Source: a virus
IMG/VR virus record: IMGVR_UViG_3300015265_000010
Span: 1-35,701 of that record
Length of the DNA: 35,701 nt
Reading direction: 5' to 3' (one strand)
The notes under the pieces are model-generated. The model saw only the letters and a list, made by a program, of their open reading frames with translations. It made no database searches and was not told where the DNA came from. Both the position numbers and the translations under genes were made by a program. This document shows positions 1 to 35,701 of this stretch, piece after piece (position 1 is the stretch's first letter; every line of letters starts with the position of its first letter).

Positions 1-769
1 GGACTTCGATGAAGCATTTGATCCAGAGCCGGTACTGGCCCTCGCGCACGGGGTGCAATACGACCCGTTGCTGCATGCGGTGGCCACGGCATTGACCGAT
101 GGTTTCATGCTGGCCGCCGATAAATCGAAGCTCGACGGCATCACGTCGGGGGCGGCGGTGGCTTCGGTCAGCGGCACGGCGCCCATCGTCAGCAGCGGCG
201 GCGCTAACCCCGCGATCAGCATCAGTGCTGCCACCACCGGCACAGCCGGCAGCATGTCCGCCGCTGACAAAACAAAGCTCGACGCGCTGCCCTTGCGGCT
301 GACCCCCACCAGCATCACCACTGACGTGGTGGCGGTGAACTCGACCGCCGACGTGAACATTTCCTCGCTGGTGATCGGTGCGGCCGCCCTGGCTGTCGGC
401 TCGACCCTGACCATCAAGTTCACCGGCTTCCTCAGCGCCGCTGCTGCCGGGGGCAACATTAACTTCTGGCTCAAGGTCGGCGCGACCAAGCTGATAACCC
501 TGACCGTGACGGCGCCGGCCGGAGCCACGTCCTTCGTGCCGATGCGCGGTGAAATCGTGATGACCCAGCGCAGCGCCACCCAGGTGCTCATCGCTGGCAG
601 TATCACCACCTCAAACAACGCCTACACGCCGCCGTGCTACACCAACATCGTCGCCGCGACCTTTGACGTGTCGATTGCCAATACCCTGCTGATCGGCATG
701 AACTGGGGCACCGCGCTCGCCGCGAACTCTGCCCAAATGAACATCTGCCTCATGGCTCAGGAGAAGTAG
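1..769 (+). CDS. Tail fibre or tail appendage protein, 5' end missing
   Basis: The reading frame is open from base 2, so the true start lies before the window; 255 C-terminal residues are visible. Two units of a repeat typical of phage fibre shafts are present, GFMLAADKSKLDGI and GSMSAADKTKLDAL, separated by a Ser/Thr/Gly/Ala-rich stretch. The last 150 residues are rich in small and beta-forming residues and could be a receptor-binding or trimerisation head. It precedes a small virion-type protein and the ejection genes, so a virion location is likely. The repeat is seen directly; the appendage role is inferred from family resemblance. Whether it is a needle tip or a side fibre cannot be told from the fragment. 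Confidence 0.65.
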   Translation, partial: DFDEAFDPEPVLALAHGVQYDPLLHAVATALTDGFMLAADKSKLDGITSGAAVASVSGTAPIVSSGGANPAISISAATTGTAGSMSAADKTKLDALPLRLTPTSITTDVVAVNSTADVNISSLVIGAAALAVGSTLTIKFTGFLSAAAAGGNINFWLKVGATKLITLTVTAPAGATSFVPMRGEIVMTQRSATQVLIAGSITTSNNAYTPPCYTNIVAATFDVSIANTLLIGMNWGTALAANSAQMNICLMAQEK

Positions 770-773
770 ACCA

Positions 774-1106
774 ATGATAAATTACCGGGAACTGGTGTCC
801 GCACAGGTGCTGACCGCTGCCGCAGCGACCTACTACACCGCGCCTGCGTCCACCCAGGCCGCCATCCATGCGTGCAGCGTCAGCAACCCCACCGGCGGTG
901 CCGTGGTGGTGAGCATCTACCGCGTGCCCTTCGGTGTCGTTGTGGGCGCGCCCTGCCTGATCGGCTCGCGAACAGTGCCGGCCGGGGCCACGGTGACCCT
1001 CCACGAGGTGATCAACCACAAGCTGGCGCCCGGTTCGCAGATTTATGCGCTTGGACTGGCCTGCACGCTGAATATAAGCGGCGTAGAATACATTCCAGCA
1101 ACCTAA
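774..1106 (+). CDS. Small putative virion protein (110 aa)
   Basis: The gene begins four bases after the tail protein stop, with AGGAG about ten bases upstream of the ATG. The protein is beta-rich and dominated by Ala, Val, Thr and Gly, with a short hydrophobic core around residues 40-60 and no obvious catalytic motif. Small proteins of this style are common next to phage tail genes and may decorate or cap a fibre. No specific function can be assigned; the structural role is inferred from position and composition. Confidence 0.6.
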   Translation: MINYRELVSAQVLTAAAATYYTAPASTQAAIHACSVSNPTGGAVVVSIYRVPFGVVVGAPCLIGSRTVPAGATVTLHEVINHKLAPGSQIYALGLACTLNISGVEYIPAT

Positions 1107-1124
1107 TCTCGGAGAAGTCACAGA

Positions 1125-1691
1125 ATGCGCAATTTTCTGAAAATCGGCCAAGGCACCGACGTCATGCCGCTGCTGGCATCCATCGCCCGCAAGCCGGAGC
1201 TGTGGACGGCGGACACCTACCTGCGCGATTACCCGCAAGGCCCATTCGGCGAGGTCGATTCGATCATCCTGCGCTTCCCGGTGAAGTCGGTGAAGCAGAC
1301 CGAGGAAGAGGTCGCCAAGCATTTCTCCGACTACGACCAGCACGAATGCATTGACCAGCCAGCCTATGCTGAGCTGCCCGAAGCGCGACCGTTGATCATG
1401 GGCCTGATGGCCTACGTCGGCGGCACTCGCCTGGGCCGGGTGATGATCAACCGCATCAAGCCGGGCGGGGTGATCTTCCCGCACAAGGACACCCCGGTGC
1501 ACGCCGAGTACTGGTCACGCCATCATCTGGTGTTGCAGGCCGAGCCGGGCGTGGTGTTCCGCTGCGAGGACGAATCGGTGTTCATGCGTCCTGGCGAGAC
1601 CTGGTACTTCGACAATGCCAAAGAACACGATGTAACCAACAACAGCGCCACTGACCGCATCAGCATGGTGATCGACGTGAGGTGCGCATGA
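1125..1691 (+). CDS. Aspartyl/asparaginyl beta-hydroxylase-like 2OG-Fe(II) oxygenase
   Basis: A 188-residue protein whose second half looks like the cupin core of the aspartyl/asparaginyl beta-hydroxylase family. It has an iron-binding HxD (H120-K-D122), a distal histidine H168 and an arginine R178 ten residues further on, the usual 2-oxoglutarate carboxylate ligand. The motif PGETWYFDN just before the distal histidine is typical of the fold. Such enzymes use 2-oxoglutarate and O2 to hydroxylate a substrate, usually a protein side chain. The substrate here is unknown. The gene overlaps the following acetyltransferase by four bases and lies among virion genes, so modification of a virion or host-surface component is possible but unproven. 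Confidence 0.75.
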   Translation: MRNFLKIGQGTDVMPLLASIARKPELWTADTYLRDYPQGPFGEVDSIILRFPVKSVKQTEEEVAKHFSDYDQHECIDQPAYAELPEARPLIMGLMAYVGGTRLGRVMINRIKPGGVIFPHKDTPVHAEYWSRHHLVLQAEPGVVFRCEDESVFMRPGETWYFDNAKEHDVTNNSATDRISMVIDVRCA

Positions 1692-2143
1692 TTACCGTGC
1701 TGCTGGAATCCTTCGAGGAGCGGCTGCCCGAGTTGCTGCCATTGCTACCGCTGCACTACGAAGAGCTGGCGCTGAATCAGGACAAGGTGCCGCTCTCCCC
1801 GCAGTATGGCGTCTACATCGAACGCGAGCGACGCGGCGAACTGATGTTTGTGGTGGTGCGCGATGCCGGCGAGCTGATCGGTTATTTCATCGGCTTCGTG
1901 GCACCGGGGCTGCATTACTCGACCTGCCTGACGCTGACCACTGACATTTTTTTCATCCGCCAAGATCATCGCGGCAACAGCACCGGCAACAAGCTGTTCA
2001 AGGCCGTCGAAGCCGAGGCCAAACGGCGCGGCGTGGATCGTATGTTTGTCGGCTCCAAAACCCACCTCGATGCCAGTTTCCTCTTTGAGAAGCTGGGTTA
2101 TACCAAGGTGGAAACCTACTACACAGCCTGGCTGGGGGATTAA
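1688..2143 (+). CDS. GNAT-family N-acetyltransferase
   Basis: A 151-residue protein with the GNAT layout: a beta strand pair near residues 50-72, then the acetyl-CoA pyrophosphate loop at about residues 92-101 (QDHRGNSTG) leading into a helix with KAVEAEAKRRG, and a terminal FLFEKLGYTKVETYY segment typical of motif B. The ATG overlaps the oxygenase stop as ATGA and has GAGG five to six bases upstream; an upstream GTG at 1682 is less likely. GNAT enzymes acetylate amines on small molecules or proteins; the acceptor here is unknown. GNAT genes are known from this genomic position in other podoviruses, where some products are virion-associated. Confidence 0.85.
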   Translation: MITVLLESFEERLPELLPLLPLHYEELALNQDKVPLSPQYGVYIERERRGELMFVVVRDAGELIGYFIGFVAPGLHYSTCLTLTTDIFFIRQDHRGNSTGNKLFKAVEAEAKRRGVDRMFVGSKTHLDASFLFEKLGYTKVETYYTAWLGD

Positions 2144-2145
2144 TC

Positions 2146-2880
2146 ATGGTTGCAGCAGCAGTTGTTGGCGGCGCAGTCGTTGGGGGGGTTGCCTCCAACA
2201 TGGCGGCAGGCAAGCAGGCGGACGCGGCCAACAATGCCGCTGAAATGTCGTCTGATGCTTCGGCGCAGATGCGCCAAGACTTGTCGCCCTATGCCCAGCT
2301 TGGGCAAAACGCGATCAACCCGTTGTGGGAAGCACTCGGTTATACGGTGGATGCTAACGGCAAAACCGACCGCGACCCGAATGCCATCCTGCAGAAACAG
2401 TTCAGTTTTGACCCGTCCAAGCTGGATCAGACCCCGGGTTACCAGTTCGCCCTGCAACAGGGGCTGCGTGGCACCAACAACGCGCTGGCGGCGCAGGGCC
2501 TGGGCTTGTCGGGGGCGCAGGCTAAGGGGCTGTCGACCTTCGCCACCGGGCTGGCCGATCAGACCTACGGCAACCAGTACAACCGCGCCCTGTCGACCTT
2601 CAACACCAACTACCAAGTGGCGGCGAACACGGCGAACAACCTGCAAGGGCTGGTGAATACCGGGCAGAACTCGGCAGCGCAGACCGGGCAGGCTGGTTTG
2701 GCTGGAGCCAACAGCGCGGGCAACTACCTGACGCAGGCGGGTAACGCGCAGGCCTCCGGGATCATGGGGATGTCGAATGCGGCGAACTCGGGGACGCAGA
2801 ATTACATGCTTTACAACGCGCTTTATCCAAAAGAGACAACGCCGACATTTGGCGCTCAAGCCGGCTACGCAGTGTCCTAA
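2146..2880 (+). CDS. Putative DNA-ejection/internal virion protein (gp7-like, 244 aa)
   Basis: The protein opens with a Gly/Ala/Val-rich hydrophobic stretch (residues 1-20) and continues as an Ala/Gln/Asn-rich, largely helical chain. A central segment, TPGYQFALQQGLRGTNNALA, resembles a motif common in small P22-like ejection or DNA-transfer proteins. GGGGGA lies six bases upstream of the ATG. It is the first of three consecutive genes whose sizes and order match a P22-type gp7-gp20-gp16 set, proteins carried in the capsid and ejected into the cell envelope with the DNA. The assignment rests on order, composition and one recognisable segment. Confidence 0.6.
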   Translation: MVAAAVVGGAVVGGVASNMAAGKQADAANNAAEMSSDASAQMRQDLSPYAQLGQNAINPLWEALGYTVDANGKTDRDPNAILQKQFSFDPSKLDQTPGYQFALQQGLRGTNNALAAQGLGLSGAQAKGLSTFATGLADQTYGNQYNRALSTFNTNYQVAANTANNLQGLVNTGQNSAAQTGQAGLAGANSAGNYLTQAGNAQASGIMGMSNAANSGTQNYMLYNALYPKETTPTFGAQAGYAVS

Positions 2881-2895
2881 GGGAGTATTTCAACC

Positions 2896-4377
2896 ATGGC
2901 TATCGATCCAAGCATTGCCGCCGGCCAGGCGCCCTCTAACAATTTGCTGGGCATGCTCTCGGGCATTACTCAGCTCAAGGGTGTCCAGCAGCAGCAGCAA
3001 GCCAACGTTGCTGCATCTCAGGCGTACAAGCAGGCAACTGATCCGACTACCGGGCAAATCGACTACAACGCGCTCACAGCCGCCCTGTCGCAGGGTCCGG
3101 CGGCCTACAACCTGCCGCAGATCCAGGCGCAGATCAACGAGGCGCGCAACTCGGCGCTGAACTATGACAAGGGCAAGCTGGAGCTGGCGCAGAAACGCAC
3201 CGACCTGCTCTCTGGCGGGTTTGGCGGGTTGTTGGCCTCTGGCAATATCACACCGCAGGCGGTTATGCAGATCGCCAGTCAGGGCATTCGCCAAGGCCTG
3301 TTCACGCCCGAGGATGCGGTCAGCTTTACCTCCGACATGCCTACCGATCCCGGGCAGCTTCGCGACTGGGTTAAGCAGAAGACCGTCGGCTTCAGCCAAG
3401 ATTCTGACCGCGTAAAAATGCTTCTTCCGCAGATGCAAACCATCAATACCGGGGGGCAGCAGATCGTCACGCCTTACGATCCGACCACTGGCGCGCCAAT
3501 GGGCCAGAACACCGTGTTCAACAACACCATGACCCCAGGCGATGCCAACAGCTTCGTCCAAGTCTTCGATCCTTCCACCGGCACCATGCGCAACGTGACC
3601 AAGGCACAGGCGGCGGCGATGGCCAACGGTGGCGGACAGCCGCAGCAGGGCTATGTGCCGGACACCTCAGGCGGCTCGCTGGGCACTGGCCGTCTGCAAC
3701 CGATCACCGGCGGCGCACCAGGCCTACAAGCGGCTCCGGCGCTGGGTTCGGCGGAAGCCATGCAGGTGGTCGGCAAGGGCGCGGCCGAGAACTCGCTGGC
3801 TTTACAGCGCCAGTCTGATGCAGCGCCGCAATCGATCTACCAGCTCCAAAACATGCGCACCGCTCTGGCCGATATCAACACCGGCCCTGGTACGTACTGG
3901 CGCAACACTGCCGCTTCGTTTGCAACTGCGCTCAGTCCTGATATTGCTCAGAAAATTGGTATTGATCCGCAGAAAATTGCCAGTTATGACGAGTTCAAGA
4001 AATACGCCACACAAGCCGCACAGGCAACCATGGCCTCCTTGGGCGAAGGTACTGATTCGAAGATCGCGTCTGCCGTTGCGGCGAACCCAAACACCGACAT
4101 GTCAAAGCTTGGCGCTCAGCAAATCATTGACACCCTGATTGCCGGGCAGCAAGGGATTAAGGCAAAAAATCAGGCATGGCAGCAAAGTGGGCTGCCACCA
4201 GAGCAATACAACAAGTTCAGCACGCAATGGAGCAAGGAGATCGACCCTCGGGTATTCGCCGCACAGAACATGGATAACGCTCAAGTCAAAAAAATGGTTG
4301 AGAGCCTTCCAAAGCGCGAACAAACAGAATTCATGAATTCTTGGATGAAGGCGCAATCCTCGGGATGGGTTAAATGA
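2896..4377 (+). CDS. Putative DNA-ejection protein (gp20-like, 493 aa)
   Basis: A long Gln/Ala/Asn-rich protein without membrane segments or enzyme motifs. The N-terminal 100 residues are predicted helical with poly-Gln (QQQQQ near residue 33). The middle is a flexible Gly/Pro/Gln linker and the C-terminal 200 residues are again helical. GGGAG lies ten bases upstream of the start. Its stop overlaps the next start as ATGA. By size, composition and place it corresponds to the second ejection protein of P22-like phages. Sequence alone does not prove the homology. Confidence 0.6.
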   Translation: MAIDPSIAAGQAPSNNLLGMLSGITQLKGVQQQQQANVAASQAYKQATDPTTGQIDYNALTAALSQGPAAYNLPQIQAQINEARNSALNYDKGKLELAQKRTDLLSGGFGGLLASGNITPQAVMQIASQGIRQGLFTPEDAVSFTSDMPTDPGQLRDWVKQKTVGFSQDSDRVKMLLPQMQTINTGGQQIVTPYDPTTGAPMGQNTVFNNTMTPGDANSFVQVFDPSTGTMRNVTKAQAAAMANGGGQPQQGYVPDTSGGSLGTGRLQPITGGAPGLQAAPALGSAEAMQVVGKGAAENSLALQRQSDAAPQSIYQLQNMRTALADINTGPGTYWRNTAASFATALSPDIAQKIGIDPQKIASYDEFKKYATQAAQATMASLGEGTDSKIASAVAANPNTDMSKLGAQQIIDTLIAGQQGIKAKNQAWQQSGLPPEQYNKFSTQWSKEIDPRVFAAQNMDNAQVKKMVESLPKREQTEFMNSWMKAQSSGWVK

Positions 4378-6980
4378 GCCAATGGGATTCGCTGATCCAG
4401 TCGGCCGGGCAGAAGTACAACGTCGACCCGCAACTGATCGCCGCCTTGGTGCAGACCGAAAGCAGCGGCAACCCCAATGCCTACAACGCCGAGTATGGCG
4501 CCACCGGCTTGGGTCAACAGATCCCGGCCACGGCCAAGGCGCTGGGGATCGACCCCAAGGACCCGGCGCAATCGATCGAGGGCGTGGCCAAGCTGCTAAA
4601 CGAGAACCTGAACCGCTACGGCTCACCTGAGCAAGCGGTTTTGGCCTATCACGGCGGCACCGATCAAGCCAACTGGGGGCCGAAGACCCAGGACTACCTG
4701 CGCAAGGTTTCCGCCAACTATGGAGCGCCGCCCGTGGCAGCCAAAGACAATCAGGTAGACAAAGCCGCATCCGATGCCTTCTCCGCGCGCTTCGGCTTTG
4801 TTCCTGGCGAAGACTCGCCGACGACCAAAGCGACCGACCCTGATTATTCGGCATTCAAAGAGCGCTTCGGCTTTGTGCCGGGTGAATCCCCGCCAGGCGC
4901 ACAGCCCGACACGGTGATCGGCCAGCAGCAACCGCAAGGTGGTCAGGTGATGTCAGCCGCCAATGCGCCACAGCAACAGGCGCCAGCCACACCAGGGCTC
5001 GACCTTCCCGGCATGGCCTGGCAGGGCTTGCAGAAGCTTGGTGAGGTCGGCATCGGCAACGCCAACGCCATCAGTCGCGGGATCAGTGACACCTTCGACG
5101 CGCCCAGCGAATGGCTGGCGGCCGGTGCGGAGAAATCCGGGCTGACCGGGCTGCTGGGCAAAGCCGGGATCAACATGCCGACCGCTGAGCAGCAAGCCGC
5201 GATCAATGCGCAGAGCCGCGCCGACTATGAGGGCCGCACCACTGGCGGTTTACAGCAAGGTGCCAGCCGTATGGCCGGCAACCTAGCCGGGGTGATCGCG
5301 CCGACCCTCGGGGCTGAAGCGGCCTTGGTCAAAGGTGGACAGGCCTTGAGTGGAGCCCTGGGCAATCCACAGCTGCTGACCCGTGCCGGCGAGTTCCTGC
5401 GCGGCCAAGGCGGTCTGGCTTCGCGGATGACCTACAACGCAGGCCAAGGTGCTGTTGGCGGCGCGCTGTTGTCCGGTGGACAGCCTGATGCATCGCTGGG
5501 CGACGCAATGACCATGGGTGCGGCGCTGGGGGGTGTGGTGCCGATTGCTGGTTCGATTCTCAAATACGGCGCCAATACCGGCAAAGCTTTGGTCGCCCCC
5601 TTCACCGAGTCCGGTCGCGCCGGGATTGCCCAGCGCGCCATCCAGGGTGAGGCAGCCAAGGATCCGCTGAATCAGGCGCAGAACGTCCTCGGTTCTGCTG
5701 CCCGAGCGGGCGCGAGTGATCCGGCGGTGCAGGCGGCGGAACGGATCGGCGCGGATGACGCGGTTAATCGAGCGGCGGCGGCTGGTCGGATTGACGCCAA
5801 CTTCAACGAGATCATTCCCGGCTCGCAGCCGACCCTGGCGCAGGCCACCGGCAATGCCGGGCTGGCGGCCTTGGAGCGCGCCGCCATGAGTCGCGCACCG
5901 AATGCCTTTGCTGAACGCCAGCTGTCGAACTACGCCGCGCGCAATGCCTATATGACCGAGATCAAAGGCACGCCGGAGACCCTGACTGCCGCCGTGGCCA
6001 AGCGTGAAGAGGAGGCTCTGCCGTTCCTGCGCAGCGCCTTGGAAAACGCCCGTCCGGCCAACGCCAACCCGGTGATGGCCGAGATCGACAGCATCTTGCA
6101 GGGTCGTGCCGGACAACGGGACGAAGTGGTCAAGGCGCTTGGCCGAGTCAAGGACAAACTCGATCTCGGCGAAGGCAATGGTCTGCAATCCAGCGTCGAG
6201 CAGCTGTACGGCATCCGTCAGAGCATCAATGACCAACTGGCCACCGTTGCCGGGCGTGACAACTCGGCCTCGCAGCTGGCGTCCAAGGAACTGATCCAAG
6301 TGCGCGACAAGCTGGACGATTCGATCCAGGCTGCCGCGCCCGGCTTCAAGGAGTTTCTCAAGACCTACAGCCAGCTGTCGCGCCCGGTGGATGCCCAGCG
6401 CTACCTGCAAGGCCTGGACCTGACCGACCAGACCAGCCAGCGCATCACCCTGAACAAGGTCAAGTCGGCGGTCAACCGTATCGAGAAGCTGCGTGGCGGC
6501 AATGGTGCCAACGAGGCCAAGTCGATCAGCGATGAGCAGCTGGCGATGCTGAAGAACCTGCAAACCGATTTGCAGCGCGAGGCGCATTCCTCACGCGGCA
6601 TGGCGCTCGGCTCCAACACCTTCCAGAACTTCGCCACCAACCAGCTGATAGATTCGATGATGCCCGGGATGGGGGCGATTGCGCCCGTCACGCCAGGGTT
6701 GGCCGGTGGTCTGCTCGGGCATGCCTTGGCGGGGCCGATGGGGGCCGGGATTGGTGCAGTCGGGGCACAGCAGGCGGCGGGCGTCTTGGGGCGGGCGATG
6801 AATGCCCAGGGGCCGGAGATTGAGGCGCGCCTGATCGATTACCTGCTGAACCCAAGAGGGGCCGAGGTGCTTAAGGCGGGGCGTACCTCAGCGACGCCGG
6901 CCATGGATGCGCTTTTGCGTCGCAGCACGCCGGTGGCGCCCGCCAGCCTCCTCACGCCGGGCAGCCAGAACAACCGCTAA
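4374..6980 (+). CDS. Ejection protein with N-terminal lytic transglycosylase domain (gp16-like, 868 aa)
   Basis: Residues 1-115 form a soluble-lytic-transglycosylase-like domain: catalytic-type glutamate E29 in QTESSGNPNA, the GLGQ motif at 45-48 and AYHGG at 91-95. These enzymes cleave the glycan strands of peptidoglycan. A linker follows with a 13-residue near-duplication (residues 136-148 and 161-173, core RFGFVPGE). The remaining 650 residues are Ala-rich and helical with several Gly/Ala hydrophobic stretches (for example 300-400 and 745-790) that could insert in membranes. Such a protein would open the cell wall and help build the DNA channel during entry. Fusion of the wall-degrading domain to a long helical ejection protein is common in podoviruses. 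Confidence 0.75.
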   Translation: MSQWDSLIQSAGQKYNVDPQLIAALVQTESSGNPNAYNAEYGATGLGQQIPATAKALGIDPKDPAQSIEGVAKLLNENLNRYGSPEQAVLAYHGGTDQANWGPKTQDYLRKVSANYGAPPVAAKDNQVDKAASDAFSARFGFVPGEDSPTTKATDPDYSAFKERFGFVPGESPPGAQPDTVIGQQQPQGGQVMSAANAPQQQAPATPGLDLPGMAWQGLQKLGEVGIGNANAISRGISDTFDAPSEWLAAGAEKSGLTGLLGKAGINMPTAEQQAAINAQSRADYEGRTTGGLQQGASRMAGNLAGVIAPTLGAEAALVKGGQALSGALGNPQLLTRAGEFLRGQGGLASRMTYNAGQGAVGGALLSGGQPDASLGDAMTMGAALGGVVPIAGSILKYGANTGKALVAPFTESGRAGIAQRAIQGEAAKDPLNQAQNVLGSAARAGASDPAVQAAERIGADDAVNRAAAAGRIDANFNEIIPGSQPTLAQATGNAGLAALERAAMSRAPNAFAERQLSNYAARNAYMTEIKGTPETLTAAVAKREEEALPFLRSALENARPANANPVMAEIDSILQGRAGQRDEVVKALGRVKDKLDLGEGNGLQSSVEQLYGIRQSINDQLATVAGRDNSASQLASKELIQVRDKLDDSIQAAAPGFKEFLKTYSQLSRPVDAQRYLQGLDLTDQTSQRITLNKVKSAVNRIEKLRGGNGANEAKSISDEQLAMLKNLQTDLQREAHSSRGMALGSNTFQNFATNQLIDSMMPGMGAIAPVTPGLAGGLLGHALAGPMGAGIGAVGAQQAAGVLGRAMNAQGPEIEARLIDYLLNPRGAEVLKAGRTSATPAMDALLRRSTPVAPASLLTPGSQNNR

Positions 6981-7071
6981 CCACCAGAGCCAGAAGCCGG
7001 GCTGCTGGTAGTCAGTCACCACATTCAACGCAGCCATCAGAATCGACATTTCGATCACCCAGGAGTAACAC

Positions 7072-9234
7072 ATGAGCGCCATTTTACTGCAAAACGGCAA
7101 GCAGGCTTTCACGGATGCCAACGGTCGACCACTGGCGGGCGGCCGGGTCTATTTTTACGTGCCAGCCACCAGCACGCCCAAGGACACCTGGCAGGACGCG
7201 GCGCAGACCATCCTCAACACAAACCCGATTATCCTCGATGCCCGTGGCGAAGCTTCGATCTACGGGGCAGGCTCTTACCGTCAGGTACTGCGGGATGCTT
7301 CGCTGGTGCAGATCTGGGACGCCTACATCCCCGACCTGGCTGGCGCGTTGCAGGCCTCGATCGATGACCTGATGAGCAAAAGCCAGGTACAGGTCGACAA
7401 CATTGCCGCGCTGCGCCTGCTGTCCAAGCTGGTCTACAAGAACGCCGCCACGGCTGGCTATTACCTGAAGGGCGATGGGGGCGCCGGCACCTACTACTAT
7501 GACGCGGCAGACACCACCAGTGTTGACGATGGCGGGGCGATCATCGTGGCGGCGGATGGCGGGCGCTGGAAGCTGATCTACGACGGCGAGATCAACGTCA
7601 AGCAATACGGCGCCAAGTGTGATGGCGTGTTCGACGACTCGCTGCGCATCCAGGCGGCGATCAACTACGGTAAGCCGCTGTACGCGCCCGAAGGCACGTC
7701 GCTCATGACCCTGTCGCAGAACATCACCCTGGAAGGCGGCCCGTCGGTGTGCGCGCTGATCGCCAAAAATGAAATCAAGGTGCGCGGCGCCGGCATGGGC
7801 AAGACCATCTGGAAGATCAAGGACAACCAGTCGACCGACGCCAGCCCGAAATACTTCAACCTGATGGCGGGAAACACCGTCATTGCCCACATGGACATTT
7901 CCGGCATCACCTTCGACCTCAATGGGCAGAACAACAAGATCAGCCCCAACCGTGGCACGGGCGTCTACAGCACGGCAAACACCGCAGGGATCTTCATTTC
8001 CGGGCGGGCCTCGGTGGTCGGCGTGGATGCGCGTCTGTTGGCCTCGAAAATCTACAACTGCGAGTTCCTCAACGGCCCCGGCGTGACCTGCATCGCCACC
8101 GGCCAGCAGGAGGCCTCGGCGGTCATGAGCGATGGCGTGGAGATCTATGGCTGCCGCTTTTTCAACAACGGCATCGACAGCCAGGACCACAGCTCGGTGT
8201 ACATGTGGGGCAACAACATCAACGTGCATGACTGCCTGTTCGATCACCCGACCCTGTCCTCCGGCACCCAGGGGCCGGTTGTCGGTGCCGAACTGCACGG
8301 CAGTGAAAACTTCTTCACCAACAACACCGTCAACAACTACGCCCAGGGCGTGTGGATCTCGGGCAACCAGACCACTCCGTCGCGCGGGATTACCGTCGCG
8401 GACAACTCGTTTGCCGTGTCCTGGGTCGGCGTTGGCTTCTTCAGCATCAACCCGATCAGCCTCGGCCTGACCGACATCAACATCACCAATAACCGCATCT
8501 GGATTCAGCCGAAGGTACTGACCAACCCCGGACTGACCTTTGCCAAAACCGGCCTGCTGCTGACCATGACCAATGGCGAGTGCGACCGCCTGCTGGTGGA
8601 AGGCAACAACATCCGCTGCACCGACACCGCGGCGAACATCGGCATTCTGGTCAGCGCCAACAGCGGGGCGTTCGTGGTTGATGCGCTGCTGGAAGGCAAT
8701 CAGGTGTCCGGGTTCAGCCGCGGCATCGCAGTCGGTCTGGGTGCGACTGGCGCGGTGTTCGACATCAACATCAAGAGCAACAACATCTGCAACATGACGC
8801 CTTCGACGGCCCTGGCAAACACCCAGGGCATTCACGTCTCTGGCGCGCTGGGGAAGATTTCGATCTCGGGAAACGAGATCTCGGGGTCGGCCACCCACCC
8901 CAACCAGTGCATCTACCTCGGCACGTTCGGCGGCCCGGCGACGCTCGACTCGTTGTACATGGCCAACAACTCGCTGGACGCCAACGCGGTCTCCGGCATC
9001 GTGGACGCCATGATCGTGGCCGGTCAGCGCGCAGGACTTCAGGCCACTACGTTCGCCGCGCTGCCGACCCAGTCAACGTGGAAGGTCGGTGACATTGCCA
9101 CCTCGGCGACCAAGCCACGCGCCGGCACCGCACCCAATCAATACAAGATGGTGGGCTGGGTCCGCGAAACCAACGGCACCGCCAACGTGATCAACGTGGA
9201 CTGGTTCGAACAGCGCATCCCATGTGGGGTTTAA
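7072..9234 (+). CDS. Tailspike protein with parallel beta-helix (720 aa)
   Basis: Residues 1-110 resemble the particle-binding N-terminal domain of P22-type tailspikes, including NGKQAFTDANGRPLAGGRVYFY and the YRQVLRDASL strand. From about residue 185 to 620 the sequence has the short-repeat, Asn-rich pattern of a right-handed parallel beta-helix (pectate-lyase-like), with phrases such as NNINVHDCLFD and GNEISGSA. A separate 80-residue C-terminal part may trimerise. AGGAG lies six bases before the ATG. The spike would bind and probably cleave host surface polysaccharide. Active-site residues and the sugar target cannot be read from the sequence. Confidence 0.85.
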   Translation: MSAILLQNGKQAFTDANGRPLAGGRVYFYVPATSTPKDTWQDAAQTILNTNPIILDARGEASIYGAGSYRQVLRDASLVQIWDAYIPDLAGALQASIDDLMSKSQVQVDNIAALRLLSKLVYKNAATAGYYLKGDGGAGTYYYDAADTTSVDDGGAIIVAADGGRWKLIYDGEINVKQYGAKCDGVFDDSLRIQAAINYGKPLYAPEGTSLMTLSQNITLEGGPSVCALIAKNEIKVRGAGMGKTIWKIKDNQSTDASPKYFNLMAGNTVIAHMDISGITFDLNGQNNKISPNRGTGVYSTANTAGIFISGRASVVGVDARLLASKIYNCEFLNGPGVTCIATGQQEASAVMSDGVEIYGCRFFNNGIDSQDHSSVYMWGNNINVHDCLFDHPTLSSGTQGPVVGAELHGSENFFTNNTVNNYAQGVWISGNQTTPSRGITVADNSFAVSWVGVGFFSINPISLGLTDINITNNRIWIQPKVLTNPGLTFAKTGLLLTMTNGECDRLLVEGNNIRCTDTAANIGILVSANSGAFVVDALLEGNQVSGFSRGIAVGLGATGAVFDINIKSNNICNMTPSTALANTQGIHVSGALGKISISGNEISGSATHPNQCIYLGTFGGPATLDSLYMANNSLDANAVSGIVDAMIVAGQRAGLQATTFAALPTQSTWKVGDIATSATKPRAGTAPNQYKMVGWVRETNGTANVINVDWFEQRIPCGV

Positions 9235-9256
9235 CCGTGAGCCCGGAGCAATCGAC

Positions 9257-9727
9257 ATGACATACCCAAAAGCCGCCGTAGCGGCCGCCTTCCAACTGTT
9301 GCCGGCGAAGATGGATTCGCGCGTGGCCCGGGTGATCCATGCCGCGATCGGCTATCAGGAGTCCAAGTACAAGGTGCGCATCCAGAGCGGAAATGGCCCT
9401 GCGCGTTCGTATTGGCAGTTTGAGAACGGCAGGCTGTCAGGCATCAACGGCGTGCTGAACCACAAAGCCACCGCCGCCCTGGCGAAAACCGTGTGCGCTG
9501 CCTGCGGGGTCGACCCGGAGCGCATGGCAGTGTGGAAGGCCATGGCGACCGACGACGTGCTGGGCGCCGCCTTTGCCCGCCTGCTGATGTACACCGACCC
9601 GTTGCCGCTCCCAGACAACGCGGCAGCGGCGTGGGAGATGTACGCGGAACGGCTTTGGCGCCCGGGCAGGCCGCATCCGGATACGTGGCCCGATTCGTGG
9701 GCCTTTGGCCTGGAGTGCGTGCAATGA
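9257..9727 (+). CDS. Putative endolysin, lysozyme-like fold (156 aa)
   Basis: The start at 9257 has CGGAG eight bases upstream; a GTG at 9224 inside the tailspike gene is possible but less likely. Residues 31-60 contain QESKYKVR followed by GPARSYWQFE, which resembles the Glu-Ser and G-x-x-Q signature of transglycosylase/lysozyme-like domains. The gene overlaps the following 3TM holin gene as ATGA, a classic holin-endolysin pairing. No signal peptide is visible, so export through the holin is expected. The enzyme role is inferred from this weak motif and the neighbour. Confidence 0.55.
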   Translation: MTYPKAAVAAAFQLLPAKMDSRVARVIHAAIGYQESKYKVRIQSGNGPARSYWQFENGRLSGINGVLNHKATAALAKTVCAACGVDPERMAVWKAMATDDVLGAAFARLLMYTDPLPLPDNAAAAWEMYAERLWRPGRPHPDTWPDSWAFGLECVQ

Positions 9728-10323
9728 ACTGGTCAGACATCGGCAGCATGGTGGGACGTGCCGCGCCAATCGTGGGCACCCTGCTGGGAGGCCCCGCTGG
9801 CGCTGCTGTAGGCGCGCTGGTCGCGAACGCACTGAACGTATCGAATAACCCGGAGGCGGTCAATGCAGCGCTGGTGGCGAGCCCTGAGGCACTGGTGCGC
9901 ATCACTGAGCTGCAAACCAATGCGCGGGTGCAACTTGAGCAGCTGGCGGTGCAGATCGAGACGGTGCGGATTCAGGCGGCGGGTGCGCAGTACTCGGCCG
10001 AGGCCGCTGACCGGGATAGCGCCAGACAGTTGGCGTCGAAGCAGCCCAACGACATCGTCCGGCCGATGCTGACCTTCATCATGCTCGGCGGCTCGCTGTT
10101 CGTGGTGGTGTCGGTACTGATCGGCTGGGCCAATGATGCGATCACCAACCCCACGGCGGCGCTGACCGTGGGCACGGTGCTGGGGCTGTGGCTGGGCATG
10201 ACGAAGGAGGTGATGGGCTTCTGGTTCGGGATGACCAAGGAATCACAGAAGCAATCGGCGGTGATCACTGATTTCGCCGTTGCCCCCGGGACGGTCACCA
10301 AGCCAGACAAGGCTACAAGCTGA
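9724..10323 (+). CDS. 3TM-type holin (199 aa)
   Basis: The N-terminal 30 residues are Gly/Ala-rich and hydrophobic (APIVGTLLGGPAGAAVGALV). A charged helical middle follows, and two membrane segments lie near residues 113-135 and 140-160. This layout matches the 'holin of 3TMs' family. Holins form holes in the inner membrane and release endolysin. The start overlaps the endolysin stop. The gene is last in the rightward arm and is followed at once by a strong terminator. Confidence 0.7.
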   Translation: MNWSDIGSMVGRAAPIVGTLLGGPAGAAVGALVANALNVSNNPEAVNAALVASPEALVRITELQTNARVQLEQLAVQIETVRIQAAGAQYSAEAADRDSARQLASKQPNDIVRPMLTFIMLGGSLFVVVSVLIGWANDAITNPTAALTVGTVLGLWLGMTKEVMGFWFGMTKESQKQSAVITDFAVAPGTVTKPDKATS

Positions 10324-10330
10324 AATGAAG

Positions 10331-10357
10331 AAGGCCGGCATTGCGCCGGCCTTTTTT
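10331..10357 (+). terminator. Rho-independent terminator between convergent arms
   Basis: A perfect nine-base stem AAGGCCGGC/GCCGGCCTT encloses a five-base loop and runs into T6. It ends the virion/lysis transcript eight bases after the holin stop. It also lies directly behind the last leftward gene, whose stop codon sits in the T run, so it may stop leftward transcription too, though the leftward U tract is interrupted. Confidence 0.9.
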
Positions 10358-10508
10358 ATGCGAGTTTCACCCGATTCAGCTTGCCGCACACCGTACAGCG
10401 CTGGGTGATCAGCGCGCCAATCACCTTGTTATCACAGCGCCGGACCATGTCCTGATACCCGTAGCTTTCCCACTTGTGGCCAAGCAAGCAGCGCCAGGAA
10501 ATGCTCAT
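10356..10508 (-). CDS. Small CxxC-containing protein (50 aa)
   Basis: The protein starts MSISWRCLLGHKWESYGYQ and ends with TQRCTVCGKLNRVKLA. Cys-7, His-11 and the pair in CTVC could bind one zinc ion, as in small zinc-ribbon phage proteins. The start overlaps the preceding 22-residue frame as ATGA. The last codon abuts the terminator. Function unknown; codon usage and the metal-binding pattern support a real gene. Confidence 0.6.
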   Translation of the reverse strand: MSISWRCLLGHKWESYGYQDMVRRCDNKVIGALITQRCTVCGKLNRVKLA

Positions 10509-10573
10509 GTCTTAGGCCCCTTGTGGATCTGGTACAGCATGAACAGCGCGGCGGGGATCAGTAGCAGGATCAT
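10505..10573 (-). CDS. Tiny membrane peptide (22 aa)
   Basis: A frame of 22 residues, MILLLIPAALFMLYQIHKGP plus two, is almost entirely one hydrophobic helix with a basic tail. AGGTGA lies seven to eight bases before the ATG, and both ends overlap neighbouring frames by ATGA. A short inner-membrane peptide is plausible. It is too small to assign a role, and chance cannot be ruled out. Confidence 0.4.
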   Translation of the reverse strand: MILLLIPAALFMLYQIHKGPKT

Positions 10574-10683
10574 TTGGTCACCTGCTTGCGGTAGCCGGCG
10601 TCGTACATTGCATATGCGGCTGTTCTAGGCTCATCAACGTGACGAACAAGCGCCTCAGCAATATCGTCAACGGCACTCTCCCG
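10570..10683 (-). pseudogene. In-frame C-terminal remainder of the preceding gene after an amber codon
   Basis: Directly after the TAG the same frame continues for 37 residues, starting RESAVDDIAEALVRHV and ending DAGYRKQVTK, then TGA. The tail looks like a normal protein end, and its stop overlaps the next small frame by ATGA, exactly as an intact gene would. A single change from GAG (Glu) or another one-base neighbour to TAG explains the break. Alternatives are readthrough, a suppressor host or a base-calling error. Confidence 0.65.
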
Positions 10684-11067
10684 CTATTCCGCCGCGATCT
10701 GCTCTGGCGTGCGTATAGGGCGGAACTCATGCTGATCAGTTTGCCCCCACCGTCCATCTTCCATGTCGAACATCACCGTTTTGCCGCGGACTGCAAACAC
10801 GGTCACCTTGTTCCACTTAAGGTAATGGCTCATGCAGCCCTTCACTTCGCACACCGTCCCAACTGGCGGCAGGCCTTCGCCGGTCCATGGGGTTGCCGGC
10901 GCGGTATAGCCTGGATGTTCGGAAACAAGAGTTAAAGCCCCCATCCTCCAGTCAACATTTCGCCAAAACCCCTCGTAAAACCACCAGCACCCTTTTTCGA
11001 ATTTGCGAAATCCCTTGTCGCCACATCCGGCTTCGATGAACTGTGTACCTTCAGGAATCTTTCTCAT
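10684..11067 (-). CDS. Hypothetical phage protein, ended early by an amber codon (127 aa)
   Basis: The protein is rich in Trp, Gly and aromatic residues (KGCWWFYEGFWRNVDW) and ends EFRPIRTPEQIAAE before TAG at 10684-10686. Proteins with a TPEQIAAE-type segment are frequent in Pseudomonas and related phages and usually continue with a short helical C-terminus. Here that C-terminus is still encoded in the same frame after the amber codon. The start overlaps the upstream stop as ATGA. Function unknown. See the separate entry for the remainder. Confidence 0.7.
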   Translation of the reverse strand: MRKIPEGTQFIEAGCGDKGFRKFEKGCWWFYEGFWRNVDWRMGALTLVSEHPGYTAPATPWTGEGLPPVGTVCEVKGCMSHYLKWNKVTVFAVRGKTVMFDMEDGRWGQTDQHEFRPIRTPEQIAAE

Positions 11068-11333
11068 GCCATCACCTTCTGGCTATCGGCCAATGCCTTG
11101 TTGAGGTTGTCGAGGATGCCCGCCAAGCTCGGCTCAGGCTCTTGCACGATCTTCACGCCCTGCACCAGCCGGATCACCGAACGGATACCCGCTTGCTGCG
11201 CCGGCGGCTTATTGCCAAGCGAGCGCTTGAGGTTCTCGATGATCGGCTCAATGCTCAGATTGCTCGGCGCGGTTTCGAACATCTCGCGGGCGAAGCTCTG
11301 GCCAAGGCGGTAGTTGTAGAGGTCGGGTTTCAT
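11064..11333 (-). CDS. Hypothetical protein (89 aa)
   Basis: A mostly helical protein with no Cys and no motif I recognise. The middle is basic (NLKRSLGNKPPAQQAGIRSVIR) and the C-terminus is an amphipathic helix (LAGILDNLNKALADSQKV). The start is preceded by a copy of the repeated start cassette described separately (11330-11355). It is the second gene of the small operon led by the ribbon-helix-helix protein. Confidence 0.65.
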   Translation of the reverse strand: MKPDLYNYRLGQSFAREMFETAPSNLSIEPIIENLKRSLGNKPPAQQAGIRSVIRLVQGVKIVQEPEPSLAGILDNLNKALADSQKVMA

Positions 11334-11355
11334 TGGTCTGTTTCCTCGGTTTGGT
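11330..11355 (-). repeat. Start-site cassette, copy 1
   Basis: On the minus strand this reads ACCAAACCGAGG, then AAACA, then GACCAATGA, and includes the start codon of the 89-residue gene. It shares the CCAAnACCGAG block, the purine-rich spacer and GACCA(A)TGA with four other copies at 20191-20217 (minus) and 23465-23491, 24371-24395 and 27152-27178 (plus). Confidence 0.75.
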
Positions 11356-11357
11356 GG

Positions 11358-11570
11358 TTACTTGGCGCTTTTCGTCATGGCCTTCTCGGCCAGATCCAGC
11401 ACGTAATCAATGCGTGCGCCACGATCTAGCTTTTCCTGAATCGCCACCTGCACCCAAGTATTCATGGTCGAATGCTCTTTAGCAGCGGCCTCTTGGGCCT
11501 TTTGGCGCATTTCCTTGTCATCGAAGCGGATCATGTATTTGTCGCGCTCGATGGATTGAACTCTGGTCAT
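11358..11570 (-). CDS. Ribbon-helix-helix (Arc-like) DNA-binding protein (70 aa)
   Basis: Residues 12-52 fit an Arc-type ribbon-helix-helix: a strand KYMIRFDDKEM, a helix RQKAQEAAAKEH, a turn and a second helix NTWVQVAIQEKLDRG. Such dimers insert the strand into the major groove of an operator. The ATG at 11570 has AGGAG seven bases upstream and is preferred over a TTG at 11600. A near-consensus promoter lies 30 bases upstream. The protein probably regulates its own small operon, as Arc and Mnt relatives do. Confidence 0.75.
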   Translation of the reverse strand: MTRVQSIERDKYMIRFDDKEMRQKAQEAAAKEHSTMNTWVQVAIQEKLDRGARIDYVLDLAEKAMTKSAK

Positions 11571-11599
11571 TGGCTGGCTCCTGCGTTGTTGGTTTGGCA

Positions 11600-11628
11600 A
11601 TCATAATGCCATATCGGCGTGGTGGCAA
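11600..11628 (-). promoter_or_regulatory. Sigma70-type promoter for the ribbon-helix-helix operon
   Basis: On the minus strand TTGCCA (11628-11623) and TATGAT (11605-11600) are separated by exactly 17 bases. The start codon lies 30 bases further on. An inverted TGCCA/TGGCA pair with an 11-base centre lies across the -35 and spacer and could be the operator of the protein encoded downstream. Confidence 0.75.
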
Positions 11629-11645
11629 TAATAAAGCACAAAAAG

Positions 11646-11670
11646 AAAAGCCCGGCACAATGGCCGGGCT
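11646..11670 (-). terminator. Rho-independent terminator after the FtsK-gamma-like gene
   Basis: Read leftward, AGCCCGGC and GCCGGGCT form a perfect eight-base stem with a six-base loop, followed by TTTCTTTTT. It separates the recombination operon from the ribbon-helix-helix unit, which explains why that unit needs its own promoter. Confidence 0.85.
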
Positions 11671-11688
11671 CCGGTGTTGCTTCAGGAG

Positions 11689-12651
11689 TTACGCTTGCGG
11701 CAGGGTCAGCACGTCGCGCAGGCCTTCCGGGCTTGGTGGCGAGACAATGCCGTCCTCTTCCATCGCCATCAGTGCCTGCTCGATCAGGTTATCGTCGTCG
11801 CCGTAGATCTTGCGCATAACCGAGTCGTCGGCGGATGTCGCCTGAATCACTTCACGGCAGGCGGTGGCGTACATCACTGCAAGGGTGGCGGCGTCGAAGG
11901 TCGGGAGATCAGCAGCTCCCGACGGCTTGCTGCGCACCAGCTCGTACTGGCCCTTCTCGTCGGTGCCGACCCAGACCACCAGGCCTTCCTTGGCCAGTAC
12001 TTCCAGAATCGCGTTGGCGCGCTCATAGCCGCACTTCAGCAGGTTCTGCAAGCCAGCGATTGAACTGTTTTGCTGGATAGTCACGAAGTCGCGGGCATCG
12101 TTCAGCTGTTTCGCTGGGATCTCGATGTCCTTCTTCGGGCCTTTGCCTTTCGGCTCCTTCACGGTGGAGGCCTTGGCTGGCTTCGATGGTTCGTCATCCA
12201 GCGGAAGCGACTTCTGGTCCTTTTCCGCCTGATGGGCGCTCATGCCTTCGGAGTAGCTGTTCGGGTACAGCACGATCAGGATCGACGACTTGTCGTGCGC
12301 CTTGTCCGTCAGAACGTGGCGGTTCGGCTCGTCGCCGTCGATGATCATGGTGGCGGTCAACTTGCCGTCGATCTTGAGCGCCTTCAGCGTGGCGCCGACA
12401 GTCTCGACGCCGTTGGCATTGATCACCCGGCACGCGGTGGCGGTGATCTTCTTCAGCTCGGAGCCGAGTTCGGAAATCACCGAATCCTGTTCCTGCTCGC
12501 TGAGCTTGTTAAACGCCACTTCGCGCTTACGCATGAAACCAAGAACCACCTCGGTGATGTCGTGGTTCATCAGTTCAGAGGCAACTTCCATCGGGCTCAG
12601 GCCGTCTTTTTTGGCAGCGGATACAATGGCTTTCTGTGCGGAGTTCATCAT
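11689..12651 (-). CDS. Protein with FtsK-gamma-like winged-helix repeats (320 aa)
   Basis: Residues 183-228 (QLNDARDFVTIQ ... CGYERANAILEVLAKEGLV) closely follow the pattern of the FtsK gamma winged helix, the domain that reads oriented KOPS sites on the host chromosome. A second, more divergent copy lies at about 256-316 (DNLIEQALMAMEEDGIVSPP). The first 130 residues are a separate domain I do not recognise. A charged Lys/Pro/Glu linker (150-180) joins them. There is no ATPase motor. The gene is last in the recombination operon, with AAGGA eight bases before the ATG. DNA binding is likely; its purpose is unknown. Confidence 0.65.
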   Translation of the reverse strand: MMNSAQKAIVSAAKKDGLSPMEVASELMNHDITEVVLGFMRKREVAFNKLSEQEQDSVISELGSELKKITATACRVINANGVETVGATLKALKIDGKLTATMIIDGDEPNRHVLTDKAHDKSSILIVLYPNSYSEGMSAHQAEKDQKSLPLDDEPSKPAKASTVKEPKGKGPKKDIEIPAKQLNDARDFVTIQQNSSIAGLQNLLKCGYERANAILEVLAKEGLVVWVGTDEKGQYELVRSKPSGAADLPTFDAATLAVMYATACREVIQATSADDSVMRKIYGDDDNLIEQALMAMEEDGIVSPPSPEGLRDVLTLPQA

Positions 12652-12672
12652 CTGGTCTTTCCTTTTGGTTGA

Positions 12673-12972
12673 TTAAAGTTTTACAAGTCCTTCCCGGACC
12701 AGGGTGTCTAGGGTGCGGAAGCAGCCTTCCGCGTGCATCAATCGAAGTTCGTCTTGCGTGAAATCGGTTTTGCTTCGACCGTCTATTGCTGAGTGGCACC
12801 CGTCGCACGCCCAGGCCCCCTGTAGATCGTTTGGCTTGTAACCAGTGCCGCAGGTGCCAGCCAGTCGGTAATGCGCCAGCACGACGGTCTCGGGGTTGCC
12901 GTTGCAGATGCCGGGGATGCGCACCATGCAATCGCGTCCGCGTGCTGCTTTGGTGATTCGGTTCTGGCTCAT
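12673..12972 (-). CDS. YbcO-like putative nuclease (DUF1364 family, 99 aa)
   Basis: The sequence VRIPGICNGNPETVVLAHYR and AWACDGCHSAIDGR match the YbcO family of lambdoid phages, a zinc-binding HNH-like fold. Probable metal ligands or active-site residues are C15, C23, H34, C56, C59 and H60. YbcO-type genes sit in the nin-like regions of phages with recombination functions, as here beside ninB. The start overlaps the methyltransferase stop as ATGA. The family is recognisable; the nuclease activity is presumed. Confidence 0.8.
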   Translation of the reverse strand: MSQNRITKAARGRDCMVRIPGICNGNPETVVLAHYRLAGTCGTGYKPNDLQGAWACDGCHSAIDGRSKTDFTQDELRLMHAEGCFRTLDTLVREGLVKL

Positions 12973-14105
12973 GATTTATTGCCTTGGCAGTCTTTTAATA
13001 AATCCATCTGCGACCTTCCGTTGATTCTTTCTGCCGCAATTCGGCGCTCAGCCATGGACGCATAGTCGGGATTGAGTTCGCACAGGATCGACTTGCGTCC
13101 CTCCTGCATGGCGACTACCGCTGTGGTACCGGCACCGCCGAACGGGTCAATCACTATTCCGCCGCGTGGCGCTCCAGCCAAAACGCATGGCCGGATCAGG
13201 TCTGGCGGGAAGGTAGCGAAGTGGGCACCCTTGAAACTGTGGGTTGCCACGGTCCACACACTGCGCTTGTTCCTCGTCGCGGTGTCCCATGTTCTTTCCT
13301 TTCGGTCAGGCCGGTGCGTACCTTTGTTCTGACCCGGGATAACCTGCTCTCGCTTCGAGTCCTCTCGCTTGAAACTATCGCGCCGAGCACGCTCCGCACC
13401 TTCTTTGTGAAAAGCGCCGTGGGCACCGTCACCGGTTGAGGTATCCCAGCCGGTAGGTACCGTTGCCCGCGGCTTCGTCACGGCGTCGAATCCGTGACCG
13501 AAACCGACACCGGTGGGCGTGGCGCCATAAATCGCCGGCTCGCGTATCGCCTCCATGTCGCAGTGGTACCGCCGCGACTTGCTGAGCAGGAAGATGTATT
13601 CGTGGGCCTTTGTGCACCGGTCCCGCGTCGACTCAGGCATCGGATTCGGCTTGTGCCAGATGATGTCCTGTCGCAGGTACCACCCATCATCCTGCAGCGC
13701 GAAAGCCAGCCGCCAAGGCATTCCCATCAGGTCCTTCGGTTTGTACTCGGCATGGGTGGTGGCTTTCGCCTTCCGCTGCGAGGACATTACTTGGCGCTGG
13801 CTGATCGTGGAGACTCCTACTCCCATATTGTCACGGCCATGTGCGCCCCAGCTGCCGGCGTAGCTGTCGCCCATGTTCACCCATGCGGTACCGTCATCGC
13901 GGAGTACTCGACGCACTTCGCGGAAAACTTCAACCAAACGGCTGATGAACTCGGCAGGCGTTTGCTCGAGGCCGATCTGCCCATCGACGCCGTAATCCCG
14001 CAAACCGAAGTAGGGCGGGCTGGTGACACAGGTTTGCACTGACTGGTCAGGCAAGGTCCGCATCATGTCGATGCAGTCACCGACCATAATTTTATGATCC
14101 TTCAA
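12969..14105 (-). CDS. Site-specific DNA methyltransferase (probably N4-cytosine or N6-adenine)
   Basis: From a TTG start the protein has 378 residues. It has the catalytic motif TSPPYFGLRDY at 28-38 and the AdoMet-binding motif DPFGGAGTT at 320-328, so catalytic precedes binding motif as in the beta class. The SPPY form favours N4-cytosine but does not exclude N6-adenine. TTG at 14105 overlaps the ninB stop (TTGA) with GGGAGG eight bases upstream; ATG at 14087 and a longer ATG start at 14138 are alternatives. No restriction enzyme is adjacent, so self-protection against host restriction is the likely role. Confidence 0.88.
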   Translation of the reverse strand: MKDHKIMVGDCIDMMRTLPDQSVQTCVTSPPYFGLRDYGVDGQIGLEQTPAEFISRLVEVFREVRRVLRDDGTAWVNMGDSYAGSWGAHGRDNMGVGVSTISQRQVMSSQRKAKATTHAEYKPKDLMGMPWRLAFALQDDGWYLRQDIIWHKPNPMPESTRDRCTKAHEYIFLLSKSRRYHCDMEAIREPAIYGATPTGVGFGHGFDAVTKPRATVPTGWDTSTGDGAHGAFHKEGAERARRDSFKREDSKREQVIPGQNKGTHRPDRKERTWDTATRNKRSVWTVATHSFKGAHFATFPPDLIRPCVLAGAPRGGIVIDPFGGAGTTAVVAMQEGRKSILCELNPDYASMAERRIAAERINGRSQMDLLKDCQGNKS

Positions 14106-14515
14106 TATCTTCCCTCCCAGTGATCGATCTGCGTCCATTTCACGTCGTGTTCAGCGCCGAAAGCCTGAACCCATTCGATCAGCTCGGCGCATTTCTTCAT
14201 GCTGAGCTTTGAGGTTGGCTCGTACAGCACGTCGATGCCGTTACCGTCGATGGCCGGGATCATCTGGATGGTGCTGCCGCGCTCACGCAGCCATGCAGCC
14301 ATGCACAAGCGCTTCCAGATCGTGACATCCCACTTCATCCCGGCGTGTTCCACCTGGCGGGCGATGTCGGCCAAGCAGGCGTGCAGCTTCTTGTTCTGCT
14401 CGACGCTACGGTCCTCGCCAACAATGGTCACCTTCTTCGGCTTGGTCAGGTCCACGCCGGTCAGGTATCCGATCAGGCGATTACGGTCAGATTCGGTGAC
14501 CAGCTTGAAGTCCAT
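14102..14515 (-). CDS. ninB: NinB/Orf-family recombination protein
   Basis: A 137-residue protein matching the lambda NinB (Orf) family, with RSVEQNKKLHACLADIARQ, a central WKRLCMAAWLRE helix and a C-terminal LIEWVQAFGAEHDVKW. Lambda Orf binds single-stranded DNA and SSB and helps load annealing proteins in place of RecFOR. Its position next to a probable annealing protein and a Gp157-like gene fits that role. Length is close to that of lambda Orf (146 residues). Confidence 0.88.
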   Translation of the reverse strand: MDFKLVTESDRNRLIGYLTGVDLTKPKKVTIVGEDRSVEQNKKLHACLADIARQVEHAGMKWDVTIWKRLCMAAWLRERGSTIQMIPAIDGNGIDVLYEPTSKLSMKKCAELIEWVQAFGAEHDVKWTQIDHWEGRY

Positions 14516-14523
14516 GACTCACC

Positions 14524-15021
14524 TCACTTAATGCTGATCGACGACTTGCCGGTTTCACTGTGCGCGCCGGGGATTTCCTTACCTTCCTTGATCGCCTTGG
14601 CAATCTCAGCTTTCATCGGCGTGGTAGTGACCTTGGTGTTCATGTACTCATCCGGGATCTGTGCTTCCTCATCGATCACTACGATGGGCTTGCCTTTACC
14701 CAGGGTGATGGTGAACAGCGGGTGGGTAATTTTGGTGATGCCCGAGGCTTCCATGTTGGTGCGCAGGTATTCCTTCAGCGAGTCCTTGCGATTTTGCAGG
14801 ATGCGCTTGCGCTCGCTCAGGCGGTCAATCTGCGCCTGAATCGCGTCAAGATCACCGTCCATGTTCAGGGTGACCATGGCCAAGGCCTTGCCCTTCTCCT
14901 GAAACTCGCCCTCGATGCCTTCCATGGTGTCTTTCAGGGCGACGATCAGTTCGTCATCACCAGCGTCGGCCAGCTTGGCCAGCTCCTGATACTGCTTGCT
15001 GATTTCGTAGAGGGCGGTCAT
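14524..15021 (-). CDS. Gp157-family protein (165 aa)
   Basis: The first 95 residues are strongly helical, probably coiled coil (QAQIDRLSERKRILQNRKDS). A compact beta-rich end follows with PLFTITLGKGKPIVVIDEEA and IPDEYM. This pairing is the hallmark of the siphovirus Gp157 family. Members occur beside phage recombination genes and have been linked to phage resistance in Streptococcus, but the biochemical role is unclear. The start overlaps the upstream stop as ATGA. Confidence 0.8.
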   Translation of the reverse strand: MTALYEISKQYQELAKLADAGDDELIVALKDTMEGIEGEFQEKGKALAMVTLNMDGDLDAIQAQIDRLSERKRILQNRKDSLKEYLRTNMEASGITKITHPLFTITLGKGKPIVVIDEEAQIPDEYMNTKVTTTPMKAEIAKAIKEGKEIPGAHSETGKSSISIK

Positions 15022-15767
15022 TGGGCTTGCTCCTGATTGGTTGGCGCTGGCTCTTCAAAGCGCGCCTGCTGCTCGGTGTATTCGCGGGTGATACGGGTCA
15101 CCGCCGTGGTGTCCTTGCGAGCCGCCAGCCGGCGCACCGCGACGTCGTGGAAGGCCTTCAGTTCGTTCTTGGTCCTTGCCGTCTGCAGCGACTCGATCAC
15201 CGACTTGATGAAATCCAAGCGCTCCTGCTTCTGGCGTTCTTCTTCAGCAATCTTGTCTTCTGCACTCTCGACGCGCTCCCCGTCCTTCAGCTGGCTGACA
15301 TATTCAGCATCATCAAACAGCCCAAGGAACACGTCGGCACTGAAGCCCAGCATGGACAGGGATTTCTTAATGGCGTCTGTCAGCGACTTCTTTGGAGCTT
15401 CCGGATCAGTGCTGGTGCCGTATGTTGATTTGTAGAGGTACTTGGTGCAGCCGTACTGTTCAAACTGCCCGCGCTTGCCGTCGATCTCTGCCCAAAACAG
15501 GATCTTCACCGTATGGTTCAGCGCGTGGCCGAGGCTGAGGCGCTTGTCGCCTTCGCCGGAAAAGATCTCAGCTCCCGGGTCATAACGCTCTTCCAGTACC
15601 GTCCAGCCGAAGCCGAAGCCGGCCGGACCGAACACCTCGGTGGCCTTCATGATCATCGCCGTGCCGTTCAGGCTGGTGATGTTCTGGCCATCGACCTTGG
15701 CGGCCTTGGTGTACTTGGTTTCAGTGGTGCTTACCTGATCCCAGATCTTCATGTTGGGGTTGGTCAT
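15018..15767 (-). CDS. Probable single-strand DNA annealing protein (Rad52/ERF-like, 249 aa)
   Basis: The first 160 residues carry a pattern seen in phage annealing proteins: ITSLNGTAMIMKATEVFGPAGFGFGW near the N-terminus and KKSLTDAIKKSLSMLGFSADVFLGLFDD around residue 130-155. The C-terminal 90 residues are a charged helix ending in a Gln/Pro/Glu tail, often used to contact SSB. ATG at 15767 is in the TAATG overlap with the upstream gene and has GGAG nine bases before it. Adjacent ninB and Gp157 genes support recombination. The exact superfamily was not checked by search. Confidence 0.6.
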   Translation of the reverse strand: MTNPNMKIWDQVSTTETKYTKAAKVDGQNITSLNGTAMIMKATEVFGPAGFGFGWTVLEERYDPGAEIFSGEGDKRLSLGHALNHTVKILFWAEIDGKRGQFEQYGCTKYLYKSTYGTSTDPEAPKKSLTDAIKKSLSMLGFSADVFLGLFDDAEYVSQLKDGERVESAEDKIAEEERQKQERLDFIKSVIESLQTARTKNELKAFHDVAVRRLAARKDTTAVTRITREYTEQQARFEEPAPTNQEQAQ

Positions 15768-16855
15768 TACTTGGCACTCCATTTTTCAGCCAGCGTCAGC
15801 AGCTCATTGAAGGCGACGCGGACCGGGTGGCGCAGTTCGCGCTGGTGCTTGGCCAGCCAGTCCTGCAGTTCTTCTTTCGGGCTCTTAACCGCCATATGCA
15901 TGGCGCGCAGGGTCTGGTGGTCTTTGAACCCGCTGACCGCTGTGTGATAGCTGCCGCCGGTGTAGACGGTTTTGATCATGCCCCGGGCGACAACCGAATC
16001 CAGCTCGGCCTGGGACTTCACGGCGATAGCGCCAGGGTTCGCCTCTTTGAATTTCCGATAGCAGACCTCTTTCAAGATCTCCGGGCAGCCGTATTCCAGC
16101 AGGCTCAGATCGAGCACATCCTTTTCCATCATGTCGGCGATGTGATCCCACTGCTTGGTGTCCAGCCACATTTCCTTGGCCATGTGGCGCAGATCCCAGC
16201 TGTCGACGGTCTGGCGGTCACGCTCCAGCTTCAGGTGTTCAGGCAGCACGTCGTAGCCGTAGGTCAGATCGGTATTGCAGACGAATAGACCACCCACGTA
16301 CAGCTTGCCCGAGCGGCTCGGCAGGATGCTGCCGTAGCGCGTTCCGACCACGTCCGTCATCGGGGCCTGCATAAACAGACACATTTCATTGATTTGCGTG
16401 GTGTCGTCGTGATGCAGGCCGTCGATCTGGAACGTCAGGCCCTGGTTGTCGTAGATCGGCTCTTCGGTGATGGTCAGGACCTCGATGCCGAACAGATCGC
16501 TGTGAGTGAAGGCCGGGGTCCAGCTCACGCCGCCGTTGAGGACGGTTACCGGATAACCCAAGCGGGTCAGTACCAACAGCGCCAGCTTGAAGCCTTCGCC
16601 GAAACTGCCGATGGCGTCTGCGTTGTCGGCCTTGCTGGTTTGGCCAAGGACCAGGGTGCTGGCTGGCAGCGTGTCGAAGCGGCTGGTTATGCTGAGTTGA
16701 TGGCCGACGATGGAAAACTCGTTGGGCGACTCGCTGTCGAGCATGTTTTGCAGCAGTTCGCGTACAGCCTCGGTAACGCCCCAGTGGCGTACATAGTCGC
16801 GGGCCAGGGGCAGTTCGTAGGACTTGGATTTCGATTCGATCGTTGCGCTGGTCAT
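15767..16855 (-). CDS. GHKL-fold (HSP90-like) ATPase domain protein (362 aa)
   Basis: Near the N-terminus is the GHKL N box, VRELLQNMLDS, with E33, N37 and D40 placed to activate water and bind magnesium. The lid/G motif follows at 82-90 (IGSFGEGFK). These are the nucleotide-binding signatures shared by HSP90, gyrase B, MutL and histidine kinases. No kinase dimerisation domain or MutL endonuclease motif is visible; the remaining 200 residues are unrecognised. ATG 16855 has GAGGA six bases upstream. It lies directly behind the RNA hairpin at 16872-16974 and is coupled by TAATG to the annealing protein gene, suggesting a role in DNA processing or defence evasion. Confidence 0.75.
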   Translation of the reverse strand: MTSATIESKSKSYELPLARDYVRHWGVTEAVRELLQNMLDSESPNEFSIVGHQLSITSRFDTLPASTLVLGQTSKADNADAIGSFGEGFKLALLVLTRLGYPVTVLNGGVSWTPAFTHSDLFGIEVLTITEEPIYDNQGLTFQIDGLHHDDTTQINEMCLFMQAPMTDVVGTRYGSILPSRSGKLYVGGLFVCNTDLTYGYDVLPEHLKLERDRQTVDSWDLRHMAKEMWLDTKQWDHIADMMEKDVLDLSLLEYGCPEILKEVCYRKFKEANPGAIAVKSQAELDSVVARGMIKTVYTGGSYHTAVSGFKDHQTLRAMHMAVKSPKEELQDWLAKHQRELRHPVRVAFNELLTLAEKWSAK

Positions 16856-16871
16856 GGTCATTCCTCGGGTC

Positions 16872-16974
16872 AAAAAAAAGGATTCAAGAAGACTGCCACC
16901 CTTGCGGGCGTTGGCGGACAGGAATTGGTTCCTGCGCAGTCTTCTTGAATCCTTACCAATTTTCAGTCCGCCAA
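16872..16974 (-). promoter_or_regulatory. Terminator-like hairpin with crossing alternative stem (attenuator or pseudoknot candidate)
   Basis: Read leftward, a perfect 17-base inverted repeat (16952-16936 with 16896-16880, GGATTCAAGAAGACTGC and its complement) encloses 39 bases and is followed by T8 at 16879-16872, like an intrinsic terminator. A second pairing crosses it: TTGGCGGAC (16974-16966) with GTCCGCCAA (16919-16911), and AATTGGT (16961-16955) with ACCAATT (16929-16923). A small local hairpin CAGGAA/TTCCTG lies at 16919-16934. The structures could form a pseudoknot or compete. The element abuts the GAGGA of the GHKL gene, so it could control transcription or translation of the recombination block. 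Confidence 0.8.
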
Positions 16975-16999
16975 GACTGTCTCTGTGGGGCGGATGTTG

Positions 17000-17326
17000 C
17001 TATGTTTCTGCCACTACGTCAAGCGCTGATTTCTTGTCGCTGGGCAGGTGATATACCAGCACCTCGGTGGTGTACTTCGGTCCTCTCTTGCGCGACAGCC
17101 CGACCCGGTGCAGCTCGCCTTGCATCAGCCGGTGCACGTCTTCCGGGTAGCAGTAGCCGACCTTGAACGGGACGAACTCCTGCACCCTGGTCAGGGCCTC
17201 GGCGCGGGCTAGCAGCGACATCAGTTCATCGACGTGGATGGTGCACATCTTGCGCCCGGACTGCTGCGCCATCTGCAGTTCGGCGTTCAAGGCGTTGAGG
17301 TCGATGGTGTTGGACCCACGGCTCAT
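17000..17326 (-). CDS. Hypothetical protein (108 aa)
   Basis: The start at 17326 has AGGAG eight bases upstream and overlaps the previous stop as ATGA. The N-terminal half is helical (NALNAELQMAQQSG ... DELMSLLARAEALTRV). The C-terminal half is basic and beta-rich (VGLSRKRGPKYTTEVLVYHL). No family recognised. It is the last gene before the hairpin region, which fills the 145 bases to the next start. Confidence 0.6.
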   Translation of the reverse strand: MSRGSNTIDLNALNAELQMAQQSGRKMCTIHVDELMSLLARAEALTRVQEFVPFKVGYCYPEDVHRLMQGELHRVGLSRKRGPKYTTEVLVYHLPSDKKSALDVVAET

Positions 17327-17499
17327 GCGTTTTGCTCCTGGTTGAGTTTCTTCAGCAGCGCCCGCTGCCGCTGGATCTGCCGCACGCACTTGCCGAAGCG
17401 CTGGGCCAGTTGGCCGTTGCTCAGGTTGCGCGACAGGATCAGTTGGTTTTGCTCGTCGGTGTATTTCAGCGACTCCATCACTTCAGCCAGTACGCTCAT
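17323..17499 (-). CDS. Small helix-turn-helix-like protein (58 aa)
   Basis: A short protein whose middle, LSNGQLAQRFGKCVRQIQRQRALLKK, looks like a helix-turn-helix of the sigma region 4 or resolvase kind (a helix LAQRFG, a turn, and a recognition helix rich in Arg and Gln). AAGGAG lies eight bases before the ATG. It could be a transcription factor for the accessory operon. The motif is suggestive only. Confidence 0.55.
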   Translation of the reverse strand: MSVLAEVMESLKYTDEQNQLILSRNLSNGQLAQRFGKCVRQIQRQRALLKKLNQEQNA

Positions 17500-18359
17500 T
17501 GATTCAGCTCCTTGACCTTGTCGAGGCAGGCGTTCCAGCCGTAAACCTCCCCGCAAGAATGAATATCATCGTAGGATTCTTGTGTCGGAGCGTCTTGGTA
17601 TTCTTTGCGTTCAGGCAGCACCACCGATACCGGCGCGGGCTGCGAGGCGAACAGCGGTGTTATTACTGAGCCGCCTTCAGCAGCAACAATCAGGCCTGTC
17701 GCTGTATTGGTGATTGACCAGCACCGAATATTCCCGTTCTTATCGAATACCGCATACGCCACCGGCTCGCCCTGCCCACCCTTCAGCTGCTCGATTTCAG
17801 CCTGGAGCTGGGTGATGGTTGGCTGGTCACTAAAACTATGCACCTTCAGAAAGCCCCCATCCGTTCTACATTCTTCCGGATCGAAGCCAAGCAGGCGCAG
17901 GACTGAATCAATGTCATCGCAGTCGCGCGCTAGCTGTTTTCTAGCGTCGTCGCGCTGGCGTTGAATTGCGTTTAATTCAGCGGACTTGTCTAAAAGATCG
18001 CTGGTCAGCTGGGCGATGGTGGCTTGCAGCTCGGCGAGTTCGGGCGGGGCGGTATCGAAGTTCGGCTCTGGGTCTACAGCAAGCAGTGTGAAGGAGTCGC
18101 CGTCTTCCATGACTTCTACGATCTTGCAGAACAATCGATTACCTGCATCGTGGTCACCAGTCGAAACATCCACGCTTACTGTTTTCCCCTCAACCAATCG
18201 TGCAGCGATCTCAAGATCAGACTCTTGGCGCTCGACGACAGGGGCGGCGATATTCAGAGCTTGCGCCAAATCATGACATTGGTTTGAGGTTAGAACAGGG
18301 GCGCCGCGAACTTTTTCCAGAGCTGCCGCAACGTCGATCATTGTGATTTTACTGCTCAT
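17496..18359 (-). CDS. Hypothetical accessory protein with coiled coil (287 aa)
   Basis: Residues 100-150 form a probable coiled coil (LAELQATIAQLTSDLLDKSAELNAIQ). A separate domain starts GEPVAYAVFDKNGNIRCWS near residue 200, and the C-terminus NACLDKVKELNQ resembles endings of other phage accessory proteins. GGGAG lies seven bases before the chosen ATG, inside a 16-base sequence repeated at 18502-18517. Function unknown; mosaic build suggests assembly from exchangeable phage modules. Confidence 0.65.
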   Translation of the reverse strand: MSSKITMIDVAAALEKVRGAPVLTSNQCHDLAQALNIAAPVVERQESDLEIAARLVEGKTVSVDVSTGDHDAGNRLFCKIVEVMEDGDSFTLLAVDPEPNFDTAPPELAELQATIAQLTSDLLDKSAELNAIQRQRDDARKQLARDCDDIDSVLRLLGFDPEECRTDGGFLKVHSFSDQPTITQLQAEIEQLKGGQGEPVAYAVFDKNGNIRCWSITNTATGLIVAAEGGSVITPLFASQPAPVSVVLPERKEYQDAPTQESYDDIHSCGEVYGWNACLDKVKELNQ

Positions 18360-18371
18360 TCGCTTGCTCCC
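18356..18371 (-). repeat. 16-base start-site repeat, copy A
   Basis: On the minus strand GGGAGCAAGCGAATGA gives a ribosome site and the ATG of the 287-residue gene, and supplies the stop of the upstream gene. An identical copy lies at 18502-18517. Confidence 0.85.
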
Positions 18372-19039
18372 ATCTTCTTTAGGCATGCAGCGCAAGTGAC
18401 CTTGCTCCGGTCACTGGTGAATTGGGTGGCCTTCACCTTTCTCCCACATTTGACCCGTATGAGTCCCAGCATGGATAACGATTGCCACATATGAACTTTG
18501 TTCATTCGCTTGCTCCCCGATTCGGTGGGTTTGAGGGCGTCGGCAAGTTTGCAGCCAGCTTCATGGCCTGAGTCTTTCGGCTCTTGGCACTCAACGCAGT
18601 AATACCCGCCAGGCCTGTGACTATGACTGTCGTACGGTTCCCAATCCCATTGATGCTCGGTCAGCAGCGCGACCAGCTCCGCATTCCGCTGCTCGGCGGC
18701 CGTCAGGCGCTGTTGCAGATCACCTTGAGCCTTTGAATTTGCACTGCTTTCGCGATTCCAGATGTCACGCTCTGAGTGGAAAACAGATTCAAGTTCTGCG
18801 TATTGGCTGGCCCACACCTTCGCCTTGGCCAGCTCTTCCCGCAGCGCAGACAGTTCTTTCGACTGATCACGGCTATCGTTTTCTGACCATGCAAGATCGG
18901 CGGTCAGCAACTCGATATGCTCGCTCAAGACAGCCAGTTCGGATTGGGCGGCGTCGAAGTCTGAAGCTAAGACCACTTCATAGACCTTTGTAGCCCCTTC
19001 GAGATTTATTGATCTATGCCAGCGTTTAGCTTCACTCAT
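18356..19039 (-). CDS. Hypothetical protein with coiled coil and two Cys-rich segments (227 aa)
   Basis: Residues 28-120 are mainly coiled coil. Residues 145-165 hold a CVEC and a later Cys (YYCVECQEPKDSGHEAGC), and the last 45 residues hold CGRK and CAAC, so one or two zinc sites are possible. GGAGG lies six bases before the ATG. The junction at residue 173-178 (GSKRM) is encoded by the same 16 bases that elsewhere form a ribosome site plus start codon, so the last 49 residues may once have been, or may still be, a separate gene starting at 18504. Confidence 0.6.
   Translation of the reverse strand: MSEAKRWHRSINLEGATKVYEVVLASDFDAAQSELAVLSEHIELLTADLAWSENDSRDQSKELSALREELAKAKVWASQYAELESVFHSERDIWNRESSANSKAQGDLQQRLTAAEQRNAELVALLTEHQWDWEPYDSHSHRPGGYYCVECQEPKDSGHEAGCKLADALKPTESGSKRMNKVHMWQSLSMLGLIRVKCGRKVKATQFTSDRSKVTCAACLKKMGASE
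18502..18517 (-). repeat. 16-base start-site repeat, copy B, inside a longer reading frame
   Basis: Identical to 18356-18371. Here it lies within an open frame and encodes GSKRM. It also offers a good ribosome site for an internal start at 18504 that would make a 49-residue protein with two CxxC-like pairs (CGRK, CAAC). Confidence 0.8.
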
Positions 19040-19217
19040 CAGAAACCTCCGAGAGCGCTACTGGCCCGAGAGCGTCAGTGATGGCCTCGTCGATGGTGAA
19101 GCCGTGGCCCGTGTACTGGATGGTTTCTTGGTCGTCGTAGACCTCGGCGCACCATCCTGCATTGTATTCAGGGGTCAGTGCGATGCGGCGCGACTGGATC
19201 AGTTCAATCAGGTTCAT
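19032..19217 (-). CDS. Hypothetical protein (61 aa)
   Basis: The protein starts MNLIELIQSRRIALTPEYN and has an acidic C-terminus. ATG at 19217 is seven bases after GAGG; ATG 19220 in the TGATGATG overlap is an equal alternative. A fold resembling small alpha/beta phage proteins (WCAEVYDDQETIQYTGHG) is possible. No function recognised. Confidence 0.6.
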   Translation of the reverse strand: MNLIELIQSRRIALTPEYNAGWCAEVYDDQETIQYTGHGFTIDEAITDALGPVALSEVSDE

Positions 19218-19219
19218 CA

Positions 19220-19396
19220 TCAATCCTCACTCTGTTTCCCGGCATACGGCTTTCCGCATCTCGGGCAATCACCATGGTTAGAAATCCACTCAGCCGAATA
19301 GGCGCTCTTGTGGCAGTAGGTACAATTGACCATTACGAGGTCTTCGGGCGGATCAAGGGGCGGGCCGCCAACATAAATCCTGTTGCTCGGTTTCAC
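19220..19396 (-). CDS. Zinc-ribbon-like protein (58 aa)
   Basis: Two Cys pairs, CTYC and CPRC, separated by about 18 residues, suggest a zinc ribbon. A GTG at 19396 overlaps the upstream stop as GTGA and gives MKPSNRIYVGGPPLDPPEDL at the start; an ATG 21 codons later would give a shorter form. Function unknown; such ribbons often bind nucleic acid or protein. Confidence 0.55.
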   Translation of the reverse strand: MKPSNRIYVGGPPLDPPEDLVMVNCTYCHKSAYSAEWISNHGDCPRCGKPYAGKQSED

Positions 19397-19620
19397 TTCC
19401 AGAGCCCCGCACCAACCGCCAGCCACATGCAACCCATCAAGGTGGCGGCGATGGAAATACTGGCGCAGCCGAGGGCGTACAGCACCGGGCGGCGTTGCGC
19501 GAAGGGCGCCGGCTCTTCACTCAGCGGGATCGGCTCGCTGGCCTTGATCATCACGCCACGGGAGCGCCAGTAGTTCAGCGCGTGGGCTTCCAGAATGGTG
19601 CAGCGTTGGGCTTGGCTCAT
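19393..19620 (-). CDS. Small membrane protein (75 aa)
   Basis: A soluble N-terminal half of 45 residues is followed by a hydrophobic segment of about 25 residues (VLYALGCASISIAATLMGCM) and a short tail. One, perhaps two, membrane passes are predicted. GGGAG lies eight bases before the ATG, which overlaps the upstream stop. Function unknown. Confidence 0.6.
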   Translation of the reverse strand: MSQAQRCTILEAHALNYWRSRGVMIKASEPIPLSEEPAPFAQRRPVLYALGCASISIAATLMGCMWLAVGAGLWK

Positions 19621-19976
19621 TTCAATGGCTCCCACAGAGCTTTCAGGTATTCATAACGCGGTTCGAGGTAGGCCAAGATCAGCTGGACATCATCCTCTGT
19701 AATGGTCTTTACCTTGCATACCACGAATCGACCTTTGCGCTGCTGCATGATGAAGAATTCGCCATAGAACCCATCAGGTGCCTCGCCTTCCTCATAATCA
19801 TCCTTGTCGTGTTCCTTGATGTCGAAACGGAACAGCAAGTTGTAATCAAGATCGGCATCACCCATCTCGTCGAGAAAGTCCTTGAATGTTTCGTGCGGGT
19901 AAACGCATTCATTGGAATAGAAGTTCCCAACATTGCAGTAGTACGCATGCTTTACAGCGAGGTCTTTTAGCTTCAT
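19617..19976 (-). CDS. Hypothetical acidic protein (119 aa)
   Basis: The start at 19976 has AAGGAG seven bases upstream and a TGATG overlap. The middle is strikingly acidic (FDIKEHDKDDYEEGEAPDG), a feature of some DNA-mimic proteins, and the flanks are mixed alpha/beta with many Tyr and Phe. No family recognised. Acidic early phage proteins often target host enzymes, but that is only a possibility here. Confidence 0.6.
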   Translation of the reverse strand: MKLKDLAVKHAYYCNVGNFYSNECVYPHETFKDFLDEMGDADLDYNLLFRFDIKEHDKDDYEEGEAPDGFYGEFFIMQQRKGRFVVCKVKTITEDDVQLILAYLEPRYEYLKALWEPLK

Positions 19977-20194
19977 CACAGTTCTCCTTTCTGGTTTTTG
20001 CGCTGGGCGCGGATCAAAGCGGTCATCACCAGCTGATTCGAATACTCCGCCGGGGAAATGTGACTCACCGCGCAAGCATAGGAAAACATCGCTTCGGCGG
20101 TCTTCAGTGATTCCTCGGCGTAAGCCTCGCCGTCACAGGTGCGCGCAATGTTCAGGTGCAGATCGATGATGGATTGGCCGCTGGTGGGGATCAT
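19976..20194 (-). CDS. Hypothetical protein (72 aa)
   Basis: A helical protein, MIPTSGQSIIDLHLNIART and onward, with a basic C-terminal helix (LVMTALIRAQRKNQKG). Its start lies in a copy of the repeated start cassette (20191-20217). No function recognised. Confidence 0.55.
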   Translation of the reverse strand: MIPTSGQSIIDLHLNIARTCDGEAYAEESLKTAEAMFSYACAVSHISPAEYSNQLVMTALIRAQRKNQKGEL

Positions 20195-20217
20195 GGTCTT
20201 GGTCTCTCGGTGTTGGT
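20191..20217 (-). repeat. Start-site cassette, copy 2
   Basis: Minus strand ACCAACACCGAG, then AGACCAA, then GACCATGA. Same organisation as the copies at 11330-11355, 23465-23491, 24371-24395 and 27152-27178, with the ATG of a gene at its end. Confidence 0.7.
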
Positions 20218-20233
20218 ACTGGCAAAGCCAGGG

Positions 20234-20389
20234 TTATTGATCGCTACGACGTCGGCCCTTGTTGGCGCGCTTCAGTTGCGCGGCATCGAGTTCGTCAGCG
20301 CTGAAGTACCAGACCAGCAGGCCGGTGCCGACAATGGCGACGATGATCACCAGCGCCAGCAGTAACAGTGGGATTAGATGGTCAAGCAT
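20234..20389 (-). CDS. Single-pass membrane protein (51 aa)
   Basis: Residues 5-28 are one membrane helix (IPLLLLALVIIVAIVGTGLL). A 20-residue cytoplasmic-style tail follows and ends in KRANKGRRRSDQ, so the positive tail should face the cytoplasm. GGAG lies eight bases upstream, in GGAGTCACCGCC, almost the same leader as the first gene of the operon. Function unknown; early membrane peptides often affect superinfection or host physiology. Confidence 0.6.
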   Translation of the reverse strand: MLDHLIPLLLLALVIIVAIVGTGLLVWYFSADELDAAQLKRANKGRRRSDQ

Positions 20390-20407
20390 GGCGGTGACTC
20401 CATGGGC

Positions 20408-20584
20408 TTAAATCGAGCGGGCGGCCTGTTCATTCAACAGATTGGCTTCGGCCTTGCTGGGTTTGCGCGGCTTGCCGAGCAGCTTGGGCAACAACACGCG
20501 CTGGGTGTAACTCTGGCCGATGGCAATTTCGTACAGGCTGCCGAGGGCGTGCAGGAAAACGAGTTTGCTGATGTGCAGCTTCAT
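20408..20584 (-). CDS. First gene of the leftward operon, basic hypothetical protein (58 aa)
   Basis: A short basic protein (MKLHISKLVFLHALGSLYEI ... LLPKLLGKPRKPSKAEANLL). AAGGAG lies nine bases before the ATG. The gene is about 36 bases downstream of the expected leftward start point, so it should be expressed early. The basic middle would suit nucleic-acid binding. No family recognised. Confidence 0.6.
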   Translation of the reverse strand: MKLHISKLVFLHALGSLYEIAIGQSYTQRVLLPKLLGKPRKPSKAEANLLNEQAARSI

Positions 20585-20626
20585 TGCGGTGACTCCTTGG
20601 GTGAGTTGCTTCCTGGTGTGAGACGA

Positions 20627-20655
20627 ACTGTAGGCTCGCGGCCGGGTCCTGTCAA
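20627..20655 (-). promoter_or_regulatory. Leftward early promoter
   Basis: Minus strand TTGACA (20655-20650), a 17-base spacer and TACAGT (20632-20627). The -35 is perfect consensus. Transcription should start near 20620 and read the 58-residue gene first. It lies beside the operator repeats at 20676-20706. Confidence 0.75.
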
Positions 20656-20675
20656 CGGCAGAATAAATATTTCTT

Positions 20676-20706
20676 TCGGTACCATTGCAAGTCGCATCGG
20701 TACCAT
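20676..20706. promoter_or_regulatory. Two operator-like repeats in the divergent switch region
   Basis: TCGGTACCAT occurs at 20676-20685 and again at 20697-20706, 21 bases apart, that is two helical turns. Each contains the palindrome GGTACC. One copy lies in the spacer of the proposed rightward promoter, the other between the two promoters. The Cro-like protein encoded at 20752 is the obvious candidate to bind them. Confidence 0.65.
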
Positions 20707-20713
20707 ATAGATT
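20685..20713 (+). promoter_or_regulatory. Rightward early promoter
   Basis: TTGCAA (20685-20690), a 17-base spacer and TAGATT (20708-20713), with TATAGA two bases earlier as an alternative -10. It would start about 30 bases before the Cro-like gene. TTGCAA is its own complement and is also followed on the minus strand, after 17 bases, by TTTATT, so a second weaker leftward promoter is possible. Confidence 0.6.
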
Positions 20714-20751
20714 GAATTCCATCGAAGCAGGCCACCCATAGGAGAGCGGAA

Positions 20752-20952
20752 ATGAATCTACGAAAGAGCATCAAGAAGTGTTTGCTAGATAAGGAAATGA
20801 GCCAGAAGGACCTGGCCATCAAACTGGGTATGAGCGAAACCAGCATGAGCCAGCTCGCCGCGCAAACATCGTGCACCGGGGCCACGCTTCAGAAGCTGGC
20901 CGAAGCCTTCGATATGAAGGTCAGCGAGTTCATTGCGATCGGGGAGGACTGA
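20752..20952 (+). CDS. Cro-like helix-turn-helix repressor (66 aa)
   Basis: Residues 16-58 form an XRE-type helix-turn-helix: SQKDLAIKLGMSETSMSQLA as first and recognition helices, then TGATLQKLAEAFDMKVSEF. There is no dimerisation or cleavage domain of the CI type. GGAG lies seven bases upstream. The gene is first in the rightward operon that carries the replication genes, the place of cro in lambdoid phages. It probably binds the repeats at 20676-20706 and lowers early transcription. Confidence 0.8.
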   Translation: MNLRKSIKKCLLDKEMSQKDLAIKLGMSETSMSQLAAQTSCTGATLQKLAEAFDMKVSEFIAIGED

Positions 20953-20954
20953 AT

Positions 20955-21314
20955 ATGTCGGTAGGCCCGGTTAAGCGGTTCAACGCCGTAAACAGAACAG
21001 ATGGGAAATGCGGCTATTGCGGCGCTGATCTTGATGAGCGAAATCTAACGATCGACCACAAGATTCCGAAATGCCATGGCGGCGACCATGCCCAAGAAAA
21101 CCTTTTGGCTTGCTGTCGCTGGTGCAATACCAGCAAAGGGCGAAGCCACATTGAAGACTTCAGGCTCCGCATGTCTGCAAGGGCTCTGCCGGTGAAGTTC
21201 AACGCAGAACAATTGGCCTATCTGGCATCAATCGGCGTTGCGCCAGCGGTTGGTTTTGACCCGAATCACCAGTTCTATTTTGAAAGGATGGCAATCAATG
21301 AACCGTCGATTTAA
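20955..21314 (+). CDS. HNH endonuclease (119 aa)
   Basis: A compact HNH domain: zinc knuckle C19-x-x-C22, the IDHKIPKCHGG active-site strand (D34, H35), N49 and the second knuckle C54-x-x-C57 in CCRWCNTSKG. GGGAGG lies seven bases before the ATG. It overlaps the replication initiator gene by 17 bases. It may be a free-standing nuclease or act in phage DNA metabolism; small HNH proteins next to terminase can help packaging, but this one is far from it. Confidence 0.8.
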   Translation: MSVGPVKRFNAVNRTDGKCGYCGADLDERNLTIDHKIPKCHGGDHAQENLLACCRWCNTSKGRSHIEDFRLRMSARALPVKFNAEQLAYLASIGVAPAVGFDPNHQFYFERMAINEPSI

Positions 21315-21990
21315 AGGAATCTGGATTCCTGCGGCGATCTGGCTTTCTACGGATCTGCGCGTTGGCGAGAAGATCATGCTGGTGGAAATTGAAAGCCTCG
21401 AGGATGAAAAGCGTGGCTGCTATGCCAGCAATGCGCACTTTTCTGAATTCTTTGGATTGTCTATTTCGCGGGTCAGTGAAGTGATCAGCCAGCTGGAGCA
21501 GAAAGGCTTCATCACCATCGAACAAAAGCGTGATGGCCTGCGGGTTGTAGAGCGACAAATCAGGCTGACGAAATCGTTTGACGATATGCAGACTTCTTCG
21601 GAAAAGGCGATGAACCCCTTCGGAAAAGGCGATGAACCCCCTTCGGAAAAGGCGAAGGGAAGTAATACAAAGATCTTGAGTAATACAGATAAAGAAAAGC
21701 TCTCTTGTGATCAGCAAGCTGAACACATCCCATACGAGGATATTTTTAATACCTTTGAGCGAGTGTTACCGAACAAGCCAAAGGTGAAAGTCCGCGATGA
21801 CGCAAGGCGAAAATTGATCCGCTCACTGTGGCGCAGCAACCCTAAATTCCAGACCGTTGATTTCTGGGAGCGTTACTACGCTGTAGTGAAGTCCAGCAAG
21901 TTCCTGATGGATTCGAAATCGCTGGCGTTCGACTGGCTGCACAAGCCGGCCAACTTCAAAAAGGTTGCTGAGGGGAATTATTCAGAATGA
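21298..21990 (+). CDS. Replication initiator / replisome organiser (O-like, 230 aa)
   Basis: Residues 25-95 look like a winged helix (ASNAHFSEFFGLSISRVSEV ... GFITIEQKRDG), the DNA-binding part of O-like and phage replication initiators. Residues 101-122 are a low-complexity linker encoded by DNA iterons. The C-terminal 80 residues (NPKFQTVDFWERYYAVVKSS ... FDWLHKPANFKKVAEGNY) match a domain common at the end of phage initiators, likely to contact the helicase. The gene is AT-richer than its neighbours and is directly followed (ATGA) by the DnaB helicase gene. Confidence 0.75.
   Translation: MNRRFKGIWIPAAIWLSTDLRVGEKIMLVEIESLEDEKRGCYASNAHFSEFFGLSISRVSEVISQLEQKGFITIEQKRDGLRVVERQIRLTKSFDDMQTSSEKAMNPFGKGDEPPSEKAKGSNTKILSNTDKEKLSCDQQAEHIPYEDIFNTFERVLPNKPKVKVRDDARRKLIRSLWRSNPKFQTVDFWERYYAVVKSSKFLMDSKSLAFDWLHKPANFKKVAEGNYSE
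21597..21658 (+). repeat. Iterons inside the initiator gene, probable replication origin
   Basis: Three direct repeats of TTCGGAAAAGGCGATGAACC type lie at 21597-21618, 21619-21641 and 21642-21658 (third partial), spaced 22 and 23 bases, about two helical turns. An AT-rich stretch follows with AGTAATACA twice (21661-21669, 21679-21687). Iterons plus AT-rich DNA within the initiator gene is the lambda ori arrangement. Confidence 0.75.
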
Positions 21991-23351
21991 ACATCAAGGA
22001 ACCATACAGCCAGGAAGCTGAACAAGCCGTCTTGGGGGCGATGCTGATCAAGCCGGAGCTGATCGACATTTTGTCGGCTGATTTGAAGGAGTCTGATTTT
22101 TTCTTTGGTGATAACCGGGCAGTGTTCAAGGGGATCATGCAGCTGCGTGCGGCGAACATGCCGGTGGACTTCCTGACCGCCGGGGAAAAGATCGGCTTGC
22201 TGGATGATGGGACGCCGGCCTTTGCCTACACCGCCGAACTGCACAAGAACACGCCCAGCGCTGCAAATGCCAAGTCGTACGCCCAAACCGTGATCGCCCG
22301 CAGCATTGACCGCTCGCTGGTGACGGCCTGCTTCAACATCAACGAGATCGCGATTGGCGAGGGGAGCGCCGAGGACAAGATTGCCCAGGCCGTGGCCGAA
22401 ATCGGCTCGATTAACACCGGTTCGGGCGAGGTTGAAACCGTCAAGGCTGGCGACGTGTTGCGCCTGCATTTGGAAGAGCTGGAGCGCCGCGAATCACTGG
22501 GGGGCGCGATTGATGGGCTGAGTACCGGCATCGACTCGCTGGACAAGAAGATCAAAGGGCTGAAGAAGGCTGGCCTGTACATCGTCGCAGGGCGGCCGAA
22601 GATGGGCAAAACCACCTTTGCCATGAACATCGGCGACCACAACGCCGTACGCTGTGACAAGCAGGTCCTGGCCTTCAGCCTGGAAATGACTCACAAGCAG
22701 CTGATTGACAAGGCGCTGGCCTCGTTGGGCGGCATCCCGCTGAACGCGCTGCAGGATGGATCGGCGCTCAAGACCCATTCCAAGGAACTGCTCGACACCG
22801 GCGCACTGCTAGACGCATCAGGTTTGACGCTGTACGACCGCAAAGGGGCAACGATCAATCGCATCAGGTCGGTTTCAAGGCGTCACAAGATGCGCCACGG
22901 GCTCGATCTGATCATTGTCGACCATATCGGCCTGGTGGACGTCGACGACACCCGGGCGAGCGCCGTACAACGCATCAGCGAGATCACCCGGCAGCTGAAG
23001 TTGCTGGCCAAAGAACTGGACGTGCCGATCATTGCCCTGTCGCAACTCAACCGCGAACTGGAGAAACGCCCGAACAAGCGCCCTATCCCGTCGGACCTGC
23101 GCGACTCGGGATCGATCGAGCAAGACGCCGACATGATCATTTTTGTCTACCGCGATGAGGTCTACGAGCCGAACACCGAATATCGCGGCATCGCCGAGAT
23201 CATCATCGGTGTCGCCCGGGATGTTGAGCCCTGCACGCAGAAGGTCCGCTACCAGGGCAAGTACAGCCTGTTCAGCGACATGCGGGCGGATTACGAAGAG
23301 CCGGCGCCGCGCGAGAAGCGCAGCTATGCCACGACCTCCCTACTGGACTGA
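21987..23351 (+). CDS. dnaB: Replicative DNA helicase, DnaB family (454 aa)
   Basis: The N-terminal domain (residues 1-110, EAEQAVLGAMLI) and the RecA-like domain (from 170) are both complete. Walker A is GRPKMGKTT at 202-210, Walker B is LIIVDHIGLV near 310 and the sensor segment is VPIIALSQLNRELEKR. Length equals that of bacterial DnaB (about 470). The enzyme unwinds the fork in the cytoplasm and would be loaded by the initiator encoded just upstream. Having its own helicase frees the phage from capturing the host one. Confidence 0.95.
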   Translation: MNIKEPYSQEAEQAVLGAMLIKPELIDILSADLKESDFFFGDNRAVFKGIMQLRAANMPVDFLTAGEKIGLLDDGTPAFAYTAELHKNTPSAANAKSYAQTVIARSIDRSLVTACFNINEIAIGEGSAEDKIAQAVAEIGSINTGSGEVETVKAGDVLRLHLEELERRESLGGAIDGLSTGIDSLDKKIKGLKKAGLYIVAGRPKMGKTTFAMNIGDHNAVRCDKQVLAFSLEMTHKQLIDKALASLGGIPLNALQDGSALKTHSKELLDTGALLDASGLTLYDRKGATINRIRSVSRRHKMRHGLDLIIVDHIGLVDVDDTRASAVQRISEITRQLKLLAKELDVPIIALSQLNRELEKRPNKRPIPSDLRDSGSIEQDADMIIFVYRDEVYEPNTEYRGIAEIIIGVARDVEPCTQKVRYQGKYSLFSDMRADYEEPAPREKRSYATTSLLD

Positions 23352-23353
23352 CC

Positions 23354-23491
23354 ATGCGCCAATCAACCTTCAAGTCAGCGGCGCAGCTCGCCGCTGAATA
23401 CATTGACCGCCAGATCGCGCAGGCCAAAGACCCGGCGACCAAGGCGAAATTCGAAGAACTGAAAACCAAAACCGAGGGTAAAAGACCATGA
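23354..23491 (+). CDS. Small helical protein (45 aa)
   Basis: The frame encodes MRQSTFKSAAQLAAEYIDRQ, then a charged helix ending TKTEGKRP. It begins two bases after the helicase stop and ends overlapping the next start as ATGA. Function unknown. Its last nine codons coincide with the start cassette of the next gene, so that part may be shaped by the cassette. Confidence 0.5.
   Translation: MRQSTFKSAAQLAAEYIDRQIAQAKDPATKAKFEELKTKTEGKRP
23465..23491 (+). repeat. Start-site cassette, copy 3
   Basis: ACCAAAACCGAGG, then GTAAAA, then GACCATGA, ending at the start codon of the 213-residue gene. It matches the other four copies in order and spacing. Confidence 0.75.
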
Positions 23492-24129
23492 GCAACGCAA
23501 TCGAAACGACCAGAAGCACATTTGCCCAGCGAATGCATGATATGAGCCATCACGCTAGCGGTTGTGGCCGATCAACAGTTGAGCATCTACGGGTGTTAGA
23601 GGATTCTTTTGAGAATCATATCGAGGCCCTACGCCATGAGCTGACCTACCAGACCAATCGCGCAGCCGGCGCCATCGAAGAGCGCGACGCGATCCAAGGC
23701 CGCTTGCACGCCATCGATCACGCCTACAGCGAATCGCAGAAAGCGCTGGGCATTGCCGGTGACGAGATCCGCCGCCTACAGACGCTCATACAGCTGCATC
23801 GGCACGATAGAGATACATCGGCTCAAGATTCGGCAGAAAACGTCGCCAGCGCGAATACAGACGGCAATGCGCTGATGATTATCCTCGGGGCGCTGGTGGA
23901 TTCGCAGCGGATCGTCACCGATTGGCTGGTGCCGGACGGAATCAGGGCGAAAAAGGCCATGTCGAAGCTGGTGGCGGTGCTGGATAACGAGCGACTGGTG
24001 TTGGCTATGCGAAGCTTTGAGGGTGTAGCACATCCGACTTCCGCAACGGAGACTGCGGGATGCAGCCACCGATACGTTTACTTTCCGTTCGGCTCGCTCG
24101 CATGCATTGACTGCCGGAAGCCAGCATGA
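23488..24129 (+). CDS. Hypothetical protein with coiled coil and C-terminal Cys pair (213 aa)
   Basis: Residues 30-105 are a probable coiled coil (LEDSFENHIEALRHELTYQ ... YSESQKALGIAGDEIRRLQT). Residues 125-175 form a helical hairpin. The end, CSHRYVYFPFGSLACIDCRK, has two Cys groups able to bind zinc. It belongs to the exchangeable accessory genes between helicase and RusA. Function unknown. Confidence 0.65.
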   Translation: MSNAIETTRSTFAQRMHDMSHHASGCGRSTVEHLRVLEDSFENHIEALRHELTYQTNRAAGAIEERDAIQGRLHAIDHAYSESQKALGIAGDEIRRLQTLIQLHRHDRDTSAQDSAENVASANTDGNALMIILGALVDSQRIVTDWLVPDGIRAKKAMSKLVAVLDNERLVLAMRSFEGVAHPTSATETAGCSHRYVYFPFGSLACIDCRKPA

Positions 24130-24260
24130 CCAAGCGCACTTGGACGATTACCGTTACCGGCTACCGTCCGTTCCAGATGGTGCTGCTCGACGGGGCGCTA
24201 AACTACGAGCAAGCGCTACGCGAAGCCAGACTGATCTGGCCTGCCTGCAACGTGAGGTAA
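24126..24260 (+). CDS. Small hypothetical protein (44 aa)
   Basis: MTKRTWTITVTGYRPFQMVL and 24 more residues, with a beta-strand start and a helix (YEQALREARLIWP). Both ends fit a tightly packed operon: the ATG overlaps the upstream stop, and its GTGAGG serves as ribosome site for the next gene. The sequence looks like that of a real small phage protein; its role is unknown. Confidence 0.6.
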   Translation: MTKRTWTITVTGYRPFQMVLLDGALNYEQALREARLIWPACNVR

Positions 24261-24263
24261 CTG

Positions 24264-24371
24264 GTGCCAAAAGCGAACTGGAAACGATGGGTCGACCGCC
24301 TGTTCTGGTTCGCCTTTGGCGCCGCCCTGAGCAACTACGCCACCATCCTGTTTTTTATGGTGATGAAATGA
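24264..24371 (+). CDS. Tiny membrane protein (35 aa)
   Basis: A GTG start six bases after GAGG gives a basic N-terminus (MPKANWKRWVDR) and one membrane helix (LFWFAFGAALSNYATILFFM). The positive end should stay in the cytoplasm. Function unknown. Confidence 0.5.
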   Translation: MPKANWKRWVDRLFWFAFGAALSNYATILFFMVMK

Positions 24372-24395
24372 CCAAGACCGAGGGAAGACCAATGA
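24371..24395 (+). repeat. Start-site cassette, copy 4
   Basis: ACCAAGACCGAGG, then GAA, then GACCAATGA, ending at the chosen start codon of the 91-residue gene. In this copy the cassette is itself open in frame (TKTEGRP), so translation could also begin at 24368. Confidence 0.7.
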
Positions 24396-24667
24396 GCGAC
24401 AAAATGCGGAAAGAGTTTGAGGTGTGGATTATATCTAACTGGCCAAACCAGTCGCTGGCCCGGTTCAATGCGCTTCATGGGGAGGCCGATGGTGAATACC
24501 AGGGCTTCACCGTCCAGCATTGCTGGGACGCATGGAAAGCATCCCGCGAATCGCTGGTGATTGAGCTGTCAGAACACTTTGAATTCGATAATCCAGGCGA
24601 AGCAGTAGATGTGCTAAAAGCATGCCGTGAAGCCATCGAAGCCGCCGGCCCGAAGGTGAAGCCATGA
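24392..24667 (+). CDS. Hypothetical accessory protein (91 aa)
   Basis: The protein begins MSDKMRKEFEVWIISNWPNQ and contains a central QHCWDAWKASRESLVIEL. This layout (acidic helix, then a W-x-A-W-K-A-S-R segment) is a very common phage family of unknown role, often found in early operons. GAGGGA is six bases before the ATG; an in-frame ATG at 24368 would add eight cassette-encoded residues. Confidence 0.65.
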   Translation: MSDKMRKEFEVWIISNWPNQSLARFNALHGEADGEYQGFTVQHCWDAWKASRESLVIELSEHFEFDNPGEAVDVLKACREAIEAAGPKVKP

Positions 24668-24978
24668 GCGATTACAGCGAACTGAGGCGGCTGGCTGAGG
24701 CTGCAAGGGATAATTGCCCTATCTGGTATGCAGCTGATTGCTTTTCGTTGCGCCATATGGATCTTGGCGATAGTGGATTTGTTGCCGAAGCAAATCCACG
24801 GGTGGTACTTGCGCTGATCGATGAAGTCGAATCGCTGCGAAAAATTACCGCTGAGCTCCGCCGGTGGGCGATGTGCGAAAACCTACATCACGAAAAGGAT
24901 GATCAGCATAGGCATGACCAGCCATGTAAGGTGCTGGCGCGCATTGACGCCGCCATGAGCAAGGAGCCAAAGCCATGA
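24664..24978 (+). CDS. Hypothetical accessory protein (104 aa)
   Basis: MSDYSELRRLAEAARDNCPI begins a helical protein that continues with ANPRVVLALIDEVESLRK, a phrase typical of Ead/Ea22-like phage accessory proteins. A His-rich loop (HHEKDDQHRHDQPC) near residue 80 might bind metal. The start overlaps the upstream stop. Function unknown. Confidence 0.65.
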   Translation: MSDYSELRRLAEAARDNCPIWYAADCFSLRHMDLGDSGFVAEANPRVVLALIDEVESLRKITAELRRWAMCENLHHEKDDQHRHDQPCKVLARIDAAMSKEPKP

Positions 24979-25064
24979 TCCACTTCATCGCCCGCGCCAT
25001 GGGCTATTGGCTGCTGGTCTCGGCGGTGATGTTTACCGTCTGGTTTTTCGCGGTGACGACGTAA
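24975..25064 (+). CDS. Tiny membrane protein (29 aa)
   Basis: MIHFIARAMGYWLLVSAVMF and nine more residues form one membrane helix. The ATG overlaps the preceding stop as ATGA, and the stop is followed by the AAGGGA used by rusA. Too short for a function call. Confidence 0.45.
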   Translation: MIHFIARAMGYWLLVSAVMFTVWFFAVTT

Positions 25065-25074
25065 GGGAATGCGC

Positions 25075-25506
25075 ATGAGCGAAGTGTTTATCTGCATGCC
25101 CGGCAAGCCGGTTCCTAAGGGGAGGCCGAGAGCAGCACGAATTGGGGGCTTCATTCACATGTACACGCCCAAGACCACGCAGGTATTTGAGACAGCCTGT
25201 GCGGCCGAGGCGATGGCATCGATGCAGGGGCGCGAGCCCATGAGCGGGCCGATCAAGATCCGCATGGAAATCTTCGTGCCAATCCCGGCGAGTTACCGAA
25301 AGGCCGACAAGGAGGACTGTCGATCCGGTCGAAAGCTGCCAACAGCCACAGCCGATATCGACAACATCGCCAAATCGGTGATGGATGCGTTCAACGGCGT
25401 GGTCTGGCTGGATGACAGTCAAGTCGTGGATGCTCACCTGACCAAACGTTTCGCCGATGAGCCCTGTATCACCGCAACCGTCACACAGCTTGATTTGCAA
25501 TCTTGA
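25075..25506 (+). CDS. rusA: RusA-family Holliday junction resolvase (143 aa)
   Basis: The catalytic segment ADIDNIAKSVMDAFNG (residues 93-108) and the following WLDDSQVVD give the conserved acidic residues D94, D96, D104 and D113/D114 with K100. The N-terminus MPGKPVPKGRPRA is also typical. RusA dimers cut four-way junctions symmetrically; in phages this resolves recombination and branched replication products before packaging. ATG 25075 is six bases after AAGGGA; ATG 25069 is too close. It ends the early rightward gene block. Confidence 0.92.
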   Translation: MSEVFICMPGKPVPKGRPRAARIGGFIHMYTPKTTQVFETACAAEAMASMQGREPMSGPIKIRMEIFVPIPASYRKADKEDCRSGRKLPTATADIDNIAKSVMDAFNGVVWLDDSQVVDAHLTKRFADEPCITATVTQLDLQS

Positions 25507-25920
25507 CCAGCTGTACCATCGACCCCGCAGGCGGTGTACTGGTCTGCGCTGGGTCCTCGGCCCTTGAGCCTGCCGGCCTCGCCCCACGCACGGGGCTTCG
25601 AATTCAGAGGAAGTGAAACAGCAGACCGCTGCGGATCAGGCCTCAACACTCCGCCCTCGTGGCGCCGGATCAGGGTAACCGGCACTTACAACCAACGCCA
25701 GCGACGTGGCGAACAGCTGCCACCAGCCCGCATCACGCGGAAACCATCAGCGACAATGCCAGCACAGGCCCTGAAATCCTGTTAGCTTCTGGTGGCAAGG
25801 ATTGGGGGTTCCCAGTCGAACGTTCGGTGTTATCAACCGACGGCGCGGGATGCGTCGAGAAATCTGTCCTGACTCAGGCCGATAAGCCTCTCGCAGAAGC
25901 TCAAATCTTCGGTGCAACAC
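25507..25920 (+). other. Gene-free stretch, possibly structured RNA
   Basis: No convincing protein is encoded here on either strand. Several short inverted repeats are present: GACCAG...CTGGTC (25505-25544), GCCCC/GGGGC (25581-25596), CGCCA/TGGCG near 25700 and the palindrome CGAACGTTCG (25817-25826). The stretch ends in a terminator, so it is probably transcribed as the 3' part of the early message. I see no tRNA cloverleaf. Confidence 0.45.
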
Positions 25921-25952
25921 AAAAGCCCGGCTCTAAACCAGCTGGGCTTTTT
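25921..25952 (+). terminator. Rho-independent terminator of the rightward early operon
   Basis: AAAAGCCCGGCT and AGCTGGGCTTTT form a 12-base stem with one G-U pair and a seven-base loop, running into T5. It separates the early operon from the membrane-protein block. Confidence 0.85.
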
Positions 25953-25981
25953 CATGCCCGAAACACTTGCTCAAAGCCCGG

Positions 25982-25990
25982 TGCTATGAT
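25982..25990 (+). promoter_or_regulatory. Extended -10 promoter before the holin-like genes
   Basis: TGCTATGAT is an extended -10 (TGnTATGAT). No good -35 is visible. Transcription would start near 25997, just after the preceding terminator and about 28 bases before the first holin-like gene. Confidence 0.5.
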
Positions 25991-26024
25991 TGCGCCATGA
26001 CAAAACATCTTGGAGCTGGCGCCG

Positions 26025-26405
26025 ATGAGTGCTGAAGTAATCGCAGGTACGGCAGCAGGCGTCGCCGCAGCCGGAGCGGCCTTGGTCTTCGACCAGAGCC
26101 TGGCCATGGCTTCAACGGGTGGGTGCTTCTTTTTTTTAGCTGTATCGATCACCATTCCCCTGCAAACCCGCCTGTTCTTCAGCGTCGGCTCCTTCATCCT
26201 CGGCTACATCGTCGGCCTGATGTTCATGGCCTACGGTGGCCTGAGCGGCATCGCGGCAGGACTGGCGTTCGTGGCCTCGGCGCTGGGTTCCTCACTGTTC
26301 GGCAGCCTGCACAACTGGGCCAATGGTGGCCCTACTCCTCGATGGGTCATGTTTATAGTGAGGTTCCTCCCTTTCAGCATGAAGAAGAGTGACCCCCATG
26401 ACTGA
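26025..26405 (+). CDS. Holin-like membrane protein (126 aa)
   Basis: At least three hydrophobic segments are visible, at about residues 4-22 (IAGTAAGVAAAGAALVF), 34-48 and 55-95, with a basic C-terminus. GGAG lies nine bases before the ATG. The adjacent gene also resembles a holin family, so this may be one of a pair forming or timing the lysis pore. Family membership is tentative. Confidence 0.6.
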   Translation: MSAEVIAGTAAGVAAAGAALVFDQSLAMASTGGCFFFLAVSITIPLQTRLFFSVGSFILGYIVGLMFMAYGGLSGIAAGLAFVASALGSSLFGSLHNWANGGPTPRWVMFIVRFLPFSMKKSDPHD

Positions 26406-26715
26406 ATACACCTGGATCGCTCCAGTACTCTTGTCCATTCGCGGCTGTAGCCACTTCCTGATCTTCCTGCGCGTGGCCACCTACACCACCGACGGCGCTT
26501 CCAGGCATCGGAAGATCGTCGGAATCTGTGCCGCCGCATTCGCCGGTGCCAATCTGGCCGAGTCGATCAGAATTGCCAGTAATTTTTATGCATACCTCGG
26601 TAACGTCGAGCCTTACCTACCAGTTATAATGATTTTCGTGCTGGTGTTCGTCACGTGGTCAGGCGGCAACCTCGCGAAATTTCTCCCACGCAAGATCCTT
26701 GAGAGACTCCCTTGA
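26398..26715 (+). CDS. Phage holin, 3TM family (105 aa)
   Basis: Three hydrophobic helices are spaced as in the Phage_holin_3_7 group: residues 7-25, 41-60 and 72-90, followed by SGGNLAKFLPRKI, a typical end. The start overlaps the upstream gene by eight bases. With the preceding gene it could form a lysis unit; the endolysin candidate, however, lies far away at 9257. Confidence 0.6.
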   Translation: MTEYTWIAPVLLSIRGCSHFLIFLRVATYTTDGASRHRKIVGICAAAFAGANLAESIRIASNFYAYLGNVEPYLPVIMIFVLVFVTWSGGNLAKFLPRKILERLP

Positions 26716-26837
26716 TGCGAAAACAGATCAGTTCCACCAAGAAGCCCGGTAACGGCATGTACGCCGGCGGCACCGACAAGCCCGCCAAGATCACTCGCCC
26801 CGCCGCACCCGCGCCAAGCAAAAAGAAACCCGCATGA
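26715..26837 (+). CDS. Small basic protein (40 aa)
   Basis: MRKQISSTKKPGNGMYAGGT and a Lys/Pro/Ala tail, strongly basic and probably disordered. Start and stop overlap both neighbours (TGATG and ATGA), which supports translation. Function unknown. Confidence 0.5.
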   Translation: MRKQISSTKKPGNGMYAGGTDKPAKITRPAAPAPSKKKPA

Positions 26838-27178
26838 TTGCCCTGCTGATCCACTTCCTCGGCAGCCTGCTGATTGATTCGGCCGTTCCGCCATACGTGG
26901 TATCAGCAGACGCCTACTTCCTCGCCTGGTGGTACGCCGCCTTCGCCGCCGTCGATTTGATCGCCCTATGCCTGGCTACCCCAAGGCTGCGCATCATCCT
27001 CGCCCTGTCGTTCGCCTGGAGCGCCGCGCTGTCCATCGAGAGCCTGATGCTGAAAGACATCCTGCAACGCCGCGACTGGAGCATGCAGGTGCTGATCGAT
27101 AGCACGCTGTTCGTGTACCTGATCCTGTTACTCTTCAGGCTCAAAGCCAAAACCAAAACCGAGAGACAACGACCATGA
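26834..27178 (+). CDS. Membrane protein (114 aa)
   Basis: Three or four hydrophobic helices: residues 2-20, 28-47, 53-68 and 85-100, then a basic tail (RLKAKTKTERQRP). It lies directly behind the two holin-like genes and could be a further lysis or superinfection protein. The last codons coincide with the next start cassette. No family recognised. Confidence 0.6.
   Translation: MIALLIHFLGSLLIDSAVPPYVVSADAYFLAWWYAAFAAVDLIALCLATPRLRIILALSFAWSAALSIESLMLKDILQRRDWSMQVLIDSTLFVYLILLLFRLKAKTKTERQRP
27152..27178 (+). repeat. Start-site cassette, copy 5
   Basis: ACCAAAACCGAG, then AGACAAC, then GACCATGA, ending at the start of the Gp49-family gene. Order and spacing match the other four copies. Confidence 0.75.
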
Positions 27179-27573
27179 GTGATGACCAGATCGAACAAGA
27201 GATCCAAGCCAAAGGCCTGACCGCGCCGCGTGTTACCCCGGACGACCTGCAAAAGAATATTGCCAGCGAACATTATTTCACTGCCGGCGAAGGCGTGATT
27301 GGCGCATTTGCTGCTGACGAGCTTCGCAAGAATGCCGGCGATGCGACCGTCCAAGCTGGAGCTGCTCACCCAGACCTGCTGAAGCCAAGCCTTAACCTGC
27401 TGACCTTCTGTGTTCTGGTCTTGCGTAATGGATTCACCGTCACTGGTGAATCAGCCTGCGCCAGCCCTGAGAACTTCGATCCGGAGATTGGCCGCAAGAT
27501 CGCCCGTCAGAACGCCGAGCAGAAGATCTGGCCACTCATGGGCTACGCCCTAAAGCAGAAGCTTTCCGAATAA
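27175..27573 (+). CDS. N4 Gp49 / Sf6 gp66 family protein (132 aa)
   Basis: The signature is in the second half: FCVLVLRNGFTVTGESACAS, then PENFDPEIGRKIARQNAEQK and WPLMGYALKQKL. This matches the N4 Gp49/Sf6 gene 66 family, widespread in phages and of unknown role. The N-terminal 45 residues look like an added segment. It is the last gene before a terminator. Confidence 0.85.
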   Translation: MSDDQIEQEIQAKGLTAPRVTPDDLQKNIASEHYFTAGEGVIGAFAADELRKNAGDATVQAGAAHPDLLKPSLNLLTFCVLVLRNGFTVTGESACASPENFDPEIGRKIARQNAEQKIWPLMGYALKQKLSE

Positions 27574-27592
27574 TCAGCAGAAAACACCAATT

Positions 27593-27618
27593 AATCCCGG
27601 CCAAGCGCCGGGATTTTT
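27593..27618 (+). terminator. Rho-independent terminator after the Gp49-family gene
   Basis: AATCCCGGC and GCCGGGATT form a nine-base stem with a five-base loop, followed by TTT (five T in all). The T run is shared with the -35 of the next promoter. Confidence 0.85.
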
Positions 27619-27646
27619 GTCTCTGCACGGCGCAAAGCGCTATTAT
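27617..27646 (+). promoter_or_regulatory. Promoter of the packaging/head operon
   Basis: TTGTCT (27617-27622), an 18-base spacer and TATTAT (27641-27646). Transcription would begin near 27653, some 27 bases before the first gene. It overlaps the end of the preceding terminator. Confidence 0.6.
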
Positions 27647-27679
27647 CTTGCTCAATTCCCACCAAAGCCGAGATAAACA

Positions 27680-27952
27680 ATGATCAGAACATTCAAGGAA
27701 AAGGCGCCGACCGTGCAGGCCGTCGAGTTCACCAACGTGCTGGCGCAAAGCCCTGAGGTGGCCAACTTGATTGGCGCCACTTCTCTGTCGGTCGATGTGA
27801 CCAACAAGCGCACCGTGTTCATCATCGAACTGAACAAGGATGACGCGCTGGTCTCGCATACCGTGGCTGAAGGCCAGATCGTCGGCCTGATCAACGACCA
27901 GGTGGTGGTGATGGATGCCACTGAGTTCTACGCCAAGTACGAGGCGATCTAA
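27680..27952 (+). CDS. Hypothetical protein heading the late operon (90 aa)
   Basis: MIRTFKEKAPTVQAVEFTNV begins a small mixed alpha/beta protein with SVDVTNKRTVFIIEL and QVVVMDATEFYAKY. Proteins starting in this way are frequent in phages, often just before the terminase. Its stop overlaps the small terminase start as TAATG. Function unknown. Confidence 0.65.
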   Translation: MIRTFKEKAPTVQAVEFTNVLAQSPEVANLIGATSLSVDVTNKRTVFIIELNKDDALVSHTVAEGQIVGLINDQVVVMDATEFYAKYEAI

Positions 27953-28383
27953 TGGCAGGCGGGCGACCAACCAAGTACAGCAAGGCGCACATCAAGGTAG
28001 TGAAGGCCCTGGCTAAGCTCGGGGCAACCGACCCTGAGGTGGCGCAGGCGCTTGGTGTCGCCCTTTCAACCGTGAATCTGTGGAAGGTGCAACACCCAGA
28101 GTTTTCGGAAGCTATGAAGGTTTCCAAGGACATAGCGAATGAACGCGTGGTTGAATCGCTGTGGAAAAGGGCCAATGGATACAGCGCGATCGAGACCGAT
28201 ATCCGGGTGATTGACGGCAAGGTGGTGCAGACCGAAGTGGTCCGGCACTACCCGCCCGACCCAACCTGCATGATCTTCTTCCTGAAGAACCGCGACAAAG
28301 CCAACTGGCGCGACAAACACGAGTTTGAACACTCCGGCGGCATTTCCGTGGTCAAGATCGACGGCACCGATGAGGCCCTTTGA
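27952..28383 (+). CDS. Terminase small subunit (143 aa)
   Basis: Residues 10-55 form a helix-turn-helix (KVVKALAKLGATDPEVAQAL ... STVNLWKVQHPEF), the DNA-recognition part. Then an oligomerisation helix (FSEAMKVSKDIANERVVESL) and a C-terminal part with PDPTCMIFFLKNRDKANWRD, a phrase typical of phage small terminases. It would recognise the pac site and start headful packaging. It overlaps the large subunit gene. Confidence 0.85.
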   Translation: MAGGRPTKYSKAHIKVVKALAKLGATDPEVAQALGVALSTVNLWKVQHPEFSEAMKVSKDIANERVVESLWKRANGYSAIETDIRVIDGKVVQTEVVRHYPPDPTCMIFFLKNRDKANWRDKHEFEHSGGISVVKIDGTDEAL

Positions 28384-29723
28384 TGAAGCTCACGCTCAAG
28401 CAGGTTGAGGCGCAGGTGGTGCTGGCCGGAATGGCCATGTACCTGATGCTGTTTGGGGGCTCGCGATCGGGCAAGACCTTCCTGCTGGTGCGCAACATCA
28501 TCATGCGGGCGCTGAAGTCGCCCAAGAGCCGGCACATCATCGTGCGCCTGCGCTTCAACAGCGTGAAGAACTCGATTGTCCTCGACACCTTCCCCAAGGT
28601 CATGGACCTGTGTTTCCCCGGGGTGGCTTACAACATCAGCAAATCCGACTGGTACGCCAAGTTTCCCAACGGGTCGGAGATCTGGTTTGCCGGCATCGAT
28701 GACAAGGACCGCACCGAAAAGATCCTGGGCATGGAGTTCGTCACGGTGTACTTCAACGAGTCGAGCCAGATCCCGTGGGGGTCGGTGGGTATCGTGATCA
28801 CCCGTCTGGCGCAGAAGTGCATGCAGATCGTCGACGGCGTGGAAAGTCCGATGAAGCCGCGCGCCTACTTCGACTGCAACCCGCCGAACAAAGCGCATTG
28901 GTCCTATCGCCTGTTCATCGAGAAGCGCGACCCGGACACCAAGCTGACCGTGGCCAACCCGTCGAACTACCAGGCCTTCCAGATAAACCCGGACGCCAAC
29001 GCCGAGAACCTCACGCCCGAGTACATCGACAGCCTCAAGTCGCTGAGCGTGCGCTTGCAGAAGCGCTTCCTGAAGGGCGAGTTCACCGACGCCAACCCCA
29101 GCCAGCTGTTCAACGAAGAGAACATCGAGACCAACCGCGTATTGGACGGCAGCAACCTGCCCGACATGGTGCGCGTGGTGGTGGCGGTCGACCCCTCGGG
29201 CGCGGATGACGAGGCCGGCGCGGATAACGATGCGATCGGCATCATCGTCGCGGGGTTGGGCACCGACGGCAACGCCTACCTGCTGGAAGACTGCACCGTC
29301 AAGGCAGGCCCTGCGACCTGGGGCAACGTGGCCACCTCGGCCTTCGACCGGCATGAAGCGGACACCGTAGTCGGGGAAGGCAACTATGGCGGGGCGATGG
29401 TCAAGCACGTGATCATGACCGCCCGCCCACGCACTCCTTACAAGCAGGTCACCGCCAGCCGGGGCAAGCACGTGCGCGCTGAGCCGTTCTCCGCGCTGTA
29501 CGAGCAGGGCAAGGTTCGCCACGTCGGCCACTTCCGTGAGCTGGAAGACGAACTGGTTGCCTTCACCACCTTCGGCTACGTCGGTGAATCATCGCCGAAC
29601 CGCGCCGATGCCTTGATCTGGGCGCTGGCCGAGCTGTTCCCCGGCATGGTCCGGGCCAAGAAAGAACCAATCAAACAATCGAAGCCGCGCCCCCGCGTTG
29701 GCAGTCAAGGCTGGATGGGGTAA
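28383..29723 (+). CDS. Terminase large subunit (446 aa)
   Basis: Walker A is GGSRSGKT at residues 25-32, Walker B is FVTVYFNESSQI near 119-130 and a coupling motif follows. The RNase H-like nuclease part begins at VAVDPSGADD (about 262) and has further acids towards the C-terminus (NRADALIWALAELF). The enzyme pumps DNA through the portal and cuts it. ATG 28383 overlaps the small subunit stop as TGATG. Length is a little below P22 gp2 (499). Confidence 0.92.
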   Translation: MKLTLKQVEAQVVLAGMAMYLMLFGGSRSGKTFLLVRNIIMRALKSPKSRHIIVRLRFNSVKNSIVLDTFPKVMDLCFPGVAYNISKSDWYAKFPNGSEIWFAGIDDKDRTEKILGMEFVTVYFNESSQIPWGSVGIVITRLAQKCMQIVDGVESPMKPRAYFDCNPPNKAHWSYRLFIEKRDPDTKLTVANPSNYQAFQINPDANAENLTPEYIDSLKSLSVRLQKRFLKGEFTDANPSQLFNEENIETNRVLDGSNLPDMVRVVVAVDPSGADDEAGADNDAIGIIVAGLGTDGNAYLLEDCTVKAGPATWGNVATSAFDRHEADTVVGEGNYGGAMVKHVIMTARPRTPYKQVTASRGKHVRAEPFSALYEQGKVRHVGHFRELEDELVAFTTFGYVGESSPNRADALIWALAELFPGMVRAKKEPIKQSKPRPRVGSQGWMG

Positions 29724-29726
29724 GAC

Positions 29727-31853
29727 ATGAGCGATACCGAAGACGACAAGCTGATCATTGAGGCCCATGCCCGGTTTGAGCGCTGCGAAGAGTTCGAGGG
29801 CGATTTCCGCAAGCTGTTCACCGATGACTTGAAGTTCGTCAGTGCCGACAGCGACAACGGCTTTCAGTGGCCGGACGCGATGCGCAACCAGCGCCAGAGC
29901 GACATGAAGCCCTGCCTGACCATCAACAAGACCCGCCAGCACGCGCTGATGGTGATCAACGAGGCCAAGGAGAACCGCCCGAGCGTCAAGGTCAACGCGG
30001 TGGGCGGTGACGCCTCCTACGAGAGCGCCCAGGTCTACGAAGGGGTGATCCGCCACATCGAGTACCAGTCCAACGCCACCGACGCCTACGACACCGCGCT
30101 GGACTTCCAGGTGAAGACCGGCATCGGCTACTGGCGGGTGGTCACCGAGTACGCCGGCGACGACTCGTTCGATCAGGAGCTGTACATCCGCCGTATCCGC
30201 AACCCGCTGAGCGTGTACCTCGACCCGGCGATCAAGGAGCTGGACGGCAGCGACGCCAAATTCGGCTTCATCTTCGATGACATGGCCCGCGACGACTTCA
30301 ACCGCAAGTACCCGACGTTCAAGGATACGGTGGCCACCGGCACGTTCGGTACCGACAGCAGCTGGACCACCAAGGACATGATCCGGGTGGCCGAGTATTA
30401 CTACGTCGACTACGAGAAGGACACCCTGATTGCCCTACCACTGCCGGACCCGCAACCGGATGGATCGATGGGCGAACGCATCGAAATGATCACCCTGTCG
30501 GCGCTGCGCCAGTCGATGCCGGACCTGGCCAAGGTGGTGATGAAGGACAAGACCATCAAGACCCGGGTCATCCAGAAGCCGAAGGTGCTGTGGTGCCTGA
30601 TCGGCGGCGACCAGATCATTGATCGCAGCGAGTGGGTGGGCTCGACCGTGCCCATCGTGCGCGTGGTCGGCGAGGAATGCATGATCGACGGCAAGCTGGA
30701 CCGCAAGGGCCATGTGCGCAACCTCAAGGACCCGCAGCGCATCTACAACTACTGGTCGTCCTCGGCGGTGGAACACGTCGCCTTGCAGACCAAGACCCCG
30801 TACATCGGCAGCGCGCGAGCCATCGAGGGCTACGAGAACCAGTGGGAGAACGCCAACACCTCGAACGACTCGATGCTGATCTACAACGACGTCGACGACC
30901 AGGGGAACCCGCTGCAGATGCCACAGCGCGCCGAGGCCCCAGTGATGAGCCAGGCCTACCTGCAAGGGATGCAGGTCGCCGCCGAAGAAATGAAGATGGT
31001 CAGCGGGCAGAACGATGCGCTGATGGGTGCGCCATCCAACGAGATCAGCGGCATCGCCATCGGCAAGCGCTCCAAGCAGGGCGTGCAGTCGACCATGCAG
31101 TACCGCGACAACCAGGCCAAGGCGATTCGCTACACCGGCAAGATCCTCATCGAGGCCATCCCCCGCGTCTACGACACGCCACGCACGATCCGCATCCTCG
31201 CCGAGGACGGCAGTGATGACAGCGTGCAGATCGATCCCAACCAGCAGCAGCCGATGACCGAGACACCGAAGCAGGACGGCACCGACGGCGTCAACCGCGC
31301 CTTCAACCCGGCCATGGGCAAATACGAGGTGATCGCCGACACCGGGCCGAACTACTCGAGCAAGCGTGAAGAGGCCTTCGAAGCGATGACCGCTATTGCC
31401 GTAGCCGACCCGACCTTTCTCGGCAAGGCGGGCGACCTGTACTTCAAGGCCGGCGACTTCGCCATGGCCGACGAACTGTCGGAGCGCTACAAGAACTCGA
31501 TCCCGGCCGAGATCCGTGGTGAAGGCCCTCCACCCGAGCAGCAAGCCCTGCAACAGCAGCTCGACATGGCCGGGCAGCAGGTCCAGCAACTGCAATCGCA
31601 ACTGGCTGCCGCCATGCAGGCCGCCGCCGACAACGACAAGAAGGCCGCCGACAAGTCCAAGGACACCGAGATCAACGCGTTCAAGGCCACCACCGACCGG
31701 CTCAAGGTGTTCGTCGACAAGATGAGCCCCGAGCAGGCCGCGATCCTCGCCGCGCAATCTATGGGCCAATCCTTGGCCGACCCGCTGCCGATCGATGCGC
31801 CGCAACAACCCGACTTCATGCAACAACCCACGGGCATTCCGCCCCTTCAGTAA
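29727..31853 (+). CDS. Portal protein, P22 gp1-like (708 aa)
   Basis: Size and sequence style match the P22 portal family (725 residues): MRNQRQSDMKPCLTINKTRQ near the N-terminus, NPLSVYLDPAIKELDGSDA and the core with NEISGIAIGKRSKQG. The last 120 residues are Gln/Ala/Asp-rich and probably coiled coil, like the P22 portal barrel. Twelve copies should form the DNA gate. It lies three bases behind the terminase, as in P22-like genomes. Confidence 0.9.
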   Translation: MSDTEDDKLIIEAHARFERCEEFEGDFRKLFTDDLKFVSADSDNGFQWPDAMRNQRQSDMKPCLTINKTRQHALMVINEAKENRPSVKVNAVGGDASYESAQVYEGVIRHIEYQSNATDAYDTALDFQVKTGIGYWRVVTEYAGDDSFDQELYIRRIRNPLSVYLDPAIKELDGSDAKFGFIFDDMARDDFNRKYPTFKDTVATGTFGTDSSWTTKDMIRVAEYYYVDYEKDTLIALPLPDPQPDGSMGERIEMITLSALRQSMPDLAKVVMKDKTIKTRVIQKPKVLWCLIGGDQIIDRSEWVGSTVPIVRVVGEECMIDGKLDRKGHVRNLKDPQRIYNYWSSSAVEHVALQTKTPYIGSARAIEGYENQWENANTSNDSMLIYNDVDDQGNPLQMPQRAEAPVMSQAYLQGMQVAAEEMKMVSGQNDALMGAPSNEISGIAIGKRSKQGVQSTMQYRDNQAKAIRYTGKILIEAIPRVYDTPRTIRILAEDGSDDSVQIDPNQQQPMTETPKQDGTDGVNRAFNPAMGKYEVIADTGPNYSSKREEAFEAMTAIAVADPTFLGKAGDLYFKAGDFAMADELSERYKNSIPAEIRGEGPPPEQQALQQQLDMAGQQVQQLQSQLAAAMQAAADNDKKAADKSKDTEINAFKATTDRLKVFVDKMSPEQAAILAAQSMGQSLADPLPIDAPQQPDFMQQPTGIPPLQ

Positions 31854-31864
31854 GGAGCAACACC

Positions 31865-32206
31865 ATGGCTAAGTTTCTCGGCGTCGCAACAGATGAGCCG
31901 CAACTCACCTCGGTCACCATGAAGGGCTCCGGCTCGACCAAGGTGATCGCCCAAGGTGACGTGTCGATCACTATCACCCCAGCCTCAGTCGCGGCCGCCA
32001 CCTGTGTGGAACAGACCTTTCCGGCGCCTGGCCTGCTGGTCGGCGATGCGATCTCGGTCAGTCCACCCAGCATCCTCGCCGGGGTCGCGCCGGTTTGCGT
32101 GCGGGTCAGCGCAAACGGCACGGTAGCCATCGCCTTCATGAACGCCACCGCTGGCGCATTGGTGCCACCAGCCGGGGCATATCAGCTACAGTTCACCCGT
32201 TCTTAG
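31865..32206 (+). CDS. Small putative head protein (113 aa)
   Basis: A beta-rich protein (KVIAQGDVSITITPASVAAA) with few charged residues and a Val/Ala/Pro-rich C-terminus. AAGGAG lies six to seven bases before the ATG. It lies between portal and scaffold, a place where decoration or accessory head proteins are common. No specific family is recognised. Confidence 0.6.
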   Translation: MAKFLGVATDEPQLTSVTMKGSGSTKVIAQGDVSITITPASVAAATCVEQTFPAPGLLVGDAISVSPPSILAGVAPVCVRVSANGTVAIAFMNATAGALVPPAGAYQLQFTRS

Positions 32207-32221
32207 CGCCAAAGTGACAAA

Positions 32222-32253
32222 TTCTGCCGCGTAGTCCAGAATTACCGGCAGAA
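32222..32253 (+). repeat. Intergenic RNA hairpin without U tract
   Basis: TTCTGCCG (32222-32229) and CGGCAGAA (32246-32253) are perfect complements; GTA/TAC extends the stem past one bulged C, leaving a nine-base loop. A second small hairpin TCGGG/CCCGA follows at 32261-32275. With no T run it is not a terminator. It may stabilise or process the message before the scaffold gene. Confidence 0.65.
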
Positions 32254-32300
32254 ACCGACTTCGGGCGGCACCCGATGCTGATTACTTGGAATCCAAGGCC

Positions 32301-33062
32301 ATGAGTGAAGAGAGCGTAATCGAGGCGAGTCCAGCCACGCAGGAAGCGGAATCGACGCAGCCGGACGTTATTGAAGGGCTGGACCCGTCCACCAGCGAAA
32401 CCGGTGAAGGCACCGAAGCAACAGCGCAAGGCGAGCAAGAGGAAGGGAAGGACCCTAACGCCTGGGCACTGAAGCGCATCGGCGCATTGACCGCGAAGTC
32501 CCACGAAGCAGAACGGAAAGCCACGGCCGCCCAAGGGGAAGCCGAGCGTTACCGCCTGCTGGTAGAGCAGATGCAGCGCGGTGAAACACCGGACGTCACG
32601 CCACCCGGCCAAGCGCCGAACATTGACGAACTGGTGACCCAGCGCGCTGCCGAGATCGCGCAACAACAGCAGATGGCCGAGCGGGGTCAGTCGGTGTCGA
32701 AAGTCGGCGCCGAGGCTTACCCAGACTTCATGAGCGCCGTAACCACCCTGGATGCATTGGGGATTTCCGGCGAACAGGTGCAGTCGCTGCTGGGCATGGA
32801 TGACGCGCACAAGGTGATTTACAGCCTTGGCAAGAACCCTGAGGAAGCGTTGCGCATTCTCGCTCTACCACCGTTACAGCAAGGCCGGGAACTGGAACGC
32901 ATGGCCCTCAAGGCCGGCCAACCAATCCCAAGGGCTGTGTCAAAGGCTCCCGCTCCGATCACCCCGGTCGATGGCTCTACTACGGTAGAGAAAGACCCGT
33001 CCAAGATGTCGATGGATGAATGGGTGAAGTGGCGGGAAAAGAACTCGAAAACTCGCTTCTAA
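32301..33062 (+). CDS. Scaffolding protein (253 aa)
   Basis: The N-terminal 60 residues are acidic and disordered (EASPATQEAESTQPDVIEG). A coiled-coil middle follows (SHEAERKATAAQGEAERYRL), then a helical C-terminus ending KDPSKMSMDEWVKWREKNSK, whose basic helix could bind coat protein as in P22 gp8 (303 residues). The place between portal and coat is that of the scaffold. ATG 32301 is chosen; an in-frame TTG at 32286 is possible. Confidence 0.8.
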   Translation: MSEESVIEASPATQEAESTQPDVIEGLDPSTSETGEGTEATAQGEQEEGKDPNAWALKRIGALTAKSHEAERKATAAQGEAERYRLLVEQMQRGETPDVTPPGQAPNIDELVTQRAAEIAQQQQMAERGQSVSKVGAEAYPDFMSAVTTLDALGISGEQVQSLLGMDDAHKVIYSLGKNPEEALRILALPPLQQGRELERMALKAGQPIPRAVSKAPAPITPVDGSTTVEKDPSKMSMDEWVKWREKNSKTRF

Positions 33063-33074
33063 GGACTCATTACC

Positions 33075-34298
33075 ATGGCTAACACCTTTCTGACGGCATC
33101 CATGATCACTCGCGAAGCACTGCGATTGTTCAAAAACACCAACCTGTTCCTGCGTAACGTCGATACCCAGTACGACGATCAGTTCGCCCGTGAAGGCGCC
33201 AAGATCGGTGACACCCTGCGCATTCGTCTGCCGAACGACTACACCGTCCGCTCCGGGCGCGTGGCCGTGCCGCAGGACACCACTGAGCGCCAAGTGCCGC
33301 TGACCGTGTCCAGCCAGAAGGGTGTCGACCTGGGCTTCAACTCGGCTGAGTTGGCGCTGTCCATGGACGACTTCAGCAACCGCTACATCCTGCCGGCGGT
33401 GAACGCCCTGGCCGGCGGTGTGGCCGTCGACCTGATGTCGGCCACCGAAGCTTTCCCGAACCTGACGTTCAAGGGCCGCAACACTGCTGACAGTTCCGGC
33501 ACCATCGTGACCCCGGATTCGGCCGCGTGGCTGGATGCGGGCGCCATGCTCGACATGACCAGCACCCCGCGCGTCAACTCCAAGGGCATGCGCAAGGCGA
33601 TCCTCGATCCGCGCACCCAGGCCCGCACCGTCGACTCGATGTCTGGCCTGTTCAACAACGCGCAGAAGATCGGCGACCAGTTCAAATCCGGCGAAATGGG
33701 CGTCAACACCCTGGGTCTGGATTGGGGCATGGACCAGACCGTGCTGAAGCACACCAACGGCAGCTATACCGCTGGCGCGGTCAACGGTGCCAGCCAGACC
33801 GGCTCCAACCTGACCGTGACCGGCATCACCGGTACGTTCAAGAAAGGCGACGTCATCGTCATTGCGGGCGTGTTCGGCGTAAACCCGGTAACCAAGCAGT
33901 CCACTGGCGAGCTGCGTCAATTCGCCGTGACGGCTGATGTGGCCGCTGCCGCGACGGTGATTCCGATCTACCCAGCCATTACCCCGGGTAACGTGGCTTA
34001 CGGCACCGTGACCGCTTCCCCAGCGTCTGGCGCACTGATCACCCTGGTCGGTGGCGCAGGCGTGACCTTCCGCAAGAACTTCGTCATGGACCCGATGGCC
34101 ATCACCCTGGCCACCGCTGACCTGCCGCTGCCGAAGAACATGGACATGGCCGGTCGCGAAACCTACGACGGTATCTCGATGCGCTTCCTGCGTGGCTTCG
34201 ACATCACCAACGACGTGTTCATCAGCCGCCTGGATATCCTCTACGGCTACTGCGCGCCGCGTCCGGAGTTCGGCACGGCTGTGGCCGACATCTTGTAA
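33075..34298 (+). CDS. Major coat protein, P22 gp5-like (407 aa)
   Basis: The N-terminus (MITREALRLFKNTNLFLRNV) and the E-loop region (GAKIGDTLRIRLPNDYTVRS) match the P22 coat family, HK97 fold. Residues 235-320 (SNLTVTGITGTFKKGDVIVI and on) are a beta-rich insertion in the place of the P22 telokin-like I-domain. The C-terminus MRFLRGFDITNDVFISRLDI is typical. Length is close to P22 gp5 (430). AAGGA lies nine bases before the ATG, and a terminator-like hairpin follows the gene. Confidence 0.92.
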   Translation: MANTFLTASMITREALRLFKNTNLFLRNVDTQYDDQFAREGAKIGDTLRIRLPNDYTVRSGRVAVPQDTTERQVPLTVSSQKGVDLGFNSAELALSMDDFSNRYILPAVNALAGGVAVDLMSATEAFPNLTFKGRNTADSSGTIVTPDSAAWLDAGAMLDMTSTPRVNSKGMRKAILDPRTQARTVDSMSGLFNNAQKIGDQFKSGEMGVNTLGLDWGMDQTVLKHTNGSYTAGAVNGASQTGSNLTVTGITGTFKKGDVIVIAGVFGVNPVTKQSTGELRQFAVTADVAAAATVIPIYPAITPGNVAYGTVTASPASGALITLVGGAGVTFRKNFVMDPMAITLATADLPLPKNMDMAGRETYDGISMRFLRGFDITNDVFISRLDILYGYCAPRPEFGTAVADIL

Positions 34299-34325
34299 CC
34301 TTCGGGTTGCCAATCGAGGCATCAC

Positions 34326-34349
34326 AAAGGGGCCATCGCGGCCCCTTTT
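34326..34349 (+). terminator. Terminator-like hairpin after the coat gene
   Basis: AAGGGGCC and GGCCCCTT form a perfect stem (A-T extension to nine) with a five-base loop, then TTTTC. The U tract is short, so it may be only partly active and lower expression of the connector genes relative to coat. Confidence 0.75.
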
Positions 34350-34369
34350 CTCTATCTGAGGACTGACCA

Positions 34370-34642
34370 ATGAATCACCCTAAATGGAAATATCACGCCA
34401 CCCTGCCAGCCGTGATCGTCGATGACGCTGAAGCCGAGCAAGACCTGGGTCTGGGCTGGCACGACACCCCCGCCGAAGCACAAGCCGCTGCCTCGGCAAT
34501 CGATGCTGAAGATGCCGCCGAGCAGGCCGAGATCTATCGCAAGGAGTTGCTGGCCAAGGCCGCCAAGCTGGGCCTCAAGCTCCATCCCATGACCGGCGTG
34601 GAGAAGATTCAGGCCGCCATTGACGCCCAAGAAGCCGAGTAA
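34370..34642 (+). CDS. Hypothetical protein with SAP/HeH-like C-terminus (90 aa)
   Basis: The first 35 residues are beta-rich (KWKYHATLPAVIVDDAEAEQ). The rest is helical and Ala/Glu-rich, ending KAAKLGLKLHPMTGVEKIQA, which resembles the short helix-extended-helix (SAP/HeH) units found at the ends of phage head proteins. GAGGACTGACCA precedes the ATG. A head-associated role fits its place between coat and adaptor. Confidence 0.6.
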   Translation: MNHPKWKYHATLPAVIVDDAEAEQDLGLGWHDTPAEAQAAASAIDAEDAAEQAEIYRKELLAKAAKLGLKLHPMTGVEKIQAAIDAQEAE

Positions 34643-34660
34643 CCCACTGGAGCAAGACCC

Positions 34661-35362
34661 ATGACGACGCCGGTCGAACTGATCAATCTGGCACTGAAAC
34701 AAGTGGGCGTGCTGGGGGTCGGCCAGACCGCCACCTCTGAGGACATCGCCGACGCCTTCAAGATGCTCAACATGCTGCTGGCCCAGTGGTCGGTGAAGCG
34801 TAACGTGGTGCACCAGATCCTGGACGTCAGCTTCCCGTGTGACGGGCGCCAGACCTACACCGTGGGCGCTGGCGGCGACTTCAACGTGTTCCGCCCGTCG
34901 CGCCTACAAGGGGCCTACTGCCGACAGCTGGCCACCACCCCCATCGATTACCCGCTGGAAGTCCTCAAGTCGCAAACCGACTATGGACAGATCAGCACCA
35001 AGACCATGGGCTCGATGCCCAGCGCGGTCTACTACGACCCTCAGTACCCGCTGGGGGTTTTGCACGTCTGGCCGGTGGCGATTAATGGCTATGAACTGCA
35101 CTTGCAGATCCTCGCCCCGCTGAATCAGTTCGTCACCGCCTACGACGACATCAACCTGCCGGCCGAGTACGAAGAGGCGTTGATGTACAACCTCGCCGGA
35201 CGCCTCTACCCGATGTACGGCCTGCCGCCGGATCAGGTGGTAATCAAGCTCGCTGCCGCCAGTCTGGCCACCGTACGCATGGCCAACACCCAGACCGGCA
35301 AGCTGTCGATGCCCAACGGCCTGGTGCGTGGCGGCACCTACAACTTCTACTCGGACCGCTGA
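34661..35362 (+). CDS. Head-tail adaptor, P22 gp4-like tail accessory factor (233 aa)
   Basis: The N-terminus (TPVELINLALKQVGVLGVGQ) and the following AFKMLNMLLAQWSVKRN are typical of P22 gp4-like adaptor proteins, which form the first ring below the portal. The middle has the conserved PLEVLKSQTDYGQISTKTMG, and LPAEYEEALMYNLAGRL follows near residue 165. It is longer than P22 gp4 (166). GGAG is eight to nine bases before the ATG. Confidence 0.82.
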   Translation: MTTPVELINLALKQVGVLGVGQTATSEDIADAFKMLNMLLAQWSVKRNVVHQILDVSFPCDGRQTYTVGAGGDFNVFRPSRLQGAYCRQLATTPIDYPLEVLKSQTDYGQISTKTMGSMPSAVYYDPQYPLGVLHVWPVAINGYELHLQILAPLNQFVTAYDDINLPAEYEEALMYNLAGRLYPMYGLPPDQVVIKLAAASLATVRMANTQTGKLSMPNGLVRGGTYNFYSDR

Positions 35363-35364
35363 TT

Positions 35365-35701
35365 ATGAGAGCCCCCCTGCTTGTCGGCGCCTACCAGACG
35401 CGCAGCCTGATCGCCTCGGCGCAACGCTGCGTGAACCTCTATCTCGAGAAGAACCCCGAATCGGAAGACTTCCCGACCACCCACTACCCGACGCCGGGCC
35501 TGCTGCTGCTCAGCGACACCACCCACCAGGGCTGGCGCTGCCTGTATGCGTCCTCGGATGAGCGGCTCTTCGGCGTGGTGAACAAGGCGGTGGTGGAGAT
35601 CAACGCCGACTTCACCTTGACCGAGCTGGGCGTCATCGCTTCCACCGGCACCCCGGTGCACATGCTGGACAACGGCACCACCCTGGTCATCGTCGACGGC
35701 A
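35365..35701 (+). CDS. Packaged-DNA stabilisation protein (gp10-like), 3' end missing
   Basis: The first 112 residues are visible; the frame is still open at the last base. MRAPLLVGAYQTRSLIASAQ, then RCVNLYLEKN and THYPTPGL, is a pattern seen at the start of P22 gp10-like proteins, which plug the portal-adaptor channel. It starts two bases behind the adaptor stop, in the P22 order gp4-gp10. The assignment rests on these phrases and order. Confidence 0.65.
   Translation, partial: MRAPLLVGAYQTRSLIASAQRCVNLYLEKNPESEDFPTTHYPTPGLLLLSDTTHQGWRCLYASSDERLFGVVNKAVVEINADFTLTELGVIASTGTPVHMLDNGTTLVIVDG

Follow-up and report, generated by a model that had tools for sequence, protein, structure and literature searches.

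The motif UUGGCG is the documented target of the Inc RNA in plasmid ColIb-P9, whose replication initiator is under the control of a pseudoknot (work cited in PMC10724649; PMC9977716). Leaders of the IncI complex (ColIb-P9 repZ/inc, IncB, IncK and IncL/M) resemble the phage element described here in that UUGGCG lies in a hairpin loop (CUUGGCGG in ColIb-P9), and in that this loop pairs with a downstream sequence (CCGCCA) as a pseudoknot, ahead of the replication initiator gene. The ColIb-P9 loop reads CTTGGCGG and its partner TCCGCCAT, the sequences in the window (the whole stretch of 35,701 nt of viral DNA analysed here) being CTTGGCGG and TCCGCCAA. The plasmid leader has a longer spacing, an antisense Inc RNA and translational control, with no terminator, whereas the phage element, of about 105 nt, has two pseudoknots, a 19-bp terminator stem and no conserved leader peptide. 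Translational control in the IncI plasmid leader involves a leader peptide. The covariance model of the phage family found no match on the sense strand of the ColIb-P9 rep region. In the countertranscript attenuators of pT181 and pIP501, a replication gene is controlled by premature termination in its leader, and this needs an antisense RNA. The phage element would resemble them in terminating prematurely in the leader of a replication gene, but its arms and linkers covary freely, and one would therefore not expect it to keep an antisense promoter in a fixed place.

The put RNAs of phage HK022 (putL and putR) have two stem-loops, are about 70 nt long and act on distant terminators (PMC9378689). 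They are structured RNAs of the leftward and rightward early operons, thought to govern termination, and are like the phage element in place and logic, but not in structure. The original prediction had pointed to put RNA for comparison; as a statement of membership this is not supported, since nothing in the early region of HK022 matched the family model (the top score was 13.8 bits, E 0.15). The lambda terminators tR1 and tL1, with N and nut, also lie between early gene blocks, but in the phage element the conserved structure is carried by the RNA itself. Finally, the fluoride and preQ1-I riboswitches set an early-folding pseudoknot against a late-folding terminator (PMC11077080). The phage element would be like them in this, but part of its pseudoknot lies inside the terminator stem, with no bases in common, and it sits in early operons with no ligand known.

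The element in the window

The phage in the window is P22-like in make-up: it carries portal, terminase and DNA ejection genes, and O-like and DnaB-like replication genes. The element is found inside a leftward operon, ahead of the GHKL/exonuclease/Gam/NinB recombination genes. The features are these:

16872..16983, minus strand: whole leader RNA element (matched at 16982-16873 by the leave-out covariance model R2)
16964..16979, minus strand: P1 hairpin CAGTC/GACTG with hexaloop TTGGCG at 16974-16969 (alignment A2)
16969..16974, minus strand: 5' side of pseudoknot 1, UUGGCG in the P1 loop, pairing with 16916-16911
16955..16961, minus strand: 5' side of pseudoknot 2, AATTGGT in the P1-P2 linker, pairing with 16929-16923
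16936..16954, minus strand: 5' arm, 19 nt, of P2, the predicted terminator stem (inverted repeat)
16919..16934, minus strand: P3 hairpin CAGG/CCTG, its loop containing the 3' side of pseudoknot 2 at 16929-16923 (alignment)
16911..16916, minus strand: 3' side of pseudoknot 1, CGCCAA, the complementarity reaching 9 bp at 16911-16919
16898..16909, minus strand: P4 hairpin GCCC-GCAA-GGGU with a GNRA loop (alignment)
16878..16896, minus strand: 3' arm of P2, the predicted terminator stem (inverted repeat)
16872..16879, minus strand: U8 tract, end of the predicted intrinsic terminator (sequence)
15767..16855, minus strand: downstream gene, GHKL-type ATPase (PHROG 6077), with SD GAGG at 16866-16863 and ATG at 16855
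12673..15782, minus strand: rest of the downstream block (exonuclease, Gam-like, NinB, DNA methyltransferase, YbcO/HNH)
17000..17389, minus strand: upstream gene, function unassigned, terminating in a stop codon 26 nt upstream of the crossing stem

The long stem is a perfect inverted repeat of 19 bp (16878-16896 with 16936-16954), with 39 nt separating its arms. The original prediction gave a perfect stem of 17 bases with the same separation; perfection and spacing are borne out, the length is not. On the minus strand the stem is followed by T8 at 16879-16872, of which two T belong to the stem, and the element has the form of an intrinsic terminator, a 19-bp stem and then U8. The crossing stem consists of 9 bp (16966-16974 with 16911-16919) and 7 bp (16955-16961 with 16923-16929), and both pseudoknots are complementary, over 6-9 bp and 7 bp respectively. 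The run of eight T and the interleaved second stem of 9+7 bp are exactly as had been predicted. The U tract ends 5 nt short of the SD sequence GAGG of the GHKL gene, whose ribosome site the element had been said to touch. Both the 19-bp stem and the crossing stem are far beyond chance. When the window was shuffled six times with dinucleotides preserved, the longest arm was 10-12 bp, a crossing stem of 16 pairs arose in none of 4000 shuffles of flank plus loop, and the folding z of the minus strand is -6.5.

No clear promoter of its own was seen for the window copy, the best -10 box having 3/6 matches. The leftward operon has a likely promoter, TTGACA-17-TACAGT, at 20655-20627. This sequence adjoins GGTACC-type palindromes between divergent early genes (20627-20710), possibly a repressor operator. 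The element is absent ahead of the GHKL gene in all 15 related loci examined, and two relatives with a GHKL gene 89% identical lack it and have a promoter at that place. It had been proposed that arms not conserved in relatives would refute the element; the arms are absent at the orthologous locus, but are kept elsewhere as a family. In the closest GHKL relatives (L004 and L005), a promoter TTGCCA-17-TATAGT of the gene itself is found inside TTGCCA/TGGCAA repeats, within about 100 nt before position 5001, at the place taken by the terminator element in the window.

A family of phage leader RNAs

BLAST of the window element against phages, plasmids and 399 Pseudomonas genomes gave no match. The Rfam gathering score was reached neither in the window nor in any of 12 loci that contain family members, the best sub-threshold score being 22.7 bits against the 80 required; a sub-threshold match to the bglG leader was judged to be chance. 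No description of the element was found in a literature search lying mostly outside subscription journals. Judged by its sequence, the phage leader is a previously uncatalogued RNA family, absent from Rfam 15.

A descriptor combining a long stem, a long loop, a U tract and a crossing stem was run over the loci already collected, and singled out one of them (L194), which has CTTGGCGG, TCCGCCAAC and a GNRA hairpin in common with the window. A search motif built from these two was then scanned across IMG/VR. This gave at least 119 matching stretches, with 99 places among the matches listed accepted as having the whole layout. The family consists of about 100 homologues among the matches listed, each of about 105-110 nt, on environmental phage fragments, and is biased to UUGGCG, pseudoknot 1 having belonged to the search motif. 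A covariance model, R2, was trained without the window and L194. It scores 89 bits against the window (E 4.8e-20), 101.8 bits against L194, and 87.3 bits against the cultured Pseudomonas phage AH02 (E 1.4e-19), the calibration being short and the E-values rough. The model search of 398 Pseudomonadota host genomes found no match, which does not imply absence, since the pre-filter scores few candidates; a 29-bit match in one Pseudomonas genome is a plain long hairpin with the motif missing. Interleaved inverted repeats with a U tract are also found directly before an HNH endonuclease gene in another locus (L006, 7911-8022). Their sequence is unrelated and they are absent in a near relative (L007); they were considered as a second case and dropped, being unmatched by the family model.

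The family layout is a P1 hairpin with loop UUGGCG, P2 of 19 bp, P3, P4 and U6-8, together with two pseudoknots, one joining the P1 loop to CGCCAA, the other the P1-P2 linker to the P3 loop. Alignment A2 contains 50 sequences and 42 modelled pairs. In it, 95.8% of cells are paired, a value equalled by none of 500 shuffles, with slid controls giving 32-43%. Changes on both sides are found at 35 of the 42 pairs. P1 is 99.5% paired, with covariation at 3/4 pairs, and all five modelled pairs of pseudoknot 2 covary; across the aligned members, covariation is present in nearly every predicted helix. Pseudoknot 1 is invariant in most rows because the search motif demanded UUGGCG pairing. Copies found by the model alone keep it with compensating changes, as in UUGGAG/CUCCAA (L321) and CUGCAA/UUGCAG (L203).

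The length of P2 is fixed, the 5' arm being 19 nt in all 50 rows and both arms 19 nt in 49. A mismatch in mid-P2, A.C or other, occurs in 31/50 members (columns 43/111), the window stem being perfect. The fixed 19 bp and the recurrent A.C mismatch exceed the needs of a terminator, and P2 may therefore have another role. No conserved start codon or reading frame for a leader peptide is found inside the element in the family. The strand order is similar to that of HDV-like ribozymes, but this topology was set aside on inspection by eye, since P1 is in two parts, a U tract is present and Rfam gave no match.

Upstream of the element, a -10 box with at least 4/6 matches is found in 50 of the 56 copies examined, and with 5 or 6 of 6 in 35 of them, compared to 10% in shuffles. 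It lies mostly 10-13 nt upstream of the P1 loop, and transcription should therefore start at P1 in most copies. A clear -10 box is lacking in the window and in the L217/L271/L278 group. In the window, AH02 and the L217 group the element is inside an operon, the AH02 copy being located between NinB and gp51, with its U tract near record position 29,627. The host of AH02 is P. koreensis. Downstream, the start codon is usually 8-14 nt past the U tract. Among the matches listed, 92 copies have a called downstream gene, and a DUF1376 (PF07120) gene, a phage replication gene, comes immediately next in 57 of these and within the first three genes, as a DUF1376-type gene, in 73; the next gene is ParB-like, followed by a helicase, in 8 copies, and the preceding gene is Cro-like (P22_Cro) in 18. 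The homing-type or small ORFs between element and DUF1376 look like later insertions. In one member (L294), the second ORF downstream (783 aa, helicase-like), part of the replication operon that follows the element, seems to carry an intein-like insert (CFPGDTLISTPYG...). Two phages hold two copies each, and in both of them the pseudoknot 1 sequences differ between the copies.

A proposed attenuator and its alternatives

The family, its helices and their covariation, and the position of promoter and gene, are computed from the sequences, and the reading that we favour, on balance, is that the element attenuates transcription of phage early operons in cis and represents a new RNA family. During transcription, the 5' half would fold first, with the P1 loop UUGGCG pairing to CGCCAA and the P1-P2 linker to the P3 loop. 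In this early pseudoknotted fold the 5' arm of P2 would stay unpaired within a loop, as a read-through state. Once the last 27 or so nt have been copied, the 19-bp P2 could form before U8, and transcription would end just before the next ribosome site. The leader would then be a bistable attenuator, with a pseudoknotted read-through state and a terminator state, and the choice between P2 and the linker/P3-loop helix would set the output of the genes downstream, these being replication genes in most phages and recombination genes here. No base belongs to both P2 and the crossing stem, and the exclusion of P2 and pseudoknot 2 is a geometric argument: the two should not coexist because the linker strand joins P2 with a spacer of 0 nt and could not reach past a formed 19-bp helix to the P3 loop at its far end. 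A monomer holding all the helices together was rejected on the same kind of argument, from geometry. We infer termination, exclusivity, the folding order and a balance driven by a signal. Candidates for shifting the balance are a protein or ligand holding the early fold, the speed of RNA polymerase, and leader molecules acting in trans.

Folding predictions bear on both states. In nascent RNA predicted without the 3' arm, the crossing stem (at least 8/12 pairs) is in the optimum for 29 of 50 sequences, the window optimum having only 7/12 crossing pairs. In the full predicted RNA, P2 dominates, the values for the window being about -54 against -29 kcal/mol. The original prediction, of an attenuator or antitermination element before the recombination block, is well supported as far as a structured leader of attenuator type is concerned, by the terminator form, by a structure that is conserved and covaries across about 100 phages, and by the constant place directly before a start codon; membership with HK022 put is not. 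Several points count against the attenuator: the window copy itself has no clear promoter and stands alone at the GHKL gene, close relatives being without it; its nascent optimum has only 7/12 crossing pairs; P2 is of fixed length with a recurrent mismatch; the exclusion of the two states is argued from geometry; and the invariance of pseudoknot 1 in most rows was imposed by the search motif.

The same observations can be read in other ways. The -10 box positioned for a start at P1, the strong predicted terminator, the compact fold and the constant 19-bp P2 would all suit a stable small RNA of about 105 nt, acting in trans on RNA polymerase or on a host RNA or protein, with termination as the rule and the downstream gene served by leaky read-through. 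We consider this unlikely, as the U tract abuts the next ribosome site in almost all members and one functional class accounts for most of the next genes, both of which point to control in cis, and the window copy and those of the L217 group have no clear promoter. The small RNA and the attenuator would not exclude each other, since most members have a promoter of their own, and termination would release an RNA of about 105 nt. If the element were simply a strong terminator insulating the genes upstream, and the crossing complementarity an accident, this would account for the terminator shape and for the isolation at the GHKL locus. This is very improbable: the crossing stem is conserved and covaries in the family, and no promoter is seen in the 16 nt that separate it from the GHKL gene, which means that pure insulation would silence the block. 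It is also quite improbable, although less so, that the leader activates translation in the manner of the IncI repZ leader, with a pseudoknot near the ribosome site aiding translation and the U tract incidental. The CUUGGCGG loop and its CCGCCA partner stand before a replication gene as they do in ColIb-P9 (PMC10724649, PMC9977716), but the element contains no conserved leader peptide or start codon, and a 19-bp stem with a U tract, the terminator form, is found in every aligned member.

A further reading, which we put forward tentatively and at low probability, is dosage control by self-titration. Released leaders would pair in trans with nascent ones and promote termination as genome copies rise, much as antisense RNAs do in plasmids, though no separate antisense gene would be needed. 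The P1 loop of one molecule would pair with CGCCAA of another, and likewise the linker with the P3 loop; the product may be a domain-swapped dimer. Two copies of the leader RNA are complementary to each other in trans, a side-by-side dimer would fit with the fixed 19-bp P2, and IncI plasmids use the same loop motif in replication control. The differing pseudoknot 1 sequences in the phages with two copies are what would be expected if cross-talk is avoided; however, there are only two such phages, and divergence alone could explain the difference. There is a small chance that the leader counts phage genomes with neither a protein nor an antisense gene, terminated leaders dimerising with nascent ones through the two pseudoknot interfaces to stop the replication or recombination genes. 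Should this be so, copies within one phage would avoid cross-talk through their different loops.

The finding adds to phage gene control a widespread and strongly covarying RNA family that stands where the phage turns to replication or recombination. Because the loop motif also occurs in plasmid copy-control leaders, one may ask whether the control of phage and plasmid replication has a common ancestry here or has converged, and with Pseudomonas phage AH02 as a cultured carrier the element is open to direct tests. The element probably decides whether early phage genes are switched on.
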